From NCBI RefSeq assembly GCF_003952385.1, contig NZ_CP034444.1, forward strand, positions 4,278,001 to 4,342,000: a stretch of 64,000 nucleotides of DNA, written 5' to 3'. This document shows positions 1 through 64,000 of the stretch, piece by piece. The notes beneath the pieces were generated by a model, which was not told the origin of the DNA, ran no database searches, and saw nothing but the letters and a program-made list of their open reading frames with translations. This DNA is from Mesorhizobium sp. M1D.F.Ca.ET.043.01.1.1 (GTDB taxonomy: Bacteria > Pseudomonadota > Alphaproteobacteria > Rhizobiales > Rhizobiaceae). Position numbers and translations under genes: made by a program. Within the stretch, counting starts at the first letter, position 1, and the number at the start of each line of letters is the position of its first letter.

Positions 1-1
1 G

Positions 2-844
2 CAGCTCAAGCTCGCCGACGTGCGCAGGTTCGAGGCCGGCTACGGCGTCTTGCCTGACCTGACGCAGATCGACTTCGACCGCGACGTGGTCTTCACCTGG
101 AACGGCACGACCTCGGGCGTGCGCGTGCCGAACGGCGACTTCATCCCGGCCGATCGCCGCGGCCTGACCATTTGCGACGCCACCTCGGCTGCCTTCGCGC
201 AACGGCTCGATTTCGAAAAACTCGATGTCGTCACCTTCTCCTGGCAGAAGGTGCTGGGCGGCGAGGGCGCGCATGGCATGCTGATCCTCTCACCGCGCGC
301 CGTCGAGCGGCTGGAGACCTACAAGCCGGCCTGGCCGCTGCCGAAGATCTTCCGCCTGACCTCGGGCGGCAAGCTGATCGAAGGCATCTTCAAGGGCGAG
401 ACCATCAACACGCCGTCGATGCTGTGCGTCGAGGACTATCTCGATGCGCTCAACTGGGCGAAGTCGACCGGCGGCCTGGAGACGCTCATCGCCCGCGCCG
501 ACGCCAACGCCGCGGTGCTCGACCGGTTCGTGGACAAATCATCGTGGCTCGGCCATCTGGCCGTCGATTCGGCGACGCGCTCGAACACCTCGGTCTGCCT
601 GTCCTTCACCGATCCGGATGTCGCGGCGCTCGATGCCGACGCTCAGGCGGCTTTCGCCAAGGGCATCGTGTCGTCGCTCGACAAGGAAGGCGTCGCCTAC
701 GACATCGGCTCCTATCGCGATGCGCCGCCCGGCCTGCGCATCTGGTGCGGCGCGACCGTCGAGACCTCCGACCTCGAAGCGTTGCTGCCCTGGCTCGACT
801 GGGCCTTCGCCACGCAGAAGGCGTCGCTCAAGGCAGCGGCCTGA
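2..844 (+). CDS. serC: Phosphoserine aminotransferase, 5'-truncated by window edge
   Basis: Phosphoserine transaminase converts 3-phosphohydroxypyruvate and glutamate to 3-phosphoserine, the second step of serine synthesis, using PLP in the cytosol. The reading frame is open from base 2, so the true start lies upstream of the window; the GTG at 20 is internal. About 281 residues are present where the family has roughly 390, so the N-terminal quarter is missing. The motif [14 protein letters not shown] contains the PLP-binding lysine (codon near 248), preceded by an ICDATSA segment with the PLP-contacting Asp. serA follows 64 bp downstream on the same strand, giving a serC-serA pair that makes consecutive enzymes of one pathway. 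Confidence 0.93.
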
Positions 845-908
845 GTTCCGTGGCGGCCCCGCGGGCCGCCATTTCCCCGACCCATCCAATTCCATCAAGG
901 AGGCCGCC

Positions 909-2510
909 ATGGCGCCCCGCGTTCTCGTCTCGGACAAACTTTCAACCACCGCCGTGCAGATCTTCAAGGACCGTGGCATCGAGGTCGACTACTTGCCCGA
1001 TCTCGGCAAGGACAAGGAAAAGCTTCTCGAAGTGATCGACCAGTACGACGGCCTCGCCATCCGCTCGGCGACCAAGGTCACTGAGAAGCTGATCAATGCC
1101 GCAACCAGGCTCAAGGTCGTCGGCCGCGCCGGAATCGGCGTCGACAATGTCGATATCCCGGCGGCAAGCCGCAGGGGTATCATCGTGATGAACACCCCCT
1201 TCGGCAATTCGATCACCACGGCCGAGCATGCCGTGGCGATGATCTTCGCGCTGGCGCGCCAGATCCCGGAGGCCAATGCCTCGACGCATGCGGGGAAATG
1301 GGAAAAGAACCGCTTCATGGGCATCGAGATCACCGGTAAGACGCTGGGTGTGGTCGGCTGTGGCAATATCGGCTCGATCGTTGCGACGCGCGGCGTCGGC
1401 TTGAAGATGCATGTGATCGCCTTCGATCCGTTCCTGTCAGACAGCCGCGCCGAAGAGCTCGGCGTCGTGAAGGTCGAGCTCGACGAGCTCTTCGCGCGCG
1501 CCGATTTCATCACCTTGCACACGCCGCTGACCGACAAGACGCGCAACATCATCGACGCGGCCGCGATCGCCAAGATGAAGGACGGCGTGCGCATCATCAA
1601 TTGCGCGCGCGGCGGGCTGGTCGTCGAGGCCGATCTGGTCGCCGCGCTGAAGAGCGGCAAGGTGGCCGGCGCCGGCATCGACGTCTTCGAGGTGGAGCCG
1701 GCGGAGAACAATCCGCTGTTCGGCATGGAGAATGTCGTGGCAACCCCGCATCTCGGCGCCTCGACCACCGAGGCGCAGGAGAATGTCGCCCTGCAGGTCG
1801 CCGAGCAGATGGCCGACTATCTGATCAAAGGCGCCGTTTCCAACGCCATCAACATGCCCTCGATCACGGCGGAAGAAGCGCCGCGGCTGAAACCCTTCGT
1901 CAAGCTGGCCGAGGTGCTCGGCGCCTTTGTCGGCCAGGTCACCGAGGATCCGATCAAGGAGGTCGAGATTCTGTTCGACGGATCGACCGCGACGATGAAC
2001 ACGCGCGCGCTGGTGAGCGCCACCCTTGCCGGCCTGATCCGGCCGCAGGTCTCCGACGTCAACATGGTGTCGGCGCCGATCATGGTGAAGGAGCGCGGCA
2101 TCATCGTCGCCGAGGTCAAGCGCGACAAGTCGGGCGTCTTCGACGGTTATATCAAGCTAACCGTCAAGACCGAGCACATGACGCGCTCGATTGCCGGCAC
2201 CTGCTTCTCAGACCACAAGCCGCGCTTCATCCAGATCAAGGGCATCAACCTTGACGCCGAGGTCGGCCAGCACATGCTCTACACGACCAATGCCGACGCC
2301 CCCGGCATCATCGGCCTGCTCGGCACCGTCTGCGGCGAGAACGGCGTCAACATCGCCAACTTCCAGCTCGGCCGCAACCGGCCGGGCGGCGATGCCATCG
2401 CGCTGCTCTATCTCGACGCGCCGTTCCCGGAAAAGGTGCTCGACCAGTTGCGGGAGCACAAGTCGATCGACTCGGCCAAGCCGCTCCACTTCGACGTCGG
2501 CAGCGCCTGA
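909..2510 (+). CDS. serA: D-3-phosphoglycerate dehydrogenase
   Basis: Oxidises 3-phosphoglycerate to 3-phosphohydroxypyruvate with NAD, the committed step of serine synthesis. The ATG at 909 has an AAGGAGG site 5 bases upstream; the frame is open further 5' but that part overlaps serC and is not coding. The product has 533 residues, the length of the long SerA type with an intervening (ASB) domain and a C-terminal ACT domain. Visible residues: NAD loop GCGNIG at 150-155, catalytic Arg234 (CARGG), Glu263 (EVEP) and His281 (TPHLGAST). The ACT domain from about 455 (TTNADAPGIIGLLG) is where serine feedback usually acts. A perfect palindromic terminator follows. Confidence 0.97.
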   Translation: MAPRVLVSDKLSTTAVQIFKDRGIEVDYLPDLGKDKEKLLEVIDQYDGLAIRSATKVTEKLINAATRLKVVGRAGIGVDNVDIPAASRRGIIVMNTPFGNSITTAEHAVAMIFALARQIPEANASTHAGKWEKNRFMGIEITGKTLGVVGCGNIGSIVATRGVGLKMHVIAFDPFLSDSRAEELGVVKVELDELFARADFITLHTPLTDKTRNIIDAAAIAKMKDGVRIINCARGGLVVEADLVAALKSGKVAGAGIDVFEVEPAENNPLFGMENVVATPHLGASTTEAQENVALQVAEQMADYLIKGAVSNAINMPSITAEEAPRLKPFVKLAEVLGAFVGQVTEDPIKEVEILFDGSTATMNTRALVSATLAGLIRPQVSDVNMVSAPIMVKERGIIVAEVKRDKSGVFDGYIKLTVKTEHMTRSIAGTCFSDHKPRFIQIKGINLDAEVGQHMLYTTNADAPGIIGLLGTVCGENGVNIANFQLGRNRPGGDAIALLYLDAPFPEKVLDQLREHKSIDSAKPLHFDVGSA

Positions 2511-2525
2511 GCAGGCGGGTATCGG

Positions 2526-2553
2526 AAACGTCCGCCTGCGCAGGCGGACGTTT
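2526..2553. terminator. Perfect 28-bp palindrome, bidirectional terminator
   Basis: Fourteen-base arms (AAACGTCCGCCTGC and its exact complement) meet with no spacer and end in TTT on either strand. It sits between the convergent ends of serA and the EamA transporter gene, so it can end transcription from both sides. A hairpin with a four-base loop is the likely RNA form. Confidence 0.75.
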
Positions 2554-2595
2554 CAACAAGCCAAACCTCGTCCGACCTCATCCTCATCGAGGCGG

Positions 2596-3549
2596 CTATC
2601 TCTGGCTGCCGCTTGACATGCCTAGAGAAGGTGGGGGCGATGCCTGCAGGATTGCCCTTCTGCCACTGTATTCGGCGAGCGCGATGCCACCCAGCACGAG
2701 CGCAAGCGCCAGGCCCTGGTAGAGCTGAAACTGCTCGCCGACGATCAGCACCGAAAGCAGCGTGCCGAAGATCGGCACCAGGTTGATGAACAGCCCGGCG
2801 CGGTTGGCGCCGATCAATTCATTGCCTCTGATGTAGAAGATCTGCGAGACGACGGACGCGCCGAGCGCGGTGTAGAACGCGACAGTCCATCCCCGAGCGT
2901 CCGGAGCGATGACGCGACCCGCCGCCACTTCCCAGACAAAGAACGGCAACGAGGTCAAAAGCGCGGCGAGCGACAAAGCCAGCATGAGGCTTTGCCAGCG
3001 GATGGCCGGCTTCAGACGCAGCCCCACCGAATAGAGGCTGTAGCAGAGAACCGCGACCAGCATGATGGCGTCGCCGAAATTGAGATCGAGCCTCAGCAAC
3101 TGGCTGAGATCGCCGTGGCTCGCGATGATGGCGACACCGACAATGGTCAGCGCGACACCGACGATCTGCAGGCGCTGCACGTGCAGCCGGAACAGCGCGA
3201 AATTGGCGAGAATGATGACGATCGGTATGGCTGCCTGCAAGATCGAGACGTTGATGGCGGTGGTGTGGTTCAGCGCCGTGTAGAAGATGACGTTGAAGAT
3301 CGTGAAGCCGCAGGCGCCGAGGCCGGCAATCAGCCGCCAATGCCGGCGCAGCTCCGGCCAATCCTCGCGAAAAGCCCGCCAGCCGACGGGCAGCATGATC
3401 AGCACCGCCAGCACCCAGCGCAGGAAAACCAATGTCATCGGCGACACATGGCCGACGGCAAGCTTGCCGGCCACGGAATTGCCGCCCCATAGCAGCATGG
3501 TGGCGAGAAGGAACAGATAGGCGGCTCGATGCATCGCTTGATCCGGCAT
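2596..3549 (-). CDS. EamA/DMT-family transporter
   Basis: A drug/metabolite-superfamily inner-membrane exporter of about 317 residues. The chain is almost entirely hydrophobic, consistent with ten transmembrane helices in two EamA repeats; the first begins at AYLFLLATMLLWGGNS and the second after about residue 160. The frame extends to 3705, but the added 52 residues are polar and unlike the family, so the ATG at 3549 is preferred; an ATG at 3534 is also possible and neither has a strong ribosome site. Members export amino acids, metabolites or drugs; the substrate here cannot be told. It is convergent with serA and divergent from purA. Confidence 0.85.
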   Translation of the reverse strand: MPDQAMHRAAYLFLLATMLLWGGNSVAGKLAVGHVSPMTLVFLRWVLAVLIMLPVGWRAFREDWPELRRHWRLIAGLGACGFTIFNVIFYTALNHTTAINVSILQAAIPIVIILANFALFRLHVQRLQIVGVALTIVGVAIIASHGDLSQLLRLDLNFGDAIMLVAVLCYSLYSVGLRLKPAIRWQSLMLALSLAALLTSLPFFVWEVAAGRVIAPDARGWTVAFYTALGASVVSQIFYIRGNELIGANRAGLFINLVPIFGTLLSVLIVGEQFQLYQGLALALVLGGIALAEYSGRRAILQASPPPSLGMSSGSQR

Positions 3550-3765
3550 GGGAGGCGCGTTCGAAGTTCGGAGCCGGCCTACGGCGACGGCCAGGCCAAG
3601 TAAATGATGCGAAAGCCGGAATTTGTTGTGCCTGGCTTGTTGCGTCTGGCTTGATGCGCCTTGGGCTGGTTTCGGCGGCAAAGAAGGGGTCGCATCGGCA
3701 TGCACATGAGGTTATAGAGGCCTGTCGTTTCAAGCCGCCAAGGCGGCATCTCAAGGGAAAAGAAC

Positions 3766-5064
3766 ATGGCCAATGTGGTGGTCGTCGGCTCGCAGTGGGG
3801 CGACGAAGGCAAGGGCAAGATCGTCGACTGGCTGTCGGAACGTGCCGACGTGGTCGTGCGCTTCCAGGGCGGCCACAACGCAGGTCATACGCTGGTCGTC
3901 GACGGCAAGGTCTACAAGCTTTCGCTCCTGCCGTCAGGCGTGGTCCGGCAGGGCAAGCTGTCGATCATCGGCAACGGCGTGGTCTTCGATCCGCATGCCT
4001 TCGTCGCGGAGATGGCCAAGCTCAAGGAGCAGGGTGTGGAGGTGACGCCCGAGCGCCTGAAAATCGCCGAAAACACCGCGCTTATCCTGTCGTTGCACCG
4101 GGAACTGGACGGGTTCCGCGAAGACGCCGCCTCGAATTCCGGAACCAAGATTGGCACGACCCGCCGCGGCATCGGCCCCGCTTACGAGGACAAGGTGGGC
4201 CGGCGCGCCGTCCGGGTGATGGATTTGGCGGATTTGGAAACCCTTCCCCTGAAAGTCGACAGGCTGCTGACGCACCACAACGCGCTGCGCCGCGGGCTCG
4301 GCCATGCCGAGGCGACGCATGAGGCGATCATGCAGGAGCTGACCTCGGTGGCCGGCGAGATCCTGCCCTACATGGACCGCGTCTGGAAGGTGCTCGACGA
4401 CAAGCGTCGCGCCGGCGAGCGCATCCTGTTCGAGGGCGCGCAGGGCACGCTCCTCGACATCGACCACGGCACCTATCCTTTCGTCACCTCATCCAACACG
4501 GTGGCGGGGCAGGCGGCCGCCGGCTCCGGCACCGGTCCCGGCGCGATCGGTTATGTGCTCGGCATCACCAAGGCCTATACGACGCGCGTCGGCGAAGGGC
4601 CGTTCCCGACCGAGCAGAAGAACGAGATCGGCGAATTCCTCGGCACGCGCGGCCACGAATTCGGCGTCGTCACCGGCCGCAAGCGCCGCTGCGGCTGGTT
4701 CGACGCGGTGCTGGTGCGCCAGGCGGTGGCCGTCAACGGCATCAAGGGCATCGCGCTCACCAAGCTCGACGTGCTCGACGGGCTGGACGAAATCAAGGTC
4801 TGCACCGGCTACCGCCTCGATGGCGAACTGATCGACTATCTGCCGGCCAGCCAGGGCGCCCAGGCGCGCGTCGAGCCGATCTATGAGACGCTCGAAGGCT
4901 GGAAGGGGACGACGGCCGGCGCCAGGAGTTGGAACGATCTGCCGGCGCAAGCCGTCAAATATGTCCGCTACATCGAGGAGCTGATCGGAGCGCCGGTTGC
5001 GCTGCTTTCCACCAGCCCGGAGCGGGACGACACGATACTTGTGACCGACCCGTTTCAAGACTAG
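3766..5064 (+). CDS. purA: Adenylosuccinate synthetase
   Basis: Joins IMP and aspartate using GTP to make adenylosuccinate, the first committed step to AMP. At 432 residues it is full length. The N-terminal [11 protein letters not shown] loop carries the catalytic Asp13, and GGHNAGH gives His41, the second catalytic residue. Later conserved blocks include [17 protein letters not shown] (IMP site) and the ASSNT-like switch segment SSNTVAGQ. An AAGGG stretch precedes the ATG. The next gene, a membrane protein, starts 70 bp downstream on the same strand and may be cotranscribed. Confidence 0.98.
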
Positions 5065-5134
5065 TTTCACAGCCCTTCCCGGCGCTACGGCTGATTTGCG
5101 GCCAGCCGGGGAAAGAATGCAGGTCGACTGACGC

Positions 5135-6967
5135 ATGGCAGATTTCGTTGGTGTTCTGAAGAAGCAGCTCGAGAAGCACGGCGAGCCCTCGTCCGAGCTG
5201 CGCAAGCGGATCTACGAGAATGCGCGTGCGGCACTGGCGAAGCAGCTCGCGAACTATTCTCCGCCGTTGTCCGCCGATGTCGTCAGCAGGCAGAAGCGCT
5301 CGCTGGAAGACGCGATTTCCAGCGTCGAGCGTGATTATGCCAAGCCCGCTCCGGCGCCCAAGCCGGCTCCGGCAGAAGACCCGCTGGCGGAGCTGGAGCA
5401 TATCTTCTCGTCGATCGACCGCAACAAGAACCAGCCGAGCCACGTCCGGCAGCCGTCCGTGGCGAAGCCCGAACCCGCCAAGCCGGAACCGTTCAACCCG
5501 GCGCCGGCTCCGGTCAAAACGGAACCAAGCTGGCAAAGCACCCCAAAAACCGAGCCAAGCTGGCAAGGCGCGACGAAGACGGAGCCCGGTGGCTGGCACA
5601 AAGTGCCCGCGGCACCGCCGCCGATGCCCTCGCCGCGCGAGGACGATGTCGGCCTGCCCGGCATGAACGCTGCCGAACCGGACGACGGCAGCGATGTCTT
5701 CGCCAGTGACGAGCAGCCGGCGCCGGACAATTTTCAGCGGCTGCGGTCGCCGGCGCGCAAGCGCAGTTATGGCGGTTTGATCGCCGCTGTCATCGCATTG
5801 CTGGTGCTGGGCGGCGGCGGTTATGGCGTCTGGCTGAACAAGGATGCGTTCCGCTCGATGCTCGGCCTGAACGGCGGCGGCAGCAAGACTGTCTCGGTCG
5901 AGCCATTGGTGAAGCCCGCTCCGGCAAAGCCGGCTACCGAGACGGCGGCGGCGCCGCCCGCCGGGGGCGCCAACGCAGCCGGCGCCAACGAACCGGCCGA
6001 AACAAAGTTCACCCAGCGCCTGACGCCTGAAGGCAAGGAGATCGATCCCGGCCCGGCAGGCGGACAGAGCACCATCGGCGAAGGTGAATCCGTGGCCGCG
6101 CTGACCACGCCGCCGCCGGCCGCGCCTGCGACGACCGCTCCGCCGGCCGCGCCTGCGACGACGGCTCCGCCGGCCGCGCCTGCGACGACCACGCCGCCGG
6201 CCGCAGCCGCACAGACGCCGAGCGCGCCCGCCGCGGGAACAACGCCGCCGGCGCCTGCAGATGCCGCGGCCAATCCGCCTGCACCGGCAGCCGGGACCAC
6301 ACCGCCTGCAGCGGCTACGACCCCGCCCGCCGCCGGCACAACGCCTCCCGCCGCCGGAACTGCACCCGCCGCCGGAACCACGCCTGCGCCGGCGACGGCC
6401 CAGGCGACCGTGCCGGTCGGCCAGAAGGCGATCTTCTATGAGGAGCGCACCAGCACCCAGCAAGGCACGGCCGAGCCCGGCAGCATCGTCTGGTCGCTGG
6501 TGCAGGAATCGCCGGGCGGCGACCTGCCGCCGGAGCCGGCGATCCGCGCCGAGGCGACGATACCCGGCAAGGACATCCAGCTGCGCATGACCATCCGGCG
6601 CAACACCGACCAGACGCTGCCGGCCAGCCACATCATCGAGATGATCTTCCTGACGCCGGAAGGGTTTGACGGCGGCGGCGTCGACAATATCCTGCGCATC
6701 GCCATGAAGAGCTCCGAGCAGGACGCCGGCAGCCCGCTGATCGGCATCCCGGCCAAGATCGCCGACGGCTTCTTCCTCGTCGCGCTCAACGACACCAAGG
6801 CCGACGAGGACGCCAACCTGACGCTGCTCAGGGGGCAGGACTGGATCGACGTGCCGGTGGTCTACAAGACCGGACGTCGGGCGCTCCTCACCATGGAAAA
6901 GGGCATTCCCGGCGAGAAGGTCTTCGATGAGGCGCTGAAGGCCTGGGCGACGAAGACTTCGGGGTGA
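5135..6967 (+). CDS. Pro/Ala-rich single-pass membrane protein, function unknown
   Basis: No function recognised. The 610-residue protein has a charged helical N-terminus (1-70), a Pro/Glu/Lys-rich cytoplasmic stretch (70-205) with repeats such as KTEPSWQ, one transmembrane helix (about 212-234), a low-complexity PAT-rich linker (about 255-425) and a folded-looking C-terminal domain (about 430-610, from KAIFYEERTS to the end). The layout implies a cytoplasmic N-terminus and a periplasmic C-domain held away from the membrane, as in some cell-envelope or division proteins. It lies 70 bp downstream of purA. The linker contains a tandem 27-bp repeat. It resembles conserved rhizobial hypotheticals, by recall only. 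Confidence 0.8.
   Translation: MADFVGVLKKQLEKHGEPSSELRKRIYENARAALAKQLANYSPPLSADVVSRQKRSLEDAISSVERDYAKPAPAPKPAPAEDPLAELEHIFSSIDRNKNQPSHVRQPSVAKPEPAKPEPFNPAPAPVKTEPSWQSTPKTEPSWQGATKTEPGGWHKVPAAPPPMPSPREDDVGLPGMNAAEPDDGSDVFASDEQPAPDNFQRLRSPARKRSYGGLIAAVIALLVLGGGGYGVWLNKDAFRSMLGLNGGGSKTVSVEPLVKPAPAKPATETAAAPPAGGANAAGANEPAETKFTQRLTPEGKEIDPGPAGGQSTIGEGESVAALTTPPPAAPATTAPPAAPATTAPPAAPATTTPPAAAAQTPSAPAAGTTPPAPADAAANPPAPAAGTTPPAAATTPPAAGTTPPAAGTAPAAGTTPAPATAQATVPVGQKAIFYEERTSTQQGTAEPGSIVWSLVQESPGGDLPPEPAIRAEATIPGKDIQLRMTIRRNTDQTLPASHIIEMIFLTPEGFDGGGVDNILRIAMKSSEQDAGSPLIGIPAKIADGFFLVALNDTKADEDANLTLLRGQDWIDVPVVYKTGRRALLTMEKGIPGEKVFDEALKAWATKTSG
6113..6193 (+). repeat. Three tandem 27-bp coding repeats
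   Basis: Three head-to-tail 27-base units encode PPAAPATTA, PPAAPATTA and PPAAPATTT inside the linker of the membrane protein. Such units can expand or contract by slippage, so linker length may vary between strains. Confidence 0.85.
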
Positions 6968-6998
6968 GGAACGGGACGACCCCTCGGATTTTACCGCA

Positions 6999-7241
6999 TC
7001 AAAACAGCCGGTATTTGGCTAAGGGTAGTCCGTTGCGCCTGACGTAGTCATTCGAGCTATCGATGGCTTCTCTATTCTCTTCTTGCCATCGACGCGTCTT
7101 TTCGGCCGAGACGGCTGTCGCAATAGCCGCTTCAGAGACGGCGGAGATGTCGATACCCACTGCCTTGGCTTCTTCAATTAGTCGAGGGTCGATCGAAATT
7201 CTGATCGATTTCCGCTCAGGTCTGGAGCTGGGCCGAAACAT
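6999..7241 (-). CDS. CcdA-family antitoxin, solitary
   Basis: An 80-residue protein with the CcdA layout: an N-terminal ribbon-helix-helix (KSIRISIDPRLIEEAKAVGI) for DNA binding and a C-terminal toxin-binding tail with the family signature RRWQEENREAI...NDYV...GLPLAKYR. The ATG at 7241 is chosen because GGAGG sits 7 bases upstream; the longer frame to 7331 adds unrelated residues. In ccdAB modules the toxin gene follows directly, but here only 31 bp separate the stop from the end of the opposing gene, so no CcdB toxin can fit. It starts 47 bp after the ABC-F gene on the same strand. Confidence 0.85.
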   Translation of the reverse strand: MFRPSSRPERKSIRISIDPRLIEEAKAVGIDISAVSEAAIATAVSAEKTRRWQEENREAIDSSNDYVRRNGLPLAKYRLF

Positions 7242-7288
7242 GTTGGAGCCTCCGATCGTAGGACGCATGGAAGTTCGCAGGCAAGCCG

Positions 7289-9109
7289 CTACCCCTCCAT
7301 CTCCTCTCGCAGCATCTCCAGCTCCAGCCATTCCTCCTCAAGCCCGGCCAGCGTCGTGCGCTCCTTGTCGAGCGCCGCAATGGTCTTCTGGAACGAGACG
7401 GGATCGCGCTCGTAGAAGGACGGATCGGCGATGTTGTTCTCCAGCCGCGAGATCGAAGCCGTCACCGCCTCGATCTTCTTCGGCAGCGATTCCAGCGCGA
7501 ATTTCTGCTTGAAGGAGAGTTTCTTCGCCGGCCCTTTCGAGGTGGTCAGCTCGGCCTTGGGCGCAACGCCCGCGTCGGCGGTTTCGGCCTTGGACTTCGC
7601 CCGGCGCTCTTCAAGCCTCGAGCCGCCGCGCTGCGCCAGCATGTCGGAATAGCCGCCGGCATATTCGATCCAACGGCCGCCGCCGTCGGGCGCGATCACG
7701 CTGGTGACGGTGCGGTCGAGGAAATCGCGGTCGTGGCTGACCAGGATCACGGTTCCGGCAAAGCCGGCGACCAGTTCCTGCAACAGCTCCAGCGTCTCCA
7801 TGTCGAGGTCATTGGTCGGCTCGTCGAGCACCAGGAGGTTCGCCGGCCGGGCCAGTACGCGGGCCAGCAGCAGGCGCGCCCGCTCGCCGCCGGAAAGCTC
7901 GCGCACAGGCGTGCGCGCCTGTTCCGGCTTGAACAGGAAATCCTTCATGTAGGAGACGACGTGGCGCTGCTCGCCATTGACCACGAGGTTCTCGCCACGG
8001 CCGTCGGTGAGGTAATGCGCCAGCGTCTCCTGCGGGTCGACGGCCTCGCGCTTCTGGTCGAGCGTCGCGATCTCCAGATTGACGCCGAGCCGCACTGTGC
8101 CTGCATCCGGCGTCAGCTCTCCGGTAAGCATCTTGAGCAGCGTCGTCTTGCCGGCGCCGTTGGGGCCGACCAGGCCGACACGGTCGCCGCGCTGGATGCG
8201 GGTCGAAAAACCCTTGACGACGGTGAGGTCGCCAAAGCTCTTCTCGATACTCTTGGCCTCGATCACCAGCTTGCCGGATTCGGCGGCGTCGCTCGCCACC
8301 ATGGTCGCGGTGCCCTCGGCGCCGCGATGGCTACGGAAGCGCTGGCGCATGGTCTGCAGCTCGCCGAGGCGGCGCATGTTGCGCTTGCGCCTGGCGGTGA
8401 CGCCATAGCGCAGCCAATGCTCCTCGCGCACGATCTGGCGGCCGAGCTTGTGCTGCTCGCGCTCTTCCTCTTCCAGCACCTGGTCGCGCCATTCCTCGAA
8501 ATGCGCAAACCCCTTGTCCAGCCGCCGCGTCTGGCCGCGGTCGAGCCAGACCGTGGCGCGCGAGACGCGTTCGAGAAAGCGACGGTCGTGCGAGATCAGG
8601 ATGACGGCGGACGAGGTGTGGGCAAGCTCCTCTTCCAGCCATTCGATGACCGACAGGTCGAGATGGTTGGTCGGCTCGTCGAGCAGCAGGATGTCGGGTT
8701 CGGGCGCCATGACGCGGGCAAGCGCCGCGCGGCGCGCCTCGCCGCCGGAAAGGTCGTTCGGCCGTTCCTCCCCCGTCAGGCCGAGATGATCCATCAGATA
8801 GGTGGCGCGATGCGGGTCGTCGGCCGGGCCCAGCCCTGCCTCGACATAGGCGCGCACAGAGGCAAAGCCGTCCATGTCGGGCATTTGCGGCAAATAGCGA
8901 ACCGTCGCCGAAGGCTGGCGGAAGACCTCGCCATCCTGCGGCTCGATCAGCCCGGCGGCGATCTTGAGCAGCGTCGACTTGCCGGAGCCGTTGCGGCCGA
9001 CAAGCGCGATCTTCTCGCCGGCGGAGGCACTGAGCGCGGCGCCGTCGAGCAGCGGCGTGCCGCCAAACGTCAGTTTTATGCCGTCGAGATTGAGAAGAGG
9101 CGGAGCCAT
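7289..9109 (-). CDS. ABC-F family ATPase (Uup-like)
   Basis: A soluble 606-residue protein with two ABC ATPase domains and no membrane segment, the ABC-F pattern; members act on the ribosome or in DNA maintenance. Domain 1: Walker A GRNGSGKST, signature LSGGEARRAALA, Walker B ILLLDEPTNHLD. Domain 2: GPNGAGKTT, LSGGERARLLLA, LLVLDEPTNDLD. The linker between them is charged and helical, and a C-terminal coiled coil (after about 540) resembles that of Uup. The ATG at 9109 directly follows the thiN stop, so translation is probably coupled. The frame is open to 9241 but that part overlaps thiN. Confidence 0.93.
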   Translation of the reverse strand: MAPPLLNLDGIKLTFGGTPLLDGAALSASAGEKIALVGRNGSGKSTLLKIAAGLIEPQDGEVFRQPSATVRYLPQMPDMDGFASVRAYVEAGLGPADDPHRATYLMDHLGLTGEERPNDLSGGEARRAALARVMAPEPDILLLDEPTNHLDLSVIEWLEEELAHTSSAVILISHDRRFLERVSRATVWLDRGQTRRLDKGFAHFEEWRDQVLEEEEREQHKLGRQIVREEHWLRYGVTARRKRNMRRLGELQTMRQRFRSHRGAEGTATMVASDAAESGKLVIEAKSIEKSFGDLTVVKGFSTRIQRGDRVGLVGPNGAGKTTLLKMLTGELTPDAGTVRLGVNLEIATLDQKREAVDPQETLAHYLTDGRGENLVVNGEQRHVVSYMKDFLFKPEQARTPVRELSGGERARLLLARVLARPANLLVLDEPTNDLDMETLELLQELVAGFAGTVILVSHDRDFLDRTVTSVIAPDGGGRWIEYAGGYSDMLAQRGGSRLEERRAKSKAETADAGVAPKAELTTSKGPAKKLSFKQKFALESLPKKIEAVTASISRLENNIADPSFYERDPVSFQKTIAALDKERTTLAGLEEEWLELEMLREEMEG

Positions 9110-9110
9110 G

Positions 9111-9755
9111 TCAGCTTTCGGGAAGAGGATAGGGATGGGCGAGCAGAAGCGCCCGGCCACGCTCGAGCGCGATCTCGAGCCGGCCCTTGACCTCGTTTGA
9201 TATAGTGAGCGAGGAGCCGAACGCCACCTCGACACGGTCAAGCGGCCACTTGGCGCCGGAGACCGTCAGGCCGGCGAGCTCGGAAAAGCCCAGCACCGAA
9301 AACAGCGTGCCGTCGGCGTAGTCGAAGCCGGCTGTGCCGGGCAGGATGGGCACGCCTTCCTGGGCGCCGCTGGTCAGCAGCACCGTCGTGCCCGCCTCGG
9401 CCAGCCGCACGCCGAGAGCCAGATGCAGGAAGGCATGGTCGGCGCGCTTGCCGCCGAAGGCGCCGGCCAGCACCAGGCTGGTGGCGCCGCGCGCGAGCGC
9501 CTCGGCGATGGCCAGCTCGCCATCGGTCTTGTCCTTCTCGGCCGGAAAGATCTTGCGCGGCACGGCGGCGAGGTCGGCCGGAAGGTTCGCCGGCACCGAG
9601 TCGAAGTCGCCGACCCAAAGCTCAGGGATCAGCCCAAGCATGCGGGCATGGCCGATGCCGGCGTCGGCGGCGATGACGCGGGAGCCTTCGATCTGGCGAT
9701 CGAGCCGAGGCGTGCGGACGAGGTCGCCGCCAAGCAGGATGGTGAATGTGCCCAT
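9111..9755 (-). CDS. thiN: Thiamine diphosphokinase
   Basis: Transfers pyrophosphate from ATP to thiamine, giving thiamine diphosphate. The 214-residue product has the family motifs: ADAG near the N-terminus, GDFDS and DKTDGELA for metal and nucleotide binding, and a C-terminal segment ending NEVKGR. The ATG at 9755 (MGTFTILLGGD) is preferred over the upstream in-frame start at 9812, which adds unrelated residues. It is divergent from the TPP-riboswitch-controlled thiBPQ genes and outside that riboswitch, which fits salvage: import by ThiBPQ, phosphorylation by ThiN. It is coupled to the ABC-F gene downstream. Confidence 0.92.
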   Translation of the reverse strand: MGTFTILLGGDLVRTPRLDRQIEGSRVIAADAGIGHARMLGLIPELWVGDFDSVPANLPADLAAVPRKIFPAEKDKTDGELAIAEALARGATSLVLAGAFGGKRADHAFLHLALGVRLAEAGTTVLLTSGAQEGVPILPGTAGFDYADGTLFSVLGFSELAGLTVSGAKWPLDRVEVAFGSSLTISNEVKGRLEIALERGRALLLAHPYPLPES

Positions 9756-9899
9756 GGGCGTCGCCCTTACCAGCCCCGGTCGTGAAACGGAAGCCAGGCG
9801 CATCCAAACCAAACGGCGCTGCGTTCCAGAATAGGCCGTGATGCATTGGATGCCCCGGCAAACTTCCGCTTGCGCGCCGCATCGGCCGGGCCTATGTCT

Positions 9900-10012
9900 C
9901 GAAACGCTCTAACGGGGTGCCGGACGCTGACTTAGCGAACCGGCTGAGAGGCGACAAAGCCAACCCGCTGAACCTGATCCGGTTTGTACCGGCGGAGGGA
10001 TTAGACGTTTCG
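9900..10012 (+). promoter_or_regulatory. TPP riboswitch (THI element)
   Basis: The conserved THI-box blocks appear in order: ACGGGGTGC, GGCTGAGA, then ACCCGCTGAACCTGATC, CCGGTTTGTACCGG and GGCGGAGGGA. The P1 stem is closed by CGAAACG near 9900 pairing with CGTTTCG near 10006. It lies about 50 bp before the thiB start codon, so thiamine diphosphate should lower thiBPQ expression. The remainder of the 304-bp gap between thiN and thiB holds the divergent promoters, which were not resolved. Confidence 0.96.
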
Positions 10013-10059
10013 GACCATCCGACGCCTCAATTCCTTTAACGCGAACGAAGGAGGCGCCG

Positions 10060-11070
10060 ATGCGCTCATTGTTGTCCCGGCTTATTCTCGCGATAGGCTT
10101 TGTTTCACTTCTGGCAGGCATCGCGCCCGCCGAGGCGAAGGACAAGCTCACCGTCTATACCTATGAAAGCTTCACCGCCGACTGGGGTCCGGGACCCGCG
10201 GTGAAGAAGGAATTCGAAGCCGAATGCGGCTGCGATCTGGAATTCGTCTCCGTCGCCGACGGTGTGGCGCTGCTCAATCGCGTCAAGTTGGAGGGCGCCG
10301 GCACCAAGGCCGATGTCGTGCTCGGCCTCGACACCAACCTGACGGCCGACGCCAAGGCGAGCGGACTGTTCGCGCCGCATGGCGAAGTGTCCGGCAACAA
10401 TGTGCCGGGCGGCTGGAGCGATGACACGTTCGTGCCCTTCGACTACGGCTACTTCGCCGTCGTCTACGATACCGAGAAGCTGAAGAGCCCGCCGAAAAGC
10501 CTGAAGGAACTCGTCGAGGGCAACGCCGCCGACAAGATCGTCATCCAGGATCCGCGCACCTCGACGCCGGGCCTGGGGCTGCTGTTGTGGGTGAAGTCGG
10601 TCTATGGCGACAAGGCGCCGGAAGCCTGGGCGAAGCTCAAGGCAAAAGTGCTCACCGTGACGCCCGGCTGGAGCGAGGCCTACGGCCTGTTCACCAAGGG
10701 CGAGGCGCCGATGGTGCTGTCCTACACCACCTCGCCGGCCTACCACATGGTGGCCGAGAGCACCGAACGTTACCAGGCTGCGTCCTTCGAGGAGGGCGAA
10801 TACCTGCAGATCGAGGTCGCCGGCATCACCACCACGGGCGCGAAGAACCCGCTGGCGGAAAAATTCATCGCTTTCATGACCGGACCGAAATTCCAGGACG
10901 TCATCCCCGAGACCAACTGGATGTTCCCGGCCGGCAAGACCGACAAGCCGCTCAACCCGGCCTTCGACAAACTGGTGAAGCCGACCAAGACCTTGCTGTT
11001 CAGCCCGGAAGAGGTCGCGGCCAACCGCAAGGCCTGGGTGGACGAGTGGCTGGCGGCGATGAGCAAGTAG
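10060..11070 (+). CDS. thiB: Thiamine ABC transporter, periplasmic binding protein
   Basis: Binds thiamine and its phosphates in the periplasm for the ThiPQ importer. The 336-residue precursor has a Sec signal peptide ([20 protein letters not shown], cleavage likely after AEA), then [17 protein letters not shown], which matches the ThiB start of the mature domain. A GAAGGAGG ribosome site precedes the ATG. A TPP riboswitch is upstream and thiP and thiQ follow. The two-cysteine segment ECGCD is typical of the family. The thiB-thiP gap of 249 bp contains a long inverted repeat. Confidence 0.95.
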
Positions 11071-11110
11071 GTGGTCTTGGTTATTATCCTTCCAAGATGA
11101 TTGCTCTACG

Positions 11111-11270
11111 GCGCCCCCCTCTGTCCTGCCGGACATCTCCCCCACTTGGGGGGAGATCGGTTGTCATCGGCGATTTCGCCAATCGCCGACGGTGCAGGAA
11201 AGAGTGGGGCGCCAAAGCTGCCGATCTCCCCCCTTGTGGGGGAGATGTCCGGCAGGACAGAGGGGGGCGC
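11111..11270. repeat. 160-bp element with 50-bp inverted repeats
   Basis: The left arm (11111-11160) and right arm (11221-11270) are reverse complements apart from two bases (AA versus TT in the middle). Each arm contains GCGCCCCCCTCTGTCCTGCC and a G/C-run segment. The 60-bp centre holds a shorter inverted repeat (CGGCGATT / AATCGCCG). No protein is encoded. It resembles a MITE-like or RIME-like mobile palindrome. Inside the thiB-thiP transcript it would fold into a very long hairpin. A partial relative lies at 43870-43891. Confidence 0.9.
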
Positions 11271-11319
11271 GAAGGAACGCGGCGTTCGCTAGCCTTCAGC
11301 CCTGCCCACGTGGTGCAGC

Positions 11320-12942
11320 GTGCAGTCCGCACCGCGCCCTGACTCCCGCGTCACCGCCGGCATCGTCGCCCTTGCGGCAATCGCCGTGCTCATCGGCGGC
11401 GCCTTCGCCGGGCTCATCCTCGAAGGCGCGAACGACCTGTCCGGCGCTCTCGCCGCCTTCGATGGCTACCTGTTCCGCGTCGCCCGCTTCACGCTGTGGC
11501 AGGCGCTGCTGTCGACATTGCTGTCGGTCGCGCCGGCGCTGCTGGTGGCACGCGCCCTGTCCAGGCATCCGGGCTTTCCGGGCCGTCGGCTGATCCTGCA
11601 GCTCTTCGCCGTGCCGCTGGCGCTGCCGGCAATCGTGGCGGCGCTCGGCATACTGGCACTCTATGGCCGTGCCGGCTACTTTGCCGGCGTCCTCGGCAGT
11701 CTTGGCGCCGGGGAATGGCCTGGCATCTATGGCCTTTCCGGCATCCTCATCGCGCATGTCTTCTTCAACCTGCCTTTGGCCACGCGCCTGTTCCTGGAGG
11801 CGCTTGGCACCGTGCCGGCCGACCAGTGGCGGCTGGCGAGCCAGCTCGGCATGGGGGCTTGGCCGGCGTTGCGGCTGATCGAATGGCCGGCGCTGCGCGC
11901 GACGTTGCCGGGCGTCGCCGGGCTGGTCTTCATGCTCTGCATCACCTCCTTCACCATCGTGCTGACGCTGGGCGGCGGACCGGCCGCGACGACCCTGGAA
12001 GTCGCCATCTACCAGGCGCTGCGCTTCGATTTCGATCCCGCGCGGGCCGTGACACTAACGTTTCTCCAGATCGTCCTGACCTTTGTCGTGGTCGCCATGC
12101 TCACGCGGCTCGGCGCCAACACGGTCGGCGACGCCAATTTGCCCGTCGCGCCACGGCGCTATCTTGCGGCAGGCCAGGCTGAGACGGTGCTGAATGCCGG
12201 CCTGATCGCGCTTGCCCTGCTGTTCGTCGCCGGGCCGATGGCGGCGACCGTGCTGGCCGGCCTGAAGGCCGATCTCGGACGGTTGGCCGGCGAGGAGGCG
12301 GTGCGCCGGGCGACGCTCACCAGCGCCGGGCTTGCTTTGCTGTCGGCGCTGGCAAGCGTCGCGCTGTCCCTGGCGCTGATCGCCGCCCGGCGCGCGCTGG
12401 CCCTGCGGCGGCGCGCGGGCGGCGCCACGTCGCTGCTCGAGCATGCCACCGACACTGGCGCCGGCTTCGTGCTCGTCGTGCCGCCTATCGTGGTCGGCGC
12501 CGGCTGGTTCCTGGCCCTGCGCACCATCACCGATGTGTTCGCCATCGCGCCGGTCATGGTCGTTGCCGTCAACGCGGTGATGGCGATGCCGTTCGCCATC
12601 CGCGCCGTTCGCCCGGCCTACGATGCGGCGAGCGAGCGTCATGAGCGCCTCTGCCTGGCGCTCGGCATTTCCGGCTGCAACCGGCTGCGCCTGGTCGACT
12701 GGCCGGCGCTCAGACGGCCGCTCGCTACGGGCTTCGCCTTCGCCATGGCGCTGTCGCTCGGCGACCTCGGCGTGATCGCGCTGTTCGGCAGCGATTCGGT
12801 GCAGACCTTGCCCTATCTCCTCTTGGCGCGCATGGGCAGCTACCGGACCGCTGACGCCGCGGGGCTGGCCTTGCTGCTCGGCCTCGTCTGCCTGATGCTG
12901 GTGGTCGCCGCCGATTGGCTGGGGCGGGAAGCAACGGCATGA
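11320..12942 (+). CDS. thiP: Thiamine ABC transporter permease
   Basis: A 540-residue inner-membrane permease made of two fused halves, as in ThiP and iron permeases of the same class. Each half ends with an EAA-type loop for contact with the ATPase: [20 protein letters not shown] and, in the second half, [20 protein letters not shown]. The start is a GTG at 11320; no strong ribosome site is visible because the inverted-repeat element lies just upstream. The stop overlaps the thiQ start (ATGA), so the two are translationally coupled. Confidence 0.92.
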
Positions 12943-13700
12943 CAGGGACGACCGACGGGATTGCGGCACAGAAGGCGCTCGCCGTCGCGCTGAAGGGCGT
13001 TTCGTTCAGCTATGGCGAGGCGTCATTCCGCTTCGACGCCGAATTCGCCGCCGGCAGGATCACCGCCGTCATGGGGCCAAGCGGTTCAGGCAAATCGACG
13101 CTGCTCAACCTGGTCGCCGGCTTCGAATCGCCCGATGCGGGCAAGGTGCTGATCGGCGGCATCGATGTCGGCACTGCTGCGCCTTGGGCGCGCCCGGTGT
13201 CGATGGTATTCCAGGAAAACAATCTGTTTGCCCATCTTTCGGTCGAGGGCAATGTCGGGCTCGGCCGCTCGCCATCGCTCAAGCTCACTGCCGCCGACCG
13301 TCATTCGGTCTCGGAGGCGCTGGGGCGCGTCGGCCTTGCCGGCAAGGAGAAGCGGCTGCCGCGCGAGCTTTCGGGCGGCGAGCGCCAGCGCGTCGCGCTG
13401 GCAAGGGTGCTGCTGCGCGACCGTCCTGTGCTTCTGCTCGACGAGCCTTTCGCCTCGCTTGGTCCTGCGCTGCGCGACGACATGCTCGACCTTGTGGCCG
13501 GCATCCATGCCGAGCGGCACATGACGGTGGTTTTCGTCACGCACCAGCCGGAGGATGCGCGCCGCATCGGTCAGGAGATCGTGTTTGTGGACGAGGGCAG
13601 GGTCGCGGCAACGGGGTCGGCCGCCGATTTCTTCGACGGCTCTGGACCGGTCGCCTTCCGGCGCTATATCGGCGATCGAGGCGGCAGCGTTGCCGGATGA
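12939..13700 (+). CDS. thiQ: Thiamine ABC transporter ATPase
   Basis: The ATP-hydrolysing subunit of ThiBPQ, 253 residues. Walker A is GPSGSGKST, the Q-loop VFQENNLF, the signature [12 protein letters not shown] and Walker B VLLLDEPF, followed by the H-loop VTHQ. The ATG at 12939 overlaps the thiP stop by ATGA. This completes thiB-thiP-thiQ downstream of the TPP riboswitch. Confidence 0.95.
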
Positions 13701-13874
13701 CAACACATTGCCCGGAAGCGGACATAATTTACGGCCAAACCGGCTGCGGGTAATCCGGCGTTTGCTTGCCTTGTCCGGGGGAGTGTGGCTAGGTCCGGCC
13801 ATGCTGGTCCGGAGTGGCCGTGATTTGCCGAAAGATTTCGAAAGGAAGCCGATCTGACGACCGGCATCGAGAAA

Positions 13875-15350
13875 GTGTGGACGAGGCCGCTGGCGCGATT
13901 TTTCGCGATGGCCGGCTTTGCCGTGGCGCTGGCGAGCTGCCAGATGTTCACGCCGCCGGACGTGCAGGAGTCCGGCTTCCAGCCCTCTGACAAGCCGATC
14001 ACGGTCGACAACGTCGTCGCCAACGCCAAGCTCGCCGAAATGGCGAAAGCGCAGCATCCGCGGATACTCGCCACCTATGGCGGCGAATATTCCGATCCGA
14101 AGCTCGAGCGCATGGTGGCCAAGGTCGTCGGCAACCTGACGGTGGTGTCGGCCAACCCGACCCAGACCTATCGCATCACCATTCTCAATTCGCCCAACGT
14201 CAATGCCTTCGCGCTGCCGGGCGGCTATCTCTACGTCACGCGCGGGCTCCTGGCGCTTGCCAACGATTCCTCGGAACTCGCGGCCGTCATCGCGCATGAG
14301 ATGGGCCACGTCACCGCGAATCACGGGTTGCAGCGGCAGCAGCTCGAGGCCGAGGAAGGGCTGGCGACCAAGGTGGTCTCCGACGTGCTCGGCGACAGCC
14401 CGACCGCCAAGGCGGCGCTCATCCGCGGCAAGCTGAAACTGGCGCAGTTCTCGCGCAACCAGGAACTGCAGGCCGACGCCATCGGCATCAAGTCGATCGG
14501 CGAGGCGGGCTATGACCCCTATGCCGCCGGCCGCTTCCTGCAGTCGATGTCGGCCTATACCGATTTCCGCTCGGTCAGCGGCGCCACCGATGCCAGCCTC
14601 GACTTCCTGGCCACGCACCCCAACACGCCGCAGCGCATCGAGCTGGCGCAGCGCCTTGCCCGCAATTTCGGGCCACCGGGCGTCGGCACGCGCGACCGCG
14701 ACGCCTTCCTCGCCGGCATTGACGGTCTGCTCTACGGCGACACGCCGGAAGAAGGCTATGTGCGCGGGCAGACCTTCCTGCATCCGGGCCTCGGCGTCTC
14801 GTTCTCGGTGCCGGACGGCTTCGTCATCGACAATTCGGCGGCCGCCGTGACCGCCACCGGTCCGGGCGACATTGCCATCCGATTCGACGGCGTGGCGATC
14901 GACAAGTCGGTGTCGCTGACCGACTACATCCGAAGCGGCTGGGTCGCCGGACTTGAAGACTCAAGCGTGCGCCAGGAAACGGTCAACGGCAACGAGGCGG
15001 CGATGGCGCATGCCAGCGCGCAAGGCTGGCAGTTCGACATCGCGGTCATCCGCGCCGGCGGGCAGGTCTACCGGCTGCTCACCGCCGCGCCTTCGGCCAG
15101 CAGCGCGCTGGAGCCGGTCGCGCGCTCGGTCAGCGGTTCGTTCCGCACGCTGAGCGCGGCCGAGAAGGCGGCGCTGAAGCCACTGCATATCAGGGTGGTC
15201 ACCGTGCAGCCGGGCCAGAACATGGGCACGCTTGCCGCCCAGATGGTCGGCGTCGACCGCAAGCTCGACCTCTTTCGCGTGCTCAATGCAATGTCGCCCG
15301 GCGCGACCGTATCGGCCGGCGACAAGGTCAAGATCGTCACCGACAGGTAG
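13875..15350 (+). CDS. M48-family metalloprotease lipoprotein with LysM-like C-terminus
   Basis: A 491-residue zinc protease resembling BepA-type periplasmic quality-control enzymes. The N-terminus has a hydrophobic stretch ending in the lipobox LASC (Cys22). The zinc motif HEMGH is at 141-145, with the third ligand Glu probably in ELQADAIGIK. The last 50 residues (HIRVVTVQPGQNMGTLA onward) look like a LysM-type wall-binding module. The start is a GTG at 13875; an upstream in-frame CTG at 13854 has an AGGAAG before it, so the start is uncertain. It is monocistronic, convergent with the caspase-like gene. Confidence 0.9.
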   Translation: MWTRPLARFFAMAGFAVALASCQMFTPPDVQESGFQPSDKPITVDNVVANAKLAEMAKAQHPRILATYGGEYSDPKLERMVAKVVGNLTVVSANPTQTYRITILNSPNVNAFALPGGYLYVTRGLLALANDSSELAAVIAHEMGHVTANHGLQRQQLEAEEGLATKVVSDVLGDSPTAKAALIRGKLKLAQFSRNQELQADAIGIKSIGEAGYDPYAAGRFLQSMSAYTDFRSVSGATDASLDFLATHPNTPQRIELAQRLARNFGPPGVGTRDRDAFLAGIDGLLYGDTPEEGYVRGQTFLHPGLGVSFSVPDGFVIDNSAAAVTATGPGDIAIRFDGVAIDKSVSLTDYIRSGWVAGLEDSSVRQETVNGNEAAMAHASAQGWQFDIAVIRAGGQVYRLLTAAPSASSALEPVARSVSGSFRTLSAAEKAALKPLHIRVVTVQPGQNMGTLAAQMVGVDRKLDLFRVLNAMSPGATVSAGDKVKIVTDR

Positions 15351-15441
15351 GGCCGGCGCCCGCATTCAGGCGGTTTGCGCGAAGACGACTCGGCGCCGCC
15401 TGTTCGATTGGCGCCGCGCATGCCAACGCTGTTGGTATCCG

Positions 15442-17481
15442 TCAGAAGAGCCCGGAGCTGACTCCGTCAAAGCCGCCGGTGCTTCCTGTGTCGGAGCCGG
15501 TGCTGGCGCCGGTGTCAGAGCTGCCACTGCTGCTGCCTTCAGAGCTTCCGTCATCGGAGCCGCCGCTGCCGGAGTGCTCCGAGTGATCGCCGTTACTGCC
15601 GCGCCAAGGCGCCGGTCCGGTATCGTTCTGTATCGGCTTGACCGGTACCTCGACGACCGGTGGCGTCTTTGGCGTGGGTATGCGGACCACCTTTATCTTG
15701 GTGACTATTTTCCGCACGACCTTGGGCTTGCACACCGCTGCCGTCAGCGTGCTGCGCGCGGGAAGACCGAGAATGCTCATCGAATACACGCCTTGCCGTT
15801 CGATGCCGGCTCTGAGGAAAGCCAGGGCGCGGCCCGGGTCGGCGGGCACGCCATTGCGGCCTTCCTGGAAGATCAGGGCGAGATCGTTCATGGCATTGAT
15901 ATGCCCCATCGCCGCCGCCTTGAGCAGAAGGTCCAGCCCCTTGCCGGTATCGCGCTGGACGCCGAGGCCATTGAACAAGGCGCGTCCCCAGGCGGCCATG
16001 GCGTAGGGGTCTCCCTTGTCGGAAGCTTGCGAATAGAAGCCGCTCGCTTTCGTTGGATCCACGGCCGTCCCTATGCCGGACGAGGCGATGGAGCCGAGCT
16101 CGAAGACGGCGCGGACATGCCCCTTGTCGGCGGCATCCTGGATGGCCTTCCTGGCCTCATCGACCTTGCCGGCCGCCAGCAGCGCCCGCCCCAGCTCATA
16201 GTGGAAGCGAGCGACATCGGGGTAGGCCGTCACCGCCGCCTCGCAAGCCTCGACAGCCGCGCCGCCGATCTCGTTCGGCAACCTGCCGCCGACGACGCCT
16301 TGCAGGTCCAGCGGCGCGCCCGCGGCCTGGTCGCAGGGGTTGAGGCTTGGCGACAGCTTCATCGTCGCCGACCTGGACGCGTTGCCGGCGCGGATTTCGA
16401 AGCCAACCTCGACGGGAGTTGCCGAACCGATCTGCGGCTCGTAACGCAGATTGTCGACTTCATCGGCCGTCAGGCTCGATTGAGGCGGCAATGTGCGATC
16501 CGGCAACGACAGCATTCCGGTTGCCGGATAGCTCGCCAGCTTCAGGCTGACCGCGGGATCCCCGATCGGAAAGTCCAGCTTCAATGAAACCGGGCCAACG
16601 CCGACTGGAATGCTGATGTCGCGGCTTTCGATCGCCTCGGCGGCACCGCTGGGCAGGTTCAGCGCGCCAGGCTCGATGGCCGACGGCTGGACTTTCTCCG
16701 GCGCCGGTTGGCTCGGGCCGCGCAACAACACCACGTCGTCGATCAGCGAGGAGTTTTCCCAGGGAACCTGCTTGCCGTTGGTGGCTTTGACCACGTCGCG
16801 GCGCACGGCCGCCATCACGGCGCGGATCTCCTGGTCCGGCGCCAGCGCGCGGCGGGTGAAGGCGGATGAGAAGGGGCTGAGGCTGCCGGCGCCGTCATAG
16901 GCGACCGCTCCCGGCTCGGTGGCGAAAGCAATCAGCGTGTTCAGCGAGCTTTTCACCTGCGCCAGGCCGGTGTCGCCAGCGACGATCAGCTGGTCGCGCA
17001 GCCAATAGTCCTTGCGCGGGAACGGATTGTTGCGGCAGGCATCGAGGATGATCACCTGGATCTTCGACTTGGAGCGCAACTGCTCCAGCACGTCGTCAAG
17101 CTTGATCGCCTGGACCTCGACGTCGGCCGCGGCCTTCAGCGAAGCATCGACCGGAATGAGGAAATTCGCGCCGCCGATCTGGAAGCCGTGGCCCGAATAA
17201 TAGACGACGGCGAGATCGGCGCCGTCCGCCGCGGCGAGATAGTTGCGGAACTGCTCCTCGAACTGCAGCTTGGTGAGATCCCTGGCGACGAACACGTCGA
17301 AGCCGGCCAAGCGGAACGTGTTCGCCACGTCACGAGCATCCCTGTCCGGATTCTTAAGCGCCGGGATTTGTTGGTATGCGGAATTGCCGATCACAAAGGC
17401 AACCCTGCGATCGGCGTGAGCTTCGAATGCCGTGAACCCCATGAGGATCAGGGCCGCAAGGAACGCGTAGCATCGCAGCAT
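15442..17481 (-). CDS. Secreted caspase-like (C14) protein with SEL1 repeats and Ser/Gly tail
   Basis: A 679-residue precursor. Residues 1-23 form a Sec signal peptide ending AHA. The caspase-hemoglobinase domain follows (RRVAFVIGNSAY...), with catalytic His98 in YYSGHGF and Cys149 in ILDACRNNP, both intact. The middle region (about 260-400) is not recognised. Residues about 430-570 form SEL1/TPR-like helical repeats (DKGHVRAVFELG, AMAAWGRALFNG). The C-terminus is a Ser/Gly/Asp-rich low-complexity tail of about 50 residues. The ATG at 17481 has GGGGGA upstream; the frame to 17520 adds 13 residues. Substrates are unknown. Confidence 0.88.
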   Translation of the reverse strand: MLRCYAFLAALILMGFTAFEAHADRRVAFVIGNSAYQQIPALKNPDRDARDVANTFRLAGFDVFVARDLTKLQFEEQFRNYLAAADGADLAVVYYSGHGFQIGGANFLIPVDASLKAAADVEVQAIKLDDVLEQLRSKSKIQVIILDACRNNPFPRKDYWLRDQLIVAGDTGLAQVKSSLNTLIAFATEPGAVAYDGAGSLSPFSSAFTRRALAPDQEIRAVMAAVRRDVVKATNGKQVPWENSSLIDDVVLLRGPSQPAPEKVQPSAIEPGALNLPSGAAEAIESRDISIPVGVGPVSLKLDFPIGDPAVSLKLASYPATGMLSLPDRTLPPQSSLTADEVDNLRYEPQIGSATPVEVGFEIRAGNASRSATMKLSPSLNPCDQAAGAPLDLQGVVGGRLPNEIGGAAVEACEAAVTAYPDVARFHYELGRALLAAGKVDEARKAIQDAADKGHVRAVFELGSIASSGIGTAVDPTKASGFYSQASDKGDPYAMAAWGRALFNGLGVQRDTGKGLDLLLKAAAMGHINAMNDLALIFQEGRNGVPADPGRALAFLRAGIERQGVYSMSILGLPARSTLTAAVCKPKVVRKIVTKIKVVRIPTPKTPPVVEVPVKPIQNDTGPAPWRGSNGDHSEHSGSGGSDDGSSEGSSSGSSDTGASTGSDTGSTGGFDGVSSGLF

Positions 17482-17661
17482 GGCAAATCCCCCATCCGCT
17501 ATGGTCTGTTGGCTCAACAAAGACCAGTTGCGGCCCGCGGGTCTGTTAAAGAATTCACAATACGCCGATTTGGAAAAGAAGAAAGGTCGCTGCGTTCGCG
17601 ATATATTTTGGGTTTGTAGATATTTATAGATATTTTGGCGTCAGCAACTTCAAGTTGCTGC

Positions 17662-18525
<864 letters not shown>

Positions 18526-18831
18526 GCGGGCTCCTCTTGGAGGTCGTTGCGCCGATGGCGGTTGAAAAGACGCTGCCGCGCCCTACAACAGCCTGCAACG
18601 TGTCAGGCGCATGGATGGTTCCGTGCGGCGGAGGCGCGCATGCATTGCGCCTCGCACGGTTTTGTTATCGATCCCGGGCGCTTGCCTGTCGCGATTTGCA
18701 TCGATTTTGAGGATCAGATTTCTGGCCGAGCCAATGTTTGAAATCTGGTTCCTTATTTCGCGGACATCTATCTGTCAGTTTGCGGCTCTCACACTGCGCC
18801 GGGGCACCGGTCAAAACGGGATCACAGAAAA
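18526..18831. other. Divergent intergenic region with a T-tailed hairpin
   Basis: This gap separates rpoH (minus) from an amino-acid binding protein gene (plus). At 18621-18659 a stem of CCGTGCG...GAGGCGC pairs with GCGCCTCGCACGG, with a four-base bulge on the 5' arm, followed by TTTT at 18660-18663. On the plus strand this looks like a terminator, yet no gene precedes it, so it may end a short untranslated RNA. The AT-richer stretch at 18700-18780 probably carries promoters; none was assigned. Confidence 0.4.
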
Positions 18832-19605
18832 ATGAAATGGCTCAAATCGCTCCTCGTCGCCGGAACGCTGCACGTTCTGGCGGTTACAGCCGGTCACGCC
18901 GGCGCCAATCTCGACCAGATCAAGCAGGCAGGGGTCATCAAGGTCGGCACCGAGGGCACCTACGCGCCCTTCACCTATCATGACGAATCCGGCGCGCTGG
19001 TCGGCTTCGACGTCGAGATCGCCAAGGCGATCGCCGAGAAGCTCGGCGTCAAGGTGGAATTCCTCGAAGGCAAGTGGGACGGCCTGATCGCCGGTCTCGA
19101 CGCCAACCGCTACGACGCCGTCATCAACGAGGTCGGCATCACCGACGCGCGCAAGGCCAAGTATGATTTCTCCGATCCCTACATCGCTTCCAAGGCGGTG
19201 CTGATCGTGCGCGGCGACAACAGCGACATCAAGACCTTCGCCGATCTCAAGGGCAAGAAGGCGGCGCAGTCGCTGACCTCGAATTTCGGCAAGCTCGCCG
19301 AGAAGAACGGCGCCGAGCTGGTCGGTACCGACGGCTTCGACCAGTCGATCCAGCTGCTGCTCACCGGCCGCGCCGACGCCACCATCAACGACAGCCTGTC
19401 CTTCCTCGACTTCAAGAAGCACAAGCCCGACGCCAGTGTGAAGATCGCCGCGCAGGAAGAGAACGCGGACTATTCCGGCGTCATCGTGCGCAAGGGCGAT
19501 CCGGAACTGGTGGCGGCGATCAACAAGGCGCTGGCCGACATCAGGGCCGACGGCACCTACAAGAAGATCGCCGACACCTATTTCGGCCAGGACGTTTCGC
19601 AGTAA
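18832..19605 (+). CDS. Amino-acid ABC transporter, periplasmic binding protein
   Basis: A 257-residue family-3 solute-binding protein, close to the polar amino acid / cystine (FliY) group. Signal peptide MKWLKSLLVAGTLHVLAVTA with cleavage near HAG, then IKVGTEGTYAPFTYHDESG, the family signature. FDVEIAKAIAEKLG follows and the ligand-contact Asp lies in RYDAVINEVGITD. It is the first gene of a binding protein-permease-ATPase set. A strong terminator-like hairpin separates it from the permease, which would raise binding-protein mRNA relative to the others. Exact substrate not determined. Confidence 0.92.
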   Translation: MKWLKSLLVAGTLHVLAVTAGHAGANLDQIKQAGVIKVGTEGTYAPFTYHDESGALVGFDVEIAKAIAEKLGVKVEFLEGKWDGLIAGLDANRYDAVINEVGITDARKAKYDFSDPYIASKAVLIVRGDNSDIKTFADLKGKKAAQSLTSNFGKLAEKNGAELVGTDGFDQSIQLLLTGRADATINDSLSFLDFKKHKPDASVKIAAQEENADYSGVIVRKGDPELVAAINKALADIRADGTYKKIADTYFGQDVSQ

Positions 19606-19630
19606 GACACCAGCTTCGTTCTTTTTGATC

Positions 19631-19664
19631 CCGGCGGGCCGTCTTTGACGGTCCGCCGGTTTTT
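19631..19664 (+). terminator. Intra-operon terminator after binding-protein gene
   Basis: A 13-bp stem (CCGGCGGGCCGTC with GACGGTCCGCCGG, one mismatch) closes a 3-base loop and runs into TTTTT. It lies between the binding-protein stop and the permease start on the same strand. Partial read-through is the usual way ABC operons produce excess binding protein. Confidence 0.85.
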
Positions 19665-19723
19665 GCGTGATAGTCATCCAGATAGCGGGCAGACGCTTTC
19701 GCATCCGGAAAAGAGAGGGCTCC

Positions 19724-20404
19724 GTGCCGCACTGGCTGCAATTGATGCTGGAATCATTGCCGACGCTGCTGTGGGCGGCATTGATCTTCACCGTGCCGCT
19801 GACGCTGCTGTCTTTCGCGCTCGGGCTCATCGCCGGGCTGGTCACGGCGCTGATCAGGCTGTTCGGCCCGAAGCCGCTGGTCGCGCTCGTCCGGTTCTAT
19901 GTCTGGATCTTTCGCGGTACGCCGCTGCTGGTGCAGCTGTTTTTGATCTTCTACGGCCTGCCGTCGGTCGGCGTCCTGCTCGATGCCTTTCCCGCCGCGC
20001 TGATCGGCTTCACGCTCAACATCGGCGCCTACACCTCGGAGATCATCCGCGCCGTCATCGGCTCGGTGCCGAAAGGGCAATGGGAGGCTTCCTACTCGAT
20101 CGGCATGACCTGGAGCCAGGCGATGCGGCGCACGATCCTGCCGCAAGCAGGCCGCGTCGCGGTGCCGCCGCTCTCCAACACCTTCATCTCGCTGGTCAAG
20201 GACACATCGCTCGCGGCGGCGATAACGGTGCCCGAGATGTTCCAGGCCGCGCAGCGCATCGTCGCCACCACCTACGAGCCGCTGATCCTCTATGTCGAGG
20301 CGGCCGCGCTCTACCTGGCGATGAGTTCGGTGCTGTCGGCGCTGCAGGCTCGGCTGGAGGTGCGGCTCAATCGCTATGGCGGCTTCCTGGAGGCCAATGC
20401 ATGA
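19724..20404 (+). CDS. Amino-acid ABC transporter permease
   Basis: A 226-residue HisM/GlnP-type permease. It has about five hydrophobic helices and the EAA loop EASYSIGMTWSQAMRRTILP. FRGTPLLVQLFLIFYGLP is the family hallmark. The GTG at 19724 follows AGAGAGGGC, so it is chosen over the in-frame start at 19667 that overlaps the terminator tail. The stop overlaps the ATPase start by ATGA. Only one permease gene is present, so it probably works as a homodimer. Confidence 0.92.
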   Translation: MPHWLQLMLESLPTLLWAALIFTVPLTLLSFALGLIAGLVTALIRLFGPKPLVALVRFYVWIFRGTPLLVQLFLIFYGLPSVGVLLDAFPAALIGFTLNIGAYTSEIIRAVIGSVPKGQWEASYSIGMTWSQAMRRTILPQAGRVAVPPLSNTFISLVKDTSLAAAITVPEMFQAAQRIVATTYEPLILYVEAAALYLAMSSVLSALQARLEVRLNRYGGFLEANA

Positions 20405-21177
20405 TCGGCCTCACCGATATCGAGAAGCGCTTCGGCGACAACCTTGTCCTGAAGGGCGTCACCGTCAGCATCGACGAGGGCAGCGTCACGGCGCTGGTCG
20501 GGCCGTCGGGCGGGGGAAAGAGCACGCTTTTGCGCTGCATCAACCTGCTGGAGATTCCGACCTCCGGCACCTTGCGCATCGGCGACGAGACGCTGGAATT
20601 TCACGCGGGCGCAAAGGTGCCGGCAAGGGATGTCCAGCGCGTGCGCCTGCAGACCGGCATGGTGTTCCAGAACTTCCAGCTCTTTCCGCATCGCACCGCG
20701 ATCGAGAATGTCATGGAAGGGCTAGTGACGGTGCTGAAATGGCCGCAGGCCAGGGCGCGCGAGCGGGCGCTGGCGCTGCTCGAAAAGGTCGGCATGGCGC
20801 ACAAGGCCGATGCCTGGCCGGCGACGCTATCCGGCGGCCAGCAGCAGCGCGTAGCGATCGCCAGAGCGCTGGCGCCGTCGCCGCGCGTGCTGCTTTGCGA
20901 CGAGCCGACCTCAGCGCTCGATCCAGAACTGGCGCAGGAAGTGGTCGATGTGCTGGGACAGCTGGCCCGCGAAGGCACCACCATGGTGATGGCCACGCAT
21001 GATCTGAGGCTCGCCTCCAAGATCGCGCAGGAAGTGGTGTTCCTCGATGCCGGCTCGGTCGTCGAAAAGGGCCCGGCCTCCATCGTGTTCGACAATCCGG
21101 AGCGTGAGCGGACCAAGCGCTTTATCGCCTCGCTGCGCCAGGAAGAGGCGCAGAAGGAAGCCGGCGGCGAGGGATAG
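20401..21177 (+). CDS. Amino-acid ABC transporter ATPase
   Basis: A 258-residue ATPase of the polar amino-acid class. Walker A GPSGGGKST, Q-loop VFQNFQLFPH, signature LSGGQQQRVAIA, Walker B VLLCDEPTSALD, H-loop ATHD. It overlaps the permease stop by four bases. The segment between 70 and 85 (LEFHAGAKVPARDVQRVR) is slightly longer than in many homologues. A terminator follows. Confidence 0.94.
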   Translation: MIGLTDIEKRFGDNLVLKGVTVSIDEGSVTALVGPSGGGKSTLLRCINLLEIPTSGTLRIGDETLEFHAGAKVPARDVQRVRLQTGMVFQNFQLFPHRTAIENVMEGLVTVLKWPQARARERALALLEKVGMAHKADAWPATLSGGQQQRVAIARALAPSPRVLLCDEPTSALDPELAQEVVDVLGQLAREGTTMVMATHDLRLASKIAQEVVFLDAGSVVEKGPASIVFDNPERERTKRFIASLRQEEAQKEAGGEG

Positions 21178-21197
21178 GTTTGGCGCCGGACCCCAAC

Positions 21198-21225
21198 AAA
21201 AAACCCGGCGCGAGGCCGGGTTTTT
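21198..21225. terminator. Bidirectional terminator
   Basis: AAAAAACCCGGC and GCCGGGTTTTT flank a short GCGAG loop. It lies between the convergent ATPase and carD genes and has a U-run in both directions. Confidence 0.88.
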
Positions 21226-21246
21226 CGTGTTGATGGGGCGGAAAGC

Positions 21247-21828
21247 TCAGGCAGCTTCTTCCTGCTCGGCTTCCTCGTTGTCGGCCTTGGCGCCGCGCTT
21301 CGGGCCCTTGTTGAGGTTGACCTCGATGAGGCGCACCGCTTCCGTCTCCGACATGCGGTTGACGGCGGCGATCTCGCGGGCCATGCGGTCGAGCGCGGCT
21401 TCATAGAGCTGGCGCTCGGAATACGACTGCTCCGGCTGGTTGTCGGCGCGGTAGAGGTCGCGCACCACTTCCGAGATCGAGATCAGGTCGCCGGAATTGA
21501 TCTTGGCGTCATATTCCTGCGCGCGGCGCGACCACATGGTGCGCTTGATGCGGGCGCGGCCCTGCACGACCTTCAGCGCGCGGTCGACGTAATCCTCTTC
21601 CGACAGCTTGCGCATGCCGATCGAGGTCGCCTTGGCGACCGGCACCTTGAGCCGCATCTTGTCCTTCTGGAAATCGATGACGAACAGCTCCAGCTTGTGA
21701 CCCGCGACTTCCTGCTCGTCGATGGCCACGATCTGGCCGACGCCATGCGCCGGATAGACGATGAACTCACCGGTCTTGAACCCGTGACGGGCCGCGGTGG
21801 ACTTCTTCTGCGGGGTGATCGTTGCCAT
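21247..21828 (-). CDS. carD: CarD/CdnL-family transcription regulator
   Basis: A 193-residue CarD-like protein that binds RNA polymerase beta and stabilises open complexes at many promoters. The N-terminal RNA-polymerase-interacting Tudor-like domain begins FKTGEFIVYPAHGVGQIVAI; the C-terminal helical DNA-binding domain covers about 75-170. The tail after 170 is charged (KRGAKADNEEAEQEEAA). Essential in several alphaproteobacteria. It is convergent with the ABC ATPase gene and separated from it by a terminator. Confidence 0.93.
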   Translation of the reverse strand: MATITPQKKSTAARHGFKTGEFIVYPAHGVGQIVAIDEQEVAGHKLELFVIDFQKDKMRLKVPVAKATSIGMRKLSEEDYVDRALKVVQGRARIKRTMWSRRAQEYDAKINSGDLISISEVVRDLYRADNQPEQSYSERQLYEAALDRMAREIAAVNRMSETEAVRLIEVNLNKGPKRGAKADNEEAEQEEAA

Positions 21829-22202
21829 TACGCCCTGAACTCCTTAGTTGTAGCGCCGGCATGGCGGCGCCGGCTGAACCCACGTGACCGGCGTTGGCCG
21901 ATCGTTAGCCGCACAACAGGTGAACCCGCCGGAAAAACCGAGACCGACAACCCGCACGAATGCGACCGCCTGCCCCAGATCGCTCTGGTTGGGGTTTGAA
22001 AAGCTCACCTTTCAGTGATTTGGGGCGTTAGCGCCATAAATCGACGTTGTGTCACCGGCATGTTTGGTTGATGTAACACAAAAAGTCGGAAGAATCAAGG
22101 TTTTGCTGCGTTCGCTAACGTCAAGCGCCGTCGCTGCCTGTCAAGACAGCAATCGTATCGGCTCCGTTACGCCGCGTCATGCCGACTTGGGCGGCTGAGC
22201 CG
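21829..22202. other. Intergenic region upstream of carD
   Basis: A 374-bp gap between the carD start and the fdxA stop, both on the minus strand. The part near 22010-22110 is AT-richer (CACAAAAAGTCGG, GGTTTTGCTGC) and probably holds the carD promoter. A short inverted repeat GGGCGTTAGCGCC is at about 22023-22036. No ORF or RNA gene is supported. Confidence 0.4.
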
Positions 22203-22541
22203 TCAGTCGCCTTCGCCAGGCTCGGCCGAGAAATATTTCTCAAACTTTCCGGTCTCGCCGTCAAAGGTCTTGGCGTCGGCCGGCGGCTCTTTCTTGGCGG
22301 TGATGTTGGGCCATTTCTCGGCGTATTCGGAATTGACCTGCAACCATTTGTCGAGGCCCGGCTCGGTATCCGGCTTGATCGCGTCGGCCGGGCATTCCGG
22401 TTCGCAGACGCCGCAATCGATGCACTCATCCGGGTGGATGACGAGCATGTTCTCGCCTTCGTAGAAACAGTCGACCGGACAGACCTCAATGCAGTCCATG
22501 TATTTGCATTTTATGCAATTGTCGGTCACGACATAGGTCAT
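22203..22541 (-). CDS. fdxA: Seven-iron ferredoxin FdxA
   Basis: A 112-residue 7Fe ferredoxin with one [3Fe-4S] and one [4Fe-4S] cluster, a soluble electron carrier. Cysteines at 9, 17, 21 and 25 and a second set at 40, 43, 46 and 50 ([12 protein letters not shown]) match the family. The C-terminal extension ([19 protein letters not shown]) is typical of the Azotobacter FdI-like long form. The ATG at 22541 has GGAG upstream; the frame to 22580 is not preferred. It follows the S4 and helicase genes in the same direction. Confidence 0.95.
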
Positions 22542-22690
22542 TGCAGGCTCCGGGACGTCCCGTTTTGTCGGGCTTTTCAAGGTGAGGTAACGCCTTTGTC
22601 CGTCGCTTGCAAGGGCAGGGCTTGCCGGCTGGGGCAGCGTGGCGGAATGGAATTCCAGCCGGCTGTCGCGACGAGTTCGGATGGTTCCTT

Positions 22691-23077
22691 CTAGTCTTCG
22701 CCGAGCAGCCGGTCGGTTTGCCGGCGCTCCCGCTTGGTCGGGCGTCCGCTACCGGCCTCGCGCAGCGCCGGAATGGCGTCGGGAACGGCCTCGCCCTTCG
22801 GCGTCGGCAGGGGCGACATGTCCTCGTAAAGCAGGCGAGCTTCCTCGGCCGGGCCGCGCCGGGAACCGCAGCCGAGCAGCTTCCAGACCAGGATCCGGCG
22901 GTCGAGCGTGATGGTCAGCACATCGCCGGCCTTGACCAGATCGGAGGCCTGCGCTGCTTTGTCGCGATTGATGCGGACGCGTCCGGCAACCACCAGCTTC
23001 GCCGCCAGCGAGCGCGATTTCACCGCACGCGAGAAGAACAGCCATTTGTCGATGCGCTGGCGGCCTTCTCCAACCAT
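22691..23077 (-). CDS. S4-domain RNA-binding protein (HslR-like)
   Basis: A 128-residue protein with an S4 RNA-binding domain at the N-terminus ([20 protein letters not shown], then [19 protein letters not shown]), like the ribosome-associated heat-shock protein Hsp15. The C-terminal 55 residues are charged and unstructured-looking. It starts 15 bp after the helicase stop, so the two are very likely cotranscribed; both are predicted RNA-binding proteins. The 149-bp gap to fdxA holds no gene. Confidence 0.9.
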
Positions 23078-23092
23078 CGCAACCGGCCTGGG

Positions 23093-26000
23093 CTATTTCT
23101 TCAGCTGGTCGCGCAACGCGGCGAGCTTGGCGAAGGGCGAATCCGGGTCGAAGCGCTGCGGGCGCTCGTCGCGCGGCTTGCCCTGGAAGGCCGGCTTGCC
23201 GGCATTGCCCTTGCCGTCCTGCCTGTTGCCCTTCCAGTCCGGCCGCCCCTCGCGGCGGTCGGGGCGCTCGCCTTGCGGCTTGCCGTCGCGCCGCTCGCCG
23301 TCACGTTCCGGGCGCGGCTTGAACTTCGAGCGATCGAAGCGCGGCTTGCCGGCGCCCTCGCGCTGGTCGCGGCGTCCCTCATGAGCCGGCCGATCGCTGG
23401 CCTGGCCACCCGTGGCGCCTGGCTGGCCATCGCGTGCCGCCTGGCCGTTGCGCGGACGATTGTCGCGGCGGTTGTCATGACGGTGGCGCGGCCGCTGATG
23501 GTCGAAACGGGCCTGCCGCCACAAAAGGATCGGCTTAGGCTCTTCCTGCTCGGTTGCGGTTTCGGCGGCGGCGGCTTCCGGTGCGGCGTCCGTCGGGGCT
23601 TCCGTTGCCGCGGCGGTATCGGACCGAGCAGCGCTCTCGCCACTTTCCGCCGCAGGTGCCGCTTCGGCAGTTGGCTCAGCCTCGGCAGCAACGGCAACCA
23701 GTTCATCGGTTTGTTCCGCCGCGGCCTCGTTCGCCGCCACGGTTTGGGTGTGCGCTTTTGCTTCAGCAGCGGGTTCTGCATCTGCTTCGGCAGCAGGCTC
23801 GCCTGTGGTATCGGCTTCGTTGGCGGCGTGTACTTCAGCCGCCGCCTCCGAGTCTTCGGCAGCCGCTTCGGCAACGGCATCCGTGGTCGATGCCTCAGCC
23901 TTTGCTACCCGAGCGGCCTCCTCCGCTGCGAGCTTCGCGGCGGCGGCCTCGCGGGCCGCGTTGTCCAGCGCGTCGAGCTTGGCCTTCACCTCGGCGGCCG
24001 GCTTCGGTTCGGAGCGATAGCCCAGACCTTTGAGGATCTCTTCCATGTCGTCGGCGGTGGCGCCGAGAATCGACATCATCGGCGGCGTCACCATGAAGGC
24101 GTGGCCGTCATAGGCGCCGTCCGGACGCTGGCCGAGGCCGGGCTTCCAGTTGGTCGCCGGACGGATCAGGTCGGCCAGCCGCTCGAGGATGTCGACGCGC
24201 ACGGCGCGGCGGCCGAGATTGCGATAGCCGGCGAGCTTGTAGAAGGTCTTGTCGAAGGCCGGGTCGATGACCACCGACGTGCGGCCCGATGCCAGCGCAT
24301 GCACCACGTCGCCGAAGCCCGGCTTGTCCTTGCCGTCGTTCTTCAGCGCCCACAGCAGCGTCACCAGCCCGGCCGGCGCCGGCTTGATCAGCGCCGGCAC
24401 GAAGACATGGTAGGCGCCGAAGCGCACGCCGAGGCGTCGCAGCGCCGCGCGGCCCTCCTGGTCGAGCGACTTCATCTCCTCGGCGATGTCGCGGCGATTG
24501 ATGAGGCCGAAATGCTCGACGAGCTGGAAGGCGATGCCGCGCGCGATGCCGGCGAGCTGCTCGGCATTCTTCAAATCGACCAGCGGCTTCAAAAGCGTTT
24601 CGATCTGGAAATTCACGAAACGCTCGGCGCGCGCCGCCACCTTGTCGCGGGCCGGCCCGGTAAGCTGCTCGTCGGCGAGCAGCACGAGCCGCGGCTTGAG
24701 TGCTTCGTCGCCGGCGACCAGCGTGCCGATCGGCGCGCCGATCCAGCGCAGGACGCCGTCCGAGCCCAACGCCAGATCGCCATTGGCGCAGGCGGCGAAG
24801 CGCTCGGCGCGCGCCTCGAACTCCGCGCTGAGCGCCTTCTGGGCTGCGGTGCGCACCGCCTTGGCGTCCTCGCCGCCGGCGCTCTGGTCGGCGGTGAAGC
24901 GGAATCCCTGCAACTCGCCGACGTGATGGCCTTCGACGAGGACGGTTCCGGTTGGGCTGATTTCGGCTTCAGGCATGGTATTTTCTCTAAGGCGCCGCAT
25001 GAGGACGGAAGTCCTGCGGTCTACGAAGCGTTTCGTCAACCGCTCATGCAGCGCATCCGACAATCTGTCTTCGATTTCGCGCGTCTTTTCCTGCCAGTGT
25101 AGCTGATCGGCCAGCCAGCCAGGCCGGTTGGAGACGAAGGTCCAGGTGCGGATCTGGGCGATCCGGTGCGACAGCGTGTCGATATCGCCATCCGTGGTGT
25201 CGGCTCGCCGCACCTGCTCGGCCATGTAATTCTCATCGACATGGCCACGGCGTGCAAGGTCCATGTAGATCGAGGCGATGAGGTCAGCATGCTGGGCCGG
25301 CGCGATCTTGCGGTAGTCGGGCAGCGCGCAGGCTTCCCAAAGCAGCGCCACGCGCTCCTTGGCAGTGGCGAGCGCCCTGATGTCCTCGTCGCGCGACAGG
25401 TGCTCCAGCGCCTGGGCGTCGACCGCCGGCAGCGCCCGGGTCAGCCCTTCGACCGGCGCGTTGGTTTCGATCGAGCGCTTCAACGCGTCGAGGCTGGAGA
25501 AATCGAAGTCGGCGGTGCGCCACTGCAGCACCTTCACCGGGTCGAAATCGTGCCCCTCGATCTTCTTGACCAGATCCTCGTCGAACGGATCGACCTGGCC
25601 GGTGACGCCGAAGGTGCCGTCGCGCAGGTGGCGGCCGGCGCGGCCCGCGATCTGGCCGAGCTCGGCCGCAGTCAGGTTGCGGTACTGGTAGCCGTCGAAC
25701 TTGCGGTTCTGGGCGAAGGCGACATGCTCGAGATCGAGGTTCAGTCCCATGCCGATGGCGTCGGTGGCGACGAGATAGTCGACGTCGCCCGACTGGAAGA
25801 TCTCCACCTGGGCATTGCGGGTGCGGGGCGAGAGCGCGCCGAGCACGACGGCGGCACCGCCCTGCTGGCGGCGGATCAGCTCGGCGATCGCATAGACCTC
25901 GTCCGCCGAGAAGGCGACGATCGCCGTGCGCCGCGGCAGACGGGTGAGCTTCTTCGAGCCGGCATAGGCAAGGTGCGACAGGCGCGGCCGCGTCACCACC

Positions 26001-26455
26001 GAAACGCCCTTCAGCAGTTTCTGCAGGATGCCGTGCATGGTGGCGGCGCCCAGAAGCAGCGTCTCCTGGCGGCCGCGCAGATGCAGGATGCGGTCGGTGA
26101 AGATGTGGCCGCGCTCGAGGTCGCCGGCAAGCTGCACCTCGTCGATGGCGACGAAGGCGGCATCGGTCTCGCGCGGCATCGCCTCGACGGTGCAGACGGA
26201 ATATTTGGCGCCCGCCGGAACGATCTTTTCCTCGCCGGTGACCAGCGCCACCTTGTGCGCGCCAACCTTCTCGCAAACGCGGGCATAGACCTCGCGGGCA
26301 AGAAGTCTCAGCGGCAGGCCGATGACGCCGGTCTCGTGCGCCACCATGCGCTCGATGGCGAGATGGGTCTTGCCGGTGTTGGTGGGGCCGAGCACGGCGG
26401 TCACGTCGCGGCCCGAAAGGATCAGCGGCTGGGAGTGTTTCGGCTGGATATTCAT
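23093..26455 (-). CDS. Suv3-like DExH RNA helicase with long acidic/basic tail
   Basis: A 1120-residue protein related to the mitochondrial RNA helicase Suv3. Motif I is GPTNTGKTH, motif II DEVQLAGD, with motif VI QIAGRAGRH in the second RecA-like domain; a Suv3-type C-terminal helical region follows. From about 780 an Ala/Glu-rich acidic stretch of some 170 residues gives way to an Arg/Lys/Gly/Asp-rich basic tail (PRHRHDNRRDNRPRNG, RRDGKPQGERPDRREG) probably for RNA binding. The ATG at 26455 is preferred because the extra residues to 26584 do not look like the family. It is the first gene of a run with the S4 protein. The GANTC-rich block lies upstream. Confidence 0.92.
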   Translation of the reverse strand: MNIQPKHSQPLILSGRDVTAVLGPTNTGKTHLAIERMVAHETGVIGLPLRLLAREVYARVCEKVGAHKVALVTGEEKIVPAGAKYSVCTVEAMPRETDAAFVAIDEVQLAGDLERGHIFTDRILHLRGRQETLLLGAATMHGILQKLLKGVSVVTRPRLSHLAYAGSKKLTRLPRRTAIVAFSADEVYAIAELIRRQQGGAAVVLGALSPRTRNAQVEIFQSGDVDYLVATDAIGMGLNLDLEHVAFAQNRKFDGYQYRNLTAAELGQIAGRAGRHLRDGTFGVTGQVDPFDEDLVKKIEGHDFDPVKVLQWRTADFDFSSLDALKRSIETNAPVEGLTRALPAVDAQALEHLSRDEDIRALATAKERVALLWEACALPDYRKIAPAQHADLIASIYMDLARRGHVDENYMAEQVRRADTTDGDIDTLSHRIAQIRTWTFVSNRPGWLADQLHWQEKTREIEDRLSDALHERLTKRFVDRRTSVLMRRLRENTMPEAEISPTGTVLVEGHHVGELQGFRFTADQSAGGEDAKAVRTAAQKALSAEFEARAERFAACANGDLALGSDGVLRWIGAPIGTLVAGDEALKPRLVLLADEQLTGPARDKVAARAERFVNFQIETLLKPLVDLKNAEQLAGIARGIAFQLVEHFGLINRRDIAEEMKSLDQEGRAALRRLGVRFGAYHVFVPALIKPAPAGLVTLLWALKNDGKDKPGFGDVVHALASGRTSVVIDPAFDKTFYKLAGYRNLGRRAVRVDILERLADLIRPATNWKPGLGQRPDGAYDGHAFMVTPPMMSILGATADDMEEILKGLGYRSEPKPAAEVKAKLDALDNAAREAAAAKLAAEEAARVAKAEASTTDAVAEAAAEDSEAAAEVHAANEADTTGEPAAEADAEPAAEAKAHTQTVAANEAAAEQTDELVAVAAEAEPTAEAAPAAESGESAARSDTAAATEAPTDAAPEAAAAETATEQEEPKPILLWRQARFDHQRPRHRHDNRRDNRPRNGQAARDGQPGATGGQASDRPAHEGRRDQREGAGKPRFDRSKFKPRPERDGERRDGKPQGERPDRREGRPDWKGNRQDGKGNAGKPAFQGKPRDERPQRFDPDSPFAKLAALRDQLKK

Positions 26456-26633
26456 CGGCTCGGAAATGACGCTTTCTGCCGCTTGTTGTCGGGGACGCGG
26501 CGGTGCCGCCGCGTATGACAGCCGACACATAGGGATTTCAGACGCGAAGCGAAAGCGGAATGTTCCCATCAGGAGATGGCGCAACGACAGGCAAGATCAA
26601 AATCCGCTGCCGATTAACCGTTGGAACGAGTCT

Positions 26634-26655
26634 GGAACGAATCGGCGACGAATCA
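26634..26655 (+). repeat. 22-bp direct repeat, copy 1
   Basis: GGAACGAATCGGCGACGAAT plus CA carries two GANTC sites 11 bp apart, one helical turn. An identical copy is at 26916-26937. A GGTTT(T)GTTCAC block lies about 20-25 bp after each copy, so the duplication extends imperfectly beyond the core. Confidence 0.9.
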
Positions 26656-26915
26656 CTGACTCGGTCTGATTCAGGTTTTGTTCACGGCTATATGTGGATT
26701 TTTTGACGATGAGTCTCACCACATGCTGAATCCGGGAACTGGCCCGTTTCATGCTTGGCTTGACGGGCCGCGAGGGCTGTTAACCTTTGCTGGTGAACGA
26801 TCACCGCCGGCTAGGGCGCAGCCGCCAAGATTATGAAATGGTTGATCTTTCCTAACCGCCGTTAATCTTTTCAGCGCCATTTCCGAGCCTCGGCGTTAAC
26901 TTTGCGACCAAAGCC

Positions 26916-26937
26916 GGAACGAATCGGCGACGAATCA
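26916..26937 (+). repeat. 22-bp direct repeat, copy 2
   Basis: Identical to 26634-26655, 282 bp away, and followed by TTGTTCACC and then TTGTCCACA. See copy 1. Confidence 0.9.
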
Positions 26938-27096
26938 GCGATCCACGCATTTTCCCGGTTTGTTCACCCCCCAGATATGGTGTTGTCCACAGCTTGCGCA
27001 CCGAAAACTCACAGCTTGTGAACAAGGTTTCGCACAGGGCGCGGGGAGGCCGTTAACTTTTGCGTGCCGAATTGAGGCATACATCGCGCGGCCCGG

Positions 27097-27130
27097 AAAA
27101 AACAGCCGACCCGATTGCGTCGGGCCGGCT
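27097..27130 (-). terminator. Terminator downstream of phbB
   Basis: On the minus strand AGCCGGCCCGA pairs with TCGGGTCGGCT (one G-U) around a short loop and is followed by a run of T. It sits 36 bp after the phbB stop and ends the phbA-phbB direction. Confidence 0.82.
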
Positions 27131-27165
27131 GCCGCGGCGTCAAAAGATCTCAGGCAAGATGGATC

Positions 27166-27891
27166 TCAGGTGAAATATTGGCCGCCATTGGCGCTGATCG
27201 TCGAGCCGGTGATGAAGCCGGCCTCGTCCGACGCCAGGAAGACGACGCAGCGCGCGACCTCTTCCGGCTCGCCGAGCCGGCCGACCGGAATTTGCGGGAT
27301 GATGCGCTCGTTAAGCACCTTCTCGTCGATCGCCTTGACCATCTCGGTCGCGATATAGCCGGGACAGATGACGTTGACGGTGATGCCCGCGCGGGCCCCC
27401 TCCTGCGCCAGCGCCTTCGAGAAGCCGATGTCGCCGGCTTTGGCGGCGGAATAATTGACCTGGCCGGCCTGGCCCTTCTGGCCGTTGATCGAGGAGATGG
27501 TGATGACGCGGCCGAACTTGCGGTCGCGCATGCCGCTCCACAGCGGGTGCGTCATGTTGAAGACGCCGGAGAGGTTGGTGTCGACGACCTCCTTCCACTG
27601 CTCGCGGGTCATCTTGTGGAACATGGCGTCACGCGTGATGCCGGCATTGTTGACCAGCACCGAGACCGGTCCGAGATCGGCCTCGACCTGTTTGATGCCG
27701 GCGGCGCAGGCGTCGTAGTCGGCGACCGACCATTTGTAGACGGGAATGCCGGTCTCGGCCTTGAATTTCCCAGCCGCTTCGTCGTTGCCGGCATAGTTCG
27801 CGGCAACCGAATAACCGGCATTCTTCAAAGCCACCGATATGGCCGCGCCGATGCCGCGCGATCCGCCCGTGACGATTGCTACCTTGCTCAT
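27166..27891 (-). CDS. phbB: Acetoacetyl-CoA reductase
   Basis: Reduces acetoacetyl-CoA to (R)-3-hydroxybutyryl-CoA with NADPH, the second step of polyhydroxybutyrate synthesis. The 241-residue SDR has the cofactor motif TGGSRGIG near the N-terminus, NNAG at the fourth strand, and the catalytic Ser-Tyr-Lys set in ISSINGQKGQAGQVNYSAAK. PGYIATEM is the substrate-loop hallmark of PhaB. phbA lies upstream on the same strand, separated by 124 bp with an inverted repeat. Confidence 0.97.
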   Translation of the reverse strand: MSKVAIVTGGSRGIGAAISVALKNAGYSVAANYAGNDEAAGKFKAETGIPVYKWSVADYDACAAGIKQVEADLGPVSVLVNNAGITRDAMFHKMTREQWKEVVDTNLSGVFNMTHPLWSGMRDRKFGRVITISSINGQKGQAGQVNYSAAKAGDIGFSKALAQEGARAGITVNVICPGYIATEMVKAIDEKVLNERIIPQIPVGRLGEPEEVARCVVFLASDEAGFITGSTISANGGQYFT

Positions 27892-27917
27892 GTGGTCCTC
27901 CCTTTAAAATCGTCTGA

Positions 27918-28003
27918 GCGAATAGGGAGTAGCGAATAGCGAGTAGGGACCTGTCGTCCCGGCGCGCAGCGCTTTTCTTCCCTATTCGCTACTCCCTATT
28001 CGC
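27918..28003. repeat. Inverted repeat of AGGGAGTAG-type sequence
   Basis: Perfect 22-base arms (GCGAATAGGGAGTAGCGAAT plus AG) at 27918-27939 and 27982-28003 flank a 42-bp centre. Similar simple-sequence hairpins occur at 48452-48522 and near 63511-63565. It lies between phbA and phbB. Confidence 0.85.
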
Positions 28004-28015
28004 TATTTGCCGAGC

Positions 28016-29200
28016 TCAGAGCGCCTCGACGCACATGGCGACGCCCATGCCGCCACCGATGCAGAGCGTGGCGAGACCCTTCTTGGCGCCGCGGCGGCGC
28101 ATCTCATAGACCAGCGTGTTGAAGACGCGGGCGCCGGAGGCGCCGATCGGATGGCCGATGGCGATGGCGCCGCCATTGACGTTGACGATCGAGGGATCCC
28201 AGCCCATGCCCTTGTTGACGGCGCAGGCCTGCGCGGCGAAGGCTTCGTTGGCCTCGACGAGATCGAGATCCTTGACCGACCAGCCGGCCTTCTCCAGCGC
28301 CCGCTTCGAGGCCGGGATCGGGCCGGTGCCCATGATCGCCGGATCGACGCCGGCGGTCGCCCAGGAGGCGATGCGGACCAGCGGAGTGATGCCGCGCCGG
28401 GCGGCCTCGGCCTCGGTCATCAGCAGCGCGCCGGCGGCGCCGTCATTGATACCGGATGCGTTGGCTGCGGTGACCGTGCCATCCTTGTCGAAAGCCGGCT
28501 TCAGCTTGGTCATGGCGTCCAGCGTGGCGCCGAGACGGATATATTCGTCCTGGTCGACGATGGTGTCGCCCTTCCTGCCCTTGACGGTGAAGGCGACGAT
28601 CTCATCCTTGAACCTGCCGGCCTTCTGCGCGGCTTCGGCCTTGTTCTGCGAAGCCAGCGCGAACTCGTCCTGGTCGTCGCGGGTGATCTGGAACTGGCGG
28701 GCGACGTTCTCGGCGGTGTTGCCCATGTGGTAGCCGTTGAAGGCATCCCACAGGCCGTCCTTGATCATGGTGTCGATCATCTTGTAGTCGCCCATCTTGA
28801 CGCCGGCGCGCAGGTGCTGGGCGTGCGGCGACAGCGACATCGATTCCTGGCCGCCGGCGACGATCACCCTGGCGTCGCCGGTAACGATCTGCTGCATGCC
28901 GAGCGCGACGGCCCTGAGACCCGAGCCGCAAACCTGGTTGAGGCCCCAGGCGGTCGTCTCCTTGGGCAGGCCGGCATTGATGGAAGCCTGGCGGGCGGGG
29001 TTCTGGCCCTGAGCGGCTGTCAGCACCTGGCCGAGGATGACTTCGTCCACTTCCGCCGGATCGACCTTGGCCCGCGACAGCAATTCCTTGATGACGACGG
29101 CGCCGAGCTGGTGCGCGGGCGTTGCGGCGAAACTGCCGTTGAAGGAGCCGACCGCCGTGCGGGCGGCGCTGGCGACGACGATTGAATTGGAAGCGGACAT
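28016..29200 (-). CDS. phbA: Acetyl-CoA acetyltransferase (beta-ketothiolase)
   Basis: Condenses two acetyl-CoA to acetoacetyl-CoA, the first step of polyhydroxybutyrate synthesis. The 394-residue thiolase has the nucleophile Cys91 (NQVCGSG), His350 (GHPIGASG) and the acid/base Cys380 (CIGGGMG). The ATG at 29200 follows GGAGAAG. The frame extends to 29266 without support. phbB follows; phaR is divergent, with PhaR-site-like sequence in the gap. Confidence 0.97.
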
Positions 29201-29505
29201 TTTCTTCTCCAGACTTCGAGGTGTCGTGTTGCGGGCTATCCTTGAGGACTTTTCTTGCCCGTTCAAGGACCTGAGTCAAACCGGAAATGGGCATGGCCGC
29301 CATGCGCGGCAAGCAGGTCGGGCGCTAATCGTGACGGCGCAGCCGTTGCCGCGCAGCACAATTTGCTCCGCCCTTTCCGCATTAAATGATGCCGCACTGC
29401 ACAAAGCACTTGGAATTATGACGCTTTTGCGCATATCCTCGACAAATGGCGCAATCGTTACCGGCCGCTTACTCTGAACGCGCCGGTATCCTGGGGAGGA
29501 TACGG
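29201..29505. promoter_or_regulatory. phbA-phaR divergent control region with candidate PhaR site
   Basis: The 305-bp gap contains GCCGCACTGCACAAAGC at 29391-29407. PhaR of other bacteria binds TGC-rich sites near phasin and phaR genes. The core GCACTGCA recurs at 31468-31475 (inverted, GCAGTGCA region) and 32718-32725. This is pattern matching, not proof of binding. Nothing else was recognised in the gap. Confidence 0.4.
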
Positions 29506-30099
29506 ATGGCCGCAAAAGACGACCCAATCGTCATCAAGAAATATGCCAACCGCCGGCTCTACAACACCGGCACCAGCACCTATGTGACGCTCGAGGATCT
29601 GGCCGACATGGTCAAGAAGGGCGAGGAGTTCACGGTGCAGGACGCCAAGACCGGCGACGACATCACGCATCCGGTGCTGACCCAGATCATCTTCGAGCTG
29701 GAAAACAAGGACGGGCAGAACATGCTGCCGATCCCGTTCCTGCGCCAGCTGATCTCCTTCTACGGCGACCAGATGCAGATGATCGTGCCGAGCTTCCTCG
29801 AACAGTCGATGATCGCCTTCTCCAAGGAGCAGGAACGGTTCCGCGAGCAACTGAAGGGCGCGTTCGGCAAGACGCCGATCGACATGATGAAGACGCCGAT
29901 GAAGGCGCTGGAGGAGCAGACGCGGCGGAACGTGGAGATGTTCCAGAACGCCATGCGCATGTTCACGCCGTTCCCATCGGCAGGGACCAATGCGTCTGCC
30001 TCGGCCGAGCCGCCGAAGAAGGAAGAGAAATCCGACGATCTGCAGGAACTGAAGGCGCAGATCGCCGCGATGCAGCGCAAGCTGGATACGATGTCCTGA
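29506..30099 (+). CDS. phaR: Polyhydroxyalkanoate synthesis repressor PhaR
   Basis: Represses phasin and its own gene, and responds to PHB granules. The 197-residue protein has the N-terminal PHB/PHA accumulation DNA-binding domain (IKKYANRRLYNTGTSTYVTL) and the PHB accumulation regulatory domain after about 70, then a Lys/Glu-rich C-terminal coiled segment (KKEEKSDDLQELKAQIA). The ATG at 29506 has GGGGAGGA upstream; the frame to 29446 is not preferred. Divergent from phbAB. Confidence 0.95.
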   Translation: MAAKDDPIVIKKYANRRLYNTGTSTYVTLEDLADMVKKGEEFTVQDAKTGDDITHPVLTQIIFELENKDGQNMLPIPFLRQLISFYGDQMQMIVPSFLEQSMIAFSKEQERFREQLKGAFGKTPIDMMKTPMKALEEQTRRNVEMFQNAMRMFTPFPSAGTNASASAEPPKKEEKSDDLQELKAQIAAMQRKLDTMS

Positions 30100-30105
30100 C
30101 GGGTG

Positions 30106-30236
30106 TGCCGATATTCAGGTGAGGCCGGCCTGCGAACGACGGCTTCCTGCGCTTCCGGTGCTCACGTACTTCAAGTACGCTCCGCTCCGGTTCTCGGAAG
30201 CCATCGTTCTCGACTCGGCGTGACCTGAATCTCAGC
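30106..30236. repeat. Palindromic intergenic repeat, long copy
   Basis: Starts GCCGATATTCAGGTGAGGCC and ends with the inverse TGACCTGAATCTCAG, with a middle hairpin CACGTACTTCAAGTACGCTCC. The first about 45 bases recur at 47320-47366. It fills the gap between the convergent phaR and HTH-citrate synthase genes, ending about 5 bases from the latter's stop. It resembles repeats widespread in Mesorhizobium intergenic regions, by recall. Confidence 0.75.
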
Positions 30237-30241
30237 GCACC

Positions 30242-31405
30242 CTACGGCGTTCCATCGCTCACCGCTCTCTCGGCCAGCCCGTCATAGCGGGCGCGGGGCC
30301 TGATCGGCCTGTTGCTCGTCACCTGCTCGAGCGCGTGCGCCGTCCAGCCGACGCTGCGGCCGAGCGCGAACAGGCGGAAGGGCGCGTCGGCGGGCAGATG
30401 CAGGCTCCGCGTCAGTGCTGCAAGAGCGAAATCGACATTCGGATGCAGGCCGGTAGCGGCAAGGACGCTGCCGCGCAGACGCAACAGGGCGTCATCGACC
30501 CGGACATGCGGTAGCAAGACCTCAGCGCGCGGATCGCCTTCGGGGTAAAGCTGGTGACCGAAGCCAGGCAATGGCCGGTCATGGGCGAGCCAGCGGGCGA
30601 CCGCCTCGTCCGAGCCCAGCCGCTCGGCGTCCTCGGCAAGCGCGATCGCCGCGGCGCCGGCACCGCCATGGCGCGGTCCGGCAAGGGTGGCGAGGCCGGC
30701 AAGCAGGCAGGCCGCGATCGGCGCGCCGGTCGAGGCCGCGACGCGCGCGGCGAATGTCGAAGCGTTGAGCTCATGATCGGCAAGCAGCACCAAAGCCCTG
30801 CGGATGAGATCGGCGCCGGCGGCGTCGACCGACCAGCCGCGCGCCAGCCGTTCATGCACCGGCTCCGCCCCAGGGCTTGCGCCGAGGGATGTCGCGAGCA
30901 CGCTAGTGGCGTTGGCGCCGTCCTGCTGCAGCATGGCCGGCCGGCGGCCGAGCGAAGGCCGACCCGCGGCCGCAAGCGCCGATAGTCTTGCAAAGGCCGT
31001 TTGCGTGCCGCTCTCCCGAACGGCCGAAGGGGTCAGCGACGCGAAAGACACCAGGGCGCCCGAAGCCCAAAGCAGGCCCGCCGTCTCCTCCAGCGTCGCC
31101 GTCGCCGCAAACGTCGCGGCGTCCTTGCCGCGATAGACGAGGCGGCCGTGCAGCACGGTCGAGATGGCGGTGGTGATTGCCGGCTCGCCCCAGGCGATGG
31201 CGCTTTCGGCGATCGCCTGCGGGCTGCGTCCGCGCGCTCGGCGGGTGGCGAGCGCGGCAATGTCGTCGGCGCGATACTGGCTGCGGCGCGGGTCGACCCC
31301 GTCCGGCCGCATGCCGATGCGGCCGCGGCTGACATAGGCATAGAGCGTCTGCGGCCGGACATTGAGCAGCGCCAGCGCTTCCTCCCGCGTCAGCCATTCC
31401 GACAT
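30242..31405 (-). CDS. Citrate-synthase-like protein with N-terminal helix-turn-helix
   Basis: A 387-residue fusion. Residues 1-58 match an excisionase/MerR-like winged helix (LTREEALALLNVRPQTLYAY, then SQYRADDIAAL). The rest is a citrate-synthase fold with the catalytic set intact: His246 (GPRHGG), His284 (GFGHQLY), Asp325 (NVDF), and substrate arginines 293, 350 and 371. It may bind DNA and sense acetyl-CoA or oxaloacetate, or simply be an enzyme with an accessory domain. It is divergent from a second citrate-synthase-like gene across a 93-bp gap. The ATG at 31405 starts the HTH; the frame to 31588 overlaps the neighbour. Function is inference. Confidence 0.85.
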   Translation of the reverse strand: MSEWLTREEALALLNVRPQTLYAYVSRGRIGMRPDGVDPRRSQYRADDIAALATRRARGRSPQAIAESAIAWGEPAITTAISTVLHGRLVYRGKDAATFAATATLEETAGLLWASGALVSFASLTPSAVRESGTQTAFARLSALAAAGRPSLGRRPAMLQQDGANATSVLATSLGASPGAEPVHERLARGWSVDAAGADLIRRALVLLADHELNASTFAARVAASTGAPIAACLLAGLATLAGPRHGGAGAAAIALAEDAERLGSDEAVARWLAHDRPLPGFGHQLYPEGDPRAEVLLPHVRVDDALLRLRGSVLAATGLHPNVDFALAALTRSLHLPADAPFRLFALGRSVGWTAHALEQVTSNRPIRPRARYDGLAERAVSDGTP

Positions 31406-31420
31406 GCTTGCCGCCTCATA

Positions 31421-31480
31421 TTGATTCAGTTGATCAAGATTGATGCATTGATCGCGCAGCATTAATTGCAGTGCACAAAA
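31421..31480. promoter_or_regulatory. TTGAT-repeat operator candidate between divergent citrate-synthase genes
   Basis: Four TTGAT words start at 31421, 31430, 31440 and 31448, about one helical turn apart, the second inside the palindrome TTGATCAA. ATTGCAGTGCACAAAA follows at 31465-31480, which contains the inverse of the PhaR-like core. The HTH-fused protein is the obvious candidate ligand, but none of this is proved. Confidence 0.45.
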
Positions 31481-31498
31481 GGTCAAGGAGACAAGGTC

Positions 31499-32599
31499 AT
31501 GGCAAACGGGCTCGATGATGTTGTGGCGGCGGAGACGGTGCTTTCCGATGTCGACGGCGCAGGCGGACATCTCACCATCCGAGGCCACTCATTGACCGAA
31601 CTCGCCGGGCATTGGCGCTACGGTCAGGTGGTCCGCCTGCTGCTCGAGGGCTTCTTCGACGAGCTTCCCGGCGACGCCGAACTGGAGAGAGCGATCGGCA
31701 AGGCGCGCGTCGAGGTTTTCGAACGGCTGCAACCGATGCTTGGCCAAATCGCGCCGCTCGATATCTACAGCGCGATGCGCGCCGGCATCGCCCTTCTGCC
31801 GGATGGCGAGGCGCTTGCCGATGCGCTCAGGCTGGTCGCGGCGCCGGCGGTGCTGACGCCTGCCCTGCTGCGGCTCGGCCGCGGCGAGAAGCCTGTGGCG
31901 CCGGACGCTCGCGCCGATCACGCCGCCGATATGCTGAAGATGCTTGGCGGTCCGTCGTCGCCGGCGCTCTCCAAGGCGCTCGACACCTATCTGGTGGCGG
32001 TCTGCGACCACGGGCTCAACGCCTCGACCTTCGCGACGCGGGTGGTGGCGTCGACGCAGGCGGGTTTGACCTCGGCGATCCTGGCCGGGCTCGGCGCGCT
32101 CAAGGGGCCGCTGCATGGCGGCGCGCCGGGACCGGTGATCGAGATGCTCGATGCCATCGAAGCCAGCGGCGACGCCGCTGCCTGGCTGCGCGACGAGATC
32201 GCACGCGGCGAGCGCATCATGGGTTTCGGCCATCGCATCTACCGTGTGCGCGATCCGCGCGCCGACGTGCTCAAGGCGGTCGTGCGGCGGCTTGGTTCCC
32301 GCAAGGAGACCGGAAGCCGGGAGACTGGCAACCGGCTGGCCTTCGCCGAGACCGTGGAACAGACGGCGCTCGATGTGCTCAAGGTCGCCAAGCCGCAGCG
32401 CTCGATCCAGACCAACGTCGAATTCTACACGGCATTGCTGCTCGAAGCCGCCGGCTTCCCGAAAGAAGCGTTCTCCAACGTCTTTGCCGCCGGTCGCGTC
32501 GCCGGCTGGATTGCGCATGCGCGCGAGCAGCAGGCGACCGGACGGCTGATCCGGCCGCAGTCGCGCTATGTCGGACCGGTGCCCGATCTCGTCGCCTGA
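31499..32599 (+). CDS. Citrate-synthase-family protein with altered active-site residues
   Basis: A 366-residue citrate-synthase fold. His206 (GPLHGG), His245 (GFGHRIYRVRDPRA) and Arg254 and Arg333 are kept, but the position of the catalytic Asp is Glu308 (TNVEFY) and the third substrate Arg position is Gln354 (IRPQSRY). Either a subfamily with a different substrate, such as a propionyl-CoA or other acyl donor, or a low-activity form; a family-wide variant cannot be excluded without an alignment. The ATG at 31499 has AAGGAG at 31485-31490. Divergent from the HTH-fused paralogue. Confidence 0.85.
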   Translation: MANGLDDVVAAETVLSDVDGAGGHLTIRGHSLTELAGHWRYGQVVRLLLEGFFDELPGDAELERAIGKARVEVFERLQPMLGQIAPLDIYSAMRAGIALLPDGEALADALRLVAAPAVLTPALLRLGRGEKPVAPDARADHAADMLKMLGGPSSPALSKALDTYLVAVCDHGLNASTFATRVVASTQAGLTSAILAGLGALKGPLHGGAPGPVIEMLDAIEASGDAAAWLRDEIARGERIMGFGHRIYRVRDPRADVLKAVVRRLGSRKETGSRETGNRLAFAETVEQTALDVLKVAKPQRSIQTNVEFYTALLLEAAGFPKEAFSNVFAAGRVAGWIAHAREQQATGRLIRPQSRYVGPVPDLVA

Positions 32600-32713
32600 C
32601 ATTTGGCGGCCGATGCAACCTCTCCTCTCCCGGCGGGTGGAGAGGTTTTCATGACCGAAATTTCACGTGATCACGCTTGTGTGTTCGTGTTCTTGCCTTG
32701 GTCAGCCCTTATA

Positions 32714-32727
32714 TGCTGCACTGCAAC
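32714..32727. promoter_or_regulatory. PhaR-like GCACTGCA motif upstream of patatin gene
   Basis: TGCTGCACTGCAAC lies 70 bp before the start of the patatin-like gene. The core matches those near phaR and the citrate-synthase pair. PhaR binding is a guess. Confidence 0.35.
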
Positions 32728-32796
32728 ATAAGCTGACGGCGCCAGCTCCGCCTTCGTTACGCAACGGCAGGCAGGCGCATCGAGACAAGGAACGTC

Positions 32797-33927
32797 ATGG
32801 CGAAGAACGGCAAGGCGGAGCACAACAAGAAGATCAACATCGCGCTCCAGGGCGGCGGCTCGCACGGCGCCTTCTCATGGGGCGTGCTCGACCGCCTGCT
32901 CGAGGACGGCCGGCTGGAGATCGCGGCCGTGTCCGGCACCAGCGCCGGCGCCATGAACGCGGTGGCGCTGGCCGACGGCTTCGTGCGCGGCGGCGTCGAG
33001 GGCGCGCGCAAGAAGCTCGACGATTTCTGGCGCGCTGTGGCCTCGAAAGGCCGCTTCAGCCCGGTGCAGCGCATGCCGTGGGATGTCGTGTGGGGCAACT
33101 GGTCGATCGAGAACACGCCCGGCTATCTGTTCTTCGACACCATGTCGCGGGTGTTTTCACCCTATGTCGCCAATCCGCTCGGCCTCAACCCGCTGCGCGA
33201 CGTGGTCGAGAAGGAGATCAACTTCCGCAACGTGCGCGCCTGCAAGTCGATGGAGCTCTTCATCTCGGCGACCAATGTCGAGACCGGACAGTTGCGCGTC
33301 TTCTCCGACGGCGAGATCGACCTCGACACGGTGATGGCGTCGGCCTGCCTGCCGCAATTGTTCCGCGCCGTCGAGATCAAGGGCGTGCCCTATTGGGACG
33401 GCGGCTATGGCGGCAATCCGGCGCTCTATCCGTTCTTCAAGACGGCGGCGACCGAGGATGTGCTGCTGGTGCAGATCAACCCGGTGGTGCGCGAGGGCAC
33501 GCCGAAGAGCGCCAACGAGATCCAGAACCGCATCGACGAGATCACCTTCAACGCCGGGCTGCTACGTGAATTCCGCTCGATCGCCTTCGTCAAGGAACTG
33601 ATCGCGGCCGGCCGCCTGCCGCATGGCGAATACCGCGACATCCGCATGCACAGGATCGACGCCGACGAGGCGTTCAAGGACCTCTCGGCCTCGTCCAAGG
33701 TCAACGCCGAATGGGCCTTCCTCGCCTATCTCCGCGACCTCGGCCGAAATGCCGCCAGCGACTGGCTGGAAGAAAACTACGACGCCGTCGGCAGCCGGGC
33801 GACGCTCGACCTGTCGGGCGAGCTCGACGACGGCTTCAAGCCCCTGCGCGGCCCGGCGCCGGGGCGGCGGGTCAAGGAATTCCTTGCAGCGCGCATCAAG
33901 CCGGAGTCGGCGCGCCGGCGAGCGTAG
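32797..33927 (+). CDS. Patatin-like phospholipase/lipase
   Basis: A 376-residue cytosolic serine hydrolase. The oxyanion loop is GGGSHG (19-24), the nucleophile Ser49 in GTSAG and the Asp201 in DGGYGG complete the patatin Ser-Asp dyad. No signal peptide. Patatin-like enzymes act on phospholipids or, in some bacteria, on granule lipids; location near phb genes and a PhaR-like site hint at granule work, but the substrate is unknown. No ribosome site closer than GACAAGGAACGTC stands out; ACAAGGAACG is a fair site. Confidence 0.88.
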   Translation: MAKNGKAEHNKKINIALQGGGSHGAFSWGVLDRLLEDGRLEIAAVSGTSAGAMNAVALADGFVRGGVEGARKKLDDFWRAVASKGRFSPVQRMPWDVVWGNWSIENTPGYLFFDTMSRVFSPYVANPLGLNPLRDVVEKEINFRNVRACKSMELFISATNVETGQLRVFSDGEIDLDTVMASACLPQLFRAVEIKGVPYWDGGYGGNPALYPFFKTAATEDVLLVQINPVVREGTPKSANEIQNRIDEITFNAGLLREFRSIAFVKELIAAGRLPHGEYRDIRMHRIDADEAFKDLSASSKVNAEWAFLAYLRDLGRNAASDWLEENYDAVGSRATLDLSGELDDGFKPLRGPAPGRRVKEFLAARIKPESARRRA

Positions 33928-34022
33928 ATCGCCCTTGAGTTTCTCGATCACGTTTTAGGTGGCGCTGATACTTACCATGCGGAAACCGGCGACGCGCTGG
34001 ATTCACCCTCGACGGGCGAGTA

Positions 34023-34040
34023 GTTTACCTCGACGTAAAC
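34023..34040. promoter_or_regulatory. 18-bp near-perfect palindrome, possible TetR-type operator
   Basis: GTTTACCTCGACGTAAAC is symmetric at 16 of 18 positions and lies one base before the GGGAG ribosome site of the aldehyde dehydrogenase gene. A repressor here would block transcription or translation start. No TetR-type gene lies nearby. Confidence 0.5.
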
Positions 34041-34051
34041 GGGAGATGGCG

Positions 34052-35473
34052 ATGCTGCAGGCCAGGCAGAATGCCCTCGGGGTCAGGTTTGAAGCGCAGT
34101 GCAGGGCCTTCGAGAAGGAGCCCTTTCCCAGCCTCGAGGTGCGCAAGGACCGGCTGAAGCGCCTGCTGGCGCTGACCGAAAGGCATGAGGCCGAGATCTG
34201 CGCGGCGATCGACAGCGACTTTTCCGGCAGGGCTCAGCAGGAAACGCGGCTTGCGGAACTGTTCGTCGTTGGCGCCGGCATCCGGCATGCCGTTCGGCAT
34301 CTGCGCGGCTGGATGCGCGAGCGCCGCGTCGCCACCAGCCTGCCCTTCCTGCCGGGCCGCAACCGGTTGCTGCCGCAGCCGCTCGGGGTCGTCGGCATCG
34401 TGTCGCCCTGGAACTATCCATTCCAGCTCGCCATCGCGCCGGCTACCGCCGCCTTAGCCGCCGGCAATCGCGTGCTGCTCAAGCCGTCGGAGCTGACGCC
34501 GAAGTTTTCGGACCTGCTTGCCCGCCTGGTCGAAGAGCATTTCTCTCCCGACGAGATGAGCGTGGTGGTCGGCGACGCCGAGGTCGGCAAGACATTCGTG
34601 TCGATGCCATTCGATCACCTCCTGTTCACCGGCTCGACTGCCGTCGGCCGCCAGGTGGCGCTGGCCGCGGCCGCCAACCTGACGCCGGTCACGCTCGAGC
34701 TCGGCGGCAAGTCGCCGGCGATCTTCGATGCGTCCTGTGATCTGGATGCCGCCGTCGCAAGCGTCGCCTACGGCAAGCTGTTGAACGCGGGCCAGACCTG
34801 CATCGCGCCGGACTATCTGATGGTGCCGCAAGGGCAAGGCGCGGCGATCGCCGCAAAACTTGCCGCCGCGATGGCGCGGCTCTATCCCAGTCTGCGCGAC
34901 AATCCCGACTACACGGCGATCGTCAGCGAACGGCACCGCCAGCGGCTGAGCGACATGATCGCGGAGGCGCGCGAAAGCGGCGCCGATGTCACCGAGGTCA
35001 ATCCGGCAAACGAGGAGCTTGGCGTGAGCGACCGCAAGCTGGCGCCCGTCCTGGTCCGCAATGCCGGCGAGAACTTGCGGCTGATGCGCGAGGAAATCTT
35101 CGGGCCGGCGCTGCCGATCCTCGAATACGGCACGGTCGACGACGCCATCGATCACGTGAACCGCGGCGAGCGGCCGCTCGCCCTCTACTGGTTCGGCAAG
35201 GACAGCGCCAGTCGCCATAGGGTGATGCGGGAAACCGTGGCCGGCGGCGTGACGGTCAACGACTGCATGATGCATCTGGTGCAGGAGCGGCAGCCGTTTG
35301 GCGGTGTCGGCGAGAGCGGCATGGGCGCCTATCATGGCGAATGGGGCTTTCGCACCTTCAGCAAGGAAAAGCCGGTCTTCGTCCAGTCCAGGCTGAGCGC
35401 CGGCGGCCTGCTCAGACCACCCTATGGCAGGATGTTCGAGCGGCTGTTCCGGCTGCTTAACTTGATCAGCTGA
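34052..35473 (+). CDS. Aldehyde dehydrogenase (coniferyl aldehyde dehydrogenase-like)
   Basis: Oxidises an aldehyde to its acid with NAD(P). The 473-residue length and the C-terminal motif PFGGVGESGMGAYHGEWGFR match the short ALDH type that includes coniferyl aldehyde dehydrogenase. Glu216 (TLELGGKSP) and the nucleophile Cys250 (NAGQTCIAPDY) are present. The ATG at 34052 is chosen because GGGAG lies six bases upstream; the ATG at 34046 has no room for a site. An operator-like palindrome overlaps the start region. Exact aldehyde unknown. Confidence 0.9.
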   Translation: MLQARQNALGVRFEAQCRAFEKEPFPSLEVRKDRLKRLLALTERHEAEICAAIDSDFSGRAQQETRLAELFVVGAGIRHAVRHLRGWMRERRVATSLPFLPGRNRLLPQPLGVVGIVSPWNYPFQLAIAPATAALAAGNRVLLKPSELTPKFSDLLARLVEEHFSPDEMSVVVGDAEVGKTFVSMPFDHLLFTGSTAVGRQVALAAAANLTPVTLELGGKSPAIFDASCDLDAAVASVAYGKLLNAGQTCIAPDYLMVPQGQGAAIAAKLAAAMARLYPSLRDNPDYTAIVSERHRQRLSDMIAEARESGADVTEVNPANEELGVSDRKLAPVLVRNAGENLRLMREEIFGPALPILEYGTVDDAIDHVNRGERPLALYWFGKDSASRHRVMRETVAGGVTVNDCMMHLVQERQPFGGVGESGMGAYHGEWGFRTFSKEKPVFVQSRLSAGGLLRPPYGRMFERLFRLLNLIS

Positions 35474-35839
35474 CAGCATTTATTTTCGAGGTGGGCGCGT
35501 CCTCCGCATTGTCCCATGCCAATGCGCGGCGTCATTTCGCAAAAAAATTCTTCATCATACTGACGCCTGCTGCCATTCAGCGTCCGAACGCGCGAAAAAC
35601 CGCCCCGATTGAGAAAAGCCGGGCAGTGGCGCATGTAAAAAAATGAAAAAAACCGGCGCGCCAAGCGCCGCGGCGCAATAATCCATCAAAGTTTCTGACT
35701 ATATTGCACCGCAACTTTGCGGTAGAAGCGCGCTTCGCCGATCACGGCAAATTGAACATGGCTTTGCGCGCACCCATATCGGCCGCGCGCCCGGGATCGG
35801 ATACGCCGACCCCGCCAGGCCAGCAACGGAAAAACGACG
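35474..35839. other. Intergenic region before RND efflux genes
   Basis: 366 bp without a supported gene. It has two A-runs (near 35540 and 35638-35651), an inverted repeat GGCGCGCCAAGCGCC near 35656-35670, and TTGCACCGCAA at about 35704-35714, an imperfect palindrome near a possible promoter. The 80-residue minus-strand frame at 35422-35664 has no family look. Confidence 0.45.
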
Positions 35840-37012
35840 ATGCCGAAAATCAGGTTTCACAAGCTTGCAGCCATTGCCGTGCTCATCGGATTCGCTGCCT
35901 GGATGGCAACGGGCGAGTTCTCGTCCGTGGGCAGCGCCGCCGACCACCAGAAGGCAGGAGAAGCGGGCAAGGCCGCGCAATCCGGGACCGAGAAGCCGAA
36001 GACGGCGGAGGCCGAGCCGAAGGCGGCATTGCGCACCGTCGCGGTGGTGACGCCGCCGCGCAAGACCTTCGCGCGGGCGATACGGATCTCGGGCCTGACC
36101 GAGGCCGACAAGCGCGCGGTGCTCGCCACCCGCGTCGCCGGCGTCATCGACAAGCTGCCGGTCAAGCAGGGTGATCACGTCAAGACTGGCGACCTGGTGC
36201 TGATGCTCGCCGCGGAGGAGAAGATCTCCAATGTCGACAACGCCAGGCAGCTCCTCGTGCAGCGCCAGGCCGAACTCGACGCGGCGCTGCGGCTGATGAA
36301 GACCGGCAACCTGCCCAAGCTACAGCTCGACACCGCCCGCTCGAACCTGACGGCGGCGCAGTCGATGCTGGAGACGGCACAGGCCGAACTGGACCGCAAT
36401 GAAGTAAAGGCGCCGTTCGACGGCGTCATCGACCGCGTGCCGGTCGAGCTCGGCAGCTCGGTGATGCAGGGCGGCGAGGTGGCGACCATCCTCAAGCTCG
36501 ATCCGGTGATCGCGCGCGGCGAGATCAGCGAGCGCGACCTGCGCTACATCAAGATCGGCGACGAGGCCAATGTGCGCCTGGTCAACGACCAGAAGGTCAC
36601 CGGCACGGTGCGCTACATCAGCCGCGATGCCTCCTCGCAGACCCGCACCTTCCGCGTCGAGGTGGCGATCCCCAATGGCGACGGCTCCATCCCCGCCGGC
36701 ATGACGGCCGAGATCACGCTCAGCGCCGAGCCGACCGACGCGGTCATGCTGCCGCGTTCGGTGGTGACGCTCGGCGACAAGGGAGATCTCGGCATCCGCG
36801 CCGTCGGCAAGGACGACAAGGTGGCGTTCTTCCCGATCGACCTCGTCGACGACACGCCGCATGGCCTGGTGCTGGGCGGCATCCCGCAGGATGCGCGCAT
36901 CATCGTCGCCGGCCAGGAGCTGGTGAAGGAAGGCGATCTGGTGAAGCCCGTCGAGGCCGACCAGGCGACCATCAACAAGCTGATCAGCGAAGCCACGGCC
37001 GGCACGCAGTAG
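35840..37012 (+). CDS. RND efflux periplasmic adaptor
   Basis: A 390-residue membrane-fusion protein linking an inner-membrane RND pump to an outer-membrane channel. An N-terminal hydrophobic segment (10-26) anchors or exports it, then a Lys/Glu-rich linker, the lipoyl/hairpin region (VAGVIDKLPVKQGDHVKTGD; coiled-coil about 135-195), and beta-barrel and membrane-proximal domains. The ATG at 35840 follows AACGACG without a strong ribosome site. The pump follows 80 bp downstream. No outer-membrane factor or regulator lies adjacent. Confidence 0.92.
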   Translation: MPKIRFHKLAAIAVLIGFAAWMATGEFSSVGSAADHQKAGEAGKAAQSGTEKPKTAEAEPKAALRTVAVVTPPRKTFARAIRISGLTEADKRAVLATRVAGVIDKLPVKQGDHVKTGDLVLMLAAEEKISNVDNARQLLVQRQAELDAALRLMKTGNLPKLQLDTARSNLTAAQSMLETAQAELDRNEVKAPFDGVIDRVPVELGSSVMQGGEVATILKLDPVIARGEISERDLRYIKIGDEANVRLVNDQKVTGTVRYISRDASSQTRTFRVEVAIPNGDGSIPAGMTAEITLSAEPTDAVMLPRSVVTLGDKGDLGIRAVGKDDKVAFFPIDLVDDTPHGLVLGGIPQDARIIVAGQELVKEGDLVKPVEADQATINKLISEATAGTQ

Positions 37013-37091
37013 CGCGATCGTCCTGGCGCGTCGGGTCGCCCGGCGCCGCCGGCCAATGTCGCGGCTTCCAGGAAAACAGCAGGCATAAGTC

Positions 37092-40000
37092 ATGGACATC
37101 GTCAGACTCGCCATCCACAACGCCCGCCTCACGATATCGGCGCTGATGTTCCTGCTCGCCGCGGGCTGGGTCGCCTATCAATCGACGCCGAAGGAAGCGG
37201 AACCCGACGTTCCGATTCCGATGATGTATGTCAGCCTGATCTACCAGGGCATCTCGCCGGAGGACTCCGAGCGCCTGCTGCTGAGGCCGATGGAAAGCAA
37301 GCTCAAGAGCCTCAAGGGGCTCAAGGAGATGCGCTCGGCCGCCTTCCAGGGTGGCGGCTACGTGCTGGTCGAGTTCCAGCCGCAGACCAATCTGGCGACG
37401 GCGCTGCAGGATACGCGCAGCAAGGTGCAAGACGCCAAGGCCGACCTGCCGCAGGCGGCCGAGGAGCCGACCGTCAACGAGGTCAACGTCTCGGAATTTC
37501 CGGTCCTGGTCGTCACCCTTTCCGGCGACGTGCCGGAGCGCGTGCTGACGTCCGCCGCGCGCGAGCTGCGCGACCGCATCGAGGAGGTGCCGGGCGTGCT
37601 GGAAGGCTCGCTTCAGGGCGCGCGCGACGATCTGGTCGAAGTCGTCATCGATCCGGTCAAGCTCTCCTCCTACGGGCTGCAGCTCGACCAGGTGATCCAG
37701 GGCGTCGGCGCCTCCAACAGCCTGGTCGCGGCCGGCAATCTCGAAGGCTCCGAAGGCAAATACGCCGTCAAGGTGCCGTCGCTGATCGAGACGCCGGAGG
37801 ACGTCGCCAACCTGCCGGTCGTCGCCACGCCCAATGCCGTGGTGCAGGCCAAGGACGTCGCCACCGTGCGCTCGACCTTCAAGGATGCCGAGACGGTGAC
37901 CCGCCTCGACGGCAAGCCGGCGATCGCCATCGAGGTCAAGAAGCGCATCGGGGCCAACCTGATCGACACGCTGACCCATGTCAGGGAGGTGTCGGACAAT
38001 TTCATCAAGACCATGCCCGAGGGCATGCATGTCACCTACACGCAGGACAAGTCGGTCTTCGTCAACCAGCTGCTCGGCGACCTGCAGAACCACGTGATGA
38101 TCGCGGTCATCCTGGTGTTCATCGTCATCCTCTACGCGCTGTCGGGACGGGCCTCGCTGCTGATCGGCCTCGCCATCCCGTCATCCTTCCTGATCGGCAT
38201 CCTGCTGCTCGCCATGATGGGCTACACGATCAACATGATCGTGCTGTTCAGCCTCATCCTGGCGGTCGGCATGCTGGTCGACGACGCCATCATCGTCACC
38301 GAATTCGCCGAGCGGCGCATGAGCGAGGGCATGCCGAAGGCGGACGCCTTCGCGCTGGCCGCCAAGCGCATGGCCGGCCCGGTCATCGCGGCGACGATGA
38401 CGCGCATCGCCGCGTTCTCGCCGCTGCTGTTCTGGCCCGGCATCATCGGCGACTTCATGAAGTACATGCCGATCACGCTGATCGTGACGCTGTCGGCCTC
38501 GATGCTCTATGCGCTGGTCTTCGCGCCGACGCTCGGCGCCATCTTCGCCAAGGCGCCGGCGCATCACGAAGAGGGCAATCGCGACGGCTGGTACATGGCC
38601 TTGGTCAAGCAGGCGGTGCGCTTTCCGATCACCGTCATCCTGCTCACGGTCTGCCTGCTGGTCGGCGTCGGCTTCGCCTATTCGAAATACGGCGCCGGAG
38701 TCGAGTTCTTCCCCAGCGTCGAGCCGGACTACGGCCTGCTCTACGTGCATGCCCGCGGCAATCTTTCGCTGGCCGAAATGGACGCCGCCACCAAGACGGC
38801 GGAAAGCCGCCTGCTCGGCTGGCCCGGCGTGAAATCGGTCTACACGCGCGTCGGCAAGACCCAAGGCGGCGGCCAGGACGTCCCGGAAGATGTCGTCGGC
38901 GTGATCCAGTATGAATTCGTCGATTGGCGCGAGCGCAAGTCGGCCAACCAGATCCTCGACGATCTGCGTGGTGTCATGGCCGGCATTCCCGGCGTCGATG
39001 TCGAAGTACGCGTGCCGGAGGCCGGTCCACCGACCGGCAAGCCGATCCAGATCAGGCTTTCGGCCGCCGACCCGGCCGGGCTCGACGACAAGGCGCGCAC
39101 CGTCGCCGCGCGCATCGCCAAGATACCCAACGTCATCGATATTTCGGACGGCCTGCCGCCGCCCGGCGTCGACTGGGCGCTCGAGGTCGACCGCGCCAAG
39201 GCGGCGCAATACGGCATCAGCCCGACCTCGGTCGGCACGGTGGTGCAACTGGTCACGAACGGCCTCAAGCTGTCGGAATACCGGCCGGCCGGCGCCGACG
39301 ACGCCGTCGACATCCGCCTGCGCCTGCCGGAAGACCGGCGCACGCTGTCGACGCTCGACGAGCTCCGGGTGCAGACCTCGCAAGGGTCGGTGCCGATCTC
39401 GAACTTCGTCGTCAGGAAGCCGGAGCCGACGGTCGGCATCCTCAACCGCATCGACGGCGCGCGCACAGTGGTGGTGCAAGCCAATGTCAGCGCCGGCGCG
39501 CAGGTGGCGGCGGTGCAGCAGCAAGTCACTCAGGCCGTCGCCGACATGGATCTCGGCAGCGGCATCCGCTGGAAGCTCGCCGGCTCCAACGAGGACAGCG
39601 CCGAGGCCAGCGCCTTCCTGAGCAAGGCCTTCGGTGCCGCGATCTTCCTGATCTTCCTGGTGCTCCTGGCGCAGTTCAACAAGTTCACCAGCGTGTGGCT
39701 TGTTCTGTCCTGCGTGGTCATGGCGACGATCGGCGTGTTCCTGGGGCTGCTTCTGACCGGCGAGGCCTTTGGCATCGTCATGTCGGGCATCGGCGTCATC
39801 GCGCTCGCCGGCGTGGTGGTGAACAACAACATCGTGCTCATCGACACCTATGACCGGTTGCGCGAGGAGGGCTGGGACAAGATGGACGCGGTGCTGCAGA
39901 CCTGCCGCGAACGCGCCCGGCCGGTGGTGCTGACGGCGGTCTCGGCCATCCTCGGCGTGCTGCCGATCGCCTTCGGCCTTGGCCTGGAGATCTTCCATCA

Positions 40001-40262
40001 CGAGACGACGATCAACGCGCCGTCGACGCAATGGTGGATCTCGCTGTCCTCGGCGATCGTCTTCGGCCTGTCCTTCGCCACCTTGCTGACGTTGGTGGTG
40101 ACGCCGTCGATGCTGATGGTGTTCACCCGCGCCAAGGTGAAGCCTGGCGCGCGGCGCGGCTGGTTCGGCCGCCTGTTCCGTCGCGGCAAGATGTCGGCCG
40201 ATCAACCGGCGACCGAGCCCGGCACCGAGCCGGCGATCGCCTTCCCGAAGGCCGCGGAATAG
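37092..40262 (+). CDS. RND-family efflux pump
   Basis: A 1056-residue inner-membrane proton antiporter with twelve helices. The TM4 proton-relay pair of Asp residues is in GMLVDDAIIVTEF, close to the AcrB signature. Large periplasmic loops sit after TM1 and TM7. The family exports drugs, solvents or metals; conservation of the loop alone does not tell which. The adaptor gene is upstream and a terminator follows. Confidence 0.95.
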   Translation: MDIVRLAIHNARLTISALMFLLAAGWVAYQSTPKEAEPDVPIPMMYVSLIYQGISPEDSERLLLRPMESKLKSLKGLKEMRSAAFQGGGYVLVEFQPQTNLATALQDTRSKVQDAKADLPQAAEEPTVNEVNVSEFPVLVVTLSGDVPERVLTSAARELRDRIEEVPGVLEGSLQGARDDLVEVVIDPVKLSSYGLQLDQVIQGVGASNSLVAAGNLEGSEGKYAVKVPSLIETPEDVANLPVVATPNAVVQAKDVATVRSTFKDAETVTRLDGKPAIAIEVKKRIGANLIDTLTHVREVSDNFIKTMPEGMHVTYTQDKSVFVNQLLGDLQNHVMIAVILVFIVILYALSGRASLLIGLAIPSSFLIGILLLAMMGYTINMIVLFSLILAVGMLVDDAIIVTEFAERRMSEGMPKADAFALAAKRMAGPVIAATMTRIAAFSPLLFWPGIIGDFMKYMPITLIVTLSASMLYALVFAPTLGAIFAKAPAHHEEGNRDGWYMALVKQAVRFPITVILLTVCLLVGVGFAYSKYGAGVEFFPSVEPDYGLLYVHARGNLSLAEMDAATKTAESRLLGWPGVKSVYTRVGKTQGGGQDVPEDVVGVIQYEFVDWRERKSANQILDDLRGVMAGIPGVDVEVRVPEAGPPTGKPIQIRLSAADPAGLDDKARTVAARIAKIPNVIDISDGLPPPGVDWALEVDRAKAAQYGISPTSVGTVVQLVTNGLKLSEYRPAGADDAVDIRLRLPEDRRTLSTLDELRVQTSQGSVPISNFVVRKPEPTVGILNRIDGARTVVVQANVSAGAQVAAVQQQVTQAVADMDLGSGIRWKLAGSNEDSAEASAFLSKAFGAAIFLIFLVLLAQFNKFTSVWLVLSCVVMATIGVFLGLLLTGEAFGIVMSGIGVIALAGVVVNNNIVLIDTYDRLREEGWDKMDAVLQTCRERARPVVLTAVSAILGVLPIAFGLGLEIFHHETTINAPSTQWWISLSSAIVFGLSFATLLTLVVTPSMLMVFTRAKVKPGARRGWFGRLFRRGKMSADQPATEPGTEPAIAFPKAAE

Positions 40263-40283
40263 GGGTTTTCGAAATCCAAACGC

Positions 40284-40317
40284 AAAAAGCCGCCCGGGAA
40301 CAACCGGGCGGCTTTTT
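40284..40317 (+). terminator. Terminator after RND pump
   Basis: AAAAAGCCGCCCGG and its complement CCGGGCGGCTTTTT flank GAACAA, 21 bp after the pump stop. The A-tract on the other strand would also serve the reverse direction. Confidence 0.92.
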
Positions 40318-40360
40318 GCATTGTTCCCTTGAGGTTCAACCAACCGGCGAGGGCATTTTC

Positions 40361-40519
40361 ATGACGATCGGCACACTTCTCGTAATAATCCTGATCCTGA
40401 TCCTAATCGGCGCCGTGCCGGCATGGCCGCATTCGCGCGCCTGGGGCTACGGGCCGTCGGGGATCGTCGGCGTAATCCTGGTCATTCTGCTGATCATGTT
40501 GCTGTTGGGACGGATCTGA
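40361..40519 (+). CDS. DUF3309 small membrane protein
   Basis: A 52-residue protein: a hydrophobic helix (3-20), a short loop with PAWPHSRAWGYGPSG, then a second helix. This is the DUF3309 pattern, common in alpha- and betaproteobacteria and of unknown function. The ATG at 40361 has CGAGGGC upstream. Its stop touches the stop of the convergent SDR-type gene. Confidence 0.85.
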   Translation: MTIGTLLVIILILILIGAVPAWPHSRAWGYGPSGIVGVILVILLIMLLLGRI

Positions 40520-41476
40520 TCAGGCGGCCTCGCGCGAAGTCGCGGCGCCAATGCCGATATCCTGCATGGCTTCCGCCACCGCTTGGTCGAGTGGGGTGTG
40601 CGGGATTTCGCCGATGACCTCTTGCAGCCGCGCCGAGACCAAACGGTGCGGCTGGAAGCGCAGATAGGACATCGAGACGATCTCGCGCCACATGGCCACG
40701 AACGGGCTGCCGGCGCGCAGCACCCACCAGGGCATGAAGGAAAGTTTGAGCCTGCGTGCCAGCGCCTTCTCGGCCGCGGCCTTGATGTCGAGGTCGGTGA
40801 TGGCGTGGCCTGGGAAATTCAGGGCCTCATAGAAGCCGAGCTTGTCGAGATTGCGCGCCAGTCCGACGAAAGCCACAGCAAAATCGGGCAGATAGGCCCA
40901 TTCATGCGTGAGGTCCGCCGGGCCGGGTGCGGTGTAGACGCCCTTCTTCATCTTGGCGGCGACGACGAGGTCGAACCAGCCGCCGCTGCCGGTGCCGCCG
41001 AAGAAGTCGCCGGCGCGCAGGAGGATGGTACGCACGCGGCCGGCATCGGCCTCGCGGCGGAACAGCTCTTCCATGGCGCACCGGATCCGGCCCTTCTCGG
41101 TCGTCGGATGGAAAGGCGTGTCCTCGGCGATCAGCTGCGGCATCGGCGAGCCGTAATTGTAGACGGTGCCGGGGAAGAGATGCAGCGCGTTGTTGGCGCG
41201 GCAGGCGGCCATGACGTTCTCGGCCATCGGCAGGCACTTGCCCCAATCGGTGTAGATCGGGTTCAGGCCGTTGAAGACAATGTCGACGGCTTCCGTCGCG
41301 CGGATCAGCGACTGGCGGTCCAGCGCGTCGCCGGCGACGGCGATAGCGCCCTTGAGCTCGGCCGGCACCTTGCCGCTGCGGGTGACGGCGCGGACGTCGA
41401 AGCCGGCGTCGATGAAGGCCTTGGCGACCATGCGGCCGAGCCGGCCATTGGCGCCCAGAACTGCGATCTTGGTCAT
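40520..41476 (-). CDS. NAD(P)-dependent epimerase/dehydratase-like SDR
   Basis: A 318-residue extended SDR. The cofactor loop GANGRLG is at 8-14. The family YxxxK position is not cleanly kept, so it may be an atypical member (NmrA-like or epimerase-like). It is divergent from a LysR gene, 96 bp away, and is a likely target of that regulator. Confidence 0.85.
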   Translation of the reverse strand: MTKIAVLGANGRLGRMVAKAFIDAGFDVRAVTRSGKVPAELKGAIAVAGDALDRQSLIRATEAVDIVFNGLNPIYTDWGKCLPMAENVMAACRANNALHLFPGTVYNYGSPMPQLIAEDTPFHPTTEKGRIRCAMEELFRREADAGRVRTILLRAGDFFGGTGSGGWFDLVVAAKMKKGVYTAPGPADLTHEWAYLPDFAVAFVGLARNLDKLGFYEALNFPGHAITDLDIKAAAEKALARRLKLSFMPWWVLRAGSPFVAMWREIVSMSYLRFQPHRLVSARLQEVIGEIPHTPLDQAVAEAMQDIGIGAATSREAA

Positions 41477-41572
41477 TTGTCGTCTCCGTTGCTTGCGTTT
41501 GCCCCGCTAATCTGATGCCTCCATCAATGAATGAAAATTGACTAGGATTGGCGATCTGATATTCAAGAATGA

Positions 41573-42466
41573 ATGGCAGAATTCGACTGGAACCTGATCA
41601 AGAGCTTCGTCGCGGTCGCGGAGACCGGCAGCCTTTCGGCCGCTGCCCGCAGGCTGGAGGCCAGCCAGCCGACGCTCGGCCGCCACATCGCCGAGCTGGA
41701 GCAGGCGATGGGCGTCACGCTGTTCCGGCGCGGGCGGCGCGGCTATGAGCTCACCGAAGCCGGCGGCGCGCTCCATGAGCGCGGGCGGGCGGTCAGCGAG
41801 CAGGCCAACGCCTTCTCGCTGCTGGCGCTGGGATCGGTCGAGGCGATCGAGGGCACGGTGCGCATTGCCGCCTCGGAGGTGGTCGCGGCCTGCGTGCTGC
41901 CCGAAATGACGGCGCGTCTCGGCGAGGAGGAGCCGGGCATAGAGGTCGAGATCGTCGCCTCGAACCAGGTCGAGAACCTTTTGCGCCGCGACGCCGACAT
42001 CGCCATCCGCATGGTCAGGCCGGCGCAGAACGAACTGGTGGCGCGCAAGATCACCGACATCGCGCTTTGCCTGTGCGCGGCGAAATCCTATCTCGACCGG
42101 CACGGCCGCCCGCAAAAGCCCGCCGACCTCGCCGACCATGCCCTGGTCGGGTTCGACCGCAGCGACGAGATCATTCGCGGCTTCACCGCTTTTGGCATCG
42201 CGGTCGGCCGCGCCGACTTCCGCTTCAGGACCGACAACCAGATCGTGCTTTGGCAAGCGCTGCGGGCAGGAAACGGCATCGGCATCGGCCAGGAGCCGCT
42301 TGCGAACCGCGATCCGGACCTGGAGAAGCTTTTGCCGGAGGTTCCCTTGCCCGTGCTACCGGTGTGGCTTGCCATGCATCGCGATGTGCGCACCAGCATG
42401 CGCATCCGCCGGGTGGCGGATTTCCTGCATGAAGAGCTGAAGCGCTATTCGGCCGGCGCCGGCTAG
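41573..42466 (+). CDS. LysR-family transcription regulator
   Basis: A 297-residue LysR regulator with the N-terminal winged helix (LIKSFVAVAETGSLSAAARR, SQPTLGRHIAELE) and a C-terminal co-inducer domain. It is divergent from the SDR-type gene, the usual LysR layout. The TAG stop at 42464-42466 forms the first bases of an intergenic repeat. Confidence 0.93.
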   Translation: MAEFDWNLIKSFVAVAETGSLSAAARRLEASQPTLGRHIAELEQAMGVTLFRRGRRGYELTEAGGALHERGRAVSEQANAFSLLALGSVEAIEGTVRIAASEVVAACVLPEMTARLGEEEPGIEVEIVASNQVENLLRRDADIAIRMVRPAQNELVARKITDIALCLCAAKSYLDRHGRPQKPADLADHALVGFDRSDEIIRGFTAFGIAVGRADFRFRTDNQIVLWQALRAGNGIGIGQEPLANRDPDLEKLLPEVPLPVLPVWLAMHRDVRTSMRIRRVADFLHEELKRYSAGAG

Positions 42467-42516
42467 AGCATGATGCCGAAAAGTGTGAAGCGGTTTTCGG
42501 ACGACATCATGCTCTA
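42464..42516. repeat. Palindromic repeat (TAGAGCATGATG type)
   Basis: TAGAGCATGATGCCGAAAAG ... CATCATGCTCTA is an imperfect palindrome that includes the LysR stop codon. It closely matches a repeat frequent in Mesorhizobium and Rhizobium intergenic DNA, by recall. Confidence 0.8.
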
Positions 42517-42530
42517 TTTCTCTGATCCTA

Positions 42531-42577
42531 GAGCCGGATGGATTTCAGGTCGATCCGACCTGAAATCCATCCGGCTC
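42531..42577. repeat. Perfect 22-bp inverted repeat overlapping MFS stop
   Basis: Arms GAGCCGGATGGATTTCAGGT plus CG and its exact complement flank three bases. The stop codon (42545-42547) and the last codons of the MFS gene lie in it, so it may also act as a terminator. Confidence 0.88.
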
Positions 42578-43738
42578 AGCGGCGAATTCGGCCCGCTGAG
42601 CGAGGCTCGCCATCAACAGCACGATGACCAGCAGGCCGGAAAGCGCGATGAAGATCGGGCCGAAGCTCGAGTGCTCCGCGACGAAGCCGATCGCCGACGG
42701 CGCCACCAGGATGCCGGAATAGCCCATCGTGGTGACCACGCTCATGCCGGTGCCCGACGACATGCCTTCCTGGTTGCCGCCGGCCGAGAACAGGATCGGC
42801 ACCATGTTGGCGATGCCGAAGCCGCAGAAGGCGAATGCGGCAATGGCGAGATAAGGCGAAGGCGAGAGGCCGGCCACGAGCATGCCGGCGGCGGCGACAA
42901 GCGCCGAGCCGCGCAGCGTCGCCACCGCGCCGAAGCGGTTGCGCACGCCGTCGCCCAGGAAACGCATCATCGCCATGACACCTGAGAAGGCAGCATAGGC
43001 AAGGCCGGCAATCGCAAGGTCGGCGCCGAGCTCCTGTTGGAGATAGAGCGCCGCCCAGTCGAGCACCGCGCCCTCGGAAACCATGGTGAGCAGCGCCATC
43101 AGCCCGACCAGATAGACGATCGTGCGCCGCGGCAGCGTGAACTTCCGATGCTCGGCGGCCTGCGGCCTGTCCTCGGCGATCAAATAGCCGATCGCGAAAG
43201 CGATCAGAGCGAAGGCGATCGCCGTCACGACGATCGCATGCGCCAGGTAGCCGCAGGTCTGGATGGTGTAGCCGCCCAACGCGCCGCCGGCGAAGCCGCC
43301 CAGGCTCCAGAAGCCATGCGAGGACGACATGATCGCCCGCGACAGCCGCCGTTCGACGACCACGGCATTGGAGTTCATGGCGACGTCCATACCGCCGATC
43401 GATCCGCCGAAGATGAGCATGGCGATTGCCGCGAGCGGCACATTGGGCGCGAGCGCCACGACCAGCAGGCCGAAACTGCCGCAAAGGCCGAACCAGCGCA
43501 GCACGGCGCGCGAGCCGTGCCTGGAGATGAGATGGCCGCACCAGGTCATCGCCATCACCGCGCCGACGCCGAACAAAAGGATCAGCAGGCCGAGCGTGAA
43601 TTTCGAGATGTCCAGCCTGGTGAGGAACACCGGGATCTGCGGCGCCCAGCTGCCGGTGAGGAAGCCATTGGCGAGGAAGATGCCGGCAACGGCCCAGCGG
43701 CCGCGCGTCGCGGCATGCATTGTTGTCTGCGCGCTCAT
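42545..43738 (-). CDS. Major facilitator superfamily transporter
   Basis: A 397-residue protein of about twelve transmembrane helices, most like MFS permeases of the FucP/sugar or drug-efflux type. It starts MSAQTTMHAATRGRWAVAGI. A loop GDGVRNRFGA after the sixth helix region resembles the MFS cytoplasmic motif. The C-terminal codons are supplied by an inverted repeat. Convergent with LysR; substrate unknown. Confidence 0.88.
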   Translation of the reverse strand: MSAQTTMHAATRGRWAVAGIFLANGFLTGSWAPQIPVFLTRLDISKFTLGLLILLFGVGAVMAMTWCGHLISRHGSRAVLRWFGLCGSFGLLVVALAPNVPLAAIAMLIFGGSIGGMDVAMNSNAVVVERRLSRAIMSSSHGFWSLGGFAGGALGGYTIQTCGYLAHAIVVTAIAFALIAFAIGYLIAEDRPQAAEHRKFTLPRRTIVYLVGLMALLTMVSEGAVLDWAALYLQQELGADLAIAGLAYAAFSGVMAMMRFLGDGVRNRFGAVATLRGSALVAAAGMLVAGLSPSPYLAIAAFAFCGFGIANMVPILFSAGGNQEGMSSGTGMSVVTTMGYSGILVAPSAIGFVAEHSSFGPIFIALSGLLVIVLLMASLAQRAEFAAEPDGFQVGST

Positions 43739-43869
43739 GGTCTGTCCGCTACGCGAAATGGTTTGGGCGGCAAATTAGATCGATTCAATTTGGGGTCAAG
43801 CGCCTGGCCGCGAAAGCGTGTGGGCCAAGTCGAAGGGCGGCGACGGAATAAGATCTGTAGTGATCCTTA

Positions 43870-43891
43870 GCGCCCCCCTCTGTCCCGCCGG
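43870..43891. repeat. Partial relative of the thiB-thiP inverted-repeat arm
   Basis: GCGCCCCCCTCTGTCCCGCC plus GG matches the first 22 bases of the arm at 11111 with one mismatch. The rest of the element is missing. Confidence 0.7.
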
Positions 43892-43920
43892 GGTCAAATC
43901 CCGTGCACCGCGCTGCTAAT

Positions 43921-44229
43921 TCAATGATCCTTCGGCCGCTTCGCCTCGAACTCGGCCTTCTTGGCGTCCGACGCCTCCGTCTGGTTGAGCGCCTGCCACT
44001 CGGCATAGGGCATGCCGTAGATGATCTCGCGCGATTCATCCTTGGAGAGCGCGACGCCGTCGGCCTCGGCTGCCTCGCGATACCAGTTCGACAGGCAGTT
44101 GCGGCAGAAGCCGGCGAGGTTCATGAGGTCGATATTCTGGACGTCGCCGCGCTCGCGCAGGTGATCGACCAGCCGGCGGAAAGCGGCGGCCTCGAAATCG
44201 CGTTTCTGTTCGTCGCTGAGTTCGGTCAT
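43921..44229 (-). CDS. DUF1244 family protein
   Basis: A 102-residue acidic protein with the CRNCLSNWY motif of DUF1244, whose cysteine pair could bind metal. Function unknown. It starts 27 bp after the amidohydrolase stop on the same strand, so the two are likely one transcript. Confidence 0.88.
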   Translation of the reverse strand: MTELSDEQKRDFEAAAFRRLVDHLRERGDVQNIDLMNLAGFCRNCLSNWYREAAEADGVALSKDESREIIYGMPYAEWQALNQTEASDAKKAEFEAKRPKDH

Positions 44230-44256
44230 TTCGTAGATCCTGGCCTGACGGCCTTT

Positions 44257-45054
44257 TCACACCGGCCCTGTGCGCGAGCCGAACATCTTCACCTGGTGTA
44301 TATCGGCACGGCGGTCGATGGCGTCAACGATCGGGGCCAGCCGTTCCGCCCATGCGAGAGCGCCGGCGCGGTCGGCGATCAGGTCCTGGCGGATCTCGAT
44401 CAGCGCATGGGCGTAACCGTTGACGATGGCGTGGCGGAACATGGTGTCGCCGCGCAGCGCGCCGTCATAGGGTTCGTTGTCGCCGACGACGAGCGCCTTG
44501 TCGGCGGCCAGCATGTCGATCAGCGGCCGCGCCACGCGGTCGTCGCGGTCCCACAGGATGCCGACATGCCAGGGGCGGATGAAGCCTTGCATGCGCGGGG
44601 TGAAGGAGTGCACCGAGAAGATGAAGGGCGCTTTCCCGGAAGCGTGCGCCACCGAGGAAATCATCGCCCCGACGGCGTCGTGATAGGGCCGGTAGAAGCG
44701 GTCGAGGCGCTTCTCCCGCTCGTCTTCGGCCATGGGATAGTTTCCCGGCACGATGGTGCCGTCATAGAGCTGGCGGATCAGCGTTGGGTCGTCCTCGCCG
44801 CGGTTGGGGTCGATCAGAAGCCGGGAGAAGCCGGCAAGCAGGGCCGGCGCGTCGAGCGCCGCCGCCAGCTCGCGGGTGACCGTCTCGACGCCGATGTCAT
44901 AGGCGATGTGGCGCTCGAACTCCGCCGCCGGCAGGCCGAGGCTGCCATACTCTTCCGGCAGGTCGCGGCGGGCATGATCGGCCAGAAGCACGATGCCTTT
45001 CTTGCGGTCGCCCTCGACGATGTCGAAAGGCGCGAAAGCTGTGGATCGGGTCAT
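44257..45054 (-). CDS. N-formylglutamate amidohydrolase family protein
   Basis: A 265-residue zinc hydrolase of the FGase family, which in histidine breakdown removes formate from N-formylglutamate. Conserved parts include LLADHARRDLPEEYGSLGLP, SRLLIDPNR and FSVHSFTP. No hut genes are near, so another acylated substrate is possible. The start at 45054 (MTRSTAFAPF) is preferred; an ATG at 45105 adds 17 residues. Neither has a clear ribosome site. Confidence 0.85.
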   Translation of the reverse strand: MTRSTAFAPFDIVEGDRKKGIVLLADHARRDLPEEYGSLGLPAAEFERHIAYDIGVETVTRELAAALDAPALLAGFSRLLIDPNRGEDDPTLIRQLYDGTIVPGNYPMAEDEREKRLDRFYRPYHDAVGAMISSVAHASGKAPFIFSVHSFTPRMQGFIRPWHVGILWDRDDRVARPLIDMLAADKALVVGDNEPYDGALRGDTMFRHAIVNGYAHALIEIRQDLIADRAGALAWAERLAPIVDAIDRRADIHQVKMFGSRTGPV

Positions 45055-45189
45055 CGGCTGAAAACGGGTCTGTTCGCTGGCGTTCGGGCAGGGTGTTATC
45101 GTCATTCCACGAAGAGGACTGAGGCGCAATGCCGTTGTTTGGCCACGGTTTCTGCAAAAAATCCCGAATGGGACGACTGACCGCACGCC

Positions 45190-45294
45190 TGCAGCGCCGC
45201 GCGTCCTCTTGGACACGCAAAGGACGCTGTAGCACTTTGATTTTAGCGCATGATCCTTTCCGGAAATCGATTCCGATCTTCGGGGTCATGCGCG
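45190..45294. repeat. Palindromic repeat (rhizobial type)
   Basis: Two linked imperfect hairpins: GCAGCGCCGCGCGTCC with GGACACGCAAAGGACGCTG, then GCGCATGATCC with GGGGTCATGCGC. They are in the 319-bp gap between the divergent amidohydrolase and DUF1036 genes. The rest of that gap shows no gene. The sequence recalls a repeat common in Mesorhizobium. Confidence 0.75.
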
Positions 45295-45373
45295 AGCCTT
45301 TCTAAATCGATTGGAATTGAACAAAACGGCGCGTTGACATGCGCCCGGAGTTTGCTGAAAAGGGCTTCGAGAG

Positions 45374-45892
45374 ATGCAGATGTGGTTCGCGAAGGGATTT
45401 GGGATGGGTTTCGCCGGCAGGCCGCGCAAGCGCCTGACCCTGCCGCTCCTGATCTTTGGCGCGGTTCTCGGCGCGCTTTGCGCGACCTCGCCGGCGCGCG
45501 CCGACTTCCGCGTCTGCAACGCGACGCAGAACCTGGTCGGCGTCGGCATCGGCTATCGCGCCAAGGCCGGCTGGATCACCGAAGGCTGGTGGCATATCGA
45601 AGGATCGACCTGCAAGACGCTGATCGAGGGACCGCTGTCATCAAGGTTTTACTATCTTTATGCAGAAGACGCCGAGCGCGGCGGGCGTTGGGACGGCCCG
45701 ATCAACATGTGCGTCGCCGAAAAAGAGTTCAAGATCGCCGGCGTGAATGATTGCGTCGCCCGGGGCTTCCAGCGCGCCGGATTTCAGGAATATGACACGG
45801 GCGAGCAGGCAAGCTGGATGGTCCAGCTGACCGACGAGCCCGCAACGGGAGGCGCGCCAGCGACCCCCGCCCCGGGAACGAACAGTCAATGA
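45374..45892 (+). CDS. Secreted DUF1036 protein
   Basis: A 172-residue protein with a signal segment (PLLIFGAVLGALCATSPARA, cut after ARA) and a DUF1036 domain (FRVCNATQNLVGVGIGYRAK, four to five cysteines likely in disulphides). Function unknown. It overlaps the pyk start by ATGA, so the two are coupled. The start could be 45374 or the in-frame ATG at 45380. Confidence 0.88.
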   Translation: MQMWFAKGFGMGFAGRPRKRLTLPLLIFGAVLGALCATSPARADFRVCNATQNLVGVGIGYRAKAGWITEGWWHIEGSTCKTLIEGPLSSRFYYLYAEDAERGGRWDGPINMCVAEKEFKIAGVNDCVARGFQRAGFQEYDTGEQASWMVQLTDEPATGGAPATPAPGTNSQ

Positions 45893-47316
45893 GACGCAAT
45901 CGCAAGGTCAAGATCCTCGCCACCATCGGTCCGGCTTCCTCGTCCGAGGAGATGCTGAAGAAGCTCTTCGAGGCGGGCGCCGACGTCTTCCGCATCAACA
46001 TGAGCCATACCGACCACGAGCTGATGCGCACGCTGGTCGGCCGCATCCGCGCCGTCGAGGCCGCCGTCGGCCGGCCGATCGGCATCCTGGCCGACCTGCA
46101 GGGGCCGAAGCTCAGGGTTGGCAAGTTCGCCAATGGCAAGGAAGCGCTGACCGTCGGCCAGACCTTCACGCTCGATGACAATCCGGAGCCCGGCACGTCC
46201 AGCCGTGTCTACCTGCCGCATCCTGAAATCCTGAGCTCGGTCGAGGCCGGTCACCGTCTCCTGATCGACGACGGCAAGCTGGAGCTCAAGGCTCTGAGGA
46301 GCGACGGCAAGTCGATCACCTGCACGGTCGTCGCCGGCACCGGCATTTCCGACAAGAAGGGCGTCAGCCTGCCCGACACCGACCTGCCGGTCGGGGCGCT
46401 GACCGAGAAGGACCGCGCCGATCTCGACGCGGTGCTTGCGGCAAGCGTCGACTGGGTGGCGCTGTCATTCGTGCAGCGGCCGGAGGATCTGGCCGAAGCG
46501 CGCAAGATCGCGCGCGGCCGGGCCCTGATCATGGCCAAGATCGAAAAGCCGCAGGCAGTCGCCCGTCTGGCCGAGATCATCGAGCTGTCCGACGCGTTGA
46601 TGGTCGCGCGCGGCGATCTCGGCGTCGAGATGCCGCTGGAAGCCGTGCCCGGCATCCAGAAGCAGATCACACGCGCCGCGCGCCGCGCCGGCAAGCCGGT
46701 GGTGATCGCCACCCAGATGCTGGAATCGATGATCACCGCGCCCGTGCCGACCCGTGCCGAGGTATCGGACGTATCGATCGCCGTGTTCGAGGGCGCGGAC
46801 GCGATCATGCTTTCCGCCGAATCCGCCGCCGGCGCCTATCCGGTCGAGGCTGTCGCCATGATGAACCGCATCGCCACCAAGGTCGAAACCGACCCGACCT
46901 ATGCCGGCATCATCAACGCCCAGCGCTCGGAGCCGGAAGCGACCGGAGCGGACGCGATTTCGCTTGCCGCCCGTGAGATCGCCGAGACGCTGAAACTGTC
47001 GGCGATCATCACCTACACCGCCTCCGGCACCACTGGGCTGCGCGCCGCGCGCGAGCGGCCGCAGGTGCCGATCGTGGCGCTGTCGCCGATCGTCAACACG
47101 GCGCGGCGGCTGTCGCTCTTGTGGGGCACGCATTGCGTGGTCTCGGAGGACGCCATCGACCTAGACGACATGGTCGACCGGGCCTGCCGCATCGCGCTCG
47201 ACGAAGGTTTCGGCAAGCCGGGCGACCGGATCATCATCACGGCCGGCGTGCCGCTCAGGACACCCGGCTCGACCAACATGCTGCGGATTGCCTATGTCGG
47301 GTCGGAAACGCATTAG
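45889..47316 (+). CDS. pyk: Pyruvate kinase
   Basis: Converts phosphoenolpyruvate and ADP to pyruvate and ATP. The 475-residue length and motifs fit: KILATIGPASS at the N-terminus, the active-site block IMAKIEKPQAV (catalytic Lys), and MVARGDLGVEMP. The ATG overlaps the DUF1036 stop. A repeat follows the stop and the next gene is convergent. Confidence 0.97.
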   Translation: MRRNRKVKILATIGPASSSEEMLKKLFEAGADVFRINMSHTDHELMRTLVGRIRAVEAAVGRPIGILADLQGPKLRVGKFANGKEALTVGQTFTLDDNPEPGTSSRVYLPHPEILSSVEAGHRLLIDDGKLELKALRSDGKSITCTVVAGTGISDKKGVSLPDTDLPVGALTEKDRADLDAVLAASVDWVALSFVQRPEDLAEARKIARGRALIMAKIEKPQAVARLAEIIELSDALMVARGDLGVEMPLEAVPGIQKQITRAARRAGKPVVIATQMLESMITAPVPTRAEVSDVSIAVFEGADAIMLSAESAAGAYPVEAVAMMNRIATKVETDPTYAGIINAQRSEPEATGADAISLAAREIAETLKLSAIITYTASGTTGLRAARERPQVPIVALSPIVNTARRLSLLWGTHCVVSEDAIDLDDMVDRACRIALDEGFGKPGDRIIITAGVPLRTPGSTNMLRIAYVGSETH

Positions 47317-47319
47317 GTA

Positions 47320-47366
47320 TGCCGATATTCAGGTGAGGCCGGCCTGCAAGTCGCGGCTTCCTGCGT
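47320..47366. repeat. Palindromic intergenic repeat, short copy
   Basis: TGCCGATATTCAGGTGAGGC ... CTGC then GCGGCTTCCTGCG matches the first about 45 bases at 30106. It ends directly at the stop codon of the convergent hydrolase, and the second half of the palindrome is missing. Confidence 0.78.
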
Positions 47367-48434
47367 TTAGCCCGGCGCGAGTTCCACGTCCGGAACCTTG
47401 AGCTCGGGGCATCTGCCGGCGCCTTGCGTGTCGTCGGCAATCCGCTCCTCTACCATGCCGGCCATAGCCTGCAGATCGATGTCCTTGCCCGCGACCTTTT
47501 CGATGGCGCCGACGACGAGATCGGGCGCGACCCAGTCCGGTTTGTGGCCGAGGTTGCGGACCCAGACCAATTCGGCGCCGGAAACGTCGCGCTCCAGGCC
47601 GATCGAATGGATCGTCGCGTAGACCACCTTGTCGCGATCGCCCGAAATGACGACCGTCGGCACCTTGAGTTCACGGTACCCGGGCGAGGCCGCGCGCACA
47701 TAGTCATATAACTGGGCCACATCGCGGGCGTTGGCGCGGAACGCCCGCGGCCTCAACACCAAGGGGATCGCGGCTTTTTCGATGTAGTCCTGCGGTGCAT
47801 TGTTAGGCGAAAAGACGCAGGCCGTCGCGTCGCCGATCTGCAGCATGCCCGCCGGATAGGCAATCGTCTCGGAAAACAGCCAGCCGACCACGGGCATGGC
47901 GGTCAGCTTGTAGTACCAGGCCGTCGCGCCGCCCGGCCAGGGATGGCTGACGGGCGCCAGGAAGACGAGGCCGAGCGTCTTTTCCGGGTGTTTTCGAGCA
48001 AAGGCGGTGGTGACCGCGCCGCCGAAGGAGTGGCCGACGATGACGGCTCCGGCGATGCCGAGGCGATCCATCAGCGCGGCGATGGTGTCGGCCTGCGCGG
48101 CAAGCGTTTCGTTGTTGCCCGCCCCGCGCTCCGACCAGCCGAAACCCGGCCGGTCGAGGAAGAGCAACTCGGCGCGGCCTTCGAGCAGGGGCTGCAGCGG
48201 CAGCATCTGGTCCTTCAGATTGGCGCTGGCGCCATGGATGAAGACGACCGGCGGCAGGTCGGCGGCTGGGGCGGCTGGAATGTGAACGTAGTGGATACGG
48301 GCGCCGTCAATGTCGGCGAATTGGCCGACCGGAGGGTTGCGGCGCTCGACCAGCCAGGCACCGGTGCGGGTGACGCCGGCGAGGGCGAAGACGAGTGCGG
48401 TAAGGAAGAGGAGCGCGGCGCAGATGAGATTCAT
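47367..48434 (-). CDS. Alpha/beta hydrolase with N-terminal membrane anchor
   Basis: A 355-residue hydrolase. Residues 1-20 form a hydrophobic anchor or signal. The oxyanion block is FIHGASA; the nucleophile Ser136 is in VIVGHSFGG, the Asp in ISGDRDKV and the His in NLGHKPDW, a complete triad. Substrate unknown. The stop abuts a repeat and the start is 20 bp from a simple-sequence hairpin. Confidence 0.9.
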   Translation of the reverse strand: MNLICAALLFLTALVFALAGVTRTGAWLVERRNPPVGQFADIDGARIHYVHIPAAPAADLPPVVFIHGASANLKDQMLPLQPLLEGRAELLFLDRPGFGWSERGAGNNETLAAQADTIAALMDRLGIAGAVIVGHSFGGAVTTAFARKHPEKTLGLVFLAPVSHPWPGGATAWYYKLTAMPVVGWLFSETIAYPAGMLQIGDATACVFSPNNAPQDYIEKAAIPLVLRPRAFRANARDVAQLYDYVRAASPGYRELKVPTVVISGDRDKVVYATIHSIGLERDVSGAELVWVRNLGHKPDWVAPDLVVGAIEKVAGKDIDLQAMAGMVEERIADDTQGAGRCPELKVPDVELAPG

Positions 48435-48451
48435 AGGGGAGTGGGGCAGCA

Positions 48452-48522
48452 GGGGAGTAGGGGAGTAGGGCGGTAGGCGGCGGGTGTGCTCTTTTCCCTA
48501 CTGCCTTATTCCCTACTCCCCT
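48452..48522. repeat. Imperfect inverted repeat of GGGGAGTAGG type
   Basis: Left arm AGGGGAGTAGGGGAGTAGGG and right arm TTCCCTACTCCCCT-type bases pair at about three-quarters of positions. Related to the element at 27918-28003. Lies between the hydrolase start and the TPR gene stop. Confidence 0.65.
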
Positions 48523-48528
48523 AAAGAA

Positions 48529-49149
48529 TCAAATGCCTTCGCCGGCCAGTTCTTCCGAAAGCGCCGATACCTGGTCCTGGGCGCTGCGCATCATCGGATA
48601 GATGGCGAGCACTTTCTGCCAGGCTTCCAGCGCCGACTGCTTGTGGCCGGTTTCGGTCATGATCTGCGCCAAGCCGGAAAGCGCGCCGAAATGGCGGGGT
48701 TCGAGATGCAGCGTATGGTCGATGTCCGACATCGACTTCCCGTAATTCTTCATCAGGAAATGCACGGTGGCGCGGCGATTCCAGCCTTCGGCATAGTCGG
48801 GCTGCAAGGTCACGACCTGGTCGAGGAAGTCGAGCGCGACGTCGAATTTCTGGTCTTCCGTCGCTTTTTGCGCCCATTGCATCATCAGGTCGATTGAGGC
48901 GCTGCCGGACTGGTTCCACTCGTTCCAGATGCGGCCGGCGATGCGTTCGGCGGCCTTTTCGTTGCGCTCGCGTTTGAGATCGCCAAAGAGCTGGTCGAGG
49001 CGCCCCTGCCTGGTCGAAGCAACGGGCGGCAGCGTGATGGCCGGCGGCGGTGGGGCGGCGGACGGCTGCGCGGCCTGATCCTCGGCCGACGCAGGCGAGG
49101 CAGCACATGCCAGGAGAACGCCGGTGAAGAATGCAAAAAGAATCCGCAT
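48529..49149 (-). CDS. Secreted TPR-repeat protein
   Basis: A 206-residue exported protein. A signal peptide ends ASA near 22, then a Pro-rich linker and three TPR-like helix pairs (DVALDFLDQVVTLQPDYAEG, SDIDHTLHLEPRHFGALSG, SALEAWQKVLAIYP). Such proteins act as scaffolds; partner unknown. Confidence 0.85.
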   Translation of the reverse strand: MRILFAFFTGVLLACAASPASAEDQAAQPSAAPPPPAITLPPVASTRQGRLDQLFGDLKRERNEKAAERIAGRIWNEWNQSGSASIDLMMQWAQKATEDQKFDVALDFLDQVVTLQPDYAEGWNRRATVHFLMKNYGKSMSDIDHTLHLEPRHFGALSGLAQIMTETGHKQSALEAWQKVLAIYPMMRSAQDQVSALSEELAGEGI

Positions 49150-49249
49150 CGCCGGAATCTAACGCCGGACGGCGGATCGTCAAAATGATTTTAGCGTGAG
49201 AGGGCCGGCGAACCGGCAATCGACATCAGCTCGGCGCGGCCTCTTTGTG

Positions 49250-49286
49250 CATGTCGTTGCCCAGAACCCGGTTCTGGGCGACATGC
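49250..49286. repeat. Palindromic repeat (GCATGTCGTTGCCCAGAAC)
   Basis: GCATGTCG and GCCCAGAAC face GTTCTGGGC and GACATGC around CCG. It sits 20 bp after rpmJ and resembles a repeat frequent in Mesorhizobium. It may act as terminator for rpmJ although no T-run follows. Confidence 0.7.
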
Positions 49287-49305
49287 ATCAAGCCGCGCGC
49301 AGGTC

Positions 49306-49431
49306 TCAGCCCTGGCGCGCCTTGTAGCGCGGAGCGGTCTTGTTGATGATGTAGATGCGTCCCTTGCGGCGAACCAGCCGGTTGTCGCGGTGACGCGCCT
49401 TGAGCGCCTTGAGCGAATTCTTGATCTTCAT
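49306..49431 (-). CDS. rpmJ: 50S ribosomal protein L36
   Basis: A 41-residue highly basic protein ([20 protein letters not shown]...). This is the longer, zinc-ligand-free type of L36 found in alphaproteobacteria, with no CXXC-type zinc set. It lies alone, with a hairpin-rich leader upstream and a repeat downstream. Confidence 0.93.
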
Positions 49432-49452
49432 GGTCTTGCCTGTTCGGTCGGG

Positions 49453-49504
49453 GGCCCGGTCCCGGGCCGAATTTTAAAGGCGCGCCCGAAAAAAGCGCGC
49501 CTTT
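49453..49504. other. Two hairpins in the rpmJ leader
   Basis: GGGCCCGGTCCCGGGCC at 49453-49469 and the arms AAAGGCGCGC / GCGCGCCTTT at 49476-49485 and 49495-49504. They lie in the 5' leader of rpmJ on the minus strand. Ribosomal protein leaders often control their own genes, but no known leader was matched. Confidence 0.45.
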
Positions 49505-49676
49505 GAACTTGCGTGGCTCATAAACGAGGAGCCTTGCCCGTGTCAACCGCAAGCGCGCAACTCTGATACCCTCAACTGGCGCGCTCATCAAATATTCGCC
49601 ATCCGGATCGCGGCGCATTGCGCGACTCGGGAGCTGCTGGGATGCTGCCCCGACGCAAAGCGATTGGAGATCCAGC

Positions 49677-50099
49677 ATGCGCCGTCTCTTCCTGCCAGCC
49701 AGCCTCGTCCTCCTGGCAACCGCCCCGGCAGCCTGGGGACAAGAATGCGACCGCAACGACGACAGCCAGTCGATGATGACGATTTGCGCCAACACCGACT
49801 ATGAAGCGGCGGATGCCAAGCTCAACGCCGCCTACAAGGATATCGTCGGCGGCAATGACGAGAACGCCAACAAGCTGCTGCAGACGGCGCAACGCGCCTG
49901 GATCGCCTTCCGGGACGCCGAATGCGCCTATTCGACCGCCGACAGCGAGGGCGGCTCCATCCATCCGATGGAGGTTTCGCAATGCCTGACGGAGCTCACT
50001 AACGAGCGCACCAAGCAGATCACCTCCGGGCCAAACTGTCGGGACGGCGACCCGAGTTGCGCCAGCCCGGACGAGGACGAAGACCAGGATATGCAGTAG
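49677..50099 (+). CDS. LprI/DUF1311-family periplasmic protein
   Basis: A 140-residue exported protein (signal MRRLFLPASLVLLATAPAAW, cleaved near WGQ) with the LprI-type domain: CDRNDDSQSMMTICA, LNAAYKDIV, QRAWIAFRDAECAY. Four cysteines probably pair. Family members inhibit lysozyme; here that is inference. An acidic tail closes it. Convergent with purK. Confidence 0.85.
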   Translation: MRRLFLPASLVLLATAPAAWGQECDRNDDSQSMMTICANTDYEAADAKLNAAYKDIVGGNDENANKLLQTAQRAWIAFRDAECAYSTADSEGGSIHPMEVSQCLTELTNERTKQITSGPNCRDGDPSCASPDEDEDQDMQ

Positions 50100-50105
50100 A
50101 CGGGA

Positions 50106-51182
50106 TTAGCCCCGCCGAAGAATCCGGGTGAAATGGCCCATCTTGCGGCCGGGGCGGGACTCCGCCTTGCCGTAGAGATGCAGCATCAGGTCGGGCTCGG
50201 CGAGCAGCGCCGGGACCTTCAGCATGTCGTCGCCAACCAGGTTTTCCATGACGCAGTCGCAATGGCGGGCCGCTGAGCCCAGCGGCAGGCCGGCGACGGC
50301 GCGGATATGCTGCTCGAACTGCGAGACGGTTGCTGCGGCCTCGGTCCAGTGGCCGGAATTGTGGACGCGCGGCGCCAGCTCGTTGGCCAGCAGCGAGCCG
50401 TCGGCGAGGACGAAGAACTCGACGCCGATGACGCCGACATAGTCGAGCGCGGCGAGGATTTTTGCAGCCGCATCCTTGGCTGCCTCGGCCGTATCGGATC
50501 CAATGGCGGCAGGCAGGGTCGAAGTTCGCAGAATGCCTTCGCGGTGGACGTTCTCGGCCGGATCGTAGGCGGCCGTCGAACCGTCCTGTGCCCGCGCGGC
50601 GATCACCGAAATCTCGCGCTCGAAGGCGACCAGCGATTCGAGGATAAGCGGCACATTGCCCATCGCCTCGCAGGTGCCGGCAAAGCCGCCGCTTTCCATG
50701 TTGCGGAAGACGCGCTGGCCCTTGCCGTCATAGCCCAGGCGGCGCGTCTTCAAGACGCCGCTGCCGCTGAACTTCTTCAGCGCCACAGTCAGCTGGTCGT
50801 CATCATCGACGGGGCAGAACTGCGCCGTCGGAATGCCGATGCCGTTCAGGAAACTCTTCTCGGTGACGCGATCCTGCGCGACTTCGAGCGCGCGGGCCGG
50901 CGGATGGACCGGAACGCGCGCGGCGAGCGTTTCGGCCGCTTGAACCGGAACGTTCTCGAATTCGTAGGTGACGACGGCGCTGGCGCCGGCCAGCTCAGCG
51001 AGCGCCGTGGCATCGTCATAGGCGGCGACGATCTGCCGGTTGGCGACCTGTGCCGCCGGGCAATCGGGCTGCGGTTCCAGCACGATGGTGCGATAGCCGA
51101 GGCGGGCGGCGGCCATCGCCAGCATGCGGCCGAGCTGGCCGCCGCCGATGATGCCGATGGTCGATCCCGGAGCCAGGCTCAC
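50106..51182 (-). CDS. purK: 5-(carboxyamino)imidazole ribonucleotide synthase
   Basis: ATP-grasp enzyme that carboxylates AIR with bicarbonate. The 358-residue protein starts with a dinucleotide-type [13 protein letters not shown] loop and has the ATP-grasp block ([14 protein letters not shown]) and [13 protein letters not shown] near the end. Its GTG start at 51182 overlaps the purE stop by GTGA, so purE-purK are coupled. Confidence 0.95.
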
Positions 51183-51676
51183 GGCGTATCCGCCGGCTCG
51201 CTGGCGACCTTGGCCGTCTGGGCGGCGCGCCAGGCGTCGAGCCGGGCGGCGAGCTTTTCATCGTTGAGCGCCAGCACCGCTGCGGCGAGAAGCGCCGCAT
51301 TGGCGGCCCCGGCCTTGCCGATGGCTAAAGTGCCGACCGGAATGCCGGCCGGCATCTGCACGATGGAAAGTAGCGAATCCTGGCCGGACAGCGTCTTGGA
51401 TTCGACCGGCACGCCGAAGACGGGGAGCGGCGTCATTGCCGCCGTCATGCCGGGCAAATGCGCCGCGCCGCCAGCGCCGGCGATGATCACCTTGTAGCCG
51501 GCCGCCTTGGCGCCCTTGGCGAAGTCATAGAGGCGGTCGGGCGTGCGGTGCGCCGAGACGATCAGCCTTCTGTGCGGGATGCCCAGCGCGTCCAGCGTTT
51601 CCGCCGCCTGGCGCATCGTCGCCCAGTCGGACTGGCTGCCCATGATGATGGCGACGTCGGCACTCTGGTCGGTCAA
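51179..51676 (-). CDS. purE: N5-carboxyaminoimidazole ribonucleotide mutase
   Basis: Moves the carboxylate of N5-CAIR to give CAIR, next step after PurK. The 165-residue class-I PurE shows [12 protein letters not shown] (substrate loop) and SAHRTPDR (catalytic His). The TTG at 51676 has GGAG seven bases upstream; a further TTG at 51697 is possible and no ATG fits. Confidence 0.93.
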
Positions 51677-51756
51677 GGTGTGGCTCCGCGGCGGCAAAGG
51701 CGCGCCTTAGCGGAATTCGCCAAAAGCCGCAAGGATTGCGGCGATTTGGCAGTGTC

Positions 51757-52011
51757 TCAGTTTGAATTTCTGAGCCACGGGATAGTCGCACGGCATTCAC
51801 TCTCAGCCGCCTCAGCGGTTTCGTAAAATCCTCCTCCGAAGCCGTTTTCGGAAGGCGCCCAATAAGCATATCTCTCGTTGAGGCCGTGTTTGCCCTCGTA
51901 CCAAGCGTCCTCATGGAATGTGAAATAAGAAGCGTCACCTACTTCAAATCTGACGATATTGGCCCGTGCAAGCCGATCATCTCGATAGATCGTTTTGAAT
52001 ACAGTGCTCAT
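51757..52011 (-). CDS. Small hypothetical protein
   Basis: Eighty-four residues (MSTVFKTIYRDDRLARANIV...), unusually rich in aromatic residues (HEDAWYEGKHG, NERYAYWAP). Not recognised. An in-frame ATG at 52011 with AGG just upstream is plausible; longer frames run into the neighbour. It stands alone between purE and the catabolic operon. Codon use is less GC-rich at third positions than its neighbours, a possible mark of transfer. Confidence 0.6.
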   Translation of the reverse strand: MSTVFKTIYRDDRLARANIVRFEVGDASYFTFHEDAWYEGKHGLNERYAYWAPSENGFGGGFYETAEAAESECRATIPWLRNSN

Positions 52012-52157
52012 CCTAGTCGCTTTTTGTAAGGGCCGCGCTTTCCTGGCTTCGGTGCAACGGCGTCCATCATCTCGCAAAGATCTTCCCTCGACCAGAGCGT
52101 TTGTGACACGCCAGCCGCTCTTTGTAGGCGTCATTTTCCGCGACTTGTGATGCAGGC

Positions 52158-53348
52158 TTAGTCCGGCCAGCGCAGCGCCCCGGCAGAATCCTTGCGGGCC
52201 GCTTTCATTGCATCTACGGGACGCTCCTTGGCCGTCAGAATGGCGCGCAGTTGCTCGGCCACGATCTCCGCTTCGCCCGGATGGAGGTTGCACGGGTCGA
52301 GGAAGAAATGGCCGCGCTCGACCTCGTGGTTGCGCACGATGACCGGCGGCGAGCCGGCGGCCAACGCCGATGCGAGGCCGGCAGCGGTGAAGCGGCTTTC
52401 CGGGCGCACGAAGACCTGCAGGCGATCGAGCGGATTGGCGGTCGGGTCGGGGATGATCTGCGCGCCGATGCCGGGAATGCCCTGGAGTGCGTCCTTCCAC
52501 AGATTGAGCGCCGCCTCCTCGCGGCGACGGATCCCGGCATGGTCGCGCTTCTCCCAGGCCTCGAGCGCGGCCATGGTGCCGGCGATGCTTTCCTTGCCGA
52601 CCTTCATGGCCCGCGCCACGCCGCGGTTCTGCAGATAGGCGGCGCGGACGAGATCCTTGCGGCCGGTGACGATGCCGCTGGTCGGGCCGCTCAGGAATTT
52701 GTGGCCGCTATAGACGACGATGTCGGCGCCGCGCGCGAGGAAGCTGCGCAGGTCGTATTCGGAAGCCGCATCGACGATCACCGGAATGTTTTTGGCGTGA
52801 CAAATCTCGCAGAATTCCTCCAGCGAAAGCATGCCGTATTGCACGGTGTGGTGCGCGACGACGTAGAGTGCGGCCGCCGTGCGGTCGTTGATCGCCTCGC
52901 GCACGTGGTAATCCTGCGTGACGCTGACCGTGCCGGCGGGGATTGCTTTGGCGCCGGCGACGCGGATCGACTGGTCGATCGGCGCGCCGTAATTGACGAT
53001 GTGGCCGAGCTGGATGACGACCTCGGACTTCAGCCCTTCGGTGTCGTCCGGCAGCCGTTCCATTGCCAAAAGGTTGGTGCCGGTCATCGCGCCGGCGATC
53101 GCCATGGTGATGCCTGAGGCACAGCAGGCGGTGATGAAGCCGGCCTCGCCGCCGGTGAGGCGCGCAATGACGGTGCTCGCGGCGCGCTGCAGATCGTCCA
53201 TCTCCACCCATTGCGAGGCGATTTCGGCCATGGCGCTGATCGCCTCGGGAACGATGATCGAGGCGCCCAGCGTCGTCATCGTGCCGGACACGTTGATGAT
53301 CGGGCGAAGGCCGAGACGCTCGCGGATTGTCATGTTGGAGATCGTCAT
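52158..53348 (-). CDS. PLP-dependent SelA-like enzyme
   Basis: A 396-residue fold-type-I PLP enzyme. The Schiff-base Lys217 is in [13 protein letters not shown] and the PLP-ring Asp193 in VDAASE, typical of SelA / D-glucosaminate-6-phosphate ammonia lyase-like enzymes, which break down amino acids or amino sugars. A selenocysteine role is unlikely because no selB or selC is near. It lies downstream of RidA and an amino-acid ABC transporter in one operon, so the likely job is deamination of the imported compound. The ATG at 53348 has no strong ribosome site; 53333 is an alternative. Confidence 0.85.
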
Positions 53349-53375
53349 CTCAAGAAAATCCCATTCTGAAAGGCC

Positions 53376-53837
53376 TTAGGCGGCGATCTCGACCACCGCC
53401 TCGATTTCGACCGTGATGTTGCCGGGCAGCGAGCCGACGCCGATGGCCGAGCGCGCGTGCCCGCCGATCCTATCAAAGACGTTGGCGAAAAGATCGGAGC
53501 ATCCGTTGACCACTTTCGGGTGATCGCTGAAGTTGGGCGTCGCGTTGACGAAGCCGAGCAGTTTCACTACGCGCACGATGCGGCCGAGATCGCCCGCCGC
53601 CGCATGCATGACGGCAAGCAGATTGAGGCCGGTGAGGCGGGCATGCTCATAGGCCTGCTCGACGGTGACATCCTCGCCGACCTTGCCGGTGCAGAGCGTG
53701 CCGTCGGAGCGCAGCGGCCCCTGGCCGGAGAGGAAGATAAGCCGGCCGCTCTCGGCATGGGTAACGAAGTTGGCGATGGGCGTCGGCGGCTCGGGCAGCG
53801 TCAGGCCGAGTTCGGCGAGCCGGATGTAAGGCGTCAT
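53376..53837 (-). CDS. RidA/YjgF-family enamine/imine deaminase
   Basis: Hydrolyses reactive 2-aminoacrylate-type enamines produced by PLP enzymes. The 153-residue protein has the family C-terminal block ARSAIGVGSLPGNITVEIEA, keeping the substrate Arg and the Glu. An N-terminal segment LGLTLPEPPTPIANF marks the subgroup of longer RidA homologues. It precedes the PLP enzyme gene by 27 bp, a pairing that makes sense chemically. Confidence 0.93.
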   Translation of the reverse strand: MTPYIRLAELGLTLPEPPTPIANFVTHAESGRLIFLSGQGPLRSDGTLCTGKVGEDVTVEQAYEHARLTGLNLLAVMHAAAGDLGRIVRVVKLLGFVNATPNFSDHPKVVNGCSDLFANVFDRIGGHARSAIGVGSLPGNITVEIEAVVEIAA

Positions 53838-53905
53838 GCAAGAAGGCTCCCCAGGATGGCTTCAGCCATCCGTTGTCGACGATGAATGGCGAAGATCATC
53901 CGATT

Positions 53906-54700
53906 TCAGAAATGCGAGGCGCGGAAGCGCGCCAGGAAGGTACGCAATCGCTCGTTGGTCGTCTCCGAAGCGAGGACCTCCTTCGGCGGTCCGACGGCGC
54001 TGACGCCGCCATCGGCCATGAAGACGATGCGGCTGGACGCATCGCGGGCAAACGCCATTTCGTGCGTCACCATCACCATGGTCATGCCGTCTTCGGCGAG
54101 GCTCTTCACCACGGCCAGCACCTCGGCGACAAGCTCCGGGTCGAGTGCCGAAGTGATCTCGTCGAGCAGCAGGATTTTCGGTTCCATGGCGACCGCCCGG
54201 GCAATGCCGACTCGCTGCTGCTGGCCGCCCGAAAGCTCGGCAGGCAGGCTGTCGGCCTTGTGGGCGAGACCGACGCGGCCCAGCCAATGTTCGGCGATCG
54301 AGCGCGCCTCGGCATTGCTCTTGCCGCGCACCTTGGTGAGGCCGAGCATGATGTTGCCGGCCGCCGTCAGATGCGGGAAGAGGTTGAAGCCCTGGAAGAC
54401 CATGCCGGTCTCGGCGCGCATGGCGGCCAGGTCGCGTTCGCTGCGCCGCTGCCGTGCGCCGCCGTCGCGAAAACCGACCTCCTTGCCGTCGATGCGGATG
54501 GAGCCGCTGTCGTAGCTTTCAAGGAAGTTGACACAGCGCAGCAGCGTGGTCTTGCCGCTGCCGGACGGCCCGATGACGGTGACCACCTCGCCCTTCGCCA
54601 CCTTGAGGCTGACCGAGCCCAGCACCCCGACCGAGCCAAAGGATTTTGAGACCTCGGCTATATCGAGAAGTGCTGGGCTGTCGTTGGAGCTTATGGCCAT
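53906..54700 (-). CDS. Amino-acid ABC transporter ATPase (second system)
   Basis: A 264-residue ATPase. Walker A GPSGSGKTT, Q-loop VFQGFNLFPH, signature LSGGQQQRVGIA, Walker B ILLLDEITSALD (Glu is Ile-shifted but the catalytic Asp-Glu pair is kept), H-loop VTHE. The ATG at 54700 is used; the longer frame overlaps the permease gene. It is four bases from the upstream permease stop. Confidence 0.94.
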   Translation of the reverse strand: MAISSNDSPALLDIAEVSKSFGSVGVLGSVSLKVAKGEVVTVIGPSGSGKTTLLRCVNFLESYDSGSIRIDGKEVGFRDGGARQRRSERDLAAMRAETGMVFQGFNLFPHLTAAGNIMLGLTKVRGKSNAEARSIAEHWLGRVGLAHKADSLPAELSGGQQQRVGIARAVAMEPKILLLDEITSALDPELVAEVLAVVKSLAEDGMTMVMVTHEMAFARDASSRIVFMADGGVSAVGPPKEVLASETTNERLRTFLARFRASHF

Positions 54701-54704
54701 CGTG

Positions 54705-55355
54705 CTATTCCCGGATGAAGGCAAAGCGCTGCTCCAGCCGCCGGCTGGCCGCCGAGAGCGCGTAGTTGACGGAGAAATAGAGGAGGGCGCCGAGGATATA
54801 GAGCGGCATCGCCTCATAGGTGCGACCGATGACCTGGTTGATGGCCTGCATGAGATCGGTGATGCCGAGCAGCGAGACCAGCGCGCTGCCTTTCACCGCG
54901 TCGGTCACGCCGTTGATCCAGGGCGGCAGGAAACGGCGGAAGGCCTGCGGGAAGATGACGTAGGCGAGGCGCTGGCGGAAGGTCAGGCCGATCGCCATCG
55001 CCGCCTCGGACTGGCCCTTCGGGATAGAGGCGACGGCGCCGCGCAGATATTCGACGACCTGGGCGGTCTTGAACAAGGTCAGCGCCAGCACGGCGGCCCA
55101 GAAGGACTGCAAGTGCACGCCGACCGCCGGCAGACCGTAATAGACGAAGAAGATCAGCACCAGGATCGGGATGCCGCGAATGGTGTCGCTGAAGATGCGC
55201 ACCGCCCAGCGCAACGGCGCCGGGCCGTAGACGAGGCCGACGCCAAGGATCACGCCGGCAATCAGCGACAGCACCACGACCAGCAAAGACACCCAGAGCG
55301 TCAGCGCGAAGCCTTGGGCGAGAAAGGGCAGGGCATAGGCGATCTGGCCAAGCAT
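54705..55355 (-). CDS. Amino-acid ABC transporter permease 2
   Basis: A 216-residue HisQ/HisM-type permease. The EAA loop is EAAMAIGLTFRQRLAYVIFP and the family motif IRGIPILVLIFFVYYGLP is present. Its ATG shares one base with the stop of the preceding permease (TGATG), so translation is coupled. Confidence 0.93.
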   Translation of the reverse strand: MLGQIAYALPFLAQGFALTLWVSLLVVVLSLIAGVILGVGLVYGPAPLRWAVRIFSDTIRGIPILVLIFFVYYGLPAVGVHLQSFWAAVLALTLFKTAQVVEYLRGAVASIPKGQSEAAMAIGLTFRQRLAYVIFPQAFRRFLPPWINGVTDAVKGSALVSLLGITDLMQAINQVIGRTYEAMPLYILGALLYFSVNYALSAASRRLEQRFAFIRE

Positions 55356-56020
55356 CAGCGCGCCGTCCTGTACCAGCGCTCGACAAGCCGCAGCGCGAAG
55401 AGAAGTGCATAGCCGGTCACCAGATACATCGCCGTCACCACGAGATAGACCTCGACGATGCGGAAGGTGTTGAAGTTGATCCACTGGGCGCCATAGGTCA
55501 GCTCGGGCACCGAGATGACGGATGCGACGGACGTGTCCTTGAACAGCGAGATGAACGTGTTCGACAGCGCCGGCAGCGTGATGCGCATCATCGTCGGCAG
55601 ACGCACATGGATAAGCCGCTGCCAGGGCGTGAGCCCGATCGCCTTGCCGGCGTCGATCTGGCCGCGAGGCACGGCCTCGAGGCCGGAGCGGAAAACCTCG
55701 ACCAGATAGGCGCCGCTATAGAGCGCCAGTGTCGCCACGAAGGAGGTCTGCGCGCTGTAGGCGAGGTCGACGATGGTAGGCAGGCCGTAGAAGACCAGAT
55801 AGACCAGCAGGATCAGCGGCACGTTGCGGATGAATTCGACATAGGTCGCGATGACGCCGCGTACGACGCGCCCGGCCGAGACGTACCAGACTGCCAGCAC
55901 CAGCCCGATGACGATGCCGATGGCGATCGAGATCACGGCAAGCTCGAGGCTGAGCAGAAGCCCGCCCCACAGCTTGTCGAAATGCCGCCAGATCAGATTG
56001 AAATTGAGCGTATAGCCCAT
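55355..56020 (-). CDS. Amino-acid ABC transporter permease 1
   Basis: A 221-residue HisQ/HisM-type permease, with the EAA loop DAGKAIGLTPWQRLIHVRLP and the family motif FIRNVPLILLVYLVFYGLPT. Two distinct permeases here suggest a heterodimer. The preceding gene, the binding protein, lies 123 bp upstream. Confidence 0.93.
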   Translation of the reverse strand: MGYTLNFNLIWRHFDKLWGGLLLSLELAVISIAIGIVIGLVLAVWYVSAGRVVRGVIATYVEFIRNVPLILLVYLVFYGLPTIVDLAYSAQTSFVATLALYSGAYLVEVFRSGLEAVPRGQIDAGKAIGLTPWQRLIHVRLPTMMRITLPALSNTFISLFKDTSVASVISVPELTYGAQWINFNTFRIVEVYLVVTAMYLVTGYALLFALRLVERWYRTAR

Positions 56021-56143
56021 GCGTCCGTCTCAATGGCCCATGGTGGCGGATCCGGGATCCGACGCCGCTTGGCCTCCGTCGGGGAGAAACAGGCGAAAGG
56101 ACGTTTGCCGCGCCCTTCCGCCGACACCATTAGATGAGCTGTG

Positions 56144-57016
56144 TCATACGGCCGGGAAGCCCGGGTGGCGGAGTGGCGGCTCCTGGCCGAAATATTCCTT
56201 GAAGGCGGCGTCGTAGAGCGCCGTCTCATGGCCGAACATGGCGATGGTGAAGGTCTGGTTGACGAAAGTCAGCCAGTCGAGATCGCCTTGGCGAAGTGCA
56301 GCGCCGTAGAGCATCGAATACCAGCTCTTGCCGGCATCGAAATATTTGTCGGGGTTGCGCGAGGCGAGCCAGCGCACGGTGGAGAGGTCGACCGCGGCGG
56401 CGTCGACGCGCTTGGATTCCAGCGCCTGCAGGACGTTGGCCTGGGTGTCGATCTGCATCACCTGCGCCTGCGGCAAGGCGTAATGCACCGAAGTTTCGGC
56501 GTCGACATTCTGCAGGATCGAGACGCGCGTGGCGGAGCCGCCGGCAAGCAATTTGTCGAAGGTTTTGTTCTCGGAGCCGGGCAGCGTCAGCAGGGCGACG
56601 CCTTCGACATAGTAGGGCCGCGAGAAGTGAATCAGCTGCGAGCGCTGCGCGTTCATGGTCATGAACTGGATGGTGATGTCGACCTTGTTGGTGGTCACAT
56701 TCGGAATGCGCTGCGCCGGATCCTGGGTGACGAATTCGACCTTGGTCGGATCATCGAAAAGGCCCTTGGCGAGGATGCGGCCCATGGTGATGTCCATGCC
56801 GACCAGCTCGCCGGCATCGTTCTCGAAATGCCACGGCGCATTGGTGCTGCCGGTGCCGACGATCAGCTTACCGCGATCGAGCGCGGTGCGCAGCACGCTG
56901 TCGGACGCGGCCTGCGCCGCGGCCTTCTCGGCGCTGACCGCGGTGAGCGCGCCGGCGGTGGCAAGTCCCGCCATTCCCAGTTTCAGAAAATCACGTCTTC
57001 CGGATGTGTCGTTCAC
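56144..57016 (-). CDS. Tat-exported amino-acid binding protein
   Basis: A 290-residue binding protein of family 3, with a twin-arginine signal (GRRDFLKLGMAGLATAGA) rather than the usual Sec type. The mature part begins near LRTALDRGKLIVGTGSTNAP and has the DITIQFMTMNAQR block. The GTG at 57016 follows a GGAGG at 5 to 6 bases, which decides the start; the frame to 57073 is ignored. First gene of the operon. Confidence 0.9.
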   Translation of the reverse strand: MNDTSGRRDFLKLGMAGLATAGALTAVSAEKAAAQAASDSVLRTALDRGKLIVGTGSTNAPWHFENDAGELVGMDITMGRILAKGLFDDPTKVEFVTQDPAQRIPNVTTNKVDITIQFMTMNAQRSQLIHFSRPYYVEGVALLTLPGSENKTFDKLLAGGSATRVSILQNVDAETSVHYALPQAQVMQIDTQANVLQALESKRVDAAAVDLSTVRWLASRNPDKYFDAGKSWYSMLYGAALRQGDLDWLTFVNQTFTIAMFGHETALYDAAFKEYFGQEPPLRHPGFPAV

Positions 57017-57068
57017 GGCGACCTCCTTTCGTGTTGTGTTCCCCTTGCGGATACACGCGCCGGTAAGC

Positions 57069-57098
57069 GACAAAACGGTTGTCTCTTACAAAGGACAA
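57069..57098. promoter_or_regulatory. GACAA/TTGTC inverted half-sites, IclR operator candidate
   Basis: GACAAAACGGTTGTC (57069-57083) is a palindrome with five-base arms, and the TTGTC pairs again with GACAA at 57094-57098. It lies in the 124-bp gap between the binding-protein and IclR genes, where an IclR-type repressor would act on both. Confidence 0.5.
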
Positions 57099-57140
57099 GT
57101 GTATCCTGTACAAGACAGATACTAGCATCAGGAATCGACA

Positions 57141-57941
57141 ATGCAAGATGGCGAATCGCTAACCGAGTGGCCGGCCGGCGGCATGGACGAGGAGAAGCCC
57201 GCGAATTCCCGTGAAAAGGGTCTCAACCGCGTGCTGCATATCCTGGAGTTCCTGCACGCCACGCAGCGCGCGATCGGCATCGGCGAGCTGGCCAAGGGGC
57301 TCAACGCGCCGCGCTCGACGACCTACACGCTGGTGCGCGAGCTGGTCGATGCCGGGCTCCTCGAGATGACCGGCGACGGCAACCGCGTCTATTTCGGCAA
57401 GAAGCTCTACCTCTATGGAATGGCCTATATGCGCGGCAACGACCTGCTCAGGCGCGGACGGCAGGAGGTCGACACGCTGTCGCGCGAGACGGGCGAGACC
57501 TCGGAGCTGTGCATGCTGCAGAGCGGCCGCTACACGATCGTCCATTCGAGCCCCGGAACGCGACCTTTCCGCATCAGCTCGGCCACCGGCCTGCAGATCC
57601 CGCTTCCCTGGACGGCTTCCGGCCGGCTGCTGCTCGCAGGCCTCGACCGCAGTCGGATCGAAGCCATGATGTCCGAGGACGACCTCGTGCTGCCGGACGG
57701 CCGCAAGATCGAGCTCGACGACTTCATCGACGACATAGGAAGAGCCCGCGTCACCGGCTATTGCGTGACCTCGGGCCTTGTCGACGCCTACACCAAATGC
57801 CTGGCGGCGCCGGTCTTTTCGGCGCCCGGCAAGGTCGAGGCGACAATGTGCCTGGTGGTGCCGATCGACACGTCGCAAGAGCGGACAGGCGAACTGGTCG
57901 CGCTGCTGCGCGAGCGCGCCGCGCGGCTTTCGATCTCGTAG
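57141..57941 (+). CDS. IclR-family transcription regulator
   Basis: A 266-residue IclR-type regulator: winged helix about 24-85 (LNRVLHILEFLHATQRAIGI, LNAPRSTTYTLVRELV) and effector domain (about 100-266; LPWTASGRLLLAGL). Divergent from the ABC-RidA-PLP enzyme operon, so it probably controls it in response to the imported substrate or a product. Confidence 0.93.
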   Translation: MQDGESLTEWPAGGMDEEKPANSREKGLNRVLHILEFLHATQRAIGIGELAKGLNAPRSTTYTLVRELVDAGLLEMTGDGNRVYFGKKLYLYGMAYMRGNDLLRRGRQEVDTLSRETGETSELCMLQSGRYTIVHSSPGTRPFRISSATGLQIPLPWTASGRLLLAGLDRSRIEAMMSEDDLVLPDGRKIELDDFIDDIGRARVTGYCVTSGLVDAYTKCLAAPVFSAPGKVEATMCLVVPIDTSQERTGELVALLRERAARLSIS

Positions 57942-57961
57942 CGAAGGAAAGCGCTGCCGGT

Positions 57962-58165
57962 CTAGGCGATGATATCGGGGATGATGCGGTCTTCCAGCGC
58001 CATCAGCCGGTCCTTCAGCAGCAGCTTCTTCTTCTTCATGCGCTGGATCTGCAGCGGGTCGCAACCCATGGCGATCATCGCATTGATGGCGGCGTCGAAA
58101 TCGGCGTGTTCCTGTTTGAGCCGGGAATATTCTAGGCGTATTTCAGCCTGTTCCTGTTCGGACAT
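57962..58165 (-). CDS. DUF465 (YdcH-like) small protein, copy 1
   Basis: Sixty-seven residues, mostly helical: EYSRLKQEHADFDAAINAMI then LQIQRMKKKKLLLKDRLMAL, a DUF465 pattern of unknown function. A second DUF465 gene faces away 250 bp upstream. Confidence 0.85.
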   Translation of the reverse strand: MSEQEQAEIRLEYSRLKQEHADFDAAINAMIAMGCDPLQIQRMKKKKLLLKDRLMALEDRIIPDIIA

Positions 58166-58415
58166 TATCTACCGTCTGCGTATGCGTCGCCCAGGATGGG
58201 CCTTTGGGCGGGGCCGGTGGGGTTTGTGACCTGTCGGTCTTGTCACCGGCGCGCCGCTGATATCACATTTCACATTGTCGTGGAATGCTACCACACGGCA
58301 TTCGACATCGAGATTGGTTGGTGGCAAAGTGTCATCGTGCCGTCACAGTCGCGACCTGCGGTGGACGTGCCTGCGACGGCTGCGATCGAGGAAACCATGA
58401 AAGGGAGAACCAATC

Positions 58416-58595
58416 ATGTCTCTTGCATCCCATCTTGATGAGCTGCAGCGGAAGCACGGCGACATCGAGCGTGAGCTTATCGACGCGATGAACCATCCTT
58501 CGGTAGACGACCTCGAGATCGCCAGTCTCAAGCGGCGCAAGTTGGCAATCAAGGACGAGATTGAAAAGCTGAAGGCGAAACCGACGGCACACTGA
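58416..58595 (+). CDS. DUF465 small protein, copy 2
   Basis: Fifty-nine residues (MSLASHLDELQRKHGDIERE ...) with the same coiled layout and LKRRKLAIKDEIEKL at the end. AAAGGGAG lies ten bases before the ATG. Divergent from copy 1. The 250 bp between hold an AT-rich stretch (about 58260-58340), probably the promoters. Confidence 0.85.
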   Translation: MSLASHLDELQRKHGDIERELIDAMNHPSVDDLEIASLKRRKLAIKDEIEKLKAKPTAH

Positions 58596-58880
58596 AGCTC
58601 CTCTAGGCAACATACGCGCCATTCGCGGCGCAATCATCCCCCCGGTGGCTCTTGTGCTGCCGGCGCCTAGGTTTTTAATTTCGATTTCTGACCAGTTTCG
58701 GCAGCGGCGGCGCGGCTTGGGCGCCTTCGAGGCCGAAGCCGGGTCTTATGGTCTCGGCGGCAGCTCAGGCAGCCGATTTGTCCGATCGACGGCTCCCCGC
58801 CATTGACAAGCCTTCTTTGCTCCTCCACCTCATGCCCGGACCCTTGAGCATCTTCCTGCTCCAAGCTAAAGGCGGCCGGC

Positions 58881-60131
58881 ATGACCGGATATTTTTCTTC
58901 TCCTTTCCCGCGCAGGACATCCGTCGGCGTCGATGTCGGCGGCGTGACGGTCGGCGGCGGCGCGCCCGTCGTCGTGCAGTCGATGACCAATACCGACACC
59001 GCCGATGTCGACCAGACGGTCGCGCAGGTTGCGGCGCTGCATCGCGCCGGCTCGGAGATCGTGCGCATCACCGTCGACCGCGACGAGAGTGCCGCCGCCG
59101 TGCCGCGCATTCAGGAAAGGCTGTCGAGGCTCGGCGTCAACGTGCCTCTGGTCGGCGATTTCCACTATATCGGCCACCAGCTGCTCGCTGATCATCCGGC
59201 CTGCGCCGAGGCGCTGGCGAAATACCGCATCAATCCCGGCAATGTCGGCTTCAAGGAGAAGAAGGACCGCCAGTTCGCGGCGATCGTCGAGATGGCGATC
59301 AGATACGACAAGCCGGTGCGCATTGGCGTCAACTGGGGCTCGCTCGACCAGGAACTCCTGACACGGCTGATGGACGAGAACCAGGCCCAGGGCTCGCCGC
59401 GCACCGCGCAGGAAGTCACGCGCGAGGCGATCGTGCAGTCGGCGATTCTGTCGGCCGAGATGGCCGAAGAGATCGGACTTGGCCGCGACAAGATCATCCT
59501 GTCGGCCAAGGTCAGTGGCGTGCAGGACCTGATCGCCGTCTATACCGAGCTTGCGACCCGCTCCGACCATGCGCTGCATCTCGGCCTGACCGAGGCCGGC
59601 ATGGGCACCAAGGGCATCGTCGCCTCTTCCGCGGCGATGGGCATCCTCCTGCAGCAGGGCATCGGCGACACGATCCGCATCTCGCTGACGCCGGAGCCGA
59701 ACGGCGACCGCACGCGCGAGGTGCAGGTCTCGCAGGAACTGTTGCAAACCATGGGCTTCCGCCAGTTCGTGCCGATCGTCGCCGCCTGCCCCGGCTGCGG
59801 CCGCACGACCTCCACCGTGTTCCAGGAACTGGCCCAGAGCATCCAGGCCGACATCCGCAAGAACATGCCGGTGTGGCGCGAGAAGTATCCGGGCGTCGAA
59901 AACCTCAAGGTCGCGGTGATGGGCTGCATCGTCAACGGCCCGGGCGAATCCAAGCATGCCGATATCGGCATATCCTTGCCCGGCACTGGCGAGACGCCGA
60001 CGGCGCCGGTGTTCATCGACGGCAAGAAGGCGGCTACGCTGCGCGGACCCTCGATCGCGCAGGATTTCGAGAAGATGGTCGCCGACTACATCGAGCAGCG
60101 GTACGGACACGGCAAAGCCGCCGCGGAATGA
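58881..60131 (+). CDS. ispG: 4-hydroxy-3-methylbut-2-enyl diphosphate synthase
   Basis: Reductively opens the cyclic diphosphate MEcPP to HMBPP in the non-mevalonate isoprenoid pathway, using a [4Fe-4S] cluster. The 416-residue protein shows the TIM-barrel start [14 protein letters not shown], cluster cysteines in AACPGCGRT and [18 protein letters not shown], as needed. The 285-bp upstream gap holds no other gene. The next gene starts five bases after the stop. Confidence 0.97.
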
Positions 60132-60135
60132 GCCC

Positions 60136-60996
60136 ATGCGGCGTTTGTTCAGGGCGGCACTGATCCTGACTTGCGCGTTGATCCCTGCAGGCCAGGCGTT
60201 CGCCGATCCGCCGCAGTCGCAATCGGCCGCCAAACGGCTGATTTCCCGCGTCTGCGACTTGATCGAGACCCAGGCCGAGCAAAACCGCCTGCCCGAGGAT
60301 TTCTTCGCCAGGCTGATCTGGAAGGAAAGCCGCTTCGATCCCAATGCGGTCAGTCCGGTCGGTGCCGAAGGCATCGCGCAATTCATGCCGGGCACCGCCA
60401 AGCTGCGCGGGCTTGCCGATCCCTTCGACATCGAGCAGGCCATCCCGGCTTCAGCGAAATATCTCGCCGAGATGAAGGCGGGCTACGGCAATCTCGGCCT
60501 GGCGGCAGCCGCCTACAATGCCGGCGAGAGCCGGGTGTCGCGCTGGCTAAGCTCCGGCGGCTTTCTGCCGATGGAGACCGAAAGCTATGTCTTCGACATC
60601 ATGGGCGAACCGGTCGACAAGTTCTCGGACACAGCCTATGCCGGCGCCATCCAGCCGCTCGATCCGAAGATGAACTTCGCGGTCGCCTGCCGCCGGCTGC
60701 CGGTGATCATGTCGCAGACCGTCGCCATGGCCTCGATCAACGTCAAACCGTGGGGTGTCCAGGTGGCCGGCAATTTCCGCCGCTCCGCCGCGATCGGCCA
60801 GTGGCTGCGCGTGCGTGGCCGGTTCCCGGCCCTGCTCGCCAGCCATGATCCGGTGGTGAGCCGCGTGCGCACGCCGATCGGCCGGCGCGGCATCTATGCG
60901 GTCAGGATCGGCGCCGACTCGCGGGTCGAGGCCAACGGCATCTGCAACAAGCTGCAAAGCGTCGGCGGCGCGTGTGTGGTCATGCGCAACCGGTAA
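60136..60996 (+). CDS. Lytic transglycosylase with SPOR-like C-terminus
   Basis: A 286-residue exported murein-cutting enzyme. Signal peptide MRRLFRAALILTCALIPAGQ ending near AFA. The SLT domain has the catalytic Glu64 in IWKESRFDPNAVS, then GIAQFMPGTA and AAYNAGESRV. The last 35 residues (YAVRIGADSRVEANGICNKL) resemble a SPOR or SH3-type peptidoglycan contact. It starts five bases after ispG, so the two are cotranscribed. Confidence 0.9.
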   Translation: MRRLFRAALILTCALIPAGQAFADPPQSQSAAKRLISRVCDLIETQAEQNRLPEDFFARLIWKESRFDPNAVSPVGAEGIAQFMPGTAKLRGLADPFDIEQAIPASAKYLAEMKAGYGNLGLAAAAYNAGESRVSRWLSSGGFLPMETESYVFDIMGEPVDKFSDTAYAGAIQPLDPKMNFAVACRRLPVIMSQTVAMASINVKPWGVQVAGNFRRSAAIGQWLRVRGRFPALLASHDPVVSRVRTPIGRRGIYAVRIGADSRVEANGICNKLQSVGGACVVMRNR

Positions 60997-61087
60997 CGGG
61001 GCCGCGGCAAGGTTATTTCGGGGACGCTGGCGGAACGGCGCCGCGCGAAGGAACTCGGCGACTGGAAGTCGTCGTTGTTCGCCGTGT

Positions 61088-63421
<2,334 letters not shown>

Positions 63422-63510
63422 GCGCAACCCCAACCCATACGCACAATTTTAATGGCCGGGATTACGCTTGATTTACATTAAGATTTCGTTGGTGCCGGGG
63501 TGTCATGCCC

Positions 63511-63565
63511 GTGAATGGTGAATAGTGAAATGGTGAATGGTCAAACTGCCGTTCACCATTGACCG
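63511..63565. repeat. GTGAATGG simple repeats with short inverted copy
   Basis: GTGAATGGTGAATAGTGAAA, TGGTGAATGGTC and the inverse GTTCACCATTGACC lie together in the gap between the kinase and the Rieske gene. Similar in kind to the elements at 27918 and 48452. Confidence 0.6.
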
Positions 63566-63653
63566 GTCGCATGGATGACAGCGCCGCCAGTCCGCCGGCG
63601 ACCTTGCGAGCCATCGAAGCGGCCACGGTGCGGGATCGCGACGGACGGTCGCT

Positions 63654-64000
63654 TCACTCGAGCCCGATCCACACAAAGCCATCCTGCTTTCGGCAGGGAT
63701 AGACGATCAGCTTTGCGCGGTTTTTCGAAATGTCACCCAAATATTCCAGGCCCGCCCTGGTACCGTCCTGCTCCAACTTGGCCCACCCCCTGATTTCGCC
63801 GGTAAGCAGGTCGAAACAGCTCTGATGCCAGCGGCAGACCAAGCCAAGATCCGCGGTGATCGTGCTCTCCGTGTGCGGGAGCTTCAGCGCTTCGGCCTGA
63901 GCGGGACTTCGGCGTTCGTAGAGCGGCAGGTGAAGATGCGGGCAGGCATTGTTAAAGGCGCAATAGCTGTCGGATCCGCGGATGACGACGATGTCGTAGT
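63654..64000 (-). CDS. Rieske [2Fe-2S] domain protein, truncated by window end
   Basis: The frame runs on through base 64000, so the N-terminus lies outside. The Rieske ligands are in NNACPHLHLPLY (Cys-X-His) and VCRWHQSCFDL (Cys-X2-His), followed by a short C-terminal part ending DGFVWIGLE. Such small proteins act as electron carriers or as oxygenase subunits; with the rest missing, which one cannot be told. Confidence 0.85.
   Translation of the reverse strand, partial: YDIVVIRGSDSYCAFNNACPHLHLPLYERRSPAQAEALKLPHTESTITADLGLVCRWHQSCFDLLTGEIRGWAKLEQDGTRAGLEYLGDISKNRAKLIVYPCRKQDGFVWIGLE

Follow-up and report, generated by a model that had tools for sequence, protein, structure and literature searches.

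The cluster of GANTC, TTGTYCAC, and TTAAC words described here lies in a 64-kb stretch of the Mesorhizobium sp. M1D.F.Ca.ET.043.01.1.1 chromosome (the window). It is the upstream region of a gene for a Suv3-like helicase, and it probably, though far from certainly, forms a composite promoter/operator of that gene carrying LexA- and GcrA-type sites. The core of the cluster is a module of ~75 bp that is present in two copies. The whole control region is contained in an intergenic gap of 710 bp (positions 26456–27165), bounded by the stop codon of phbB at 27166 and the start codon of the helicase gene at 26455, both genes lying on the minus strand; a first-pass annotation of this DNA had correctly placed the cluster upstream of an RNA helicase. 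The presumed target gene (23093–26455, minus strand) encodes 1120 residues with matches to PF22527 DEXQc_Suv3 (E = 2.4e-26) and PF00271 Helicase_C (E = 1.9e-9). Suv3 helicases act in the mitochondrial lineage, and the Alphaproteobacteria are the class usually linked to that lineage.

Motif density in the gap

Nine GANTC sites, presumed targets of CcrM, span positions 26628–26936 (26628, 26639, 26650, 26658, 26668, 26711, 26728, 26921, and 26932 in a motif scan), and five of them fall within 45 bp at steps of 8–11 bp. The first-pass annotation had counted nine sites in about 310 bp, and all nine are present, in 309 bp. Its expectation of one site per 256 bp understated how rare such a cluster is, as the genome carries 1.41 sites per kb, or about one per 709 bp (2230 sites in 79 pieces of the same chromosome covering 1.58 of 7.13 Mb, the piece overlapping the window excluded, with mononucleotide shuffles). 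The maximum elsewhere in this sample is six sites per 310 bp, in a stretch between the DnaA boxes and hemE, and five GANTC sites within 50 bp are unique to the cluster in the sample and the window. The 22-bp direct repeat GGAACGAATCGGCGACGAATCA, noted earlier for its two GANTC sites, recurs at 26634 and 26916 and in each copy carries the two sites 11 bp apart.

The gap also holds four of the six TTGTYCAC words of the 64-kb window (26678, 26960, 26983, and, on the minus strand, 27018), and more than one such word per 350 bp occurs in the sample and the window only here (four) and at hemE (three). The four words had been described as DnaA-box-like together with TTGTCCACA; the four exist, and TTGTCCACA is one of them, not a fifth. 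TTAAC words, which had been likened to CtrA half-sites, are indeed enriched, with 8 of the 13 strand-hits of the window falling in the cluster, but the full CtrA site TTAA-N7-TTAA is absent from the 64-kb window, which holds GTTAAC/TTAACC half-words alone. Motif density is higher here than anywhere in the 1.58-Mb sample, and chance is no reasonable explanation of the cluster.

The two module copies

Module copy 1, proximal to the helicase gene, occupies positions 26623–26697 (plus strand; E = 2.0e-18 with R1, a model built from sequence only) and copy 2, distal, occupies 26906–26979 (plus strand; E = 3.0e-11 with R1), a direct repeat ~283 bp away. Each module resembles two inverted LexA boxes of the GTTC-N7-GTTC type arranged around an invariant YGATTCG. 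In copy 1, the LexA-type box at 26624–26638 (minus strand), which reads GTTCCAGACTCGTTC on the helicase strand, is an exact GTTC-N7-GTTC box upstream of the gene and scores 13.7 with a matrix derived from lexA promoters of other genomes. The inverted box at 26669–26683 (plus strand), ATTCAGGTTTTGTTC, has a degenerate first half, a spacer of the form NNGNTTY, and the top matrix score of the gap, 13.8. Between the two boxes sits the core CGAATCA (26649–26655, minus strand), which reads TGATTCG on the helicase strand and is a YGAKTCG-type GcrA/CcrM motif. Copy 2 repeats this arrangement, with a LexA-type box at 26906–26920 (minus strand; GTTCCGGCTTTGGTC, one mismatch, score 13.3), a TGATTCG core at 26931–26937 (minus strand; located from the sequence and the genus alignment), and an inverted box at 26951–26965 (plus strand; TTTCCCGGTTTGTTC, score 12.7).

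Distribution among relatives

A 582-bp gap query gave BLAST matches in all 37 genomes of the genus that were searched, including the genome of origin, and partial matches in 7 of the 24 genomes that come from other families of the order. Comparison across Mesorhizobium, for which loci were fetched from 30 of the 37 genomes, places both module copies in all 30 aligned loci, with a weakest nhmmer E value of 1.9e-4 for copy 2. Starting from the helicase alone, the module was found upstream of the gene in 15 of the 24 other families of the order (nhmmer, E ≤ 0.01). It was not found there in the remaining nine families, eight of which have lexA and nine gcrA.

This helicase-first search avoids a bias of the widest search, which ran a degenerate module pattern over 84,980 named species, each represented by one genome, and matched at least 120 stretches, of which 80 loci were examined. 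The pattern required GAAC-N7-GAAC and CGAATC, so the named loci, several of which supply rows of the module alignment A1, are no evidence for those letters. Among the matches listed are loci from Bradyrhizobium, Rhizobium johnstonii 3841, Agrobacterium, Nitrobacter, Methyloceanibacter, and Stappia, and in 78 of the 80 named loci among them the helicase gene adjoins the module in the same orientation, with 35–417 bp to its start; the other two loci end before the helicase gene would be reached.

In its own genome, R1 finds just the two copies, the next place having an E value of 0.3 (150 of 2078 candidates scored). Across the class, 42 of 385 genomes, own included, match at E ≤ 0.001 with at most 12 candidates per genome, and the other 343 have no R1 match under these strict filters. 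Two matches in one genome occur in 2 of the 42: in the genome of origin and in G421, where the second match is weaker and lies elsewhere. The helicase gene is next to the module in 27 of 29 class-search loci (the best-scoring of the 42 genomes, three from the same order and 26, in 11 families, from outside it). A laxer upstream search of ten class genomes that have the helicase and lack an R1 match found no module. For G044, the upstream sequence was short (553 bp).

Several loci depart from the usual gene order. At L310 (G262, contig C67), the helicase side of the module (8402) is occupied by genes bearing MerR, MerT, and heavy-metal domains; the helicase gene itself is found at 2540–3691 of this contig, ~4.7 kb off, as if an insertion had occurred. 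In L306 (G114, a single contig of 1.7 Mb), the module (~1500–1590) lies 17 bp before a gene for a LolA-like protein (PF17131) that has the place and orientation of the helicase gene, as a promoter could sit; no helicase was found in genome G114. An acyl-CoA dehydrogenase gene lies on the other side of the L306 module, and likewise beside L298. In L120 and L250 (G013), the module still adjoins phbB, followed by genes for an Lrp/AsnC-type regulator and pyruvate dehydrogenase E1, and the helicase gene of this genome is at the start of a different contig (C127), with ~235 bp of upstream sequence.

Conserved letters and spacing of the module

The module consensus is GGAAC-N6-GAAC[GA]AA-N6-[AC]CGAATC[AG]...TTC-N7-GTTC. 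The distances from GAAC (or GGAC/AAAC) to CGAATC, 14 bp, and from CGAATC to GTTC, 31 or 32 bp, hold in 43 of 44 modules, a rigidity that is inflated by the preference of profile searches for fixed spacing. The 44th module, that of G056, is incomplete, GTTC being absent there, which leaves 14 of the 15 order modules complete. CGAATC is followed by A or G in all 43 complete modules from other families. All 15 order modules (14 of 14 complete ones) retain the left GAAC-N7-GAAC, even though 11 of the 15 have lost the GANTC in its spacer; of the 29 class-search loci, 8 have an exact match in both left GAAC halves. Two or more GANTC sites per module remain in 10 of 14 order modules and in 14 of 29 class-search modules. 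A reading of the cluster as a pure GANTC array was rejected, as non-core GANTC sites are often lost in other families and GAAC/GTTC is retained. These half-sites, which the first-pass annotation did not mention, outlast most of the GANTC array in conservation.

LexA-type boxes

GTTC-N7-GTTC is given as the alphaproteobacterial LexA motif in text of PMC7987155 and also of PMC12700426, and the former notes an overlap of LexA motif and GANTC for ruvC and imuA. We collected 54 boxes from 29 of 30 lexA loci (L328 is without upstream sequence) into a matrix, leaving out the genome tested in each case. The boxes were gathered by looking for GTTC-N7-GTTC, and p values were taken from 300 Markov resamplings. 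When the region upstream of the helicase gene is scanned with this matrix, the top-scoring site has p ≤ 0.05 in 13 of the 15 families with a module, compared with one of the nine families without, at 0.050. This best site lies inside a module copy in 14 of the 15 module families and outside it in G041.

The spacer letters provide a test of LexA-likeness that is more independent than the matrix. NNGNTTY is the spacer in 20 of 29 GTTC-type boxes of lexA promoters and in 12 of 14 right-hand module boxes of the order and 17 of 29 of the class search (29 of 43 together), as opposed to just one of the 179 NTTC-N7-GTTC words found over 1.58 Mb of the genome of origin. The likeness in these letters is found mainly in the right-hand module box.

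The module shares with alphaproteobacterial lexA promoters the half-sites, the 7-bp spacer, the NNGNTTY letters, and the inverted pair of a GAAC-type and a GTTC-type box, a pair that 23 of the 29 lexA promoters carry (allowing the GTTC type one mismatch). It differs in the gap between the boxes, mostly 9–11 bp in lexA promoters and in the module a fixed 30 bp with an invariant GANTC, and in its presumed target, a Suv3-like helicase. Presence or absence of LexA is uninformative as a discriminator: LexA was found in 26 of 28 genomes with a module versus 20 of 28 without, the 19 class genomes without a module in this comparison and in that for GcrA being those listed of the 343. It was also found in all ten class genomes that have the helicase and lack the module. 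The two genomes that have modules and in which no lexA was found, G038 and G042, are assemblies of 380 and 80 contigs that are 92% and 94% complete.

The GcrA/CcrM-type core

YGAKTCG is described in text of PMC7987155, with attribution to Haakonsen et al. 2015, as the extended motif of methylated promoters activated by GcrA. The module core CGAATC[AG] reads YGATTCG on the helicase strand, and in every one of the 43 complete modules it fits this motif in coding-strand orientation. GcrA was detected in each of the 28 genomes with a module that were examined. Of the ten class genomes that have the helicase and lack the module, four have a full-length GcrA match, three have a split or shorter match that still exceeds the cut-off, one has a weaker match, and two gave none. 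The association of GcrA with the module thus appears at most weak, the genomes being related, and GcrA presence is a weak discriminator, as many genomes that lack the module have the protein too.

The module resembles the GcrA/CcrM promoters of Caulobacter described in text of PMC7987155 in that it places YGATTCG ahead of the gene, in coding-strand orientation, in genomes that bear GcrA; it differs in that the core is fixed inside a LexA-like dyad. The first-pass annotation had offered a promoter controlled by CcrM and CtrA as one reading of the cluster. The CcrM half of that proposal gains support from YGATTCG in 43 of 43 modules and GcrA in 28 of 28 genomes, and the CtrA half is unproven.

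Proposed regulation of the helicase gene

From what is observed, the position, orientation, spacing, and conservation of the module and the match of its spacer letters to lexA boxes, we infer which proteins bind the module, that it acts as a promoter, and in which direction each protein regulates the gene. CcrM-methylated YGATTCG at the module center would allow GcrA-bound RNA polymerase to fire leftwards into the helicase gene. The left of the two inverted LexA-type boxes that flank this core would lie over the −10/start region, such that LexA would repress the helicase gene until DNA damage relieves the block. Replication through the locus would reset methylation, and helicase expression would be expected to rise with replication-coupled changes in methylation and with SOS induction. 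In Mesorhizobium, the module is doubled and has gained DnaA-box words next to its distal copy.

In the shortest cases, the module ends ~35–55 bp before the start codon (starts being extrapolated from the protein match), a distance that would place the transcription start at the gene-proximal end of the module. For the window, this predicts a transcription start near 26615–26640 and a leader of ~170 nt. A sigma-70 consensus scan of the gap returned no promoter (0, as compared with 0.4 in shuffles).

It is quite possible, although we would not yet call it probable, that the module is a rigid ~75-bp switch that is spread over the class, combines LexA and CcrM/GcrA sites at about one locus per genome, and couples the Suv3-like helicase to DNA damage and to replication-fork passage. 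If so, the helicase would be marked as a factor in replication-transcription conflicts or in repair in Alphaproteobacteria. A little-studied Suv3-type RNA helicase would then become part of both the SOS and the cell-cycle methylation network, and a testable link would be established between RNA metabolism, DNA damage, and replication in this class. Bacterial promoters usually turn over quickly, which makes a 75-bp element with near-exact spacing before the same gene in many families unusual.

LexA boxes, GcrA/CcrM promoters, and the overlap between the two are already known. An account of the composite module or of its link to a Suv3-like helicase was not found in the literature searched by title and abstract, a scope that takes in few of the subscription journals. 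The word "helicase" is absent from the text of PMC7987155. The available main text of PMC5172544, on hypomethylated GANTC, contains no mention of a helicase, SMc03877, or phb, and the available portions of PMC6813329 and PMC6473078 contain no occurrence of "helicase". Literature matches listed for the gene name mgpS are unrelated abbreviations.

Alternative readings of the module

The 75-bp pattern is found at one locus in nearly every matching genome, with a rigid spacing for which a factor that binds many other targets would have no need, and this spacing hints at a joint complex or a dedicated factor. A dedicated alphaproteobacterial protein complex that reads the module, the likeness to LexA boxes and to YGAKTCG being partly coincidental, would also account for G038 and G042, which have modules and no lexA that could be found. 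We nonetheless consider such a complex unlikely, as agreement with lexA-promoter boxes in the spacer letters is far more frequent in the module than in the genomic background and GcrA is present in all 28 module genomes. Still less can be said for a structured RNA in the helicase leader acting by autoregulation or in the manner of a riboswitch, which we regard as very unlikely. Pairing is conceivable between GAACRAA and TTYGTTC, some sequences have both sides changed at two of the seven pairs, and the arms in AT-rich relatives are GAACATA/TATGTTC; however, an inverted pair of half-sites predicts the same inverted repeat, and RNAalifold returns a single 7-bp stem with a covariation term of 0 and four invariant pairs. 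A known RNA family was rejected, positions 26000–27900 giving no Rfam match at E ≤ 1.

The mixture of motifs had also suggested a second origin-like locus. The clustering of GANTC and TTGTYCAC here exceeds that next to hemE, and the cluster shares with a hemE-linked alphaproteobacterial oriC the combination of clustered GANTC sites and TTGTYCACA words, but a second or former chromosomal replication origin at this site is extremely improbable. The hemE gene (3,453,731) is 851 kb from the site (~4,304,600), as expected from the earlier remark that the cluster is far from hemE. A stretch of 103 bp that lies ~0.4 kb upstream of where hemE matches holds three TTGTYCACA boxes, and three sites that each differ from parS at one position occur at 3,461,492–3,463,591, 0.84 Mb from the cluster, such that oriC is likely at hemE, the evidence from skew being weak. 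GC skew, measured in 72 sampled pieces of 20 kb and over 144 kb without a break, is weak across the chromosome, with a shallow cumulative minimum at 3.0–3.3 Mb, near hemE, and a maximum near 7.0 Mb (72 pieces). It becomes more positive past the site, from +0.003 over the 60 kb to the left to +0.017 over the 60 kb to the right and, on a larger scale, from an average of +0.006 at 3.5–4.2 Mb to +0.025 at 4.3–5.2 Mb, a point in favor of an origin; yet there is no change of sign, and six of the eight pieces at 3.5–4.2 Mb are already positive. The cluster differs from a hemE-linked oriC in having neither a skew sign change nor parS nearby and in having as its conserved partner the helicase gene, to which the module is tied across the class. 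The promoter reading, if right, would explain this resemblance to an origin, by which motif-based origin finders could mistake the cluster for oriC.

The distance to hemE is itself fairly constant in the genus: of 12 congeners with chromosome-scale contigs, 11 have the site 421–499 kb from the nearest hemE, and the twelfth has it at 829 kb. One genome, G009, has two hemE (URO-D) matches, at 1053809 and 6231635. Between hemE and the window, three sampled pieces of the genome of origin (3.80, 3.90, and 4.00 Mb) have a GC content of 57–59% versus ~65% around them; the low-GC region at 3.8–4.1 Mb may be an integrated island that explains a hemE distance of 851 kb rather than ~450 kb.

DnaA-box words

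Two of the words read as DnaA boxes, at 26678 and 26960, are the GTTC ends of the module, where some other families have TTTGTTCAC or TTCGTTCAC and others TTCGTTCCC or TTTGTTCC. Of the two that remain, TTGTCCACA at 26983–26991 (plus strand) stands where genus loci often have TTATCCACA, or have a near match 11 or 22 bp further on, and a second origin-type word, TTGTTCACA, was located at 27017–27025 (minus strand) by the TTGTYCAC scan. A word within one mismatch of TTATCCACA occurs at one of three places 11 bp apart in 25 of the 30 aligned genus loci. Among the matches listed, 9 of 67 named loci not labelled Mesorhizobium have a TTATCCACA-like word within ~600 bp, as opposed to 8 of 13 so labelled, and a DnaA input is on this account plausible mainly in the Mesorhizobium lineage.

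Intergenic DnaA-box clusters away from oriC are known from E. coli as datA and DARS, and the gap is similar in each of these respects. A locus of this kind that titrates or reactivates DnaA, combined with the promoter at least in Mesorhizobium, would tie the DnaA level to replication of the locus. Two or more TTGTYCACA words within 200 bp are found in the genome at hemE and here only, and the persistence of the TTATCCACA-type box in the genus and the position 421–499 kb from hemE in 11 of 12 congeners speak for the same function. The constant distance, however, follows from synteny, and among the matches listed outside Mesorhizobium, 58 of 67 named loci are without a TTATCCACA-like word near the module and 62 of 67 have fewer than two TTGTYCAC words. 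A datA/DARS-like role is for these reasons distinctly unlikely; unlike datA and DARS, the gap has DnaA boxes that look like lineage-specific additions to an older module.

Other features of the gap

A hairpin followed by a T-run at 27094–27133 (minus strand) is a possible intrinsic terminator of the phbAB transcript, with a 5-pair stem at 27123–27106 and longer pairing by eye. The terminator scan returned this one site, no more than chance, and the call is weak because shuffles give 1.0 such site on average. Beside the helicase start, at 26515–26568 of the window, a block running from CGTATGACAGNCGACACATAGGGATTTC to GGAATGTTCC is strongly conserved in the genus and is not explained by the module. 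CGTTAAYYTTT-like words at 26776, 26858, 26894, and 27049, between and after the modules, are likewise largely conserved in the genus.
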